From an uncultured Acidimicrobiales bacterium (GTDB lineage Bacteria > Actinomycetota > Acidimicrobiia > Acidimicrobiales > SHLQ01): a stretch of DNA of 33,777 nt. The notes below the pieces were generated by a model. The model had not been told where the DNA came from. It made no database searches and saw nothing but the letters and a program-made list of their open reading frames with translations. Of this stretch, positions 1 to 33,777 are shown one piece after another (the stretch's first letter is position 1; every line of letters starts with the position of its first letter). The position numbers were made by a program, and so were the translations under genes. The stretch lies in contig CALHXU010000246.1 in the NCBI GenBank assembly GCA_938040365.1, positions 1 through 33,777 on the forward strand, given 5' to 3'.

Positions 1-139
1 CTTCATCGCTGCTGCCAGTCACGAGCGAGATGCTGACCGCTGCAACGATGACACCGACGAGCAGGACTGCGGTGAGCACTTGGAACGCTTTTGTCTGACC
101 GCGGGTGACGATTTCTCGTCGTGCAATCTGCCAAATCAT
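1..139 (-). CDS. ABC-2 type transporter permease, N-terminal fragment
   Basis: Only the first 46 codons are inside the window; the gene runs off the left edge. The visible protein begins MIWQIARREIVTRGQTKAF and continues into a hydrophobic segment (about residues 20-40, rich in V, L, I and A), which is the usual start of an ABC-2 exporter permease of the NatB/YhaP type: a short cytosolic helix with an R-E-I-x-T-R motif followed by the first membrane span. Its ATG overlaps the stop codon of the upstream ATPase gene in an ATGA arrangement, so the two are translationally coupled and should form one exporter. The substrate cannot be told from the sequence. Confidence 0.8.
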   Translation of the reverse strand, partial: MIWQIARREIVTRGQTKAFQVLTAVLLVGVIVAAVSISLVTGSSDE

Positions 140-1176
140 GAGGTGACCTCCCCGGTCGAAATCGGTTCGTCGTGCGCCGTAGCATCCAGCGAAGCCGGCG
201 CAACCCCACCTGGAACAGGTGACGCAACACCACCTGGAACAGGTGGCGAAACACTGTCGGAGAAGACTTCGGCGAGCGACGGTGGCTCGACCGTGAGTGT
301 GATGACCGACCCGGCCGCAACGGCGTGGGCGATCTGTTCGCTCGCATCTTTGCTTGCCGGCATGGCGACTTCGGCTCTGGTGCCGGTGAACGAAATCAGC
401 TCTCCAGAAAGCGGCTGCCATTGCCCCACATCTTCGGCCCACTCGACGACGAGGGTACGGTGTCCGGCTGCGAGTCGAAGGTCGATCGGTCGGCCGACTG
501 CTACCTGTTGGCCGTTGGAGATAATCACGACCGAGTCACACAATCCCTCGACCAAATCGAGTTGGTGCGACGAAAGCAGAACACAGGCGCCCGCTGCGCT
601 TCGTTCGGTGATGATCTCTTGCATCGCAACCGCGGCGATGGGGTCGAGACCAGCGAATGGTTCGTCGAGCACGAGAAGGTCGGGGTCATGGACGAGTGAA
701 ACGGCGAGCTGCACTCGCTGTTGGTTACCGCCCGATAGCTCCTGTACGAGATCTTTGCGGCGTTCGGCTAGCCCGACTCGCTCGATCCAGTAGTCCGCTC
801 GTTCTTTGGCAGCAGCCTTCGAGAGCCCGGCGAGCCGCCCGAAGTAGACGACTTGGTCGAACACTTTCATCCGTGCGTACAGGCCACGCTCTTGGGGCAT
901 GTATCCAATCGAGTTGCGGACTTCATCGGTGATTGCTTGCCCATTCCACGTGATCGATCCTGCCTGGGGCGCAACGATGTCGAGAATCATCCGCATCGTC
1001 GTCGTCTTGCCCGCACCATTCGAGCCAAGGAAACCAACGGTCTCTCCTGGCCGAACTGTGAGGTCGACGCCGTCTACCGCTCGGATATCGCCGAAGTAGC
1101 GGCGCAACCCTCGGACTTCGAGCCCGCCAGACCCGCTCGCCGCTTCCAAACCCGTATGTGCTGTTCCCGTCGCCAT
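136..1176 (-). CDS. ABC transporter ATP-binding protein (NatA/YhaQ-like exporter ATPase)
   Basis: 346 aa. This is the nucleotide-binding subunit that powers the permease encoded just downstream. Walker A GSNGAGKTT is at residues 51-59, the Q-loop Gln near 95, the signature LSGGN at 147-151, Walker B plus catalytic Glu (LLVLDEP) at 167-173 and the H-loop His at 204. After the ATPase core comes a C-terminal region of about 90 residues, as in DUF4162-bearing drug or sodium exporters. Near the C-terminus the protein carries an 8-residue duplication (PVPGGVAS/PVPGGVAP) encoded by a 24-bp tandem repeat. The ATG lies 6 nt after a TATAGT box, so translation is probably leaderless. The substrate is unknown; drug, sodium or lipid export are all possible. 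Confidence 0.93.
   Translation of the reverse strand: MATGTAHTGLEAASGSGGLEVRGLRRYFGDIRAVDGVDLTVRPGETVGFLGSNGAGKTTTMRMILDIVAPQAGSITWNGQAITDEVRNSIGYMPQERGLYARMKVFDQVVYFGRLAGLSKAAAKERADYWIERVGLAERRKDLVQELSGGNQQRVQLAVSLVHDPDLLVLDEPFAGLDPIAAVAMQEIITERSAAGACVLLSSHQLDLVEGLCDSVVIISNGQQVAVGRPIDLRLAAGHRTLVVEWAEDVGQWQPLSGELISFTGTRAEVAMPASKDASEQIAHAVAAGSVITLTVEPPSLAEVFSDSVSPPVPGGVASPVPGGVAPASLDATAHDEPISTGEVTS
201..248. repeat. 24-bp direct repeat, two copies, inside the ABC ATPase gene
   Basis: Copies at 201-224 and 225-248 differ at only two positions. Each contains the inverted repeat CCACCTG-GAA-CAGGTGG (last base changed in the first copy), so each can form a 7-bp hairpin. The repeat is in frame and encodes a duplicated Pro/Gly-rich octapeptide in the tail of the ATPase, outside the catalytic core. 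Confidence 0.85.
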
Positions 1177-1182
1177 GACGTC

Positions 1183-1188
1183 ACTATA
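1183..1188 (-). promoter_or_regulatory. -10 box of the ABC exporter operon, leaderless
   Basis: Read on the minus strand, TATAGT is followed by six bases (GACGTC) and then the ATG at 1176. With transcription starting 6-7 nt after the box, the mRNA would begin at the start codon. No Shine-Dalgarno sequence is visible. Confidence 0.55.
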
Positions 1189-1232
1189 AGACGCGAGAGC
1201 TGAGCGGTCTTCGGCCCGAAGTCTGATCTGGT

Positions 1233-1254
1233 GTCTCGTCCCTAAGGATGAGAC
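1233..1254 (-). terminator. Hairpin downstream of the dienelactone hydrolase-like gene
   Basis: GTCTCGTCC (1233-1241) and GGATGAGAC (1246-1254) can pair over nine positions, one of them a G-T wobble, around a CTAA loop. It lies about 30 bp beyond the stop codon of the minus-strand hydrolase gene. No U-run follows, so its strength as a terminator is uncertain. A second small palindrome, CTTCGG-C-CCGAAG, lies at 1209-1221. Confidence 0.45.
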
Positions 1255-1281
1255 CGCTTGCCCGGGACGTGCGTTTCTGGA

Positions 1282-1956
1282 CTACCCGAGCTCATTCGCT
1301 TCGGACGAGCGGAGCCGCAAGTGCTCGGCGAGGAACTCGGCGGTCTTACGCCACGCGACAGCCTCGGCTTGGCCGTCGTAGGAGGCATGGCCTTCCTCGG
1401 CAAAGCCGTGCGCGGTGCCATCGTGATGTTCGAATTTGAAATCGAGTCCGGCCATCGAAAGGCTCAGGCCGAGGTCGGCAACCTCGAGGTCGGACACGAT
1501 GTCGTCTTCTTCTGCCCAGTGCGCAAGGTAGCTCGCGGTTGAGCCTTCCATTGGAATGCTTTGGGTTCCGTAGTAGGTGACGACGGTGCTGATCTCTTCG
1601 GTCAGTCGGGCCGATAGCCAAAGCGCCCATGAGGCTCCCGAGCCATATCCGAGAACGCCGATGGGTGCGGTTTTGTCTCTCGATGCCCGACGGAGGATTC
1701 CGAGGCTCGACTGCACCAGCGAAGCGTTGACGTTGACATCCATCTCGGCGAGTGCAGCCATGGCCTCATCGTTCTTCGTGTACACCTCGCCGTCGGCCAG
1801 ATCGGGGGCTAATACGGTGAAGCCCGAGTCGGCGAGACGGTTCGCAGTGTCCTTGGTGTGACGGTTCAGCCCCCAGAACGAATGCAGCAGAAGCACCCCG
1901 GGCCCCGGCCCGCCCTCTGGAGAAATGAAATAACCCTGCCCAGCGCTTCCGCTCAT
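1282..1956 (-). CDS. Dienelactone hydrolase-family protein with altered nucleophile elbow
   Basis: 224 aa, normal length for the DLH branch of alpha/beta hydrolases, which cleave dienelactones or related esters in the cytosol. The N-terminal strand and oxyanion region (GVLLLHSFWGL, residues 20-30), an Asp cluster near 151-152 and a His in TAHGF at 183 fit the family. The elbow, usually G-x-C-x-G-G, reads G-Y-G-S-G-A at 103-108, so the position of the nucleophile (105) is glycine; the codon GGC was read directly. Ser106 next to it could serve, or the protein may not hydrolyse by the standard mechanism. Its ATG overlaps the stop of the upstream DUF1737 gene (ATGA), so the two are co-translated. 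The substrate is unknown. Confidence 0.85.
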   Translation of the reverse strand: MSGSAGQGYFISPEGGPGPGVLLLHSFWGLNRHTKDTANRLADSGFTVLAPDLADGEVYTKNDEAMAALAEMDVNVNASLVQSSLGILRRASRDKTAPIGVLGYGSGASWALWLSARLTEEISTVVTYYGTQSIPMEGSTASYLAHWAEEDDIVSDLEVADLGLSLSMAGLDFKFEHHDGTAHGFAEEGHASYDGQAEAVAWRKTAEFLAEHLRLRSSEANELG

Positions 1957-2204
1957 GTTGTTGACGAACCGGTCGGGAATCCGTCGCCATCGGTCGAGAC
2001 AGGAGTGACCACCGAGGCCAGCACGACGGCTTGGGCCGTGATGGTCTTTTCGCCGTCGTGGGTAATCGCCGGCGATCCCGACAGGACATACCCATCGGCC
2101 AGCGCTTGTGAGACCTTCTCGCAGAACTCCGACGTGTCGCCGCCGGTGAGGAGTCGATAGCGCAAGCGGCCATCGATGTGTGCTTCATTCGCTTCGTTTG
2201 TCAC
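1953..2204 (-). CDS. DUF1737 domain protein
   Basis: 83 aa from the preferred GTG start. The core YRLLTGGDTSEFCEKVSQAL followed by a GYVLSGSPAITHDGE segment is the DUF1737 signature, a small domain of unknown function often found in bacteria as a single-domain protein. A TTG at 2231 in the same frame would add nine residues, but the GTG at 2204 is placed 6 nt after a CAGAAT box, matching the leaderless pattern of neighbouring genes. The gene overlaps the downstream hydrolase by four bases, so both form a two-gene operon. A functional link to the hydrolase is inferred only from this coupling. Confidence 0.8.
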   Translation of the reverse strand: MTNEANEAHIDGRLRYRLLTGGDTSEFCEKVSQALADGYVLSGSPAITHDGEKTITAQAVVLASVVTPVSTDGDGFPTGSSTT

Positions 2205-2210
2205 CCGACT

Positions 2211-2216
2211 ATTCTG
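2211..2216 (-). promoter_or_regulatory. Possible -10 box of the DUF1737-hydrolase operon
   Basis: On the minus strand, CAGAAT is followed by AGTCGG and then GTG at 2204. The first base departs from TAnnnT, but the 6-nt spacing to the start codon matches the other leaderless cases in the window. Confidence 0.35.
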
Positions 2217-2280
2217 CCCCGATATTTCCAAAGCAACGCCCGGCGGCGATCTGTGGCTTTCACCGCAGCGTCGATCCCAA

Positions 2281-2286
2281 TAGGCT
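2281..2286 (+). promoter_or_regulatory. -10 box of the rhodanese gene, leaderless
   Basis: TAGGCT at 2281-2286, six bases (GCGAAC), then the GTG start at 2293. There is no ribosome binding site in the six bases. Confidence 0.55.
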
Positions 2287-2292
2287 GCGAAC

Positions 2293-2688
2293 GTGTCTTA
2301 CCAAGCTGATCTTTCACCGACCGATGCCCACGCACTCTTGCTCGAACGCGAAGACGCGGTACTGATCGACTGTCGGACCCAGGCCGAGTGGGTCTTTGTT
2401 GGGGTTCCCGTGATGGAGAACGCACGCTTTGTGCAATGGACGACGTACCCCGATGGAGCGAAGAACGAGAACTTTCTGAGCGACGCAGCGGGCGGCTTGG
2501 CCCAAGACCAACCGATCGTCGTCATGTGCCGGAGCGGCGCCCGATCGGCTGCAGGTGCGAGTGCACTGACCGCAGCGGGCTTTACCGAGGTGTACAACAT
2601 GGTCGATGGCTTCGAAGGAGACCACGACGCGGACGGGCATCGCACGGGCGGTTGGCGTGGCGCTGGGCTCCCTTGGAAACATCAGTAA
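2293..2688 (+). CDS. Rhodanese-like sulfurtransferase
   Basis: 131 aa, a single rhodanese domain. Rhodaneses carry a persulfide on an active-site cysteine and pass sulfur to acceptors. The active-site loop CRSGAR is at residues 79-84 with Cys79 as persulfide carrier; the N-terminal CDC25-like strand AVLIDCRTQAEW is at 22-33 and the C-terminal helix region ends in GW-x-x-AGLPW, typical of the subgroup found next to metZ. It starts with GTG 6 nt after a -10 box. It lies 24 bp upstream of metZ on the same strand. The same pairing is known in Mycobacterium (Rv0390 beside metZ), so a role in supplying sulfide-level sulfur for homocysteine formation is a reasonable inference. Confidence 0.92.
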   Translation: MSYQADLSPTDAHALLLEREDAVLIDCRTQAEWVFVGVPVMENARFVQWTTYPDGAKNENFLSDAAGGLAQDQPIVVMCRSGARSAAGASALTAAGFTEVYNMVDGFEGDHDADGHRTGGWRGAGLPWKHQ

Positions 2689-2699
2689 GGCCTCGGCCG

Positions 2700-2705
2700 T
2701 AAGCT
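2700..2705 (+). promoter_or_regulatory. Possible -10 box of metZ, leaderless
   Basis: TAAGCT, then seven bases (TTTACTG), then the metZ ATG at 2713. It lies just after the rhodanese stop codon, so metZ may have its own start site besides read-through from the rhodanese promoter. Confidence 0.4.
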
Positions 2706-2712
2706 TTTACTG

Positions 2713-3924
2713 ATGAGCGAGGACAATTTGGGCGGGCAGCGCAGCTCCCGCGGGCAACGTAGCGAAGCGACGAACCTGATTCGTGGCGGTTTGACGCGCA
2801 GCGGTTTCGACGAGACTGCCGAAGCGATTTATCCGACCTCTGGCTACGTCTATTCGAGCGCGGCCGAAGCCGAAGCGGCGTTCGCCGGCGAGCGCGACCG
2901 CTTCATTTACTCCCGGTACGGAAACCCGACGGTCGCCATGTTCGAAGAACGGCTCCGGCTCGTCGAGAGCGCAGAGTCGTGTTTCGCAACCGCATCGGGT
3001 ATGGCTGCGGTGTATGCGGCACTGGCCTCTTTCCTCAGCGCTGGCGATCGACTCGTTTCCTCACGAGCGCTCTTCGGCTCGTGCAGCGTCATCGTCAATG
3101 AGATCCTCCCGCGCTTTGGGATCGAGTCGGTACTCGTCGATGGCACCGACCTCGACGAGTGGGCCGAAGCTTTATCGGTTCCAACGAACGCGGTGTTTCT
3201 CGAATCGCCATCAAACCCAGGTCTGCAGATCGTCGATATCCCAGCGGTGAGCAAAATGGCGCGCACCGCCGGCGCGCTCGTCATGGTCGACAACGTGTTT
3301 GCATCGCCAGTCTTGCAACGCCCGCTCGAGCTCGGCGCCGACGTCGTCATCTACTCGGCGACTAAGCACATCGATGGTCAGGGTCGCGTTCTCGGCGGTG
3401 CCGTGTTGAGCAGCCAGCAATTCCGCGACGATCACCTCATGCCGTTTGTGCGTCACACAGGGCCGTCGCTCAGCCCGTTCAATGCGTGGACGCTGTTGAA
3501 GGGGATGGAGACGCTTCGCCTACGGGTCGATGCGGCGAGCGCATCGGCGTTGGCCATCGCGAGCGAACTACAAAATCACACAAAGCTCACGAGCACTGCC
3601 TACCCCGGTCACCCATCGCACCCGCAGCACGAACTCGCCATGTCGCAAATGGAAAAGGGCGGGACGGTCTTGGCGATCACGATCGACGGCGACAAGACCG
3701 ACACCTTCACGTTCCTCGACTCGCTCCAGTTGTTCGACATCTCGAACAATCTCGGTGACTCGAAGAGCCTCGCAACCCATCCAGCGACTACGACCCATCG
3801 TCGTCTGGGTACAGAGGGTCGGGCGAAGGTCGGGATCGGCGAATCGATGGTCCGCCTATCGATCGGCCTCGAAGACAGAGACGAACTCCTCGCCGACGTA
3901 CTCCAGGCACTGGGTTCGATCTAA
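2713..3924 (+). CDS. metZ: O-succinylhomoserine sulfhydrylase
   Basis: 403 aa, the normal size for Cys/Met-metabolism PLP enzymes. It condenses an activated homoserine with sulfide to give homocysteine in direct-sulfhydrylation methionine synthesis. The PLP-binding Lys is K218 in YSATKHIDGQGRVLGG; the cofactor-contacting motifs YSRYGNPT (66-73), SGMAA (95-99) and MVDNVFASP (191-199, Asp193 contacting the pyridine N) are all present. The GQGRVLGG segment after the lysine favours MetZ over cystathionine gamma-synthase or gamma-lyase. The acyl donor (succinyl or acetyl homoserine) cannot be proven from sequence. The adjacent rhodanese supports a sulfur-assimilation role. Confidence 0.93.
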   Translation: MSEDNLGGQRSSRGQRSEATNLIRGGLTRSGFDETAEAIYPTSGYVYSSAAEAEAAFAGERDRFIYSRYGNPTVAMFEERLRLVESAESCFATASGMAAVYAALASFLSAGDRLVSSRALFGSCSVIVNEILPRFGIESVLVDGTDLDEWAEALSVPTNAVFLESPSNPGLQIVDIPAVSKMARTAGALVMVDNVFASPVLQRPLELGADVVIYSATKHIDGQGRVLGGAVLSSQQFRDDHLMPFVRHTGPSLSPFNAWTLLKGMETLRLRVDAASASALAIASELQNHTKLTSTAYPGHPSHPQHELAMSQMEKGGTVLAITIDGDKTDTFTFLDSLQLFDISNNLGDSKSLATHPATTTHRRLGTEGRAKVGIGESMVRLSIGLEDRDELLADVLQALGSI

Positions 3925-3948
3925 AGCGAGTACCGATCCAAAATGAGT

Positions 3949-4012
3949 ACAAGGCCGACAGTGGCCCGACGCCCCCACGATTGTGAGACGCCGGACCAGC
4001 TGCCGACCTTGT
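3949..4012 (-). terminator. Long-stem hairpin between metZ and the convergent spondin-domain gene
   Basis: The segments at 3949-3961 and 4000-4012 are inverted repeats of 13 positions. Read in the minus-strand transcript all 13 pair, two of them as G-U; in the plus-strand transcript two positions mismatch. The loop is about 38 nt. This favours a role in ending the minus-strand gene, although there is no good U-run. Confidence 0.4.
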
Positions 4013-4034
4013 GAATACTCAGGGTTTAGTCAGT

Positions 4035-4070
4035 ACTGACTAGACCTGCTCGACTGACTAGACCCGCTCA
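4035..4070. repeat. 18-bp tandem direct repeat over the stop codon
   Basis: Two copies, 4035-4052 and 4053-4070, differing in two bases (actgactagac[c/c][t/c]gctc type). The second copy contains the TAG stop of the minus-strand surface-protein gene (4058-4060). Immediately to the left, AGTCAGT-ACTGACT at 4029-4042 is a perfect 14-bp palindrome that shares bases with copy one. Confidence 0.75.
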
Positions 4071-5848
4071 CCTAGGCGACGCTGCGACCGAACGGTCACG
4101 GCGCCGAGCGCTACGAGGACAAGGCCCACAGCAAAGACCACGTTGGTGGATGCGCCGGTGATTGCAAGCGCTGGACCTGTTTGTGGCGCCGCTGGTGCTG
4201 CGACGTATCCATCAAAGAGCGGACCAACAGCCGCCACAGTTTCGACCGGGTCACCACAATCAACGGTGACACGTGCAATGGCCTCATCAGGGGTGAGGAG
4301 GTTTCTCACAACCGTTCCTGCAGCCGTCTGGAAGTTCTCGATGTTCGCCAACCGATCTGGGTGGATACCTACGGTCGATGTTGGATCATCGGTCGAAGTT
4401 CCGCCGTCACCGTTAAGACCCTGCGAGAATCCAGCAGCACCCTGGCCATCGTTGACCTCGGTACCCGCGTCGTAGATGTCAGACGCAAGGACGTCGAACG
4501 TCACCGGACCAGTGAAGTTTCCGGCAGCATCGAACAGCTCGTACGCCAATGGATCATCGTTACCAATGAACGCATCGTTCGAAGGAATGAGCATCGAGGC
4601 ATACGAGAAGTAGCGGTATGCCGCTGCGTTGCGAACCACGATCGAACCCTCGATCGTCTCTCCTGGAGAGATGAACTGGACGTTGCCGTTGCCGATCGTC
4701 GTTTGGAGGCGACCGGCCTGAGCGAACTCAGCACCGAGATCCGCGGTGTTGCCACCCTCGGCCAGAGCCTCAAGACCAGCAGAAGCACGCTGACCGGACT
4801 CAAAGAGGTCGAAGGTTCCATCGTGGAGACCAACCCATGGCTCGGTGATGAAGAATCCCATAGGAGGCTGGAGTTGCTCAAATGAGAATTGAACCGCGAC
4901 ACAAGGAGCAGCCGTTGGAGCATCACCGTCTGTTTGGAGCGCGGTGTCGCATGGAACGTTGACCGTTCCGCCAAGGCCGTCCTCGACGAAGGAGAGCGCG
5001 TTGTTATTCGCTACGCCAGGGTTCGCTGGTGTTGGCACTTCGCCCTGAAGAGGACGGAGCGGGAACGGTGCTGGGCTGTCGTCTGGCACTGGCTCAACAC
5101 TGATCACGACTGGGTATCCCGAAAGATCCGTTGGGAAGGTGCTTCCGGCAGGAGCGTTGTTGATGAAGTCTTCGCCTGGGAATGGCGGCGGAGGGTTGTC
5201 CGTGCCGTTGAAGCCGCTGCCGACGTCGGCACCGGCTGGAGTGGTGAACGTACCGGTCGAAATCGGACCGTTCGGACCGACGACCCAACCTTCATACTGC
5301 CAACCACTCAGTGGGTTTGGAACGTCGAGCGAAGCTGCAGGGCTACCTGTGGACGTCTCGAGGAACCACACACCGCTGTACTCATCTGTTGTGTCATTCG
5401 TGGTCGGGGTAGCGACGATGAACGTACCCGTCGACTCGGAGAAGTCCGTGCCGATTGCGGCGGGGTGCTCGATGTTGAGCTCTGCCGAGCAGTTGACGAA
5501 GTCACCAGCGAGAACGTGAGTGGCAGCCGGCGCTGGATCTGGGTCGGGCGAAGGCTCGATCGTGAGAACGAACGTCGCCGCATCTGCCGCATTTGGCGGC
5601 GTCGTGCTGCTGATCTGTGTCACCTCGCCAGCAGCGTCAACGGTGAAGAGTCCTGTCGAAACAGGAGCGCCATCGATGATGAGCCAGCCTTCGTATACGA
5701 ATCCGGCGCCAAGTTCTGGAAGCCCGACGTAGGACTCTTCAATGTTAGGACCGCTGGCTTGTGCGGACAGGGTCGCCGGAAACAGCGTCGCCACCATCGC
5801 AGCGACAGACAACGTCACTAACAGTCTGAACAGATTCAATCTTCTCAC
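4058..5848 (-). CDS. Secreted surface protein with spondin-like domain and LAxTG sortase signal
   Basis: 596 aa. Signal peptide: MRR, a hydrophobic core at about 8-25 and an A-x-A-type cleavage region near 28-31. Residues about 42-120 and 180-270 are two similar modules (F/Y-x-YEGW, then P-[VI]-STG-x-FT, later a V-x-[IV]-EP strand), which resemble the extracytoplasmic domain of RskA-type anti-sigma factors. Residues about 330-545 match a bacterial Spondin_N domain (FFITEPWVGLHDG, then a YFSYASMLIPSNDAFIGND segment). The end has LAITG at 561-565, a membrane span and a basic tail, as recognised by class E sortases. A GTG start is chosen because AGGAG lies 7 nt upstream. It is probably a cell-wall-attached adhesion or matrix protein; the exact role is unknown. 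Confidence 0.85.
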   Translation of the reverse strand: MRRLNLFRLLVTLSVAAMVATLFPATLSAQASGPNIEESYVGLPELGAGFVYEGWLIIDGAPVSTGLFTVDAAGEVTQISSTTPPNAADAATFVLTIEPSPDPDPAPAATHVLAGDFVNCSAELNIEHPAAIGTDFSESTGTFIVATPTTNDTTDEYSGVWFLETSTGSPAASLDVPNPLSGWQYEGWVVGPNGPISTGTFTTPAGADVGSGFNGTDNPPPPFPGEDFINNAPAGSTFPTDLSGYPVVISVEPVPDDSPAPFPLRPLQGEVPTPANPGVANNNALSFVEDGLGGTVNVPCDTALQTDGDAPTAAPCVAVQFSFEQLQPPMGFFITEPWVGLHDGTFDLFESGQRASAGLEALAEGGNTADLGAEFAQAGRLQTTIGNGNVQFISPGETIEGSIVVRNAAAYRYFSYASMLIPSNDAFIGNDDPLAYELFDAAGNFTGPVTFDVLASDIYDAGTEVNDGQGAAGFSQGLNGDGGTSTDDPTSTVGIHPDRLANIENFQTAAGTVVRNLLTPDEAIARVTVDCGDPVETVAAVGPLFDGYVAAPAAPQTGPALAITGASTNVVFAVGLVLVALGAVTVRSQRRLGERV

Positions 5849-6014
5849 TTCAGTCTCCTGAGTTCTTTCCCGCCGATTGATCCGTTTGACCTATCGGTTC
5901 ATGGGCTCAAAGGCCTAGGTCGGCTGGTTGGAGAAGACATCAAGAAAAGCGATATGAACAACTAAGGAATAGTTGCGGTTGCCTTCCACTGAAGAAAGCT
6001 GGCCGACGTCCCAG

Positions 6015-6230
6015 CTAGCTGTTTTCCCACTGGAGCTCGAACGCGAGCTCTTCTTCGTCGCCGTCGACTTCGTGTTCGATCACGATCTCGGCGTCAGCTG
6101 GGACCGTGAAACGCTGGTTCTGCACCTGAATACGAAACGGTTCACCCGATTCCATTGCATCGGCGAGCCGACGCAAGGTGTCTACGAACTGCGCGGTTGG
6201 GACGTTCTTTTCGATATCACGGTCTGCCAT
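6015..6230 (-). CDS. Amphi-Trp domain protein
   Basis: 71 aa. The sequence (VDTLRRLADAMESGEPFRIQ, then FTVPADAEIVIEHE and an acidic stretch ending ELAFELQW) matches the amphi-Trp domain, a small family of unknown function named for its amphipathic pattern and conserved tryptophan. The ATG at 6230 is chosen because the family begins right there; longer readings in the same frame run into the neighbouring gene. It overlaps the end of the DUF2855 gene by 14 bp, so it is co-transcribed and probably translationally coupled with it. No catalytic residues are expected; it is likely a small cytosolic binding protein. Confidence 0.85.
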   Translation of the reverse strand: MADRDIEKNVPTAQFVDTLRRLADAMESGEPFRIQVQNQRFTVPADAEIVIEHEVDGDEEELAFELQWENS

Positions 6231-7395
6231 GGGGCGAGTCTTGCACGACCACGAGGCCGATGCTTGGAGCAACCGTGCCGGAGTGCACGTCGGCCCAAGC
6301 CGATTGAGCGCCATCCGCGCCGGTTCGCTGCTCGACCGTAAGCCAACTCTGGCTTGCTTTTGCGAAGCTCTTGATCGAGTCGGCGCACCGATCGCCATAT
6401 TCGTCGCGACCCCACTGCTTTGCCCGACGGCTGACTTCACTAGGGGCGAAGAACATCTTTGGTTCCGGACCAGCGAGGGGCTCCCTCGTTGGAGGTTCGG
6501 CATCGTGATGGCTGCGTCCGACCGTCATCGAGTACGCCAGACCATCGCCGAAGTGTTCGTGTACCGCACGGAGCGCCGCAGGGTTTCCGGCCATGTCGAT
6601 CGACACCGTCCCGCCGCTCGTTTCGATGCGCTCGACCTCGTCATAGGTCACGACCAGATCGTAAAGATCGGTCGATTCGACCATCTCTCGATTGCCTGCC
6701 GAGGTGACACCAACAACCTCGACACCGCCCCGCGCCTTTCCGCCTCGTCGCCGTGCTCGGTCGGCAAAGCCAAGGGCTGTCTTCGACGACGCTGAGAGCA
6801 CCACGACGCGCGACGCGCCGAAATACGCTTCGTCGGTGCCGCCGCCATCGGCAAAGAATTCTTCGGCGAGAAAGCCCGTTAATGCAAGTCCGCGCAAGAG
6901 TGCGTGGCGGTCCTCGGCATCGTCGATCGACCCGTCCATGCCCTCGTCGGAATCGGGATACATCGCGTCAGCGTCCATGCCGACATAGCTGCGGTAGACG
7001 CTCGCGTGGTCGACGCGGTGAGCACCGTCATCTCGAAAGCCATCAGGAGTGACGGTTGCGGTGAAGGTCACGGCAGAAGCCATCGGGAACCAGCCGTAGT
7101 AGCGACCTCCGACCGCAATGCCCTCGACATTGCTCTCGGTCACGGTGGCCCAACCCATCGCCGGTACCCGACCCCACGCGGCACTGGTTGTCGGAAAGAA
7201 GTCCCAGTAGCCGAGCATGTCGCCAAACACGGCATAGGTAATGTTGTTGGCCGTCACCGCAAACCGGTCGATCGAGAGACGAACCTGTCCTGCTTCGAGC
7301 GCTCTTTGCTCCTCGGTTATGAGACGCGTCGTGCCGATATTGGCTCGATCCACCTCGAGTGTCGTGATGGGATCGGTCGACGCTAGTTCGCTCAT
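6217..7395 (-). CDS. DUF2855 family protein
   Basis: 392 aa from the ATG at 7395 (a GTG at 7413 would add six residues; neither has a strong ribosome site). Recognised as DUF2855 by overall pattern: the N-terminal ITYAVFGDMLGYWDFFP region, a GWATVTESN stretch and the SIDMAGN-type segment. From family knowledge these look like divergent medium-chain dehydrogenase/reductase relatives: a GroES-like N-terminal half and a Rossmann-like half (VVVLSASSKTALGFA at about 203-217 stands where the nucleotide-binding strand-turn would be), but without the zinc ligands of alcohol dehydrogenases. No reaction is established. It sits between the MBL-fold hydrolase and the overlapping amphi-Trp gene on the same strand. 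Confidence 0.8.
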   Translation of the reverse strand: MSELASTDPITTLEVDRANIGTTRLITEEQRALEAGQVRLSIDRFAVTANNITYAVFGDMLGYWDFFPTTSAAWGRVPAMGWATVTESNVEGIAVGGRYYGWFPMASAVTFTATVTPDGFRDDGAHRVDHASVYRSYVGMDADAMYPDSDEGMDGSIDDAEDRHALLRGLALTGFLAEEFFADGGGTDEAYFGASRVVVLSASSKTALGFADRARRRGGKARGGVEVVGVTSAGNREMVESTDLYDLVVTYDEVERIETSGGTVSIDMAGNPAALRAVHEHFGDGLAYSMTVGRSHHDAEPPTREPLAGPEPKMFFAPSEVSRRAKQWGRDEYGDRCADSIKSFAKASQSWLTVEQRTGADGAQSAWADVHSGTVAPSIGLVVVQDSPHGRP

Positions 7396-7461
7396 CACAC
7401 CAGCATTGCGCACGCAACCACTTCGTGTCGCCCCGGTGGGGGCTGCTCAATGCGCTCGTCC

Positions 7462-8490
7462 CTATCTGCTGACGCTTTGCAGTCGGTAGCGAGTGCCCAC
7501 AACGCTCGGTGCGTAGCGATCATCATCGGCGAAGGCATTCGCCAGCGCGACCTTCGCCCGCCATCCCGTGCAGTGGCCAGGGGCGACGAGGCGCGGCTCG
7601 AGTTCTCCCAACGCCGCGACCGTCTGCGGTATGCGTTGCTCCATCGTGGCCCCGGCGAGGTGATACCCGCCGAGCACAACGTCGAGCCCTTCCTCGCTCA
7701 ACGACCGAGCCGACTTCGCCGCGTTGATAACCCCGGCATGACTACACGCAGAAAGCACCGTGACTCCCCGACCAGCGACATGGGCTGCGAGGTAACGCTC
7801 GTCGAGAATGAGCGGATCGTCCTCGAAATCGCCACCCTCGGTGCGTCGAGTCACATGACCGTGGAGTCCGGTTTCGAACTCGGTGACCCGAGGGATCTCC
7901 CCGCTGCCAAAGAAGAAGCCGTCGGCTACGTCATGGGCTTCGCCGTTCAGCGAAACCGTCGCACCAGTCGCCGCCAATGCATCGAGTTCTGGTTCGGGTG
8001 GAAGCAGCAACACCGAACCATCGGGAACGCGCACGCCGCGTTGTGATGGGCGATCCGGGTGAAGATCGAGGATCGGCGGCGCCAACCCAGCATCGGCACG
8101 AGCAACCGAGATTGCTGCGACCACGTCGGGGAAACCGCCGCTGTGGTCCCAATGCCAGTGCGAAAGAAAGATCGCTTCGATCGAGGAGAGGTCGATCCCG
8201 AGTCGCTCGGCGTTCGCCAACCAAATCTCGCCGTATGGACCTACGTCGAACAACACGGTACGAGACTCGTCACCAATACGACCAGTGAGCAGAACGGAGA
8301 ATCCGTGGCACGCACAACAGAGGTGGCCGAACACGTTGGTGTGGGCGTGCCCATCCCTTACCTCGGTGGGTGGCACGCGGTCGAGGATTCCCCGACTCTC
8401 CGACGACTGCTCGGCATTGTCGATGCTCGAAAGCATGTCGGTCTCGTTGTCGACGACGAGGACCAGTTCTAATTCATGTAGCTCGCGCAT
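7462..8490 (-). CDS. MBL-fold metallo-hydrolase, COG1237-like
   Basis: 342 aa. The dinuclear metal motif HWHWDH is at residues 111-116, with further likely ligands in SACSHAGV, GGYHLAG and VAPGHCTG. The opening LVVDNETDML and the FDVGPYGEIWLANAERLGID segment are typical of the COG1237 branch, which includes the archaeal dihydropterin ribofuranosylaminobenzene-phosphate synthase relatives; bacterial members mostly lack an assigned substrate. The ATG at 8490 is preferred over an upstream GTG (8505) because GGGAGAG lies 8 nt ahead of it. The gene is divergent from greA, and the DUF2855 gene follows about 65 bp downstream on the same strand. Hydrolysis of a phosphodiester, lactone or thioester is possible. 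Confidence 0.88.
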   Translation of the reverse strand: MRELHELELVLVVDNETDMLSSIDNAEQSSESRGILDRVPPTEVRDGHAHTNVFGHLCCACHGFSVLLTGRIGDESRTVLFDVGPYGEIWLANAERLGIDLSSIEAIFLSHWHWDHSGGFPDVVAAISVARADAGLAPPILDLHPDRPSQRGVRVPDGSVLLLPPEPELDALAATGATVSLNGEAHDVADGFFFGSGEIPRVTEFETGLHGHVTRRTEGGDFEDDPLILDERYLAAHVAGRGVTVLSACSHAGVINAAKSARSLSEEGLDVVLGGYHLAGATMEQRIPQTVAALGELEPRLVAPGHCTGWRAKVALANAFADDDRYAPSVVGTRYRLQSVSR

Positions 8491-8571
8491 GGCCCACTCT
8501 CCCACTTCCGAGCGTCGAGGCGAAGTCCGAGAGCCAACAGACTTTTACCTCCACCCTCGATTGGGTCCGGT

Positions 8572-8577
8572 TATCCT
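8572..8577 (+). promoter_or_regulatory. -10 box of greA, leaderless
   Basis: TATCCT, six bases (GATCAA), then the greA ATG at 8584. No Shine-Dalgarno sequence precedes the start. Confidence 0.55.
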
Positions 8578-8583
8578 GATCAA

Positions 8584-9048
8584 ATGGCATCGAAGCAACT
8601 GTCCCAAGAGACGTACGACCGCCTCAAAGAAGAACACGAGGACCTCACCACCCGCGGCCGCATCGATATTGCCCGCAAGATCGAGGTCGCTCGTGAGCTC
8701 GGCGACCTTTCAGAAAATGGCGACTACCACGCGGCAAAAGAAGAGCAGGGAAAGATGGAGGGACGCATCATGTTCCTCGCCAAGACACTCGAAGAGGCCG
8801 AGATTGTCGAAGCGGTCAAGGACGGCACCGTACAAACCGGCTCCATCGTCGAGCTGCGCTACGAGGGTGACGACGACACCGAGAAGTACCTGTTTGGCTC
8901 GATCGAAGAACGCCAAGAGGGCATGGAAAACCTCTCCCCCGGCTCACCGCTCGGCAAGTCGCTGGCCGGAGCCAAAGCCGGCGACACCGTCTCGTTCGAA
9001 ACCCCAGCCGGCGGTTCGCTGTCGGTCGAGGTGGTTAGCGTCGGGTGA
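8584..9048 (+). CDS. greA: Transcription elongation factor GreA
   Basis: 154 aa, about the standard length. GreA binds in the secondary channel of RNA polymerase and stimulates cleavage of backtracked transcripts. The N-terminal coiled coil carries the tip motif GDLSENGDY with Asp41 and Glu44 at the same numbers as the catalytic acidic pair of E. coli GreA. The C-terminal FKBP-like domain is present (SIVELRYEGDDDTEKYLFGS, then SPLGKSLAGAKAGDTV). The start follows a leaderless-type promoter. Its stop overlaps the GTG start of the next gene (GTGA), so a hydrolase of unrelated function is translationally coupled to it. Confidence 0.96.
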   Translation: MASKQLSQETYDRLKEEHEDLTTRGRIDIARKIEVARELGDLSENGDYHAAKEEQGKMEGRIMFLAKTLEEAEIVEAVKDGTVQTGSIVELRYEGDDDTEKYLFGSIEERQEGMENLSPGSPLGKSLAGAKAGDTVSFETPAGGSLSVEVVSVG

Positions 9049-9908
9049 GCTCTGGCTATCGGCCGAGCTACGACATAGGCGAAGCCCGAGAGATCGCGAT
9101 CGCCGGACGAGGAACAACCCAAGTGTGGGATTCGGGCCCAATTCGCACAAATGAAATTCCGGTCCTTCTGCTGCACGGCTGGAATATCGACGCTCCAACC
9201 AACTACGGCTTTGCCTTTCCCAGCCTGTGCGAGCAGCACCGCGTAGTGATGTATGACCATCACGGTCATGGCCACGGGATACGAAACGCCGAGCCGTTCA
9301 CGCTCGAGAGCGCAGCAAATGACGCTGTAGCAGTACTTGATGCCCTCGAGATTCGATCGGCGATCGTCGTTGGTTACAGCCTTGGCGGCGCCGTTGCCCA
9401 AACACTTCTTCACCAACACCCCGACCGCTGCGCCGGCCTCGTGCTATCGGCAACAGCGGGCACGTTCGCCAAGACGCGCCGGGAGGTAATCGAATTTGCA
9501 TTCCTCGGTCGGCTAGCGAAAGGCCTTCGACGACTGCCCGAGTCGGCCCGGGCCACCATATTTTCGAGGGTTCTTTCGGCATTTACCCGCCGCTACCCCG
9601 ACTGGATCGCGGGGGTGGTCGCCCAAGCCGACGTCATCACCCTGCTCGAAGCTGGAGCGTCGCTCGGCACCCTTTCTCCTGAGAAGATCACCACGCCGGC
9701 GCCGGTTCCATCGTCGTTCGTCGTGACGAGCATCGACACGATCGTTCCCATGGAGCGCCAGGTCGAACTCGCAACCGAACTCGATGTCGATTCGATGCAC
9801 AGCGTCCATGCAGGCCACGAAGTTCCCATTCGAAACGACCGAGAGTTCAACGACGCGCTCGTCGAAGCCGTCCGGACAGTGACCAACGCTGCGCAAAGCC
9901 ATCGGTAG
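9045..9908 (+). CDS. Alpha/beta hydrolase
   Basis: 287 aa. The fold is shown by the oxyanion strand VLLLHGWNID (40-49), the nucleophile elbow GYSLGG (110-115, Ser112), a likely acid Asp231 in VVTSIDTIVP and the general-base His258 in HAGHE; the triad is complete. The order and spacing fit the large esterase/lipase/C-C hydrolase group, and a lid region lies between residues about 140 and 210. The substrate cannot be assigned. It starts at a GTG that overlaps the greA stop codon, so it is expressed with greA. The start could lie slightly downstream, but no better codon or ribosome site is visible. Confidence 0.88.
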   Translation: MSSGYRPSYDIGEAREIAIAGRGTTQVWDSGPIRTNEIPVLLLHGWNIDAPTNYGFAFPSLCEQHRVVMYDHHGHGHGIRNAEPFTLESAANDAVAVLDALEIRSAIVVGYSLGGAVAQTLLHQHPDRCAGLVLSATAGTFAKTRREVIEFAFLGRLAKGLRRLPESARATIFSRVLSAFTRRYPDWIAGVVAQADVITLLEAGASLGTLSPEKITTPAPVPSSFVVTSIDTIVPMERQVELATELDVDSMHSVHAGHEVPIRNDREFNDALVEAVRTVTNAAQSHR

Positions 9909-9911
9909 TCT
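9906..9911 (+). promoter_or_regulatory. -10 box of the beta-helix lipoprotein gene, leaderless
   Basis: TAGTCT at 9906-9911, overlapping the end of the hydrolase gene. Two successive ATG codons follow at 9916 and 9919, 4 and 7 nt after the box. Confidence 0.45.
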
Positions 9912-9918
9912 TGGCATG

Positions 9919-11217
9919 ATGAACCAACGGGTCCTGCTAGCAATCTTCGCGTGCTGCATGCTCATCGTTGCGAGCTGTGCGCCACGCGACGGCGACGATA
10001 TTGGTTCTCCGGTGTTCAACGGCACAACCCCAGAGGGCGAGATCGTCGAACCTCCCATCAGCACCCTTCCTGCGCCCACAATTAGCGCAATTCGGGTTCC
10101 GGTCGACGAGTTTTCAATTCAAGCTGCGGTCGACCGAGCACAGCCAGGCGATCTGATCTTGATCGAACCAGGCGTGTACACCGAAGAGGTCATCATCTCG
10201 ACCCCAGACGTCGTGATTCGTGGCCGCGATCGAAACACCGTGTTTATCGATGGCATTCACTCGCTGACCACCGGCGTGTCGGTGGTTGCGAACGGTGTGG
10301 CGATCGAAAACCTGACCGTTCGCAACTACCTCGGTGACGCCATCAGCGTTGGCGACCCCGCGTCGGGTGGGTTGATCGACAGCTTCAGGGCACTGCACGT
10401 GACAACATCGAATACGGCGCTAAGCGGCATTGCCCTCGACAATGTCATTAACGCGGAGGTACGGCAAGGTTGGCTATCGGGCCACGGCGATGCGGGTGTG
10501 CTCGTCTCGAACTGCGAACAGTGCAACACGCTCATCACCACCACGCTCGCCGAGTTCTCGGCCCGCGGGTTCGCCGTCGTTGGCGCAAACCAAGGCGTGT
10601 CGATCACGTCGGCCACGAGTCGAAACAACCGGGCGGGCGTCGTCATCGAAGACGGCGACGGTCGGCCAACTTCTGGCGTCGACATTGCGGCATCGATCAT
10701 TCAGAACAATGGCTTTAGCCAATCGCCGGTCTCGAATCCGGCGTTCGACGTCAGCTTTGGCGTTGGGATACACGTTGGGGGCTCGACGAGCACGAGGGTC
10801 ATCGCCAACCGAATCACCGGCAACACCACCGCTGCGGTGCTGCTCGGACAGAACATAAACAACACATCGACCAACCCACAGGCCGCGCTCGTCGAGCGAA
10901 ACACGGTGCTCGACAACCGAACATCGGACATCGTCCTCGCCTTTCAAGCAGCGTCACCCGACCCCAACCTCTGCATACGTGAGAACGGAACTGCCTCGAT
11001 CACTCCGCCCGAAGCTGCCGGTGCTGCATCGTGTGAATCGTCGACCGCTGCACCCGACTTCGAATGGGTTCCCGGCAGCCACGACTCGATTCCGTACCAG
11101 AACGGTCCGCTCCCACCCGAGATCGACGGCTTGGTCGAAGCCGATTCGGCTCCGCCCGTCCCAGCTGGTCCGGTCATCCTCCCCAACCCCGCAGAGGCGC
11201 TCGTCCCCGAGGGCTAG
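9919..11217 (+). CDS. Right-handed parallel beta-helix lipoprotein
   Basis: 432 aa. A short basic N-terminus and hydrophobic run end in the lipobox IVASC (Cys20 from this start), so it should be lipid-anchored outside the membrane. After a Pro/Thr linker, a domain from about residue 55 to 370 begins with SIQAAVDRAQPGDLILIEPG, the typical opening of pectate-lyase-like repeats (NosD/DUF1565 type), followed by repeated strand-turn units rich in G-[V/I]-x-[V/I] and N. A Pro-rich tail closes the protein. It may bind or cleave polysaccharide, but no catalytic residues can be named. The second of two tandem ATGs is chosen for its spacing from the promoter; starting at 9916 adds one Met. Confidence 0.88.
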   Translation: MNQRVLLAIFACCMLIVASCAPRDGDDIGSPVFNGTTPEGEIVEPPISTLPAPTISAIRVPVDEFSIQAAVDRAQPGDLILIEPGVYTEEVIISTPDVVIRGRDRNTVFIDGIHSLTTGVSVVANGVAIENLTVRNYLGDAISVGDPASGGLIDSFRALHVTTSNTALSGIALDNVINAEVRQGWLSGHGDAGVLVSNCEQCNTLITTTLAEFSARGFAVVGANQGVSITSATSRNNRAGVVIEDGDGRPTSGVDIAASIIQNNGFSQSPVSNPAFDVSFGVGIHVGGSTSTRVIANRITGNTTAAVLLGQNINNTSTNPQAALVERNTVLDNRTSDIVLAFQAASPDPNLCIRENGTASITPPEAAGAASCESSTAAPDFEWVPGSHDSIPYQNGPLPPEIDGLVEADSAPPVPAGPVILPNPAEALVPEG

Positions 11218-11220
11218 CGC

Positions 11221-11943
11221 CTAACGACTGCGCTTCGAAGCCTGCGGCTTTGGTTCGAGGACCAACATCATTGCGACGAGCACCACGAGAACCACGCCGC
11301 CCATAACGAGCCACCACCAACGCAGCGGCGGGTCGGCGGTGGTGAACACCACCCGGAATTCGTCAGGTGAATTCTCGTCGAGGTTCCAGATGACGATTCG
11401 CCCTTGAATCTCATCACCGTTGTGGTCGACGACGAGGTCGGGGGCGTTGATACGAAACTCGCCTGCCTCCCATCGTGAGTTCGCCAGCGCACTCACAACA
11501 TCGGGGTCGCCCGATTCGGACAGTGATTGGAATGGCGTGCCGCGGTTGGCGAACACGACCTCGGTCTCTTGGTCGTTGAGCTGGGTAACGACACCTGGGC
11601 CTGCGAGCACCGACCCGAACTCGTCGGCGGTGCCGCTCCAGGTGACGTCGATCGTTCGACGGTCGGCTTCGCCGGTGCTGACGAGGCCAACTCGGTTCGG
11701 GTCGACATCGAACCCGAATGGCAGGCCACTCATATCGTTTGTGGCGAGCGCGTTGTCTATCTGTTCGCACGGGTCGCCGCCCCAGATCGCCTGCTGCAAC
11801 TCGTCGGTGCAGACGACGATCGCCTGCGCCGAAAGGTCGACAGAGCCGTCCGCTTGCACGCGAAGCTCCTCGATGTAGCCGTCGCATGCGCTCAGAACGA
11901 GCGTTGCCAACAAGAACAAGGCGAGACGGATGCGCATTGCCAT
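11221..11943 (-). CDS. Membrane-anchored lipoprotein, LppM-like
   Basis: 240 aa from the ATG at 11943, giving a compact lipoprotein signal (MAMRIRLALFLLATLVLSAC, acylated Cys20). An ATG at 11973 would add ten non-hydrophobic residues. The ectodomain starts YIEELRVQADGSVDLSAQAIV, a pattern seen in LppM-domain proteins of actinobacteria, and the C-terminus has one membrane span (WWWLVMGGVVLVVLVAMML) and a basic tail. Having both a lipid anchor and a C-terminal span fits LppM. In mycobacteria LppM affects lipoglycan exposure and host interaction; transfer of that role here is inference. It converges on the beta-helix gene with only three bases between the stop codons. Confidence 0.75.
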   Translation of the reverse strand: MAMRIRLALFLLATLVLSACDGYIEELRVQADGSVDLSAQAIVVCTDELQQAIWGGDPCEQIDNALATNDMSGLPFGFDVDPNRVGLVSTGEADRRTIDVTWSGTADEFGSVLAGPGVVTQLNDQETEVVFANRGTPFQSLSESGDPDVVSALANSRWEAGEFRINAPDLVVDHNGDEIQGRIVIWNLDENSPDEFRVVFTTADPPLRWWWLVMGGVVLVVLVAMMLVLEPKPQASKRSR

Positions 11944-12058
11944 GAGTGTTTCACGGCCCTTGCTGAAAAGCATGACTTTGCGACCGTCGGACCGGCGTTG
12001 GTGACAAGTCTTACACCCGTCTTGCCATCGCCGCGAAACACGCTTTCGGCGAGGTGAG

Positions 12059-12064
12059 TATTAC
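12059..12064 (+). promoter_or_regulatory. Possible -10 box of the cobalamin operon
   Basis: TATTAC stands directly ahead of the first conserved riboswitch elements, which places the start of a riboswitch-leader transcript near 12070. No convincing -35 could be identified. Confidence 0.25.
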
Positions 12065-12065
12065 A

Positions 12066-12185
12066 CTCAGCGCTGGTAGTTGAGCCGAAGTCCGGTGTGA
12101 ATCCGGCACTGTCCCGCAACGGTGATGTGCGCCTCTTTCGAGAGGAGCACGAGTCCGGTCGAGCCAGCTTCCAACCTCATATTCA
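12066..12185 (+). ncRNA. Cobalamin riboswitch (B12 aptamer)
   Basis: The central conserved core is clear at about 12100-12125: GTGTGAATCCGGCACTGTCC followed by CGCAACGGTG. A strong accessory hairpin follows: GTGC-G-CCTCT (12127-12136), loop TTCG, AGAGG-A-GCAC (12141-12150). The B12-box-like GAGTCCGGTCGAGCCAGC comes next. GCTGG at 12072-12076 can close the aptamer with CCAGC at 12164-12168. A second GCTGG at 12207-12211 could compete for the same CCAGC, a possible expression switch ahead of the AAGGAG ribosome site at 12241-12246. In this RNA class, bound adenosylcobalamin normally lowers expression of the downstream genes, here corrinoid uptake and assembly. Confidence 0.93.
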
Positions 12186-12252
12186 ACCATCGCCCTCGAG
12201 GAAGGGGCTGGTCGAACACGGTTTCCTGTGTGCGATCAGCAAGGAGACCAAA

Positions 12253-13305
12253 ATGAAGATCACCCGTCCACCACGCTTTGGCGCATTCGCCAAGCTCTTC
12301 GGCCTGCTACTGGCCCTCACGATGGTCGCCGCCGCATGCGCAAGCGCCGACACCGTCGTGACCAACGTTGCCGATGAGGCAGCCGAGGAAACAGACGAAG
12401 CCATGGAGGACGAAGAAGCCATGGAAGACGACGCCATGGAAGACGACGCCATGGAAGATGAAGAGGCCATGGAGGACGTGGAGCCTGCTGTCGAAGAAGC
12501 GGCAACAGCTGTCGAAGAAGCAGTAGCTGACGAACTCGTCATTGTCTCGATGAGCCCAAGCGCCACCGAGATGCTCTTTGCGATTGGCGCTGGCGATCTC
12601 GTCGTAGCCGTCGACAACAACTCGAACTTTCCACCCGAAGCGCCAACCGACGAAGCACTCACCAGCTTCCCGGTAAACGTCGAGGGCATCGTTGGCTACG
12701 GACCAACCCACGTCGTATCGTCCGGACCGATCGAAGGACTCGCCGAAGTCGGTATCGAGAACGTCATCTTGCCATTTGCAGCAACGTTCGATGACACCTA
12801 CACCCAGATCGAACAACTCGGTGCGCTTACCGGCAATGTCGGTGAAGCTGGCGAACTTGTCGGCCAGATTCAGACCGACATCGCCGCCATCGTCGACGCA
12901 ACCGAAGCCCCGGAAGGCCTCACCTACTACCACGAGCTCGACAACACATTCTTTAGCTCGACCAGCAGCACCTTTGTTGGGCAGGTCTACTCGCTGTTCG
13001 GCCTCGAAAACATCGCAGATGCTGCCGACCCCGACGGTGAGTCATTCGGCTTCCCGCAGCTGACCGAGGAGTTCCTTATCACCGCCGACCCCGACCTCAT
13101 CTTCCTCGCCGACACCATCTGCTGCGGCCAAACCGCCGAGACGGTCGCAGCTCGCCCCGGTTGGGAAAGCCTCAGCGCCGTCACCAACGGCAATGTCGTC
13201 GAACTGAACGACGATATTGCGAGCCGTTGGGGCCCACGCATCGTCGACTACACCCAGGCGATCGCCGACGCGCTTTCTGAAGTCGAAGTCGCCGCAGCGA
13301 GCTAG
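12253..13305 (+). CDS. btuF: Corrinoid-binding lipoprotein of the vitamin B12 ABC importer
   Basis: 350 aa. AAGGAG lies 6 nt ahead of the ATG at 12253; longer readings run back into the riboswitch. The lipoprotein signal ends in VAAAC. Residues about 45-95 are a low-complexity acidic linker built of A-M-E-D-[DE] repeats, then the BtuF/FecB periplasmic-binding fold starts at ELVIVSMSPSATEMLFAIGA and includes the GIVGYGPTHVV strand. The long central helix and the second lobe (ADPDLIFLAD) follow. It captures corrinoids outside the membrane and delivers them to BtuC. B12 specificity is inferred from the riboswitch and from the cobalamin genes in the same operon; the fold alone would also allow siderophores. 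Confidence 0.92.
   Translation: MKITRPPRFGAFAKLFGLLLALTMVAAACASADTVVTNVADEAAEETDEAMEDEEAMEDDAMEDDAMEDEEAMEDVEPAVEEAATAVEEAVADELVIVSMSPSATEMLFAIGAGDLVVAVDNNSNFPPEAPTDEALTSFPVNVEGIVGYGPTHVVSSGPIEGLAEVGIENVILPFAATFDDTYTQIEQLGALTGNVGEAGELVGQIQTDIAAIVDATEAPEGLTYYHELDNTFFSSTSSTFVGQVYSLFGLENIADAADPDGESFGFPQLTEEFLITADPDLIFLADTICCGQTAETVAARPGWESLSAVTNGNVVELNDDIASRWGPRIVDYTQAIADALSEVEVAAAS
12400..12480 (+). repeat. Acidic codon repeat in btuF linker
   Basis: Five imperfect units of 12-18 bp each starting GCCATGGA, coding for AMED followed by acidic residues. It forms a flexible, strongly negative spacer between lipid anchor and binding domain. Similar acidic linkers occur in other actinobacterial binding lipoproteins. 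Confidence 0.85.
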
Positions 13306-13313
13306 CGCACACG

Positions 13314-14381
13314 ATGAACGCTCGCCCCGCCTCGATCCGATTCTCATGGGTCGTAGGCGGGGTCGCGTTCGTTTTGGGGTCGATTGCGGTTGCGCTCGTC
13401 GTTGGTCCAACGTCGATCGACCGGACCGGCGTCATCGTCGAATCGTTCGACGCTGCCCTGCCGTTCACCTTTGAATCAAACCTCGCCGACCAACAGGTTT
13501 CGATCGTCCGGAACTTGCGGCTCCCCCGGGTCACGCTCGGGCTACTCGTCGGCTCGTCGCTCGCCGTGTCGGGTGCGACCTTTCAAGGCATCTTCCGCAA
13601 CCCACTCGCCGACCCCTACCTGCTCGGTGTCGCCGCTGGCGGCGGCCTCGGTGCAACGATTGCATTTACGAACGGGCTTGGCGACGGCATCGGCGCCTTC
13701 GATCCGGTGCAGATCTTCGCCTTTGCCGGTGCGCTTTCGGCGGTGTTTCTGGCGTGGATCATGGGCAGCGCGGCAGTGACGCGCAGCTCAAATTCGGGCC
13801 TGCTCTCAAATACGTCTCGATCAGCCACCACGCTGGTGCTCGCTGGCGTCGCAATCGCCAGTTTCTACAGCGCGTTGCAGACCTATCTTCAACAGCGCAA
13901 CACCCAGGACCTCCGCCAGGTGTACAACTGGTTGCTCGGCGGGTTGAACACGTCAGGCTGGGACGAGGTCTCGCTGCTGTTCCCGGTGGCGTTGATTTCG
14001 ATCGCAATCCTCGCCTCGACAGGACGAATTCTCGATGTGCTCGCCGTGGGCGACGAGGAAGCGACAATGCTTGGAATGTCAGTTACCCGCACGCGCTTGT
14101 TTCTCATCGTCGTGGCATCGCTCCTGACGGCGAGCGCGGTTGCGGTGAGCGGGCTTATTGCGTTCGTCGGCCTCATCATCCCCCACACCGTCCGATTGCT
14201 CTTCGGTTCGAGTTATCGCATCATCGTCCCCATGTCGATCTTCGTCGGCGCGGGCTTTCTCGTGCTTTCCGACCTCCTTGCACGCACCGCACTTAGCCCC
14301 ACCGAGCTCCCCATCGGTGTGGTCACCGCATTCTTTGGAGCGCCCTTCTTTGTCGTCATACTCAGGACGTCGATTAAATGA
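13314..14381 (+). CDS. btuC: Vitamin B12 ABC importer permease (FecCD family)
   Basis: 355 aa, normal for FecCD permeases with about ten membrane spans. Family signatures are FQGIFRNPLADPYLLGVAAGG split around residues 82-102 and the late segment GLIAFVGLIIPHTVRLLFG with the cytosolic coupling region before it. A hydrophobic span follows a short N-terminus. It forms the membrane channel dimer that receives corrinoid from BtuF and is driven by BtuD. It begins 8 bp after btuF ends and overlaps btuD by four bases (ATGA), as expected for an operon read from the riboswitch leader. Confidence 0.94.
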   Translation: MNARPASIRFSWVVGGVAFVLGSIAVALVVGPTSIDRTGVIVESFDAALPFTFESNLADQQVSIVRNLRLPRVTLGLLVGSSLAVSGATFQGIFRNPLADPYLLGVAAGGGLGATIAFTNGLGDGIGAFDPVQIFAFAGALSAVFLAWIMGSAAVTRSSNSGLLSNTSRSATTLVLAGVAIASFYSALQTYLQQRNTQDLRQVYNWLLGGLNTSGWDEVSLLFPVALISIAILASTGRILDVLAVGDEEATMLGMSVTRTRLFLIVVASLLTASAVAVSGLIAFVGLIIPHTVRLLFGSSYRIIVPMSIFVGAGFLVLSDLLARTALSPTELPIGVVTAFFGAPFFVVILRTSIK

Positions 14382-15211
14382 GGGACGTCGATCGAGTGAG
14401 TGCAGTCTCCGCGGAAGACGTGTCGGTCGAGATCAAGGGCACGCGCCTGCTCGACTCGGTCTCGTTCGAGGTCTATGACGGCGAGTGGCTGTCGATTATC
14501 GGGCCCAACGGTGCGGGCAAATCGACGCTGCTGCGGGCGCTCGCCGGCGCTGCGAAGTCGGTTGGGTCGATCGAGATTGCGGGAACGCCGTTGGGCGAAC
14601 TCGACTTACGTGAAAGGGCAAAGCTGATCGCGTGGGTTCCCCAGACTCCGATCATTCCCGATGGGATGATCGTGACCGACTATGTGCTTCTCGGCCGCAC
14701 GCCCTACCTCAATGCACTCCAGAGCCCATCGGATGCCGATGTCGAGGTAGCCAACGAAACACTCGCCGAACTCGACCTCATGGGATTTGCCGGCCGGAAG
14801 GTCGAAACGTTGTCGGGAGGCGAGCGACAGCGCGTTGTCATTGCCCGCTCGCTGGTGCAAGACACGCCGATCATCTTGCTCGACGAACCAACGAGCGCTC
14901 TCGACCTCGGCCATCAACAAGACGTACTCGAGCTACTCGACCAGCTCATTGCCGAAAAGGGTCGCACGATCATCTCGACGATGCACGACCTCACCCTCGC
15001 TGGCCACTTCGCCGACCGCCTGCTTCTTCTCGGTAACGATGGTCGAGTCGCTGCGCACGGTCTCGCTCCCGACGTACTGACCGAGAAGAATATTTCCGAG
15101 CATTACAACGCCGAGGTCACGGTGACGACCGAAGACGGAACGGTCGTCGTGGCACCCAAGATCGCAAAGCAAAACAAGTCAAACACCTCCAAACCGAGAG
15201 AGAACCAATGA
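14378..15211 (+). CDS. btuD: Vitamin B12 ABC importer ATPase
   Basis: 277 aa. Walker A GPNGAGKST is at 42-50, the Q-loop Gln at 89, signature LSGGE at 145-149, Walker B with catalytic Glu (IILLDE) at 165-170, D-loop SALD at 173-176 and the switch His in STMHD. This is the FepC/BtuD subgroup that pairs with FecCD permeases. The N-terminus has about ten extra residues before the first strand and the C-terminus has a charged tail of about 20 residues rich in K, N and S. It overlaps btuC upstream and cobO downstream by ATGA, indicating translational coupling across the transporter and adenosyltransferase. Confidence 0.95.
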   Translation: MRDVDRVSAVSAEDVSVEIKGTRLLDSVSFEVYDGEWLSIIGPNGAGKSTLLRALAGAAKSVGSIEIAGTPLGELDLRERAKLIAWVPQTPIIPDGMIVTDYVLLGRTPYLNALQSPSDADVEVANETLAELDLMGFAGRKVETLSGGERQRVVIARSLVQDTPIILLDEPTSALDLGHQQDVLELLDQLIAEKGRTIISTMHDLTLAGHFADRLLLLGNDGRVAAHGLAPDVLTEKNISEHYNAEVTVTTEDGTVVVAPKIAKQNKSNTSKPRENQ

Positions 15212-15774
15212 GCAGCGAACCCGCAACAGACGAACCAGACAAGTCGACGCACAAGCCAGCGAAGTCGCTCGTCTTGGTCAATACCGGCGACGGCAAAGGA
15301 AAGTCGAGTTCCGCGTTCGGCATGATGGTCCGTGGCGTTGCCCGAGACTGGAATGTCGCCGTCGTGCAGTTCGTAAAGTCGGGCAACTGGAACGTGGGTG
15401 AAGAAAAGATCGGCCGACAGCTCGGCGTTACCTGGCTCAGTGAAGGCCAGGGCTTCACCTGGCTCTCCGAGAACCTCGACGAGGATAAGGCCATTGCCCA
15501 AGCCGGTTGGGACAAGGCTGCTGCGTTGATCAACGCAGGCGAACACGAGCTCGTCATTCTCGATGAACTCACCTACCTCATGAATTGGGGTTGGATCGAC
15601 GGCGACGCGGTGTGCGATCTGATCAAGAATCGTCCAGAGAAGGTCAGTGTGATCGTTACCGGACGAGACGCATCTGAGGGCCTCATCGAAATTGCCGACA
15701 CGGTGACCGAAATGGTCAAGGTCAAACACGCATTCGATAACGGCATCGTGGCCAAGAAGGGCATCGACTACTGA
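15208..15774 (+). CDS. cobO: Corrinoid adenosyltransferase (CobO/BtuR type)
   Basis: 188 aa. It transfers the adenosyl group of ATP to the reduced cobalt of corrinoids, making the coenzyme form. The distinctive P-loop GDGKGKSS is at residues 27-34, followed by SAFGMMVRG and the strand VAVVQFVKSG; the Walker B-like ELVILDELTYLMNWGWID (about 112-129) is highly characteristic of the CobA/CobO/BtuR family and distinguishes it from PduO and EutT. The N-terminal 18 residues are polar and likely flexible. Its position directly after the importer suggests that incoming corrinoid is adenosylated at once. The stop overlaps the cobU start by one base (TGATG). Confidence 0.96.
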   Translation: MSSEPATDEPDKSTHKPAKSLVLVNTGDGKGKSSSAFGMMVRGVARDWNVAVVQFVKSGNWNVGEEKIGRQLGVTWLSEGQGFTWLSENLDEDKAIAQAGWDKAAALINAGEHELVILDELTYLMNWGWIDGDAVCDLIKNRPEKVSVIVTGRDASEGLIEIADTVTEMVKVKHAFDNGIVAKKGIDY

Positions 15775-16331
15775 TGAGCACCTCCCCAGTTCGTGTCGGC
15801 CGCGGCTTTTCGATTCTCGTGGGCGGGGTTCGGAGCGGAAAGAGCGACCTTGCGGTCAGGCTTGGCGAGAAGTTCGATGGCGAGGTCGTGTTCGCTGCGA
15901 CCGCCGAGCCACTCGACGACGACATGGCCGATCGCATCACGCGCCACCAACACGATCGACCAGCCGATTGGGAGCTGATCGAAGCTCCCCTGCTCGATGC
16001 GGGCACGATCGCCGCTGTCGACGCGCAGGCGCTGTTGATCATCGACTGCATCACCCTCTTGGCGAGCAATCTCATCTTTGCAAAGAAGACCAACGCGCAG
16101 ATCGAAACGCACATGTCGGTGCTCGGCCACGCCCTGGTAAGCCGAACCGCTCCGACGATCGTGATCTCGAACGAAGTTGGGCTTGGGGTACATCCCGAGA
16201 CCGACCTCGGGCGTCGATATCAGGGCGTGTTGGGTCGCGCGAACAAGAGCCTTGCCGCACGAGCTGAAACGACGCTATTCGTCTCGGCGGGCAAGGTCGT
16301 TCCTCTGCAGCAACTCGATGTCGGTTGGTGA
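15774..16331 (+). CDS. cobU: Adenosylcobinamide kinase / adenosylcobinamide-phosphate guanylyltransferase
   Basis: 185 aa, standard for this bifunctional enzyme, which phosphorylates adenosylcobinamide and then adds GMP to activate it for loop attachment. The P-loop GGVRSGKS (17-24) is the CobU signature, followed by the RITRHQHDRPADWELIEAP segment (guanylylation His region), the strand LLIIDCITLLASNL and the conserved ISNEVGLGVHPETDLGRRYQ block. The C-terminal helix ends with a short tail. It is joined to cobO by TGATG overlap and its end overlaps the likely start of cobT. Confidence 0.96.
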   Translation: MSTSPVRVGRGFSILVGGVRSGKSDLAVRLGEKFDGEVVFAATAEPLDDDMADRITRHQHDRPADWELIEAPLLDAGTIAAVDAQALLIIDCITLLASNLIFAKKTNAQIETHMSVLGHALVSRTAPTIVISNEVGLGVHPETDLGRRYQGVLGRANKSLAARAETTLFVSAGKVVPLQQLDVGW

Positions 16332-17358
16332 TTCGGTGACGACATCCAAAGAGGTCACCACCGAGATGGTTTCGGCACTGCTCGCCGCTGCTCCCGACCA
16401 AAATGAAGCCGCTCGCTCCGCAGCTGCGGCGCGGGCGGGTGAGATTCTTCGGCCGACCGGTGCAATGGCCCGCCTCGACGAGGTAGCGGTGCACATGGCT
16501 GCCTGGCTCGGCACCGAAGCGCCAGCGGTAGAGGCGCCGGCCGCAATTATCTTTGCGGCAGACCACGGCGTGGCCGCCGATGGCGTGAGCGCTTATCCGA
16601 GCGACGTCACGGCAGCGATGCTCGCCGCATTCGAGGCATCAAAGGCAAGTGTCTCGGCGCTAGCCCGAGTCGCTGGAGCGACCGTGACTGCGATCGACGT
16701 CGGTGTCGGCCAGCCGACGGGAAACCTCCGGATCGAACCAGCGATGTCGCCCGTCCGGTTTGCCGAGGCTTTTGAGGCGGGCCGCACCGCGGTCGCCAAC
16801 GCCGACGCCGATCTTTTGATTTTCGGTGAGATGGGAATCGGCAACACGACCGCCGCCGCAGCGGTAACCGCCGCAATCTCGGGCGGCGAGACGCATTGCT
16901 TTGTTGGACGGGGCACCGGCGTTGACGACGACGCGCTAACCCGTAAACGAGAAGTCGTTTCCGAAGCGGTCGCGCGGATCAGCGGCATCACCGACCCGCT
17001 GGAAGTTCTCCGCCAGGTCGGCGGTGCCGAGTTGGTGGCGATCGCCGGAGCACTGACCGAGTCCCGACTTCGTTCGATTCCGGTTCTACTCGACGGGTAC
17101 ATCGCAAGTACGCCCGCTCTCGCACTGCACACGATCGACCAGCGAGCAACGAGCAACTGCCTAGCGGGCCATCGATCCAAAGAACCAGGCCACCAGCTCA
17201 TTCTCGACGCACTCGGGCTGGAACCACTCCTCTCACTCGACCTTCGATTGGGAGAAGCCTCGGGTGCAATGGCGGCCGTTCCGCTCGTCAAGATGGCGTG
17301 TGCGGTGCTGACCGAGGTTCCGACGTTCTCGGAGTGGTTCGACTCCGCCGAGGGTTAG
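16318..17358 (+). CDS. cobT: Nicotinate-nucleotide--dimethylbenzimidazole phosphoribosyltransferase
   Basis: 346 aa from the ATG at 16318, close to the family norm of about 350. A GTG at 16336 is also possible; neither has a clear ribosome site, and coupling to the cobU stop is likely. The enzyme makes alpha-ribazole phosphate, the lower-ligand nucleotide of B12. Key family segments are the N-terminal RPTGAMARLDEVAVHMAAW, FAADHGVAADGVSAYP, FGEMGIGNTT, and the C-terminal RLGEASGAM whose Glu is the general base known from Salmonella CobT. The lower-ligand base itself would have to be imported or made elsewhere, since no bluB is in this window. Confidence 0.95.
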   Translation: MSVGDSVTTSKEVTTEMVSALLAAAPDQNEAARSAAAARAGEILRPTGAMARLDEVAVHMAAWLGTEAPAVEAPAAIIFAADHGVAADGVSAYPSDVTAAMLAAFEASKASVSALARVAGATVTAIDVGVGQPTGNLRIEPAMSPVRFAEAFEAGRTAVANADADLLIFGEMGIGNTTAAAAVTAAISGGETHCFVGRGTGVDDDALTRKREVVSEAVARISGITDPLEVLRQVGGAELVAIAGALTESRLRSIPVLLDGYIASTPALALHTIDQRATSNCLAGHRSKEPGHQLILDALGLEPLLSLDLRLGEASGAMAAVPLVKMACAVLTEVPTFSEWFDSAEG

Positions 17359-17363
17359 CGATC

Positions 17364-18095
17364 GTGCGCGGACTCTGGATCGCCGTTGGCTTCCTCACCC
17401 GGATACCTGTTGGCGACCCGAGCCAGGGCGGCAAACGAGATGTGCGGGTCTCGTCAGCTGTGCCGTGGTTCCCGCTCGTCGGCGCCGCGATCGGCGCGAT
17501 TTCGGGGCTCGCATGGCTTGGCCTCAGCGAGGTGACGACACCGCTCGTCGCTGCTGCGCTCGCGACCGCGCTCGCCGCGCTCATTACCGGTGCGTTTCAC
17601 CACGATGGCCTCGCCGACATCGCCGATGCGTTCGGTGGTGGTTGGACCGTCGAGCAACGCATGGAAATCCTGAAGGATTCACGCCTCGGTACCTACGGCA
17701 CTTCAGCGCTGACGCTCGCCTACATCATCGAGATCGCCGCACTGTCCTCGCTCGATCCAACCGTTGGGTTCCAAGCGCTCATTGCCGCTCACATCGTTGG
17801 GCGGGCGCTCGCGATCGTGGCGATGCTCATAAGTCCAGTCGGTGGCGATGGGCTGGGGGCTGCCTACATCTCCGAGCTGAGCAAACCCGCTGCGTGGGTT
17901 TCGGTCGTCGCATCGTTCGCAGCTGGCGCGGCGCTCCTCGGGAGCAACGCCATCTTGGGCCTTCCCCTCGCCGTCATCGCAGCCATAGCTGTTGTCCTGC
18001 TCGCTCGAAGCAAGATCGGAGGTATCACCGGAGACGTGCTGGGGGCAATCACCGTCGTCAGTTTGGTGACGACGCTCGTGACCGCGACGTTCTAG
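17364..18095 (+). CDS. cobS: Adenosylcobinamide-GDP ribazoletransferase (cobalamin synthase)
   Basis: 243 aa. It joins GDP-activated cobinamide with alpha-ribazole (phosphate), the last assembly step, in the membrane. The GTG at 17364 lies 5 bp after the cobT stop with GAGGG just upstream; the protein then starts at the family consensus GLWIAVGFLTRIPVG. The catalytic/metal motif GAFHHDGLADIADAFGGG is at about 73-90, and several membrane spans follow. It is the last gene of the riboswitch operon. A hairpin directly after its stop supports the operon ending here. Confidence 0.95.
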   Translation: MRGLWIAVGFLTRIPVGDPSQGGKRDVRVSSAVPWFPLVGAAIGAISGLAWLGLSEVTTPLVAAALATALAALITGAFHHDGLADIADAFGGGWTVEQRMEILKDSRLGTYGTSALTLAYIIEIAALSSLDPTVGFQALIAAHIVGRALAIVAMLISPVGGDGLGAAYISELSKPAAWVSVVASFAAGAALLGSNAILGLPLAVIAAIAVVLLARSKIGGITGDVLGAITVVSLVTTLVTATF

Positions 18096-18128
18096 GTGGA
18101 TCCTTGGTGCATCGACGCCTCGATCCAC
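18096..18128 (+). terminator. Hairpin after cobS, likely end of the cobalamin operon
   Basis: GTGGATC (18096-18102) pairs with GATCCAC (18122-18128), starting one base after the cobS stop; an inner GGTG/CGCC pair can extend the stem. No U-run follows, so any termination would be non-canonical. Confidence 0.45.
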
Positions 18129-18187
18129 AGAGGGGTTGGCCAGCTTTACTAGCGCCGTACTAACCTCGCCAACAATTAGGGGGGCCG

Positions 18188-19807
18188 ATGGCAAATATGA
18201 CCAGCTATGCGGAGACTCGAGAGAATTTCAGCCTCGAGATTCCAGAAGAGTTCAACTTCACCCGCGACGTCATGGGTGCGAGGGCCGCGGAGAACCCGGA
18301 CAAGATTGCGCTCATCGCAATCGCATCCGACGGTGTCACGATCAACAAATACAGCTTCGGTCAGTTGTTCGACATGGCGAACCGAACCGCGCATCTGCTT
18401 CGCCAGCACGGCGTTGGTAAGGGCGACAAGGTGTTTGTGCAGGTCCCGCGGGTCGTCGAGTTCTACGCTGCCCTGCTCGGTTGTTTCCAAATTGGCGCTG
18501 TGCCGATGCCGGGCACGAACCAGCTCATGGCAAAGGACCAGAAGTACCGGATCGAAAGCTCGGGCGCGATCGCTGTCGTGTGCGACGAGAGCGCCGCCGA
18601 GCGGTTCGATACCGTCCGAGACCAGTGCCCGACGATCACCGCAGCGTTCATCGTCGGCGACGAGCGCGAGGGTTGGATTGGCTTCAACCAGGGACAGGCC
18701 GAGATGTCGAGCGAGCCCGCCGAGGCTGCCGACACCACGCCGACCGACCCGCTCTTGCTGTACTTCACCTCTGGCACGACCGGCGGCCCAAAGATGGTTC
18801 AGCACGTCGGCATGTACGCGCTCGGCCACGAGATCACCGCCCGTTTCTGGCACGACCTCACCCCAGACGACATCCACTGGACGGTGTCAGACACCGGCTG
18901 GGCAAAGGCGGCGTGGGGCAAGCTCTTTGGGCAGTGGATAGTGGGCTCATGCATCGTCATGTGGAACGTGGTTGGAAAGCCCGACCTCGACCGCATGCTC
19001 ACCCTCATCTCCGAACTTGACGTGACGACCTTCTGCGCACCGCCGACCCTCTACCGGGCCTTTGCCCAGATGGACCTCTCCTCCTATGACTGGTCGACGC
19101 TTCGCCACTGCACCAGCGCGGGCGAACCGCTGAATCCAGAGGTCATCGAAACATGGTCAGCCCACACCGGAACGACCCCCTATGACGGCTACGGACAAAC
19201 CGAAACGGTCGTGCTCGTCGCCAACTATCCGTCCGAACCGGTAAAGCCCGGCTCGATGGGGCTGCCCGCACCGGGGATGGTGGTCGACGTTGTCGATGAC
19301 GACGGCAATATTTGCGGCGACGACGTCGAAGGAAACATCTGCGTCTCGACCGAGCCACGTCCGATCGGACTATTCGACGGTTATTGGCAAGACGACGCAC
19401 GAACCGCCGAAGTGTTTCGCAACGGCTGGTACTACACCGGCGACCGAGCGTTCCGCGACGAGGACGGCTACCTCTGGTTTGTAGGACGAGCAGATGACGT
19501 GATCTTGTCGGCGGCCTATCGTATCGGCCCCTTCGAAGTCGAGTCGTCGCTCATCGAACATCCCGCCGTTGCCGAGACGGCGGTCGTTGGCAAACCCGAT
19601 GAAGAGCGAGGCAACATCGTCAAAGCATTCGTCATCTTGGCGCCGGGCTATGAAGGCAGCGACGAACTCACCGCCGAGATCCAAAACCATGTCAAGACCA
19701 CAACGGCGCCATACAAGTACCCGCGCGAGATCGAGTACGTCACCGAACTACCAAAGACCATCTCCGGCAAAATCCGCCGCGTCGAACTACGAGAACGAGA
19801 CAAGTAA
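18188..19807 (+). CDS. Acyl-CoA synthetase, medium-chain (MACS/acetyl-CoA synthetase-like) subtype
   Basis: 539 aa. This AMP-forming ligase activates a carboxylic acid as acyl-AMP and then acyl-CoA. Core motifs are YFTSGTTGGPKMV (192-204, phosphate-binding), the DGYGQTETV segment (adenine-binding), YYTGDRAFRDEDGYLWFVGRADDVI (hinge and ribose contact) and the catalytic Lys528 in ISGKIRR near the C-terminus. The layout with DTGWAKAAWGKLFGQW matches medium-chain or xenobiotic acyl-CoA synthetases rather than long-chain FadD. The acid used is unknown. AGGGGGG stands just before the ATG. A second, different acyl-CoA ligase follows 70 bp downstream, separated by a hairpin-forming duplication. Confidence 0.93.
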   Translation: MANMTSYAETRENFSLEIPEEFNFTRDVMGARAAENPDKIALIAIASDGVTINKYSFGQLFDMANRTAHLLRQHGVGKGDKVFVQVPRVVEFYAALLGCFQIGAVPMPGTNQLMAKDQKYRIESSGAIAVVCDESAAERFDTVRDQCPTITAAFIVGDEREGWIGFNQGQAEMSSEPAEAADTTPTDPLLLYFTSGTTGGPKMVQHVGMYALGHEITARFWHDLTPDDIHWTVSDTGWAKAAWGKLFGQWIVGSCIVMWNVVGKPDLDRMLTLISELDVTTFCAPPTLYRAFAQMDLSSYDWSTLRHCTSAGEPLNPEVIETWSAHTGTTPYDGYGQTETVVLVANYPSEPVKPGSMGLPAPGMVVDVVDDDGNICGDDVEGNICVSTEPRPIGLFDGYWQDDARTAEVFRNGWYYTGDRAFRDEDGYLWFVGRADDVILSAAYRIGPFEVESSLIEHPAVAETAVVGKPDEERGNIVKAFVILAPGYEGSDELTAEIQNHVKTTTAPYKYPREIEYVTELPKTISGKIRRVELRERDK

Positions 19808-19860
19808 GCAGCAACACCTTCGCTGAAGCGAAGCAGCAACACCTTCGCTGGAGCGAAGCA
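19806..19860. repeat. 25-bp tandem direct repeat with hairpins, over a stop codon
   Basis: Two copies at 19806-19830 and 19831-19855 differ by one base, followed by the first five bases of a third. Each contains CTTCGC-TGAA-GCGAAG or CTTCGC-TGGA-GCGAAG, a 6-bp stem with a tetraloop. The first copy starts within the TAA stop of the upstream acyl-CoA ligase (19805-19807). It may act as an mRNA 3'-end stabiliser or attenuator between the two ligase genes. Confidence 0.85.
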
Positions 19861-19877
19861 TTAGAAAGGGTTGAATT

Positions 19878-21413
19878 ATGAAAGTCGAAATGACGGTCAA
19901 CGATTTTCTCGATCGTGCAGCGGCGGTCTATCCAGATCGCGTCGCAATCGTCGACGAACCGGACCAACCAGCAAAGCCACTACAGACACTGACCTACGCC
20001 GAACTCGCCGACGTCCGCAGGCAAATGGGTGTCGCCATGGACGAGATGGGCATCCCTATGGGCGGCAAAGTAGCGATGGTTTCGCACAACGCCGCCCGAC
20101 TGCAGACCTGTTTCTACGGGGTGAGCGGCAATGGCCGAATCTTTGTGCCGATCAACTTTCGCCTAAGCGCCGACGAAGTGCGCTACATCGTCGACCACAG
20201 CGAATCTGAGGCGCTGCTCATCGACCCTGACCTCGCCGAGGCACTGGCCGACGTCGAGTGTGAACACAAGTGGGTACTCGGTGAAGAGTCCGATGCTGCG
20301 TGGTTGGGTCGCGAGGGTGATCCGGTCCCGTGGACCCCAAACGAAGACGAGACCGCATCGATCAACTACACCTCGGGCACCACCGCTCGACCCAAGGGTG
20401 TTGAGCAAAGCCATCGTGCCCGCTGGACAAATGCGGTGACCTTTGGTTGGCACACCGGCGTGAGCGACCGCGATGTCTACCTGCACACACTGCCGATGTT
20501 TCACTGCGACGGCTGGGGCATGCACCACGCCGTGACCGGCATGGGCGGAAAGCACGTCATCCTTCGAAAGATCGATGGCGCCGAGATCCTTCGGAGGGTC
20601 GAAGAACATGGCGTCACGCTCATGTGCGGAGCGCCCGCGGTCGTCGCCGCCGTTCTCGATGCGGCCAAGGACTGGGACGGCGAGATCCCCGGCAAGGGCA
20701 GAGTCCGAGTCGTCGTCGCCGGCGCGCCACCTCCCACCGCAACGATCGAACAGGTTGAGACCGTGCTCGGCTGGGAACTCATCCAGATCTATGGCCTCAC
20801 CGAGACCGCGCCGCTGCTTACGATCAACCGGTGCCGGCCAGAGTGGGACGAACTCTCGCCGGCCGAGCGCGCCGGAAAGCTCGCCCGACAGGGCGCACCT
20901 GCGCTCGGTGTCGAGATGAAGGTCAGCCAATCGGGCGAGTTCCTCGCACGAAGCAACAACGTGATGACGGGCTACTGGTCAAACCCTGAAGCGACCGATC
21001 AAGCACTCGAGGGCGGCTGGTTCCACACCGGCGACGGCGGCGTGGTCGACGACGAAGGCTTCTACCAGATCCTCGATCGCAAGAAGGACGTCATCATCTC
21101 GGGAGGCGAAAACGTCAGCTCGATCGAAGTCGAAGATGCGCTCTTTAGCCACCCCGACATTAGCGAGGTCGCGGTCATCGGCGTACCACACGAAAAGTGG
21201 GGCGAGACGGTCAAAGCACTCGTTGTGGCCGTGGAGGGTACGGCCCCAACCGAGCAGGACATCATCGATCACTGCCGCAGCAAAATCGCACACTACAAGT
21301 GTCCAACGAGTGTCGAGTTCCGAGACGAACTCGCCCGAACGGCGACCGGCAAACTCCAGAAATTCAAGTTACGTGAGCCGTATTGGGAAGGCATGGACAA
21401 GGCAGTCAACTGA
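19878..21413 (+). CDS. Acyl-CoA ligase (FadD-like/AMP-dependent)
   Basis: 511 aa. The AMP-binding core shows [11 protein letters not shown] (164-174), the PMFHCDGWG segment typical of bacterial fatty- or aryl-acid CoA ligases, the IYGLTETAP adenine motif, [25 protein letters not shown] split around the hinge, GGENVSS, and the catalytic Lys492 in TATGK. AGAAAGGG lies about 8 nt ahead of the ATG. It differs in subtype from the upstream ligase, so the two probably handle different acids in one pathway. The downstream TIKI/ChaN-like reading overlaps its end by about 31 bp. Confidence 0.93.
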
Positions 21414-22123
21414 TTTCCGAACAGCTTGCAGACTTTCTGCAGCCGGGCCATGTGCTGCTCATCGGCGAGATTCCCGGAACCGATGAATATCCCAAACTTG
21501 TCGCGGAGACTGTCGACCGCGTGCTCGCCTCTCAGAGTGGAATCATCGTCGGCCTTGAGGTGCCACTAAGCGAAGACGTCGATACGCCCACGTTCGGGCC
21601 GTTCTTCCACCGACCCGACGATCTGCTCGACGGCAGGTCGAGTACCGCAATGGCCGACCTGATCACCCTCCTTGCAGCACTGCCCGAGGTGCGGACGGTT
21701 GCGATGGATGGACCGTGGGTTGGCCCGGGCGCACCGATTCCACTCGAACACATCGGCTTGCTCGATCAACCTCGCGACGCGGTGATGGCTGGACGGTTGC
21801 TCGCCGAGATCGACCGGTGGCCAAAGCTGCCGGTGCTCGTGCTCGCTGGGAGCGAGCACACGCGAATCGATCGTGGCGCGCAGACGCTCGGCGGCATCAT
21901 CGCCCCGTGGTTTCCGAGACTCGTCTCCCTCCAGACCCTCGCAACGAGCGGCGAGGCGTGGACGCTCACGACCAATGGCCCGGGCGTGTATCCCGTTACG
22001 GCTGCAGAAGGCTCACCGATCGGCTCCGAGTGGACGAGCCAACTCGGCGCCGACGGCTTTCACGGCTACTGCAACGTCGGACCTGTTACGGCCTCGCTGC
22101 CATACGGGTCGCTCAGCTCTTAG
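21383..22123 (+). CDS. TIKI/ChaN-like protein of unknown function
   Basis: 246 aa if started at the TTG at 21383, which overlaps the ligase gene by 31 bp; the true start is uncertain, with CTG (21410) and GTG (21452) in the same frame, the last very close to conserved sequence. The clear parts are HVLLIGEIPGTDEYP, IIVGLEVPLSE, DGRSSTAMADLITLL, a VAMDGPWVG strand and AGSEHTR, which together resemble the EreA/ChaN-like TIKI superfamily of putative metal-dependent hydrolases or haem-binding proteins, with Glu and His residues where metal ligands are expected. No signal peptide is seen. I recognise the fold type only tentatively. The overlap suggests coupling to the acyl-CoA ligase. Confidence 0.65.
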   Translation: MGRHGQGSQLISEQLADFLQPGHVLLIGEIPGTDEYPKLVAETVDRVLASQSGIIVGLEVPLSEDVDTPTFGPFFHRPDDLLDGRSSTAMADLITLLAALPEVRTVAMDGPWVGPGAPIPLEHIGLLDQPRDAVMAGRLLAEIDRWPKLPVLVLAGSEHTRIDRGAQTLGGIIAPWFPRLVSLQTLATSGEAWTLTTNGPGVYPVTAAEGSPIGSEWTSQLGADGFHGYCNVGPVTASLPYGSLSS

Positions 22124-22156
22124 CGCCCAAGCGGAAGCTACGGGGCCAGGTCGAAC

Positions 22157-22176
22157 AACTGAACAAGTGTTCAGTT
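22157..22176. promoter_or_regulatory. Perfect palindromic operator upstream of the TauD-type dioxygenase
   Basis: AACTGAACA (22157-22165) and TGTTCAGTT (22168-22176) are exact inverted repeats of nine bases around AG. Size and symmetry fit a TetR-family operator. It overlaps the -35 region expected for the TACACT box at 22191, so a bound protein would block transcription. The regulator is not in this window. Confidence 0.7.
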
Positions 22177-22190
22177 CGTTTGCGAGCATC

Positions 22191-22196
22191 TACACT
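22191..22196 (+). promoter_or_regulatory. -10 box of the TauD-type dioxygenase gene, leaderless
   Basis: TACACT, six bases (CGTGGA), then the ATG at 22203. The palindromic operator occupies the -35 position 15-34 bp upstream. Confidence 0.55.
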
Positions 22197-22202
22197 CGTG
22201 GA

Positions 22203-23039
22203 ATGGCGTTGTCTGCAGATCGACTAACACCCGCACTCGGAGCCGAGATCACCGGCATCTCGACAGAGACCGCAATCGACGCTGCACTCGTCGACGAGCT
22301 TCACGCACAGTTGATGGAACACCACGTGCTGTTCATCCGAGACCTCGACCTCTCGCCCACACAGCTCGCACAGCTCGGTGCCGAATTCGGGACGCTCGGC
22401 GCCCGCCACCATTCTTATGTGACCCACCCCGAGTCCGACGATGTCGTCATACTCGAATGGAAAGGCGACGACCTTCCCGATGCCGCCGAATGGCATAGCG
22501 ACATGACCTACCGAGAGACGCCGCCGTTCGCCTCGATCATCAAGGCCGATGTGATCCCGGTCGGTGGCGACACGCTTTGGGCCAGCATGTTCTCGGTCTA
22601 TGAGTCACTTCCCAACGGCATGCGCGACGACCTCGCAGAACTCGAAGCCGTCCACGACATGGGTGCCTTTCGAACCCCTGCGTATCGAGAGGGCGGCAAC
22701 GAGGGAATCCTCGACGCGTACGCAGCGGCAAAGACCGCCGTGCACCCAATGATCGAACACCACCCGGTAACGGGGCGGCCCTACCTGAACGTGAGCGAGA
22801 GCTTCACCCGCTTCATCATCGGCCTCTCAGCACCCGAGAGCGGACGCCTCCTGACCGAGCTCTTCGACCGCATCAACCGCCCCGAGCACCACGTTCGCCT
22901 CCGCTGGAAACCAAACACCATCGCAATCTGGGATAACCGCGGAACCCAGCACTACGCCGTCGTCGACTACCTCCCAAACCTGCGGCGTCTGCTTCGTGTC
23001 GCGGTCGTGGACGACGCTCGCCAGCCGCTGAGCAGCTGA
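22203..23039 (+). CDS. TauD/TfdA-family Fe(II)/2-oxoglutarate dioxygenase
   Basis: 278 aa, usual for the family. These enzymes hydroxylate a substrate using Fe(II), O2 and 2-oxoglutarate; for TauD itself this releases sulfite from taurine. The iron triad is visible: His98 and Asp100 in WHSDMTY and His250 in NRGTQHYAV; Arg261 or Arg265 in LRRLLRVAV would bind 2-oxoglutarate. The opening [13 protein letters not shown] is a TauD hallmark. The ATG at 22203 is chosen over longer readings because it directly follows the -10 box and begins at the family start. The palindromic operator suggests expression switched on by a ligand. Substrate unknown: sulfonates, aryloxy acids or alkyl sulfates are options. 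Confidence 0.92.
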
Positions 23040-23075
23040 GTCGCAAGGGGCTTGGGAGCGAGATAAGAATCCCGG

Positions 23076-23081
23076 TAGCCT
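23076..23081 (+). promoter_or_regulatory. -10 box of leuCD, leaderless
   Basis: TAGCCT, seven bases (CACGGTC), then the leuC GTG at 23089. TTGGGA at 23052-23057 is an acceptable -35 with 18-bp spacing. Confidence 0.55.
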
Positions 23082-23088
23082 CACGGTC

Positions 23089-24498
23089 GTGACCAACGAC
23101 CCGAAAACACTCAGCGAAAAGGTCTGGGACGACCACGTCGTCAGCAGCGAAGACGGCCAACCCGACCTCTTGTACGTCGACCTCCACCTCATCCACGAGG
23201 TGACCTCACCGCAGGCATTCGATGGCCTTCGCCAGAACGGCCGCTCGGTTCGCCGACCCGACCTCACGATCGCCACCGAAGACCACAACGTGCCGACCGA
23301 AAACATCGACCAGCCCATCGCCGATGAAACGTCGGCAAAGCAGGTCGATACGCTTCGGGCAAACACGTCCGAGTTCGGCATCACGAACTACCCAATGGGC
23401 CACGTCAACCAAGGCATCGTGCACGTCATTGGCCCCGAACAAGGCCTCACCCAACCGGGGATGACCATCGTGTGCGGCGACAGCCACACCAGCACCCACG
23501 GCGCCTTTGGGGCGCTCGCATTCGGCATTGGCACCAGCGAGGTCGAACACGTCCTCGCCACCCAAACGCTGCTGCAACCCGCACAAGAAACCATGTCGAT
23601 TCACATCGACGGCGAACTGCCACAAGGGTCGACCGCGAAGGACGTCGTGCTCGCCATCCTCGGCGAATGCGACACCAACGGTGGCATCGGCGCCATCGCA
23701 GAATTCCGCGGACCGGTCATCGAGGCGCTGTCGATGGAAGGCCGGATGACCGTCTGCAACATGTCGATCGAGTTCGGTGCAAAGGCGGGCATGATCGCTC
23801 CCGACGACACCACATTCGCCTACCTCGAAGGGCGCCCAAACGCGCCGAAGGGCGCCGACTGGGAAGCCGCCCTCGACACATGGCGCACCCTGCGCACCGA
23901 CGATGGCGCAACCTTTGACCGCGAGGTAGTCCTCGACGGCGCCAACATCTCACCGCACGTCACGTGGGGAACCAACCCTGGTCAAGTCATCAAGCTCAGC
24001 GACGCCGTGCCATCGCCCGACATGTTCGAAGACCAGACGGCTCGACAAGCTGCAGCCCGGGCCCTCGAGTACATGGGCCTCACCGCCGGAACACCAATGC
24101 GCGACGTTCCCGTCGACACCGTATTTATCGGGAGTTGCACAAACAGCCGTATCGAAGACCTCCGTGCCGCAGCAGCCGTAGCCGAAGGGCGCAGCGTCAA
24201 AGATGGCATGCGAACCCTCGTGGTTCCAGGCTCTGGCCTCGTGAAGGAACAGGCCGAGGCCGAAGGCCTCCACAAGATCTTCATCGATGCTGGCTTCGAT
24301 TGGCGAGAGCCGGGCTGCTCGATGTGTCTTGCAATGAACCCCGATCGCCTCACCGAAGGCGAGCGCTCGGCCTCGACCTCGAACCGGAACTTTGAAGGCC
24401 GCCAGGGACGGGGCGGACGCACCCACCTCGTCTCCCCCGCCGTCGCCGCAGCAACCGCCATCGCTGGCACATTCGCTACTCCCGAGGACCTCTCATGA
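23089..24498 (+). CDS. leuC: 3-isopropylmalate dehydratase large subunit
   Basis: 469 aa. With LeuD it isomerises 2-isopropylmalate to 3-isopropylmalate in leucine synthesis, using a [4Fe-4S] cluster. The three cluster cysteines are Cys350 (FIGSCTNSR), Cys410 and Cys413 ([10 protein letters not shown]). Other hallmarks are TEDHNVPT (63-70), [19 protein letters not shown] (128-146, active site) and [20 protein letters not shown] near the C-terminus. Start: GTG after a leaderless-type promoter. It overlaps leuD by four bases (ATGA). The leuB and leuA partners are not in the window. Confidence 0.97.
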
Positions 24499-25088
24499 AG
24501 CCAGTACATATCGTTCAGGGCACCGCCGTGCCGCTCGACCGAAGCGACGTCGACACCGATCAGATCATTCCATCGGACTGGCTCAAGCGGGTCGAGCGCA
24601 CCGGATTCGAAAAGGGCCTCTTTAGCGAATGGCGCGACGACCCCACCTTTGTCATGAACCAGGAAGAGTTTGCGGGGGCAAACATCCTCGTTGCAGGCCC
24701 GAACTTTGGTACCGGCTCGAGTCGTGAGCACGCGGTTTGGGCAATTCAGCAGTACGGTTTCGATGCCGTAATTTCGCCGCTGTTTGGACCGATCTTTCGC
24801 AACAACTGCACCAAGAACGGACTCGTTGCGGTGCAGGTCGACCCAGATGTCGGCAACGCCATCATGGCCGCAGTACAAGCAGATCCGACGACCGAGCTCG
24901 TCATCGACGTCGAACGCAGGACCCTCGAGGTGCCCTCGATTTCGGTCGAGGTCAGCTTCGAACTCAGTGACGCGGTCCAGCACCGGTTTCTGAACGGTCT
25001 CGATGACATCGGCCTTACGTTGCAACAAGACGAAGCGATCGCAACGTTCGAACAATCACGACCGTCGTTCAAACCAACCACTGCCTGA
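24495..25088 (+). CDS. leuD: 3-isopropylmalate dehydratase small subunit
   Basis: 197 aa, standard for LeuD, the swivel domain that completes the active site of isopropylmalate isomerase with LeuC. Diagnostic segments are the N-terminal [37 protein letters not shown] (substrate-binding loop) and [15 protein letters not shown]. The ATG overlaps the leuC stop, so the subunits are made in step. A 7-bp stem-loop at 25100-25120 follows the stop, consistent with a two-gene operon. Confidence 0.97.
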
Positions 25089-25099
25089 CCTCAGCGACT

Positions 25100-25120
25100 C
25101 GGCCTGATCTACACAGGCCG
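25100..25120 (+). terminator. Hairpin after leuD
   Basis: CGGCCTG (25100-25106), a 7-nt loop, then the exact complement CAGGCCG (25114-25120), 12 bp after the leuD stop. It has no T-run after it. Confidence 0.5.
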
Positions 25121-25189
25121 GTCTGGAAAACCCTCGCTCGCACCAGAAACTAACCACCGAGTAACTACACAAACCTCGCCGAACGCTGG

Positions 25190-25195
25190 CATCCT
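25190..25195 (+). promoter_or_regulatory. Possible -10 box of the desaturase gene, leaderless
   Basis: CATCCT, six bases (TTCGTG), then the GTG at 25202. The first base departs from TAnnnT but the spacing matches the other cases and helps choose the second of two tandem GTG codons. Confidence 0.4.
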
Positions 25196-25201
25196 TTCGT
25201 G

Positions 25202-26338
25202 GTGACCATTTCGCAATCAATTCCGAGCGATGTGCCAACAACAAGCGAAGTCAAGGCGGCGATTCCGGCTCATTGTTTTGAACGGAAGCTTGCAAAGTCG
25301 TTGCCCTACGCACTCTTTTCGACCGTGCTCACCGTGGCCCTCGGCGTCGTTGCGCTCATGTTCATCCCGCTCACGTGGGCATGGACTCCGGCCTGGCTCG
25401 CCTACGCCTACATCAACGGAACCGTTGCCGTTGGCGTGTGGGTCGTTGCCCACGAGTGCGGTCACCGGGCCTTTGCCCCAACGATCAAGGTCCAAGATGT
25501 CGTTGGTTACACGCTCCACTCGTTGCTGCTCGTGCCGTACTTTTCGTGGCAGCGAAGCCACGCGATTCACCATGCAAAGACCAACCATCTCACCGAAGGC
25601 GAAACCCACGTTCCCAAGCGCATCAAGACGAGCGGTGGAAATCGGGCGCTCAGCGCAAGACGCCGGTTCGGGGCGACCATCCACGGTGCCTTCACCGTCG
25701 TCAGCCGATTGTCGGTCGGATGGGTGCTCTACCTGATCGTCGGGGCCACCGGCGGACCAAAGCGTGGCATCACCAACCACTTCTGGCCCTCCCGGCCGTT
25801 TAGCCAAGCCCTCTTTCCCGACCGTTGGAAAAGGAAGGTTAAGGTCAGCTCGGTCGGGGTGCTCGTCACCCTTTCGGGCCTCCTCGTTTGGGCGATCGCC
25901 GGAAGCCCGTGGCAAGTCCTTGCCGTCTACGGTGGCCCGTACGTTGTCGTCAACGCATGGCTCGTCCTCTACACATGGCTACAGCACACCGACGCTGACA
26001 TCCCCCACTACGACGAAGACGAGTGGTCATTCGTTCGGGGTGCGTTCTGCTCGGTCGATCGGCCGTATGGGCCAATAGTCGATTTCCTCCACCATCGCAT
26101 CGGAACGACCCACGTTGCCCATCACCTCGATGCCAAGATCCCCCACTATCACGCGGCCGAAGCAACCGCCGCGATCAAAGCAGCGTTCCCCGATCTCTAC
26201 CGGTTCAATCCAACACCAATCCGCAGAGCCCTGTGGAACGTAGCGAAGACCTGCCACGTGGTCGCACCAACTCGGAACGGTTGGCAGTTCACCACTGGCG
26301 AGGACGAATCGAAGAGTTCACTCCAACACGCCGCCTAA
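25202..26338 (+). CDS. Membrane fatty acid desaturase (FAD2/DesA-like)
   Basis: 378 aa. These di-iron membrane enzymes insert a double bond into acyl chains, adjusting membrane fluidity. All three histidine boxes are present: HECGH (84-88), HAIHH (120-124) and HVAHH (304-308). Hydrophobic segments at about 37-80, 98-115, 168-185 and 217-255 form the expected hairpin spans. The pattern HECGHRAF and the late HVAHHLDAKIPHYHA favour the omega-6/delta-12 branch of desaturases (or a close hydroxylase/conjugase relative) rather than the acyl-ACP soluble type. The second of two tandem GTG codons is chosen; using 25199 adds one residue. Its regiospecificity cannot be read from sequence. Confidence 0.92.
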   Translation: MTISQSIPSDVPTTSEVKAAIPAHCFERKLAKSLPYALFSTVLTVALGVVALMFIPLTWAWTPAWLAYAYINGTVAVGVWVVAHECGHRAFAPTIKVQDVVGYTLHSLLLVPYFSWQRSHAIHHAKTNHLTEGETHVPKRIKTSGGNRALSARRRFGATIHGAFTVVSRLSVGWVLYLIVGATGGPKRGITNHFWPSRPFSQALFPDRWKRKVKVSSVGVLVTLSGLLVWAIAGSPWQVLAVYGGPYVVVNAWLVLYTWLQHTDADIPHYDEDEWSFVRGAFCSVDRPYGPIVDFLHHRIGTTHVAHHLDAKIPHYHAAEATAAIKAAFPDLYRFNPTPIRRALWNVAKTCHVVAPTRNGWQFTTGEDESKSSLQHAA

Positions 26339-26580
26339 CGAGCGGATCCGCAGCGGAGCGCCTAACGGCATTGCGCCCAGGGCCCGAGCGGCCCGTCGCC
26401 GGAGGCGCCCGGAGCGGGAGAAATAGAGTAGGAGCGTGCCGATAAAATCAGGCGCGGAGCGCCTATCGGCAGAGCCCCCAGGGCCCGAGCGGCCCGTCGC
26501 CGGAGGCGACCGGAGCGGGAAAGAGAGAGTAGGAGCGTGCCGATAACATCAGGCGCGGAGCGCCTATCGGCACACTCCTA
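26331..26580. repeat. 101-bp tandem repeat array between convergent genes
   Basis: Two full units (26354-26454 and 26455-26555) and a partial third (from 26556) share exact 101-bp spacing, for example CGGAGCG recurs at 26354, 26455 and 26556. A shorter related piece (GCCTAACG, then palindrome GCGGATCCGC) starts at the desaturase stop codon. Each unit holds nested hairpins with a GGA loop: GTCGCC-GGA-GGCGAC (perfect in the second unit) and GGCGC-GGA-GCGCC. The array fills the whole space between two convergent genes and overlaps both stop codons. It is not a CRISPR array: there are no unique spacers and the repeat is too long. Confidence 0.9.
26530..26580. terminator. Long stem-loop at the end of the repeat array, bidirectional terminator candidate
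   Basis: TAGGAGCGTGCCGATA (26530-26545) pairs with 26565-26580 over 16 positions with one G-A difference (G-U in one strand), enclosing a second hairpin GGCGC-GGA-GCGCC (26552-26564). The outer right arm contains the stop codon of the minus-strand gene (26578-26580). A shorter version recurs 101 bp to the left. Confidence 0.6.
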
Positions 26581-27015
26581 CTCGCGTTCGATTGTGACTG
26601 GTTCACCCAGTTCGACGGTGACCTCGTCGGCCGGCGGCGCAACGGGTTGACTATCTGTATCGACCGTCTCAGCTGCAGGTGGGTTTACCTCAGCAGGACC
26701 TGACGTCTCGTTGCGCACCCCTGCGACCATGAGGACGACAAAGACTGCGACCAGCAAGCCAATCACGACCCCCGCAGTCATCTCGGGGCCAAACCATTGA
26801 GCTAACCGCTCACGAAGACTTGGCTGGTGTGGATTCTGACGGAGAACATCGAGTTCTTCGTAGGTCTCCTCGGAGTACTGGCGACCAAAAAGCAGACTCA
26901 GACCAGAGCCGATCTCTAACTCGGCAGCTTCTTCCTCGCTTGGGATGATGTGAAGATCGGGCTCGACGCTCAGATCGTCGGAAGCAATGCGTTGCTCACC
27001 GCTGTTGGGATTCAT
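26578..27015 (-). CDS. Single-span membrane protein with LLFGRQ motif
   Basis: 145 aa from the ATG at 27015, which has AAGGAG about 10 nt ahead. The cytosolic N-terminal half is acidic and carries SLLFGRQYSEETYEELDVL (40-58); one membrane span follows at about 80-100 (AGVVIGLLVAVFVVLMVAGV), then a short Pro/Thr/Glu-rich outer tail ending ERE. No known domain is recognised. The LLFGRQ peptide is shared with the coiled-coil protein encoded just upstream on the same strand, followed in both by E-T and spaced Leu. It is probably a membrane partner of the signalling cluster; function unknown. Confidence 0.75.
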   Translation of the reverse strand: MNPNSGEQRIASDDLSVEPDLHIIPSEEEAAELEIGSGLSLLFGRQYSEETYEELDVLRQNPHQPSLRERLAQWFGPEMTAGVVIGLLVAVFVVLMVAGVRNETSGPAEVNPPAAETVDTDSQPVAPPADEVTVELGEPVTIERE

Positions 27016-27154
27016 GATGCCGGGTCTCCTTTCCTTCAACCAAATCGCTACCCCGCTTGTACCAATCGTCGGTTCTCGCCATTTCGTGAGTCCCTATGAC
27101 CAATCGAAATGAAATTCGCTACAGCGAGATGACGCTCTGACCGGCGTCAACGTC

Positions 27155-27682
27155 TTACTGATCACCGGTTGAGATGGCCGCAGCAGCTTGGGTAAGCGCG
27201 TTGGCAAGGACGTGTCGTTCTACGTTCTGTTCGCGAAGATCGATATCGACCTTCTCAATGCGCTCGCCGAGTTCTCCGCGAGCCTTGAGAAGTTGCTTGC
27301 GGAACTCGTCAGAACGCCGGTCAATACTTGCGCGAAGGTCGATCTGCACATCGCTCATCGTCTGCGCCTGTTGATCGAGGCGGTCCTCGAGGCCAGAGTC
27401 GCCAGCGAGCCGTGCATCGACTTCAGCATTGAGGCTCGCATCGAGATCGGATAAACGAGCGTCAAGATCGGCCAACCGAGTGTCGACTCGCTGCGCCAGT
27501 TCACCGATCGCGGCCATAACGTCGCGTTCCAGCTTGGTCAGCCGGTCGAGGGTTTCCTTTGCCTGCCGCCCAAACAGCAGATCGCGAATCTGACCGAGTT
27601 CGCCGTCGACCGCGTCTCCCGAAGCGGTTCCGGGAAGGTTGATCTCGACCTCTTTATTCTTCGCGCTAGTTTTCTCAGCCAT
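27155..27682 (-). CDS. Coiled-coil protein with LLFGRQ motif
   Basis: 175 aa. The ATG at 27682 follows GGAG by 8 nt; upstream ATGs in frame lack this. Residues 1-28 are polar. Then comes IRDLLFGRQAKETLDRLTKLE (32-52), and from about 45 to 155 a nearly continuous coiled coil with repeating R-L-A-D-L-D-A-R-L heptads (a segment DTRLADLDARLSDLDASLNA). There is no signal peptide or membrane span, so it is likely cytosolic and elongated, and may dimerise. I recall similar N-terminal peptides at the head of short coiled-coil proteins in other bacteria that sit near small GTPase genes, but no function is established. It is divergent from the histidine kinase. Confidence 0.75.
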   Translation of the reverse strand: MAEKTSAKNKEVEINLPGTASGDAVDGELGQIRDLLFGRQAKETLDRLTKLERDVMAAIGELAQRVDTRLADLDARLSDLDASLNAEVDARLAGDSGLEDRLDQQAQTMSDVQIDLRASIDRRSDEFRKQLLKARGELGERIEKVDIDLREQNVERHVLANALTQAAAAISTGDQ

Positions 27683-27742
27683 CTGAGGATGCTCCATCGT
27701 CGTGTGGGCCGAATGACCCATTCTGGTAATTTGATCGGCGCC

Positions 27743-27755
27743 ACGATCAGATCGT
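27743..27755. promoter_or_regulatory. Palindrome in the divergent intergenic region
   Basis: ACGATC-A-GATCGT is a perfect inverted repeat with 6-bp arms, placed between the divergent coiled-coil and histidine kinase genes (27683-27840). It could be an operator for the response regulator of this cluster or another DNA-binding protein. Confidence 0.35.
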
Positions 27756-27840
27756 TAAGGCATTCAGACAAAAATTGGTGACACTCGTCGAGACCACAGA
27801 CTTTTGCTGAACTTGTTGCTCGAATCGCCGAAAGGTCTCT

Positions 27841-28971
27841 ATGGCCGCACACTCCATGCTTCGCCACCTCGTAGAACTCGCAAAGAGCGCTACCGGTGCA
27901 GATTCAGCTGAACTCGTTATCCTCGGCGAGCCCGAGTTTCGAGTACTCGCAGGCGATCTTTCGATTGGTGGGAGCGAACGTTGGTCTGAACAGGTCCAGG
28001 TTGGATGTACCACCGAACAACTCGAGGATCTCGTCGACGATTTCCACAGTGTGATGAGCGTGCCAATTACAGGCCCTTCGGCAGAACCCGGGTGGCTCGC
28101 CGTTGCCCACACCGAACCAGGTGGACTATCTGAAACGTCGACCGACAGCCTCGACCGCGTAGCGACGCTGATCGAGGAGCGGCTCGACCGAACCGTCGAA
28201 CGAATACGGCTCGACCAACTGGGCTCGGTACTACGCGCAAACCAAGAAGACCTAAAGGTCGCCCGCGATCAACTCGCTGCCTCGAACACCGACCTCGAAC
28301 AGTTCGCGTACATCGCAGCACACGAGCTTGTTTCGCCGCTGCGATCGGTTGCAATTTATGCCGAAGTCCTCGAGAGCCTGGTCCCAAATGACGGTTCGGG
28401 TGCCAGCGACCGCGCACGCGAATGCGCAGACGCAATCCGCTCTGGCGTGACCACCATGAACCAGCAGGTCCAATATCTCCTCGAATTCTCACGGGCCGAA
28501 CAAACTGCGACAAAACTCGAGACGGTCGACCTCGCAAATGTCGTGAGCTCAGCGCTCGAGACGTTGGCCGAATCGCTTCGAGAGGTCGATGCAACGGTGA
28601 GCGTCGGTGAAATGCCGAAGGTGCAGGGACGTGAGGTCCCGCTGCAGAGCGTGTTTGCGAACCTCATTCGCAACGCCGTGAACTATCGACATCCCGACCG
28701 ACGCCTCGAACTCCAGATTTCGTCTGAAGCGTCAAACGGCAGCTACCGAATCCTCGTCACCGACAATGGTCTCGGCATCGACAGCGCCGACCACTCTCGA
28801 GTGTTTCAACTCTTCGAACGCGCCTCGACAGATTCGCCGGGTACCGGCATTGGCCTGGCCCTCAGCCGTCGCATCGTCGAGGCCTACGGTGGCGAGATCG
28901 GCGTCGATGACTCGTCGGAACGCGGCTCGGTCTTCTGGTTGGAACTGCCGCAAGCAAAAGCTGCGGCCTGA
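27841..28971 (+). CDS. Soluble sensor histidine kinase
   Basis: 376 aa. GAAAGG lies 6 nt ahead of the ATG. No membrane span is visible, so it is cytosolic. Residues about 5-120 look like a GAF-type sensor domain; 121-155 form a linking helix; the dimerisation/phosphorylation helix has FAYIAAHELVSPLRSV with His161 as phospho-acceptor. The ATPase domain has the N box NLIRNAVNYR, G1 TDNGLGID, F box RVFQLFERAS and G2 GTGIGLALSRRIVEAYGG. The H-box reads HEL, as in the phytochrome-like HisKA group. It converges on the GTPase gene with one base between stop codons. Its probable partner is the LuxR-type regulator 1.4 kb away on the other strand, inferred from position. Confidence 0.92.
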   Translation: MAAHSMLRHLVELAKSATGADSAELVILGEPEFRVLAGDLSIGGSERWSEQVQVGCTTEQLEDLVDDFHSVMSVPITGPSAEPGWLAVAHTEPGGLSETSTDSLDRVATLIEERLDRTVERIRLDQLGSVLRANQEDLKVARDQLAASNTDLEQFAYIAAHELVSPLRSVAIYAEVLESLVPNDGSGASDRARECADAIRSGVTTMNQQVQYLLEFSRAEQTATKLETVDLANVVSSALETLAESLREVDATVSVGEMPKVQGREVPLQSVFANLIRNAVNYRHPDRRLELQISSEASNGSYRILVTDNGLGIDSADHSRVFQLFERASTDSPGTGIGLALSRRIVEAYGGEIGVDDSSERGSVFWLELPQAKAAA

Positions 28972-28972
28972 G

Positions 28973-29479
28973 CTATCCCAGCGAGCTCGCAATACCGAAG
29001 AACATCGCTTCGACACCATCGCCGGTCTTTGCCGAGGTGTCAAACATATCCTTGCCGCCCACCGCGTCCTTAAGGCCATCGGCATCGTAGTCGAGGTCGG
29101 ACTTGTTGGCGACGTACACGATGTTGGCGTTGGGCGACGCTTGACTCAGTCGTTCTCCCAACCCCAGGGCGACCGGAACGGTTTCGAGCCGGGTTCGATC
29201 GAACACGACGATACCTGCGGCTGCACCACTCAAATAATTGGGCGGAACATCGAGGCCATCGGTCTCGCCGTGCATGTCCCAGATGAGCAGGGACACCTCA
29301 TTGCCGTCAACATCGACCGATTTCCGATCGACCTTCACTCCCAAGGTTGACTTGTGGGTCTCAGAGAAGACGCTATGGACGAAGCGCTGCACCAAACTTG
29401 TCTTGCCGACGCCAGGCGCACCAACGAGCACAACTTTCGCTCGCCGGATTCCTGAACCAGCCGATTTCAGAATTGCCAC
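28973..29479 (-). CDS. Ras/Rab-like small GTPase
   Basis: 168 aa, a single G domain acting as a nucleotide-dependent switch. G1 is GAPGVGKTS (20-28), G2 Thr45 in STLGV, G3 DMHGE (68-72), G4 NKSD (125-128) and G5 SAK (149-151). At the position equivalent to Ras Gln61 it has Glu, and at Ras Gly12 it has Pro. It lacks a C-terminal Cys for lipidation. The GTG start has GGGGCAG ahead of it. It lies 24 bp downstream of the LRSVLLR protein gene on the same strand and shares a transcript with it and the response regulator. No GAP, GEF or roadblock partner is encoded in the window, which sets it apart from the Streptomyces conservon GTPase CvnD. Confidence 0.92.
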   Translation of the reverse strand: MAILKSAGSGIRRAKVVLVGAPGVGKTSLVQRFVHSVFSETHKSTLGVKVDRKSVDVDGNEVSLLIWDMHGETDGLDVPPNYLSGAAAGIVVFDRTRLETVPVALGLGERLSQASPNANIVYVANKSDLDYDADGLKDAVGGKDMFDTSAKTGDGVEAMFFGIASSLG

Positions 29480-29503
29480 GCTGCCCCATTCGACAAACCT
29501 TGT

Positions 29504-30403
29504 TTAACTAAGAGCGAGGACTCCGAGGAGAATCACCGCAGCAGTCACCATAACAAGCAGAGCGACCATCACCAGCGACCGCGTGCTCGACATTGCCTTG
29601 GACTTCGCAGCATTTGCATGAAGCTCGCCCAAAACATCGGCCACGCCCACGAATGGATCGAGGCTGCCATCGAACAGAGCAAGCTCACTTGCGTACCGTC
29701 CGTGGATTCCTTCGAGGGCCTCGGCAGCGCCGTTCCGGTAGTCCTGGCTTGGAATGCCTCGGACAACCGACGCGAGAATTGCGTTGGGCCCGCTTTCTAC
29801 AAGGACGGAAAGGTCGCCGACGCGGAGATCCGACAGACCATCGTTTTCGTCGGCGGTGAATGCTTCTTGGACGAACGTCTTGAGCGCATCGATCATGCCC
29901 GATACAACATCGGCGTCCTCGAGTGCTTCTTCATTTGTCGCAGTAGACGCGAGCAACAGGCCGGTCGAGCGTTCGATCAGCAAGACCTGTTCAACCACGA
30001 ATGGTTGGCCGGCCTTGTTCTTATCAAGGGTGAACAGATCAGCGATCATCTTTCGAATCGCTGGCCCGAGTACCGGGTAGATCGCCTCGGCGAGCATCGT
30101 GTCTTCGGTCCGCGCCGAGGAGAAGATAGCGTGTTCAACTTCGGGACGGAGCGCAAGGCCAAGTTCTCCGGCCTCCCGCTTCGACGACGTGATCGCATCG
30201 ACCAAGACCTCGTCCACCACTTCTTTTCTCTCAGCGATGTCATACAAGGTCTGCTCGAGCCGGTGAACCCTCGCTACGAGCTCGTCGATCTGGCGACGTT
30301 GAGCTTCGACCACTTCACGATCGCTGCGCAGCAGCACCGAACGCAATTCATCAAGCTGGTGCGACTCGTTTGCGTCGAGGTCGATGAGCTGTGTGTTCTC
30401 CAT
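29504..30403 (-). CDS. Tail-anchored coiled-coil protein with LRSVLLR motif
   Basis: 299 aa from the ATG at 30403, which has AAGGTGAG about 10 nt upstream. The N-terminus carries LDELRSVLLRSDREVVEAQ (17-35) and a coiled coil to about residue 60. A conserved-looking central domain follows: YPVLGPAIRKMIADLF (109-124), VEQVLLIERSTGLLLAS (137-153), VVSGMIDALKTFVQEAF (166-182), LRVGDLSVLVESGPNAILA (193-211). One membrane span closes the protein (about 276-297). From memory, the same order of segments occurs in the N-terminal cytosolic part of some OmpA-family proteins of proteobacteria and cyanobacteria, which here is cut off from any OmpA domain. Function unknown; likely a membrane-tethered partner of the small GTPase. 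Confidence 0.8.
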   Translation of the reverse strand: MENTQLIDLDANESHQLDELRSVLLRSDREVVEAQRRQIDELVARVHRLEQTLYDIAERKEVVDEVLVDAITSSKREAGELGLALRPEVEHAIFSSARTEDTMLAEAIYPVLGPAIRKMIADLFTLDKNKAGQPFVVEQVLLIERSTGLLLASTATNEEALEDADVVSGMIDALKTFVQEAFTADENDGLSDLRVGDLSVLVESGPNAILASVVRGIPSQDYRNGAAEALEGIHGRYASELALFDGSLDPFVGVADVLGELHANAAKSKAMSSTRSLVMVALLVMVTAAVILLGVLALS

Positions 30404-30420
30404 GTGAGCACTCACCTTCT

Positions 30421-31044
30421 TCAGGTTGGAGGTACGAGGACGCCAGCGCGGGTCGCTTTCGCGATCGCCTCGCCCAGGGATCCCACGTTGAGTTTTCGGT
30501 AGATTGCTTTGATTCGGCCACGGACGGTATGGACCGAAAGAAACAGCGATTCAGAGATTTCGTTCGGGGTGGCGCCCGTGTTGAGCGCCTCGAGAACCTC
30601 GAGCTCGGCTGAGGTCAGTCCGAACTGCTCTTCTGACTTCTGTGGGCACTCTGCAGACGATGCGTTACCCGAGATCGTCGAACGCATTCTGGTCACGATG
30701 TCCTGGATGGATTCATCCTTCGAAATGGCGCTCACACCGACGAGCGAGTCGACTTCGCGTTGTACCTGAGGTGCAAGGAATCCGGTCAGCACAATGATCG
30801 GCGCAGTGAAGCCGTCCGCCCGAAGTTCCTCTGCGACCTTCGTGCCGGTACGCCCGTCGGGCAACCGGTAGTCGGTGATCACAAGATCGGGACTTTGGGT
30901 TGTGCATAGGTCAATTCCTTCTCCGGCGTTGCTCGCTCGACCAACCAACTTGAGGTCATCGGTAAGTGAAAGCGCAAGCCCAAACGCGTCGACAAACGAG
31001 ACCTGATCATCGATCATTACAACTCTGTCTGGTTTTACCTGCAT
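30421..31044 (-). CDS. Response regulator, NarL/FixJ (LuxR) type
   Basis: 207 aa. The receiver domain has acidic pocket Asp12-Asp13, phospho-acceptor Asp58 in DLVITDYRLPDG, Thr87 and Lys109 (AISKDES); the LuxR-type helix-turn-helix (LTSAELEVLEALNTGATPNE on to VHTVRGRIKAIYRKLNV) occupies about 143-205. It is a complete DNA-binding regulator. GAGGA lies 6 nt ahead of the ATG. It is followed 17 bp later by the LRSVLLR protein gene and then the GTPase gene, so it leads a three-gene operon, with the Ser/Thr kinase 93 bp upstream on the same strand. The nearby histidine kinase on the other strand is the likely phosphodonor (inference). Confidence 0.93.
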   Translation of the reverse strand: MQVKPDRVVMIDDQVSFVDAFGLALSLTDDLKLVGRASNAGEGIDLCTTQSPDLVITDYRLPDGRTGTKVAEELRADGFTAPIIVLTGFLAPQVQREVDSLVGVSAISKDESIQDIVTRMRSTISGNASSAECPQKSEEQFGLTSAELEVLEALNTGATPNEISESLFLSVHTVRGRIKAIYRKLNVGSLGEAIAKATRAGVLVPPT

Positions 31045-31100
31045 GGAATCCTCGTCGGCAGGGTCGAGCCGATCTAAAGGAATCTCAGAATTTTGATGGC

Positions 31101-31136
31101 GCTGTAACTCGCAGCTTCGCTGTAACTCGCAGCTTT
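31101..31136. repeat. 18-bp tandem direct repeat next to a stop codon
   Basis: Copies at 31101-31118 and 31119-31136 differ in the last base only, followed by GCTA, which merges with the stop codon of the minus-strand kinase gene (31138-31140). Each unit contains GCTG-7nt-CAGC, a small hairpin. It separates the kinase gene from the response regulator operon. Confidence 0.8.
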
Positions 31137-31137
31137 G

Positions 31138-33510
31138 CTAGTTGGCCGTCGTGACGGTGAGGCTCTGGGTCGCCGTGTTGCCGTTGCCCTGACCCTGCCC
31201 GTCAGCCTCAACGGTCACCGTGATGACATAGGTAGTACCCGGGGTAAGCGCGGGAGTCCAAAAGCCCGGAATCGCAAGATGTCGCGTCGTGCAACCGTCG
31301 GCCTGTCCAGCATTTGAACCAACGAACTCACCGGCGGCCGTACGAATTACAAACGATCCGTTCGCGCAGACGTTTGACTCGTAGTTCACTTGAAATCGGG
31401 TCGACTCGGTTGAGACGAGGCGCAGGTTCGAAAGGACCACTTGCTCGTCGGCAGCTTCTGGCTGCCCGCCCGGAGTTCGGATCGCAACTGCAGTCGACGA
31501 AACCGATGGGTTTGCGTTCAGGGTTACCTGAACCGAATAGTCAGTTCCGGGCTCTAACCCACCGACCGTTACGCCTTCGCTCACTCCGCCGAACGCGCTG
31601 CCACTTTGACTGCGGACCACAACCCCACCAGAGCTCACCGTAGCGGTGTAGGTCGTCGTCTCGGTCGACGTAAAGCGAAACGACACGCTCGTCTCGTCAA
31701 TGTCGCCAATGTCGATTCGTTCGGCGAACTGCACAGGTTCCACGACCACCGCGGCTGTAGTCGTAGTCGTTGGTGCAGTGGTCGTCGTAGTGGTGGTGGT
31801 GGTGGTCGTCGTTGGAGCGGCCGTTGTGGTGGTCGTTGTTGGCGCCGCCGTCGTGGTTGGTGCAAACGTTGGATTTACGAACACCAACGGCGGGGCAGTC
31901 ACCGGCGACTCACTGGTCGTCGGAGCGACGGGCGCGAGCGGCGGGACGACCACAGCGCCGGTAGTGGTCGGAGCGTCGATTTGTCCGGCATTGTTCGCTC
32001 CGTCACCAGGCACGGGTCGAGTCGTAGTGTCGACGTCTGTCTCAGGTAGCGACGTTTCGGGGAGTGCCGTTGTTTCAGCGAGCACCTCGACGACGACCGG
32101 ACGGTCTTCGGAAACAGCGACTCCTTCGGTCTGCGTGCTGGCAACATCTGCCACCACGTCGAGACTTTGTTCCTGATTCGCATTGGTGTCTGAAACCACC
32201 GGTGTCAACTCAGAGACCTCCGAACCGTCGCCAATGGTAGATCCACCGCCACTCGCTGCCGGAAGCGTTTCGGCCGGTTGGACGCTATTCAGCTCAGCTC
32301 GATTCTCGGCATCGACGTCGATTGTTGAGATTCGACCGTCCGCCAGCGAGTCGAGATCAGCGCTGCCGGCGGTTGTCGAGGCAAACGCATCGGTGCCGTT
32401 CCAAAGCGTCGCCGTGATCGCTCCGAGAATTCCAACCACGACAAAGACAATGCCAGCAACAACCCACAGCGCGACCAGTCGATCGTCTTCTTCCTCGTCC
32501 TCGGGCTGGCGGACCGCAACATTGACCATCGGGTCATCGACGGGAAAGAGGGCTCCACTTGCACTCTTGATTTCGGCGAGTTCGACAACCGGCAAAGAAT
32601 CAACATCTGCGAAAATCGGGACCTCACCGAAGAAGTTTCGCCCTTCCAACACCGGTTCGGAGTCACTCACTCGAAAACCAAGAACCGGATCGAACGCGGC
32701 GATCTCGTCATCATGGAGCAGTTCACGAATTTCTTCGCAGAACTCGTCCGCAGATTCAGGCCGATGTTCGATCGTCTTTGACAGCGTGCGAGAAACGAGA
32801 TCGACCACAGCTGGCGGCGCCCGATCGATAAGCAGGTCGGTAGACACATCCTCGTTGAGGACCGTAACGAACATCGCTCCCGGAGACATCCCCTCTTCGA
32901 GGACGAACGGGGCTTGTCCAGCTAGGAGGGCGAAGAGCAAGCCGCCCAACCCGTACACATCGGTTTGCTCGGATGGTTTTGCCCCGTTGAGACGCTCGGG
33001 AGGGGTATAAGCCGGCGTCATCATCTGGGCGGACATCGATGCCGTGGTGCCCATCGCTTCAGAAATGCCGAAGTCGGCGAGAAACGGCTCACCGGTGGCA
33101 TCGAGGAGCACATTCGCCGGCTTGATATCGAGGTGGAGAATCCGCTTTTCATGGGCTTGGGCCACCGCTGCAGCGACCTTCGCAGCGAGCTCGAGTGCTT
33201 CGCGCCACGGCACCGGCCCCTCGGTGATCCGATGCTGAAGGGAGCCACCGTCGAAGAGTGGCATCACGATAAAGGGGTCACCAGCAGGGGTAATTCCCGA
33301 ATCGAGAACGGGAGCAACATGGTCGAGAGAATCGAGTGTCGACATGGCCATGCGCTCTCGCTCGAATCGTCGAGCTACTGCGTCGTCGCCACCACCTCGC
33401 AACACCTTCACGGCGACCACGTCGCCAGTCTCAGATCGAGTTGCCTGATACACGTGCGCATTGCCGCCTGCGCCTACGAGTGAAAAGCCCTCATAGCTCG
33501 GAATGTCCAA
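31138..33510 (-). CDS. Membrane Ser/Thr protein kinase with fibronectin-type extracellular domains
   Basis: 790 aa. The kinase domain spans residues 1-270: glycine loop VGAGGNAHV, VAVKVL with Lys35, HLDIKPANVLL with catalytic Asp128, DFG 146-148 and PPE 170-172. HLD in place of HRD makes it a non-RD kinase, so activation-loop phosphorylation may not be required. After an acidic juxtamembrane stretch comes one span (VALWVVAGIVFVVVGILGAI, about 345-365), a Thr/Val/Ser-rich region, a poly-Thr/Ala/Pro spacer, and two fibronectin-III-like modules at the C-terminus outside the cell. It starts at a TTG because a stop codon lies close upstream in frame and no ATG or GTG intervenes. This layout fits PknB-like sensors that read a cell-wall or surface cue. 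Confidence 0.92.
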   Translation of the reverse strand: MDIPSYEGFSLVGAGGNAHVYQATRSETGDVVAVKVLRGGGDDAVARRFERERMAMSTLDSLDHVAPVLDSGITPAGDPFIVMPLFDGGSLQHRITEGPVPWREALELAAKVAAAVAQAHEKRILHLDIKPANVLLDATGEPFLADFGISEAMGTTASMSAQMMTPAYTPPERLNGAKPSEQTDVYGLGGLLFALLAGQAPFVLEEGMSPGAMFVTVLNEDVSTDLLIDRAPPAVVDLVSRTLSKTIEHRPESADEFCEEIRELLHDDEIAAFDPVLGFRVSDSEPVLEGRNFFGEVPIFADVDSLPVVELAEIKSASGALFPVDDPMVNVAVRQPEDEEEDDRLVALWVVAGIVFVVVGILGAITATLWNGTDAFASTTAGSADLDSLADGRISTIDVDAENRAELNSVQPAETLPAASGGGSTIGDGSEVSELTPVVSDTNANQEQSLDVVADVASTQTEGVAVSEDRPVVVEVLAETTALPETSLPETDVDTTTRPVPGDGANNAGQIDAPTTTGAVVVPPLAPVAPTTSESPVTAPPLVFVNPTFAPTTTAAPTTTTTTAAPTTTTTTTTTTTTAPTTTTTAAVVVEPVQFAERIDIGDIDETSVSFRFTSTETTTYTATVSSGGVVVRSQSGSAFGGVSEGVTVGGLEPGTDYSVQVTLNANPSVSSTAVAIRTPGGQPEAADEQVVLSNLRLVSTESTRFQVNYESNVCANGSFVIRTAAGEFVGSNAGQADGCTTRHLAIPGFWTPALTPGTTYVITVTVEADGQGQGNGNTATQSLTVTTAN

Positions 33511-33728
33511 CGGAGATGACCCCCATGTTTATCCACCACGTCCGCCAAGAGCAGTATGGATCATGTTGGGCAAAGATGCCATTGGGACCGATGCAAATCA
33601 GCGGGGTGCGCTCCCCACACATGTTGGATTCTCTACACCGGGTTCGTTATTTCGCCGCAACTGGTGAACCCGCTGCGCTGCCGATACTCTGACGAGCCGG
33701 TCACCAACACTGCGAATTAGGTCCCCAA
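33511..33728. other. Divergent intergenic region ahead of the Ser/Thr kinase gene
   Basis: No convincing gene was seen in these 218 bp. It must hold the promoter for the minus-strand kinase gene and probably one for a plus-strand gene starting at 33729, for which TTAGGT at 33717-33722 lies 6 nt ahead. No strong palindrome was found. Confidence 0.4.
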
Positions 33729-33777
33729 ATGAACAACCAGACAAAGCGGCCTCTCGTCAGGTTCTGTATGGAATGGG
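33729..33777 (+). CDS. Possible start of a gene cut by the window edge
   Basis: An ATG followed by an open frame (MNNQTKRPLVRFCMEW) runs off the right edge. It is preceded by a TTAGGT box 6 nt upstream, the same spacing as the leaderless starts elsewhere. Sixteen codons are too few to name a product, and the reading may be chance. Confidence 0.35.
   Translation, partial: MNNQTKRPLVRFCMEW

Follow-up and report, generated by a model that had tools for sequence, protein, structure and literature searches.

A five-gene Group 1 Rup-type unit in an uncultured Acidimicrobiales bacterium, with a predicted longin-domain protein encoded beside a Rab-like GTPase

The window examined here, the 33,777-nucleotide contig 246 from the incomplete 3.6-Mb genome of an uncultured Acidimicrobiales bacterium, contains a functional unit of five genes encoding a response regulator, a protein that we call C, a Rab-like small GTPase, a histidine kinase and a soluble coiled-coil protein (F). 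We interpret these five genes as a version of the Group 1 Rup systems that occurs in Acidimicrobiales, in which a longin domain predicted in C would control the GTPase, and the histidine kinase, acting on the response regulator, would change transcription. To this reading as a whole we give a probability of about 0.68.

Gene content and linkage in relatives

An earlier note on this DNA had claimed a cluster of seven open reading frames, and all seven were present where it had placed them. Its identification of four of the products was supported by Pfam, namely a Ser/Thr kinase with a Thr-rich linker and an FN3 domain (31138..33510, minus strand; Pkinase 7e-37, fn3 4e-6), the response regulator with a receiver and a LuxR/GerE helix-turn-helix (30421..31044, minus strand; Response_reg 7e-13, GerE 5e-11), the GTPase (28973..29479, minus strand; Ras 1e-23) and the cytosolic histidine kinase, in which a sensor-like N-terminal region is followed by HisKA and HATPase_c (27841..28971, plus strand; HATPase_c 3e-23, HisKA 8e-10). 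The three non-catalytic proteins, said to belong to no family, had no Pfam match: C (29504..30415), F (27155..27721) and a single-span protein, G (26578..27039), all on the minus strand. The histidine kinase gene is thus the only one of the seven on the plus strand and is convergent with the GTPase gene, the ends of the two frames being two bases apart. A promoter scan returned one site, about equal to the number found in shuffled sequences.

No C homologue beyond the window was detected by BLAST in 247 genomes across the class or by a profile search in 396 genomes of the phylum, and since both searches returned the window alone, a search at the level of the family was needed. Within the family, C is encoded in ten of 19 genomes, this one and nine others, all of the relatives being uncultured Acidimicrobiales MAGs. 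The response regulator, C and GTPase genes were consecutive on one strand and convergent with the histidine kinase gene in all nine relatives, save that the response regulator gene lies off the contig end in one of them (L022), and the gene order was kept wherever the contig reaches. The response regulator gene was linked in every relative whose contig reaches its position, all 10 family loci have the histidine kinase gene, and F-like frames were observed beyond that gene in most of the nine relatives.

Scanning genome contigs with the alignment of C produced 116 matches, from which 80 loci were retained. These came from Acidimicrobiales, one Thermoleophilia, Gamma-, Beta- and Alphaproteobacteria, Mariprofundaceae, Desulfobacteraceae, Acidobacteriota, Planctomycetota, Gemmatimonadota, Calditrichia and SAR324. 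A GTPase related to that of the window was present in 79 of the 80 loci, and in at least 74 it lay immediately downstream of C; in loci of other phyla or classes the F homologue mostly precedes the C homologue. One contig (L059) ends inside C. Frames fusing C to the GTPase were sought and none was found, and a GTPase scan of viral contigs gave no match. With the genes linked in nine relatives and the C-GTPase pair in 79 of 80 loci, the homologues are not scattered, which was the outcome that the earlier note had regarded as counting against a cluster.

The earlier note had also pointed to an LLFGRQ motif shared within the cluster, and it was found in both F (27563..27580, minus strand; within IRDLLFGRQ) and G (26878..26895, minus strand), encoded by different synonymous codons. 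These are the only two matches to the coding pattern in the 3.6-Mb genome. A reversed control pattern gave two genome matches as well, so that one or two chance matches are expected somewhere, but not in adjacent genes, and it is this adjacency that makes the pair striking. At least 54 of the 80 loci have a frame of the F type, with a [LIVM]xxIRxILFGxQ-like motif, close to C (6 of 2461 shuffled frames match this pattern), and blastp homologues of F were found in 26 loci. The last motif position in the 54 F homologues is Gln in 37 and His in 9, and a related motif of LxxLRxLLLG type occurs at the N-terminus of C in 61 of 80 loci by a loose pattern. The LLFGRQ of the window is a local copy of an old F-family motif. 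The G homologue of the closest relative (L014/L024) does not have LLFGRQ, and therefore an F-like docking motif may have been either acquired by G of the window or lost by that of L014.

The conserved unit is limited to five of the seven genes because the Ser/Thr kinase is unlinked in relatives and G, an accessory and lineage-specific protein, has a homologue in the closest relative only. Thus the GTPase and histidine kinase genes recur together as had been anticipated, while a Ser/Thr kinase gene was near the unit in none of the nine family relatives. The proposed joining of three switch types in one cluster accordingly stands for the GTP switch, the His-Asp relay and the membrane, through the linkage of response regulator, C, GTPase and histidine kinase, and falls for the Ser/Thr kinase as a third switch. 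We think it improbable that all seven genes form an undescribed system in which the kinase, as an outside sensor, phosphorylates the GTPase, the LLFGRQ proteins or the regulator. The confinement of both LLFGRQ matches to F and G would suit such a system, as would the position of the kinase gene, 93 nt upstream of the response regulator gene on the same strand, a spacing at which the two could be co-transcribed in this genome. It is countered by the narrow distribution of G, by the scarcity of a kinase gene near C (1 of 80 loci, in addition to 0 of 9 family relatives) and by the nine Pkinase matches in the genome, among which the window kinase is one. Most likely, the Ser/Thr kinase is a neighbour by chance.

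Relation to Group 1 Rup systems and conservons

The cluster had been put forward as a possible undescribed signalling system. A conserved system with a GTP switch and a His-Asp relay at the membrane was indeed observed, but it is not undescribed, because its arrangement is that of the Group 1 Rup systems reported in 2014 (Wuichet and Sogaard-Andersen 2014, PMC4316618). That paper describes a GTPase without the G3 Gln, a coiled-coil cytoplasmic protein, an output module (a histidine kinase or c-di-GMP enzyme) with an invariant Gln in its N-terminal region, and a protein whose conserved domain is of unknown function and often precedes a transmembrane helix and OmpA. Homologues of C were equated with the last of these by the paper's own description.

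Each of these components has a counterpart in the window. The GTPase has Ras-like G1-G5 motifs (including GAPGVGKT, WDMHGET, NKSDL and SAKTG), with no catalytic Gln in WDMHGET; F and its homologues with ILFGxQ correspond to the coiled-coil protein; C is homologous to the OmpA-bearing proteins and has the transmembrane helix without OmpA; and the histidine kinase, found in all family loci, corresponds to the output module. By this description, the five-gene unit is of the known Group 1 Rup kind and is a new actinobacterial variant, which differs in that C is only tail-anchored and lacks OmpA, the unit has a LuxR-type regulator as a fixed member, the histidine kinase gene is inverted and F lies beyond it. 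The same paper places the G motifs of Rup GTPases closest, among prokaryotic proteins, to the eukaryotic Ras superfamily (PMC4316618), and the solved chains nearest to the window GTPase are Rab5. This GTPase shares 41% identity with a gammaproteobacterial C-linked GTPase, and the G3 Gln is missing in nearly all of the 74 C-linked GTPases, the exceptions being L054 and L070.

Actinobacterial conservons (CvnA-D) resemble the unit in combining a histidine kinase and a small GTPase with accessory proteins, and in having a longin/roadblock-fold protein beside the GTPase. A complete conservon occurs elsewhere in the same genome (L120: histidine kinase with HAMP, Robl_LC7, DUF742 and ATP_bind_1 GTPase), as do three more roadblock clusters. 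In the window cluster, however, no Robl_LC7 (CvnB) or DUF742 (CvnC) gene was found by Pfam, the GTPase is of the Ras type and not of the CvnD type (ATP_bind_1/MglA group 2), the place of Robl_LC7 is taken by a predicted longin domain, and the histidine kinase is cytosolic with a partner regulator. The earlier statement that roadblock and DUF742 proteins are missing is therefore correct by sequence and needs amending by fold, since the longin domain predicted in C belongs to the longin/roadblock fold group. The window system is analogous to a conservon and is not a member of that family. A degenerate or divergent conservon that had lost its roadblock and DUF742 genes would explain a histidine kinase, a small GTPase and a membrane link in an actinobacterium that also carries a true conservon, yet we consider this origin extremely unlikely: the conservon GTPases of the genome are of the ATP_bind_1/MglA type, the one compared (L120) showed no significant BLASTP similarity to the window GTPase, Pfam found no HAMP domain in the window histidine kinase, and relatives of both C and the GTPase occur in Proteobacteria and other groups.

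The unit also resembles MglA/MglB of Myxococcus, where a GTPase gene adjoins the gene of a longin/roadblock-fold protein. MglB is a roadblock protein, whereas no Rup GTPase was found coupled with MglB (0 of 121) in PMC4316618, according to which the Rup GTPases were in 2014 experimentally uncharacterised and the partner replacing MglB was an open question.

The predicted longin domain of protein C

Protein C consists of an N-terminal LxxLRxxLL helix or coiled coil, a predicted longin domain (residues 140-270; 29606..29998, minus strand) and a C-terminal transmembrane helix (about residues 281-302; 29510..29575, minus strand). Sequence methods did not assign the middle region. The 68 C cores gave scattered chance matches to Pfam, none of them credible, and hhalign of the core against the roadblock proteins (CvnB-type) of these genomes gave no match; the best sequence match of C to a solved structure was a roadblock, and a weak one (E 0.24).

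AlphaFold2 with 10 full-length C sequences predicted a bb-a-bbb-a arrangement after the coiled coil, with a low overall pLDDT of 58, while a model of the core from 68 sequences had the arrangement bb-a-bbb-aa (pLDDT 73.7, pTM 0.58). Structural alignment of the core model gave Sec22b longin as the best match (Z 15.3, rmsd 2.3 over 126 residues), followed by Ykt6 longin (Z 13.6) and then VAMP7, AP sigma chains and Fuzzy-Inturned, with TRAPP and Mon1-Ccz1 subunits and an Asgard longin (8yqg) also matched; for reference, models without a clear match typically peak at Z of 7 to 8. The full-length model, built from a different alignment, returned a near-identical list (Sec22b Z 14.9, VAMP7 14.5, Ykt6 13.9), and Rag and LAMTOR chains were also among the matches with Foldseek alone. 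The top 50 structural matches were longins and their relatives, MglB not being among them, an absence that excludes nothing. Longins and roadblocks differ in the order of their elements and in an extra C-terminal helix found in longins (PMC10933270), and the C model, this helix included, follows the longin order rather than the roadblock order as given there.

The domain of unknown function in C thus appears, from these models, to be a longin domain, and this identification appears to be new. It is a fold prediction without demonstrated homology, because sequence methods give no link. A longin fold is not reported for Group 1 Rup proteins in PMC4316618, and no published link between longins and Rup proteins was found in the open-access literature, subscription papers lying outside that search.

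From its sequence, and from the hydrophobic tails of its orthologues, C is tail-anchored by its C-terminal helix, and no OmpA domain follows. Outside Acidimicrobiales, most C homologues have 470-730 aa and they are usually longer than C of the window; all four that were tested carry OmpA near the C-terminus. OmpA domains attach to peptidoglycan. Where an outer membrane is present, C would be bound to peptidoglycan through this domain, whose absence in the window would fit a different envelope.

Proposed mechanism and outputs

Dimers of longin and roadblock domains control the GTPases Rab, Rag and MglA. On the model of MglB, TRAPP and Mon1-Ccz1, we propose that C would be a platform, held in place by its C-terminal membrane helix, whose longin domain would bind the Rab-like GTPase, recruit it to the membrane and set its nucleotide state, possibly through GEF or GAP activity. 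F may serve as a soluble scaffold or adaptor linking the output protein to C or to the GTPase, and the conserved Gln of F could, more speculatively, be a candidate for the catalytic residue missing from the GTPase. The GTP-bound complex would then switch the cytosolic histidine kinase, its putative effector, which would in turn phosphorylate the LuxR-type regulator; in this way a cue from the membrane or envelope would alter transcription. The phospho-acceptor motif of the kinase is intact, with an invariant Asn-Gln pair ahead of the HisKA domain, and the receiver of the regulator is also intact (D12, D13, D58, T87 and K109 invariant in 9 orthologues); with this kinase and this regulator as the output, a change in transcription is expected. 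The convergent histidine kinase gene lies outside the GTPase operon, an arrangement that speaks against the mechanism.

Outputs after the GTPase were scanned in 41 loci and included 17 histidine kinases, 15 HD-GYP-like proteins, 5 SpoIIE phosphatases, 1 GGDEF-EAL protein and 1 class III cyclase. A conserved Gln was observed in the N-terminal region of 42 of 45 output proteins elsewhere, and could not be placed in the window histidine kinase, whose N-terminus had no detectable relation to the output proteins of other phyla. This difference, together with the opposite strand of its gene, would be expected if the locus held two separate modules, a Rup GTPase with C and F acting on the envelope or on cell polarity, and a histidine kinase-regulator pair with its own cytosolic ligand, linked only by co-inheritance. 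We regard such a division as unlikely, though less so than the other alternatives, given that the histidine kinase and regulator stay with C and the GTPase in the family relatives tested, and that many loci elsewhere have a gene for a signalling enzyme after that for the GTPase. For the coupled mechanism, the interchangeable outputs point to an upstream switch role for the GTPase module. They suggest a general bacterial G-protein switch, which would feed diverse second-messenger and phosphorelay systems.

We hold the odds to be about even that the unknown domain of Group 1 Rup proteins is a genuine longin of bacteria, which binds the Rab-like GTPase encoded beside it and regulates it; Rab-longin pairing would then already occur in bacteria. 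The eukaryotic TRAPP, Mon1-Ccz1 and Fuzzy-Inturned complexes join a longin fold to a Rab-like GTPase at a membrane, as is predicted here for C; C differs in having no detectable sequence homology to them, and bacterial output enzymes replace trafficking. If the pairing is real, bacteria possess the Rab-longin pair of eukaryotic traffic in the form of a gene-linked, membrane-anchored module with exchangeable outputs, and the predicted longin platform is a concrete candidate for the partner of Rup GTPases in place of MglB. As a rule, GTPase genes of the Asgard archaeon MK-D1 do not share operons with roadblock or longin genes, which makes its pairs hard to assign (PMC10933270). Unlike in MK-D1, the GTPase and its predicted longin partner in Rup loci are given by gene order.

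The LLFGRQ hexapeptide and the Ser/Thr kinase

A search of the whole genome with the coding pattern for the hexapeptide LLFGRQ returned two matches, both in adjoining genes of the window, one in the gene for the single-span protein G (26878-26895) and the other in that for the soluble coiled-coil protein F (27563-27580). The codons used for the motif differ between the two copies, and G of the closest relative (L014/L024) does not carry it. The Ser/Thr kinase (31138-33510) scored far under the PknB-PASTA cut-off, and a Thr-rich linker with a single FN3 domain was observed in place of PASTA repeats.

Rup-type loci elsewhere and roadblock genes

At loci of homologues of C, the tail-anchored protein with a predicted longin domain, the output genes included a class III adenylate/guanylate cyclase following C and the GTPase in Mariprofundus (L071:9817-10836), as well as SpoIIE phosphatases and HD-GYP-like proteins at further loci; these output types are not named in the portion of the Group 1 Rup description consulted (PMC4316618). 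One Pyrinomonadaceae locus (L069:5417-6601) contained a single C gene followed by a tandem pair of Rup-type GTPase genes.

Four roadblock genes were observed in the bacterium's own genome (L118, L119, L120 and L121, on contigs 213, 173, 73 and 86, respectively). That of L120 belongs to a complete conservon and others lie in conservon-like clusters; the L121 gene is paired with a Ras-like GTPase, with no histidine kinase seen nearby.

Other genes of the window

A spondin domain (NF038123) protein is encoded at 4058-5848. Genes for a B12-type ABC transporter lie close to cobT at 12097-17358, likely a cobalamin uptake and salvage region.

Follow-up and report, generated by a model that had tools for sequence, protein, structure and literature searches.

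Within the 33,777-nucleotide stretch of DNA analysed here, from an uncultured Acidimicrobiales bacterium (contig CALHXU010000246.1; the window hereafter), a cluster of genes raises the question of whether a short peptide, LLFGRQ or LRSVLLR, is shared by several of the encoded proteins and, if so, what that peptide might bind. A first-pass annotation had placed it in a single-span protein, a coiled-coil protein (the coil) and a tail-anchored protein (the tail), and had offered, as a plausible reading, a common docking peptide for one hub such as the GTPase or the kinase. The three quoted peptides are present, and the residue numbers given for them hold with internal ATG starts at window positions 27015, 27682 and 30403. 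On the minus strand lie the genes for the single-span protein (26578..27015), the 188-aa coil (27155..27721), a Ras/Rab-like small GTPase of 168 aa (28973..29479), the 303-aa tail (29504..30415) and a response regulator with a LuxR-type HTH (30421..31044; assigned by Pfam and homologue search). A histidine kinase gene on the plus strand (27841..28971) sits between the GTPase and coil genes and is convergent with the former, while a gene encoding a Ser/Thr kinase that has an FN3-like domain and a long linker rich in Thr (window 31138-33510) is located upstream of the response regulator.

Judged from sequence, the gene set appears to match the Group 1 Rup neighbourhood, which was described in 2014 with function unknown (Wuichet and Sogaard-Andersen 2014; PMC4316618). 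As set out there, the set includes a GTPase without the G3 glutamine and a coiled-coil protein, together with a membrane protein whose conserved domain was left unidentified, often accompanied by an inner-membrane helix and OmpA. The output protein, either a histidine kinase or a c-di-GMP protein, has an N-terminal region bearing an invariant glutamine; the experimental work on Rup proteins reported there is limited to transcription of one of them. The present cluster agrees with this description in its GTPase, which likewise has no G3 glutamine, in its coil, in the conserved domain of its membrane protein and in its histidine kinase. It differs in that the tail has no OmpA domain and ends in an anchor, and in the addition of a response regulator, the module being found here in an uncultured Acidimicrobiales-like genome. 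At 168 aa the GTPase is shorter than 240 aa; it matches Pfam Ras with an E value of 1.3e-23, its closest PDB structures are Rab2 and Rab5, and its G3 motif reads WDMHGE, with no catalytic Gln, the glutamine being missing also from 77 of 79 relatives. A check for the invariant glutamine of the Rup output proteins found that the best Gln column (78 percent, 40 sequences, in an alignment that is poor across subfamilies) is occupied by S in the window kinase.

The spread of the neighbourhood was examined next. The first scan, with a single-protein query on genome contigs, returned no relative. A scan of 59 relatives located the tail protein in 10 genomes, including that of the window, and at each of the nine other loci homologues of the coil, GTPase and histidine kinase were present; a response regulator homologue was found at eight, the ninth ending at a contig end. 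With the tail alignment as query against a bacterial genome collection, 116 relatives were recovered and 80 loci kept, the record labels of which include Acidimicrobiales, Gammaproteobacteria, Thiothrix, Variovorax, Planctomycetota, Gemmatimonadota, Thermoanaerobaculia and Calditrichia, among others. A GTPase homologue adjoins the tail gene in 79 of these 80 loci, the exception ending at a contig edge. Coil homologues are present in 76, with a 77th (L104) detected by a larger profile. Within its own phylum the module seems to be patchy, since the first tail profile matched only the genome of the window in a sample of 246 genomes.

With families of this size, the peptide could be assessed across relatives. 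In the window, the coil signature LGQIRDLLFG (residues 42-51; 27569..27598, minus strand) lies at the N-terminal end of a long helix, and the tail signature LDELRSVLLR (residues 21-30; 30326..30355, minus strand) carries R in place of the G typical of the family. Alignments built without any motif filter read nLDkIReILFGeQmRdyEkR for the coil and dLeqLRdLLlGaEkqaLdsL for the tail, giving N-terminal signatures of [IV]RxILFGxQ and LRxLL(L/F)G, respectively, and a joint signature of L-x-x-(I/L)-R-x-(I/L)-L-(F/L)-G-x-(Q/E). Conservation of the coil columns reaches 97 percent for L, 89 for F, 98 for G and 78 for R (76 sequences), and that of the tail columns 91 percent for L, 72 for R and 71 for G (80 sequences). 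Indeed, 75 of the 76 coils match the pattern [LIVM][RKQ]x[LIVM][LIVMF][LFIV]G, the remaining one being a truncated fragment. The tail copy is looser: 55 of 80 match the complete pattern and 78 of 80 match it without its last two positions, with the G present in 57. Variants of the peptide follow single clades.

Direct comparison of the tail and coil profiles yielded a score of 26.0, a value reached by none of 300 column shuffles (maximum 14.6), and profile windows outside the peptide scored no higher than 12.8; a repeat with cleaned alignments gave 26.6. The whole-length profiles align over the first 28 columns only, indicating that the likeness is confined to the peptide. In the window, the coil peptide fits its profile better than all of 1000 shuffles. 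The resemblance between tail and coil within the window is by itself weak, because the tail peptide alone, with R for G, is equalled against the coil profile by 142 of 1000 of its own shuffles. On these alignments, the shared peptide is a real, conserved and module-specific feature of the coil and tail proteins. The annotation had listed three carriers; for the coil and the tail the claim stands at the level of families, far above shuffled expectation, and for the single-span protein it does not.

Indeed, the LLFGRQ of the single-span protein (window 26878-26895, minus strand) is judged to lie outside the shared signature. The hexamer is identical in the single-span and coil proteins, and any hexamer in common arose in 37 of 20,000 shuffles of the pair; since some pair among six cluster proteins shared a hexamer in 299 of 3,000 shuffles, or about 10 percent, the match is unusual for these two proteins but not for the cluster as a whole. 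When the single-span protein was tried as a third member, 255 and 158 of 1000 of its own shuffles fitted the two profiles as well as it did, and neither profile found it in the source genome at E values up to 10. A homologue exists in only one of the nine related loci, and this sole clear homologue reads LSVHLDEV at the peptide position; a genus-wide search of 11 genomes added only weak, partial matches. Coincidence is most likely, because the protein fits neither profile and its clear homologue is without the peptide. The exactness of the match to the neighbouring coil, rare by chance for that pair, is what would speak for the peptide being a genuine copy of the coil signature, acquired recently; set against the poor profile fits, the missing peptide in the homologue and the one-in-ten chance for any pair, such an origin is very improbable. 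Just downstream of the single-span gene, the region at window 26346-26583 contains two 101-base direct repeats that are 88 percent alike, together with a third, incomplete copy and inverted repeats of 19 bases, possibly representing a repeated terminator or a mobile repeat.

The shared-peptide claim would also lose force if the motif were common in unrelated proteins, and profile scans of the source genome and 63 related genomes showed that the signature is not common. In the source genome, the coil profile found the coil at an E value of 7e-9, with the next match at 0.095, and the tail profile found the tail at 1.3e-4, the coil peptide ranking second at 0.68. Among 63 genomes of the Thiothrix-like order, the coil peptide profile matched 30 coils and gave one weak match (E 0.03); a thirty-first coil, missed by the peptide profile, is cut at a contig edge. 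The tail gene is present in 31 of the 63, and, compared by eye, the identical 31 carry a strong coil match. The coil profile did not reach the tail peptide in either the source genome or the 63 genomes, so that the similarity of coil to tail is visible mainly from profile to profile. Since the GTPase gene almost always adjoins that of the tail, and since the peptide is uncommon elsewhere, its placement in partners of the GTPase is supported. A tentative reading, somewhat favoured here, is that the peptide serves as an N-terminal docking helix in two proteins that are obligate partners of the Group 1 Rup (Rab/Ras-like) GTPase module.

The same co-occurrence bears on a different function, in which the two signature helices pair with one another, the N-termini of coil and tail forming a parallel helical bundle that serves as a hetero-oligomerisation element and not as a ligand of the GTPase or longin domain. 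In the Thiothrix-like order the coil and tail genes always occur together, as neighbours on a single contig in all 31 carrier genomes; both peptides begin long helices in structural models, and heptad-like hydrophobic spacing follows the signature in both proteins. Yet the near-invariant F and G of the coil are out of heptad register, and at a Planctomycetota locus (L049) a tail and a GTPase occur with no coil match in the genome bin, the tail keeping the signature-like peptide LHDLLVG, although the bin may be incomplete. On balance, pairing is considered somewhat unlikely. The L, F and G of the coil are conserved almost without variation, beyond the needs of coiled-coil packing, which counts for the docking reading, whereas the looseness of the tail copy, the R in the tail of the window itself and the failure of the coil profile to reach the tail peptide in genome scans count against it, as does the L049 locus, with its tail and GTPase but no coil match in the bin. 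A further observation counts against docking: a lone coil gene in a Calditrichia genome (L130:6656-7138), near a response-regulator gene, keeps an LIFG signature, and no tail or GTPase match was found around it (about 7 kb, within a 14 kb stretch). Two complete modules (L095 and L129) lie elsewhere in that genome.

The AF2 model of the coil is a single helix (residues 39-186) following a disordered N-terminus, with lower confidence at the signature. Sequence matches of the coil to apolipoproteins in the PDB were taken to reflect generic similarity among amphipathic helices. At its C-terminus (window about 27155-27240) the coil has a second conserved stretch, K-x-D-R-x-x-L-A-x-L-L. Comparison of the C-terminus with the RKSI helix of the tail scored 17.5, which none of 300 shuffles attained (maximum 17.3), this being the best of many windows. 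Such a second, weak resemblance, along with the adjacency of the coil and tail genes on the same strand, is what might be expected were the peptide a relic of common descent with no common function today, the coil having arisen by tandem duplication of the 5' part of the tail gene, or the tail having formed when a coil was fused to a longin domain. A relic would not, however, be kept 97-98 percent identical at the L and G positions in different phyla, and neither the 28-column extent of the whole-length alignment nor a resemblance selected from many windows is in its favour; descent of this kind is thus regarded as decidedly unlikely. The hydrophobic L-L-F/L core in both proteins could suit an amphipathic helix that contacts the membrane, but the conserved R, Q/E and G, and the constraint on strict sequence over composition, would be unlike lipid-binding helices, making this explanation highly improbable.

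As to the hub, the annotation was partly borne out, in that the peptide occurs in two partners of the GTPase, and partly not, in that the single-span protein falls away and a kinase hub is unlikely. The Ser/Thr kinase gave no phmmer match at E values up to 1 in nine related loci, and the output gene varies outside Acidimicrobiales; on these grounds a kinase is unlikely to be what the peptide binds. The GTPase is a possible hub, and either the longin-like domain described below or pairing of coil with tail is equally compatible with the data. The output histidine kinase and c-di-GMP proteins were also considered as further bearers of the peptide, their linker helix resembling it on inspection by eye (LQQVRNGLL for Thiothrix and LDQLGSVLR for the window), and profile tests gave no support. 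In these tests, for which nine downstream proteins were excluded by name together with any under 250 aa, and three sequences matching no pattern were left out, the number of shuffles out of 200 that equalled the real peptide was counted against the tail and coil profiles, in that order: 6 and 50 for the Thiothrix group, 115 and 55 for the QQxxNE group, and 45 and 6 for the Acidimicrobiales group, where three of 11 rows were out of register.

The nature of the conserved domain of the membrane protein was addressed with a structural model of the tail (mean pLDDT 83.5, pTM 0.54). The model opens with helices at residues 6-28 and 30-58, leading into a helical region, and the break at residue 29 places the signature across a kink. 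At about residues 138-274 come strands and helices in the longin order, after which an anchor-bearing helix runs to the C-terminus. The predicted elements (strands 140-148 and 154-159, helix 162-187, strands 196-199, 202-208 and 212-219, helices 224-246 and 258-302) are arranged beta-beta-alpha-beta-beta-beta-alpha-alpha, as in longin domains. Residues 140-270 superpose on Sec22b with a Z score of 14.6 and an rmsd of 2.6 (125 of 127 residues), followed by VAMP7 (Z 13.9), Ykt6 (13.0) and Mon1-Ccz1 (about 11); Fuzzy-Inturned, TRAPP and Mon1-Ccz1 subunits and adaptor sigma chains rank below the longin domains, and Foldseek matched an adaptor sigma chain at an E value of 9e-5. The assignment rests on the predicted model, since the tail of the window has no match to a longin Pfam family or to a PDB sequence; for 60 tail relatives, no longin family was found among 25 of the 52 families matched. 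The conserved domain of the tail is accordingly described as a predicted longin fold, a fold that in human cells keeps Rab-like switches on membranes. In the window this homologous domain is followed by the C-terminal anchor with no OmpA, and outside actinobacterial records most tail proteins have lengths of 460-770 aa and an OmpA domain at the end; OmpA was matched in all five long relatives scanned, three of them above the Pfam cut-off.

In its predicted fold, and in adjoining a Rab-like GTPase, the tail resembles the eukaryotic longin proteins Sec22b, VAMP7 and Ykt6, as well as Mon1-Ccz1 and TRAPP. Longin SNAREs have a C-terminal membrane anchor, which that of the tail also resembles. Unlike the eukaryotic proteins, the tail has extra N-terminal signature helices, and other phyla add OmpA after the anchor. 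A bacterial Ras-like GTPase coupled to a protein of longin- or Roadblock-related fold recalls MglA-MglB, from which the tail model differs in its strand and helix order and in the membrane anchoring of the partner; no Roadblock (MglB-like) Pfam match was found among the seven cluster proteins scanned, the GTPase being judged by the best 25 of 39 matches. The shared coil-tail peptide and the predicted longin fold of the conserved domain are new here. The available part of the 2014 paper makes no mention of a shared peptide and leaves the membrane-protein domain unidentified (PMC4316618), and a search of the open-access literature found no paper naming the peptide or a bacterial longin domain in the Rup module.

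Docking is favoured because the signature is beyond chance and confined to the module, the genes co-occur, the tail has a predicted longin fold and the GTPase is nearest to Rab2 and Rab5. The tail would then be a membrane platform for the Rup GTPase, with the shared helix a docking element for the GTPase-longin core. Held at the membrane, the tail may offer the GTPase its longin-like domain, a role that longin and Roadblock domains play for Rab, Rag and MglA GTPases. Both signature helices would bind one hydrophobic site on this core, their proposed partner; the strictly conserved coil copy might be the main ligand, and the looser tail copy a cis competitor or second contact. Whether the soluble coil rod stays at the membrane could then depend on the nucleotide state, with the two-component or c-di-GMP protein as the presumed output. 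An unlikely but more specific version has Group 1 Rup as a bacterial Rab-longin switch, in which the anchored longin protein holds its own LRxLLxG helix on the GTPase-longin core and is displaced by the same helix of the soluble coil, much as longin SNAREs alternate between closed and open states; a two-component or c-di-GMP output would thereby be coupled to the GTP state.

More broadly, many bacterial phyla encode a predicted longin protein together with a Rab-like GTPase. If the longin prediction is true, the origin of Rab-longin control would be testable in culturable bacteria; Thiothrix and Variovorax strains carry module genes. The shared peptide offers a concrete handle, in that a short synthetic helix, two proteins and one GTPase should suffice to test module assembly. 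As regards the GTPase genes, one Pyrinomonadaceae record (L075:5417-6604) contains two of the Rup-module family in tandem.
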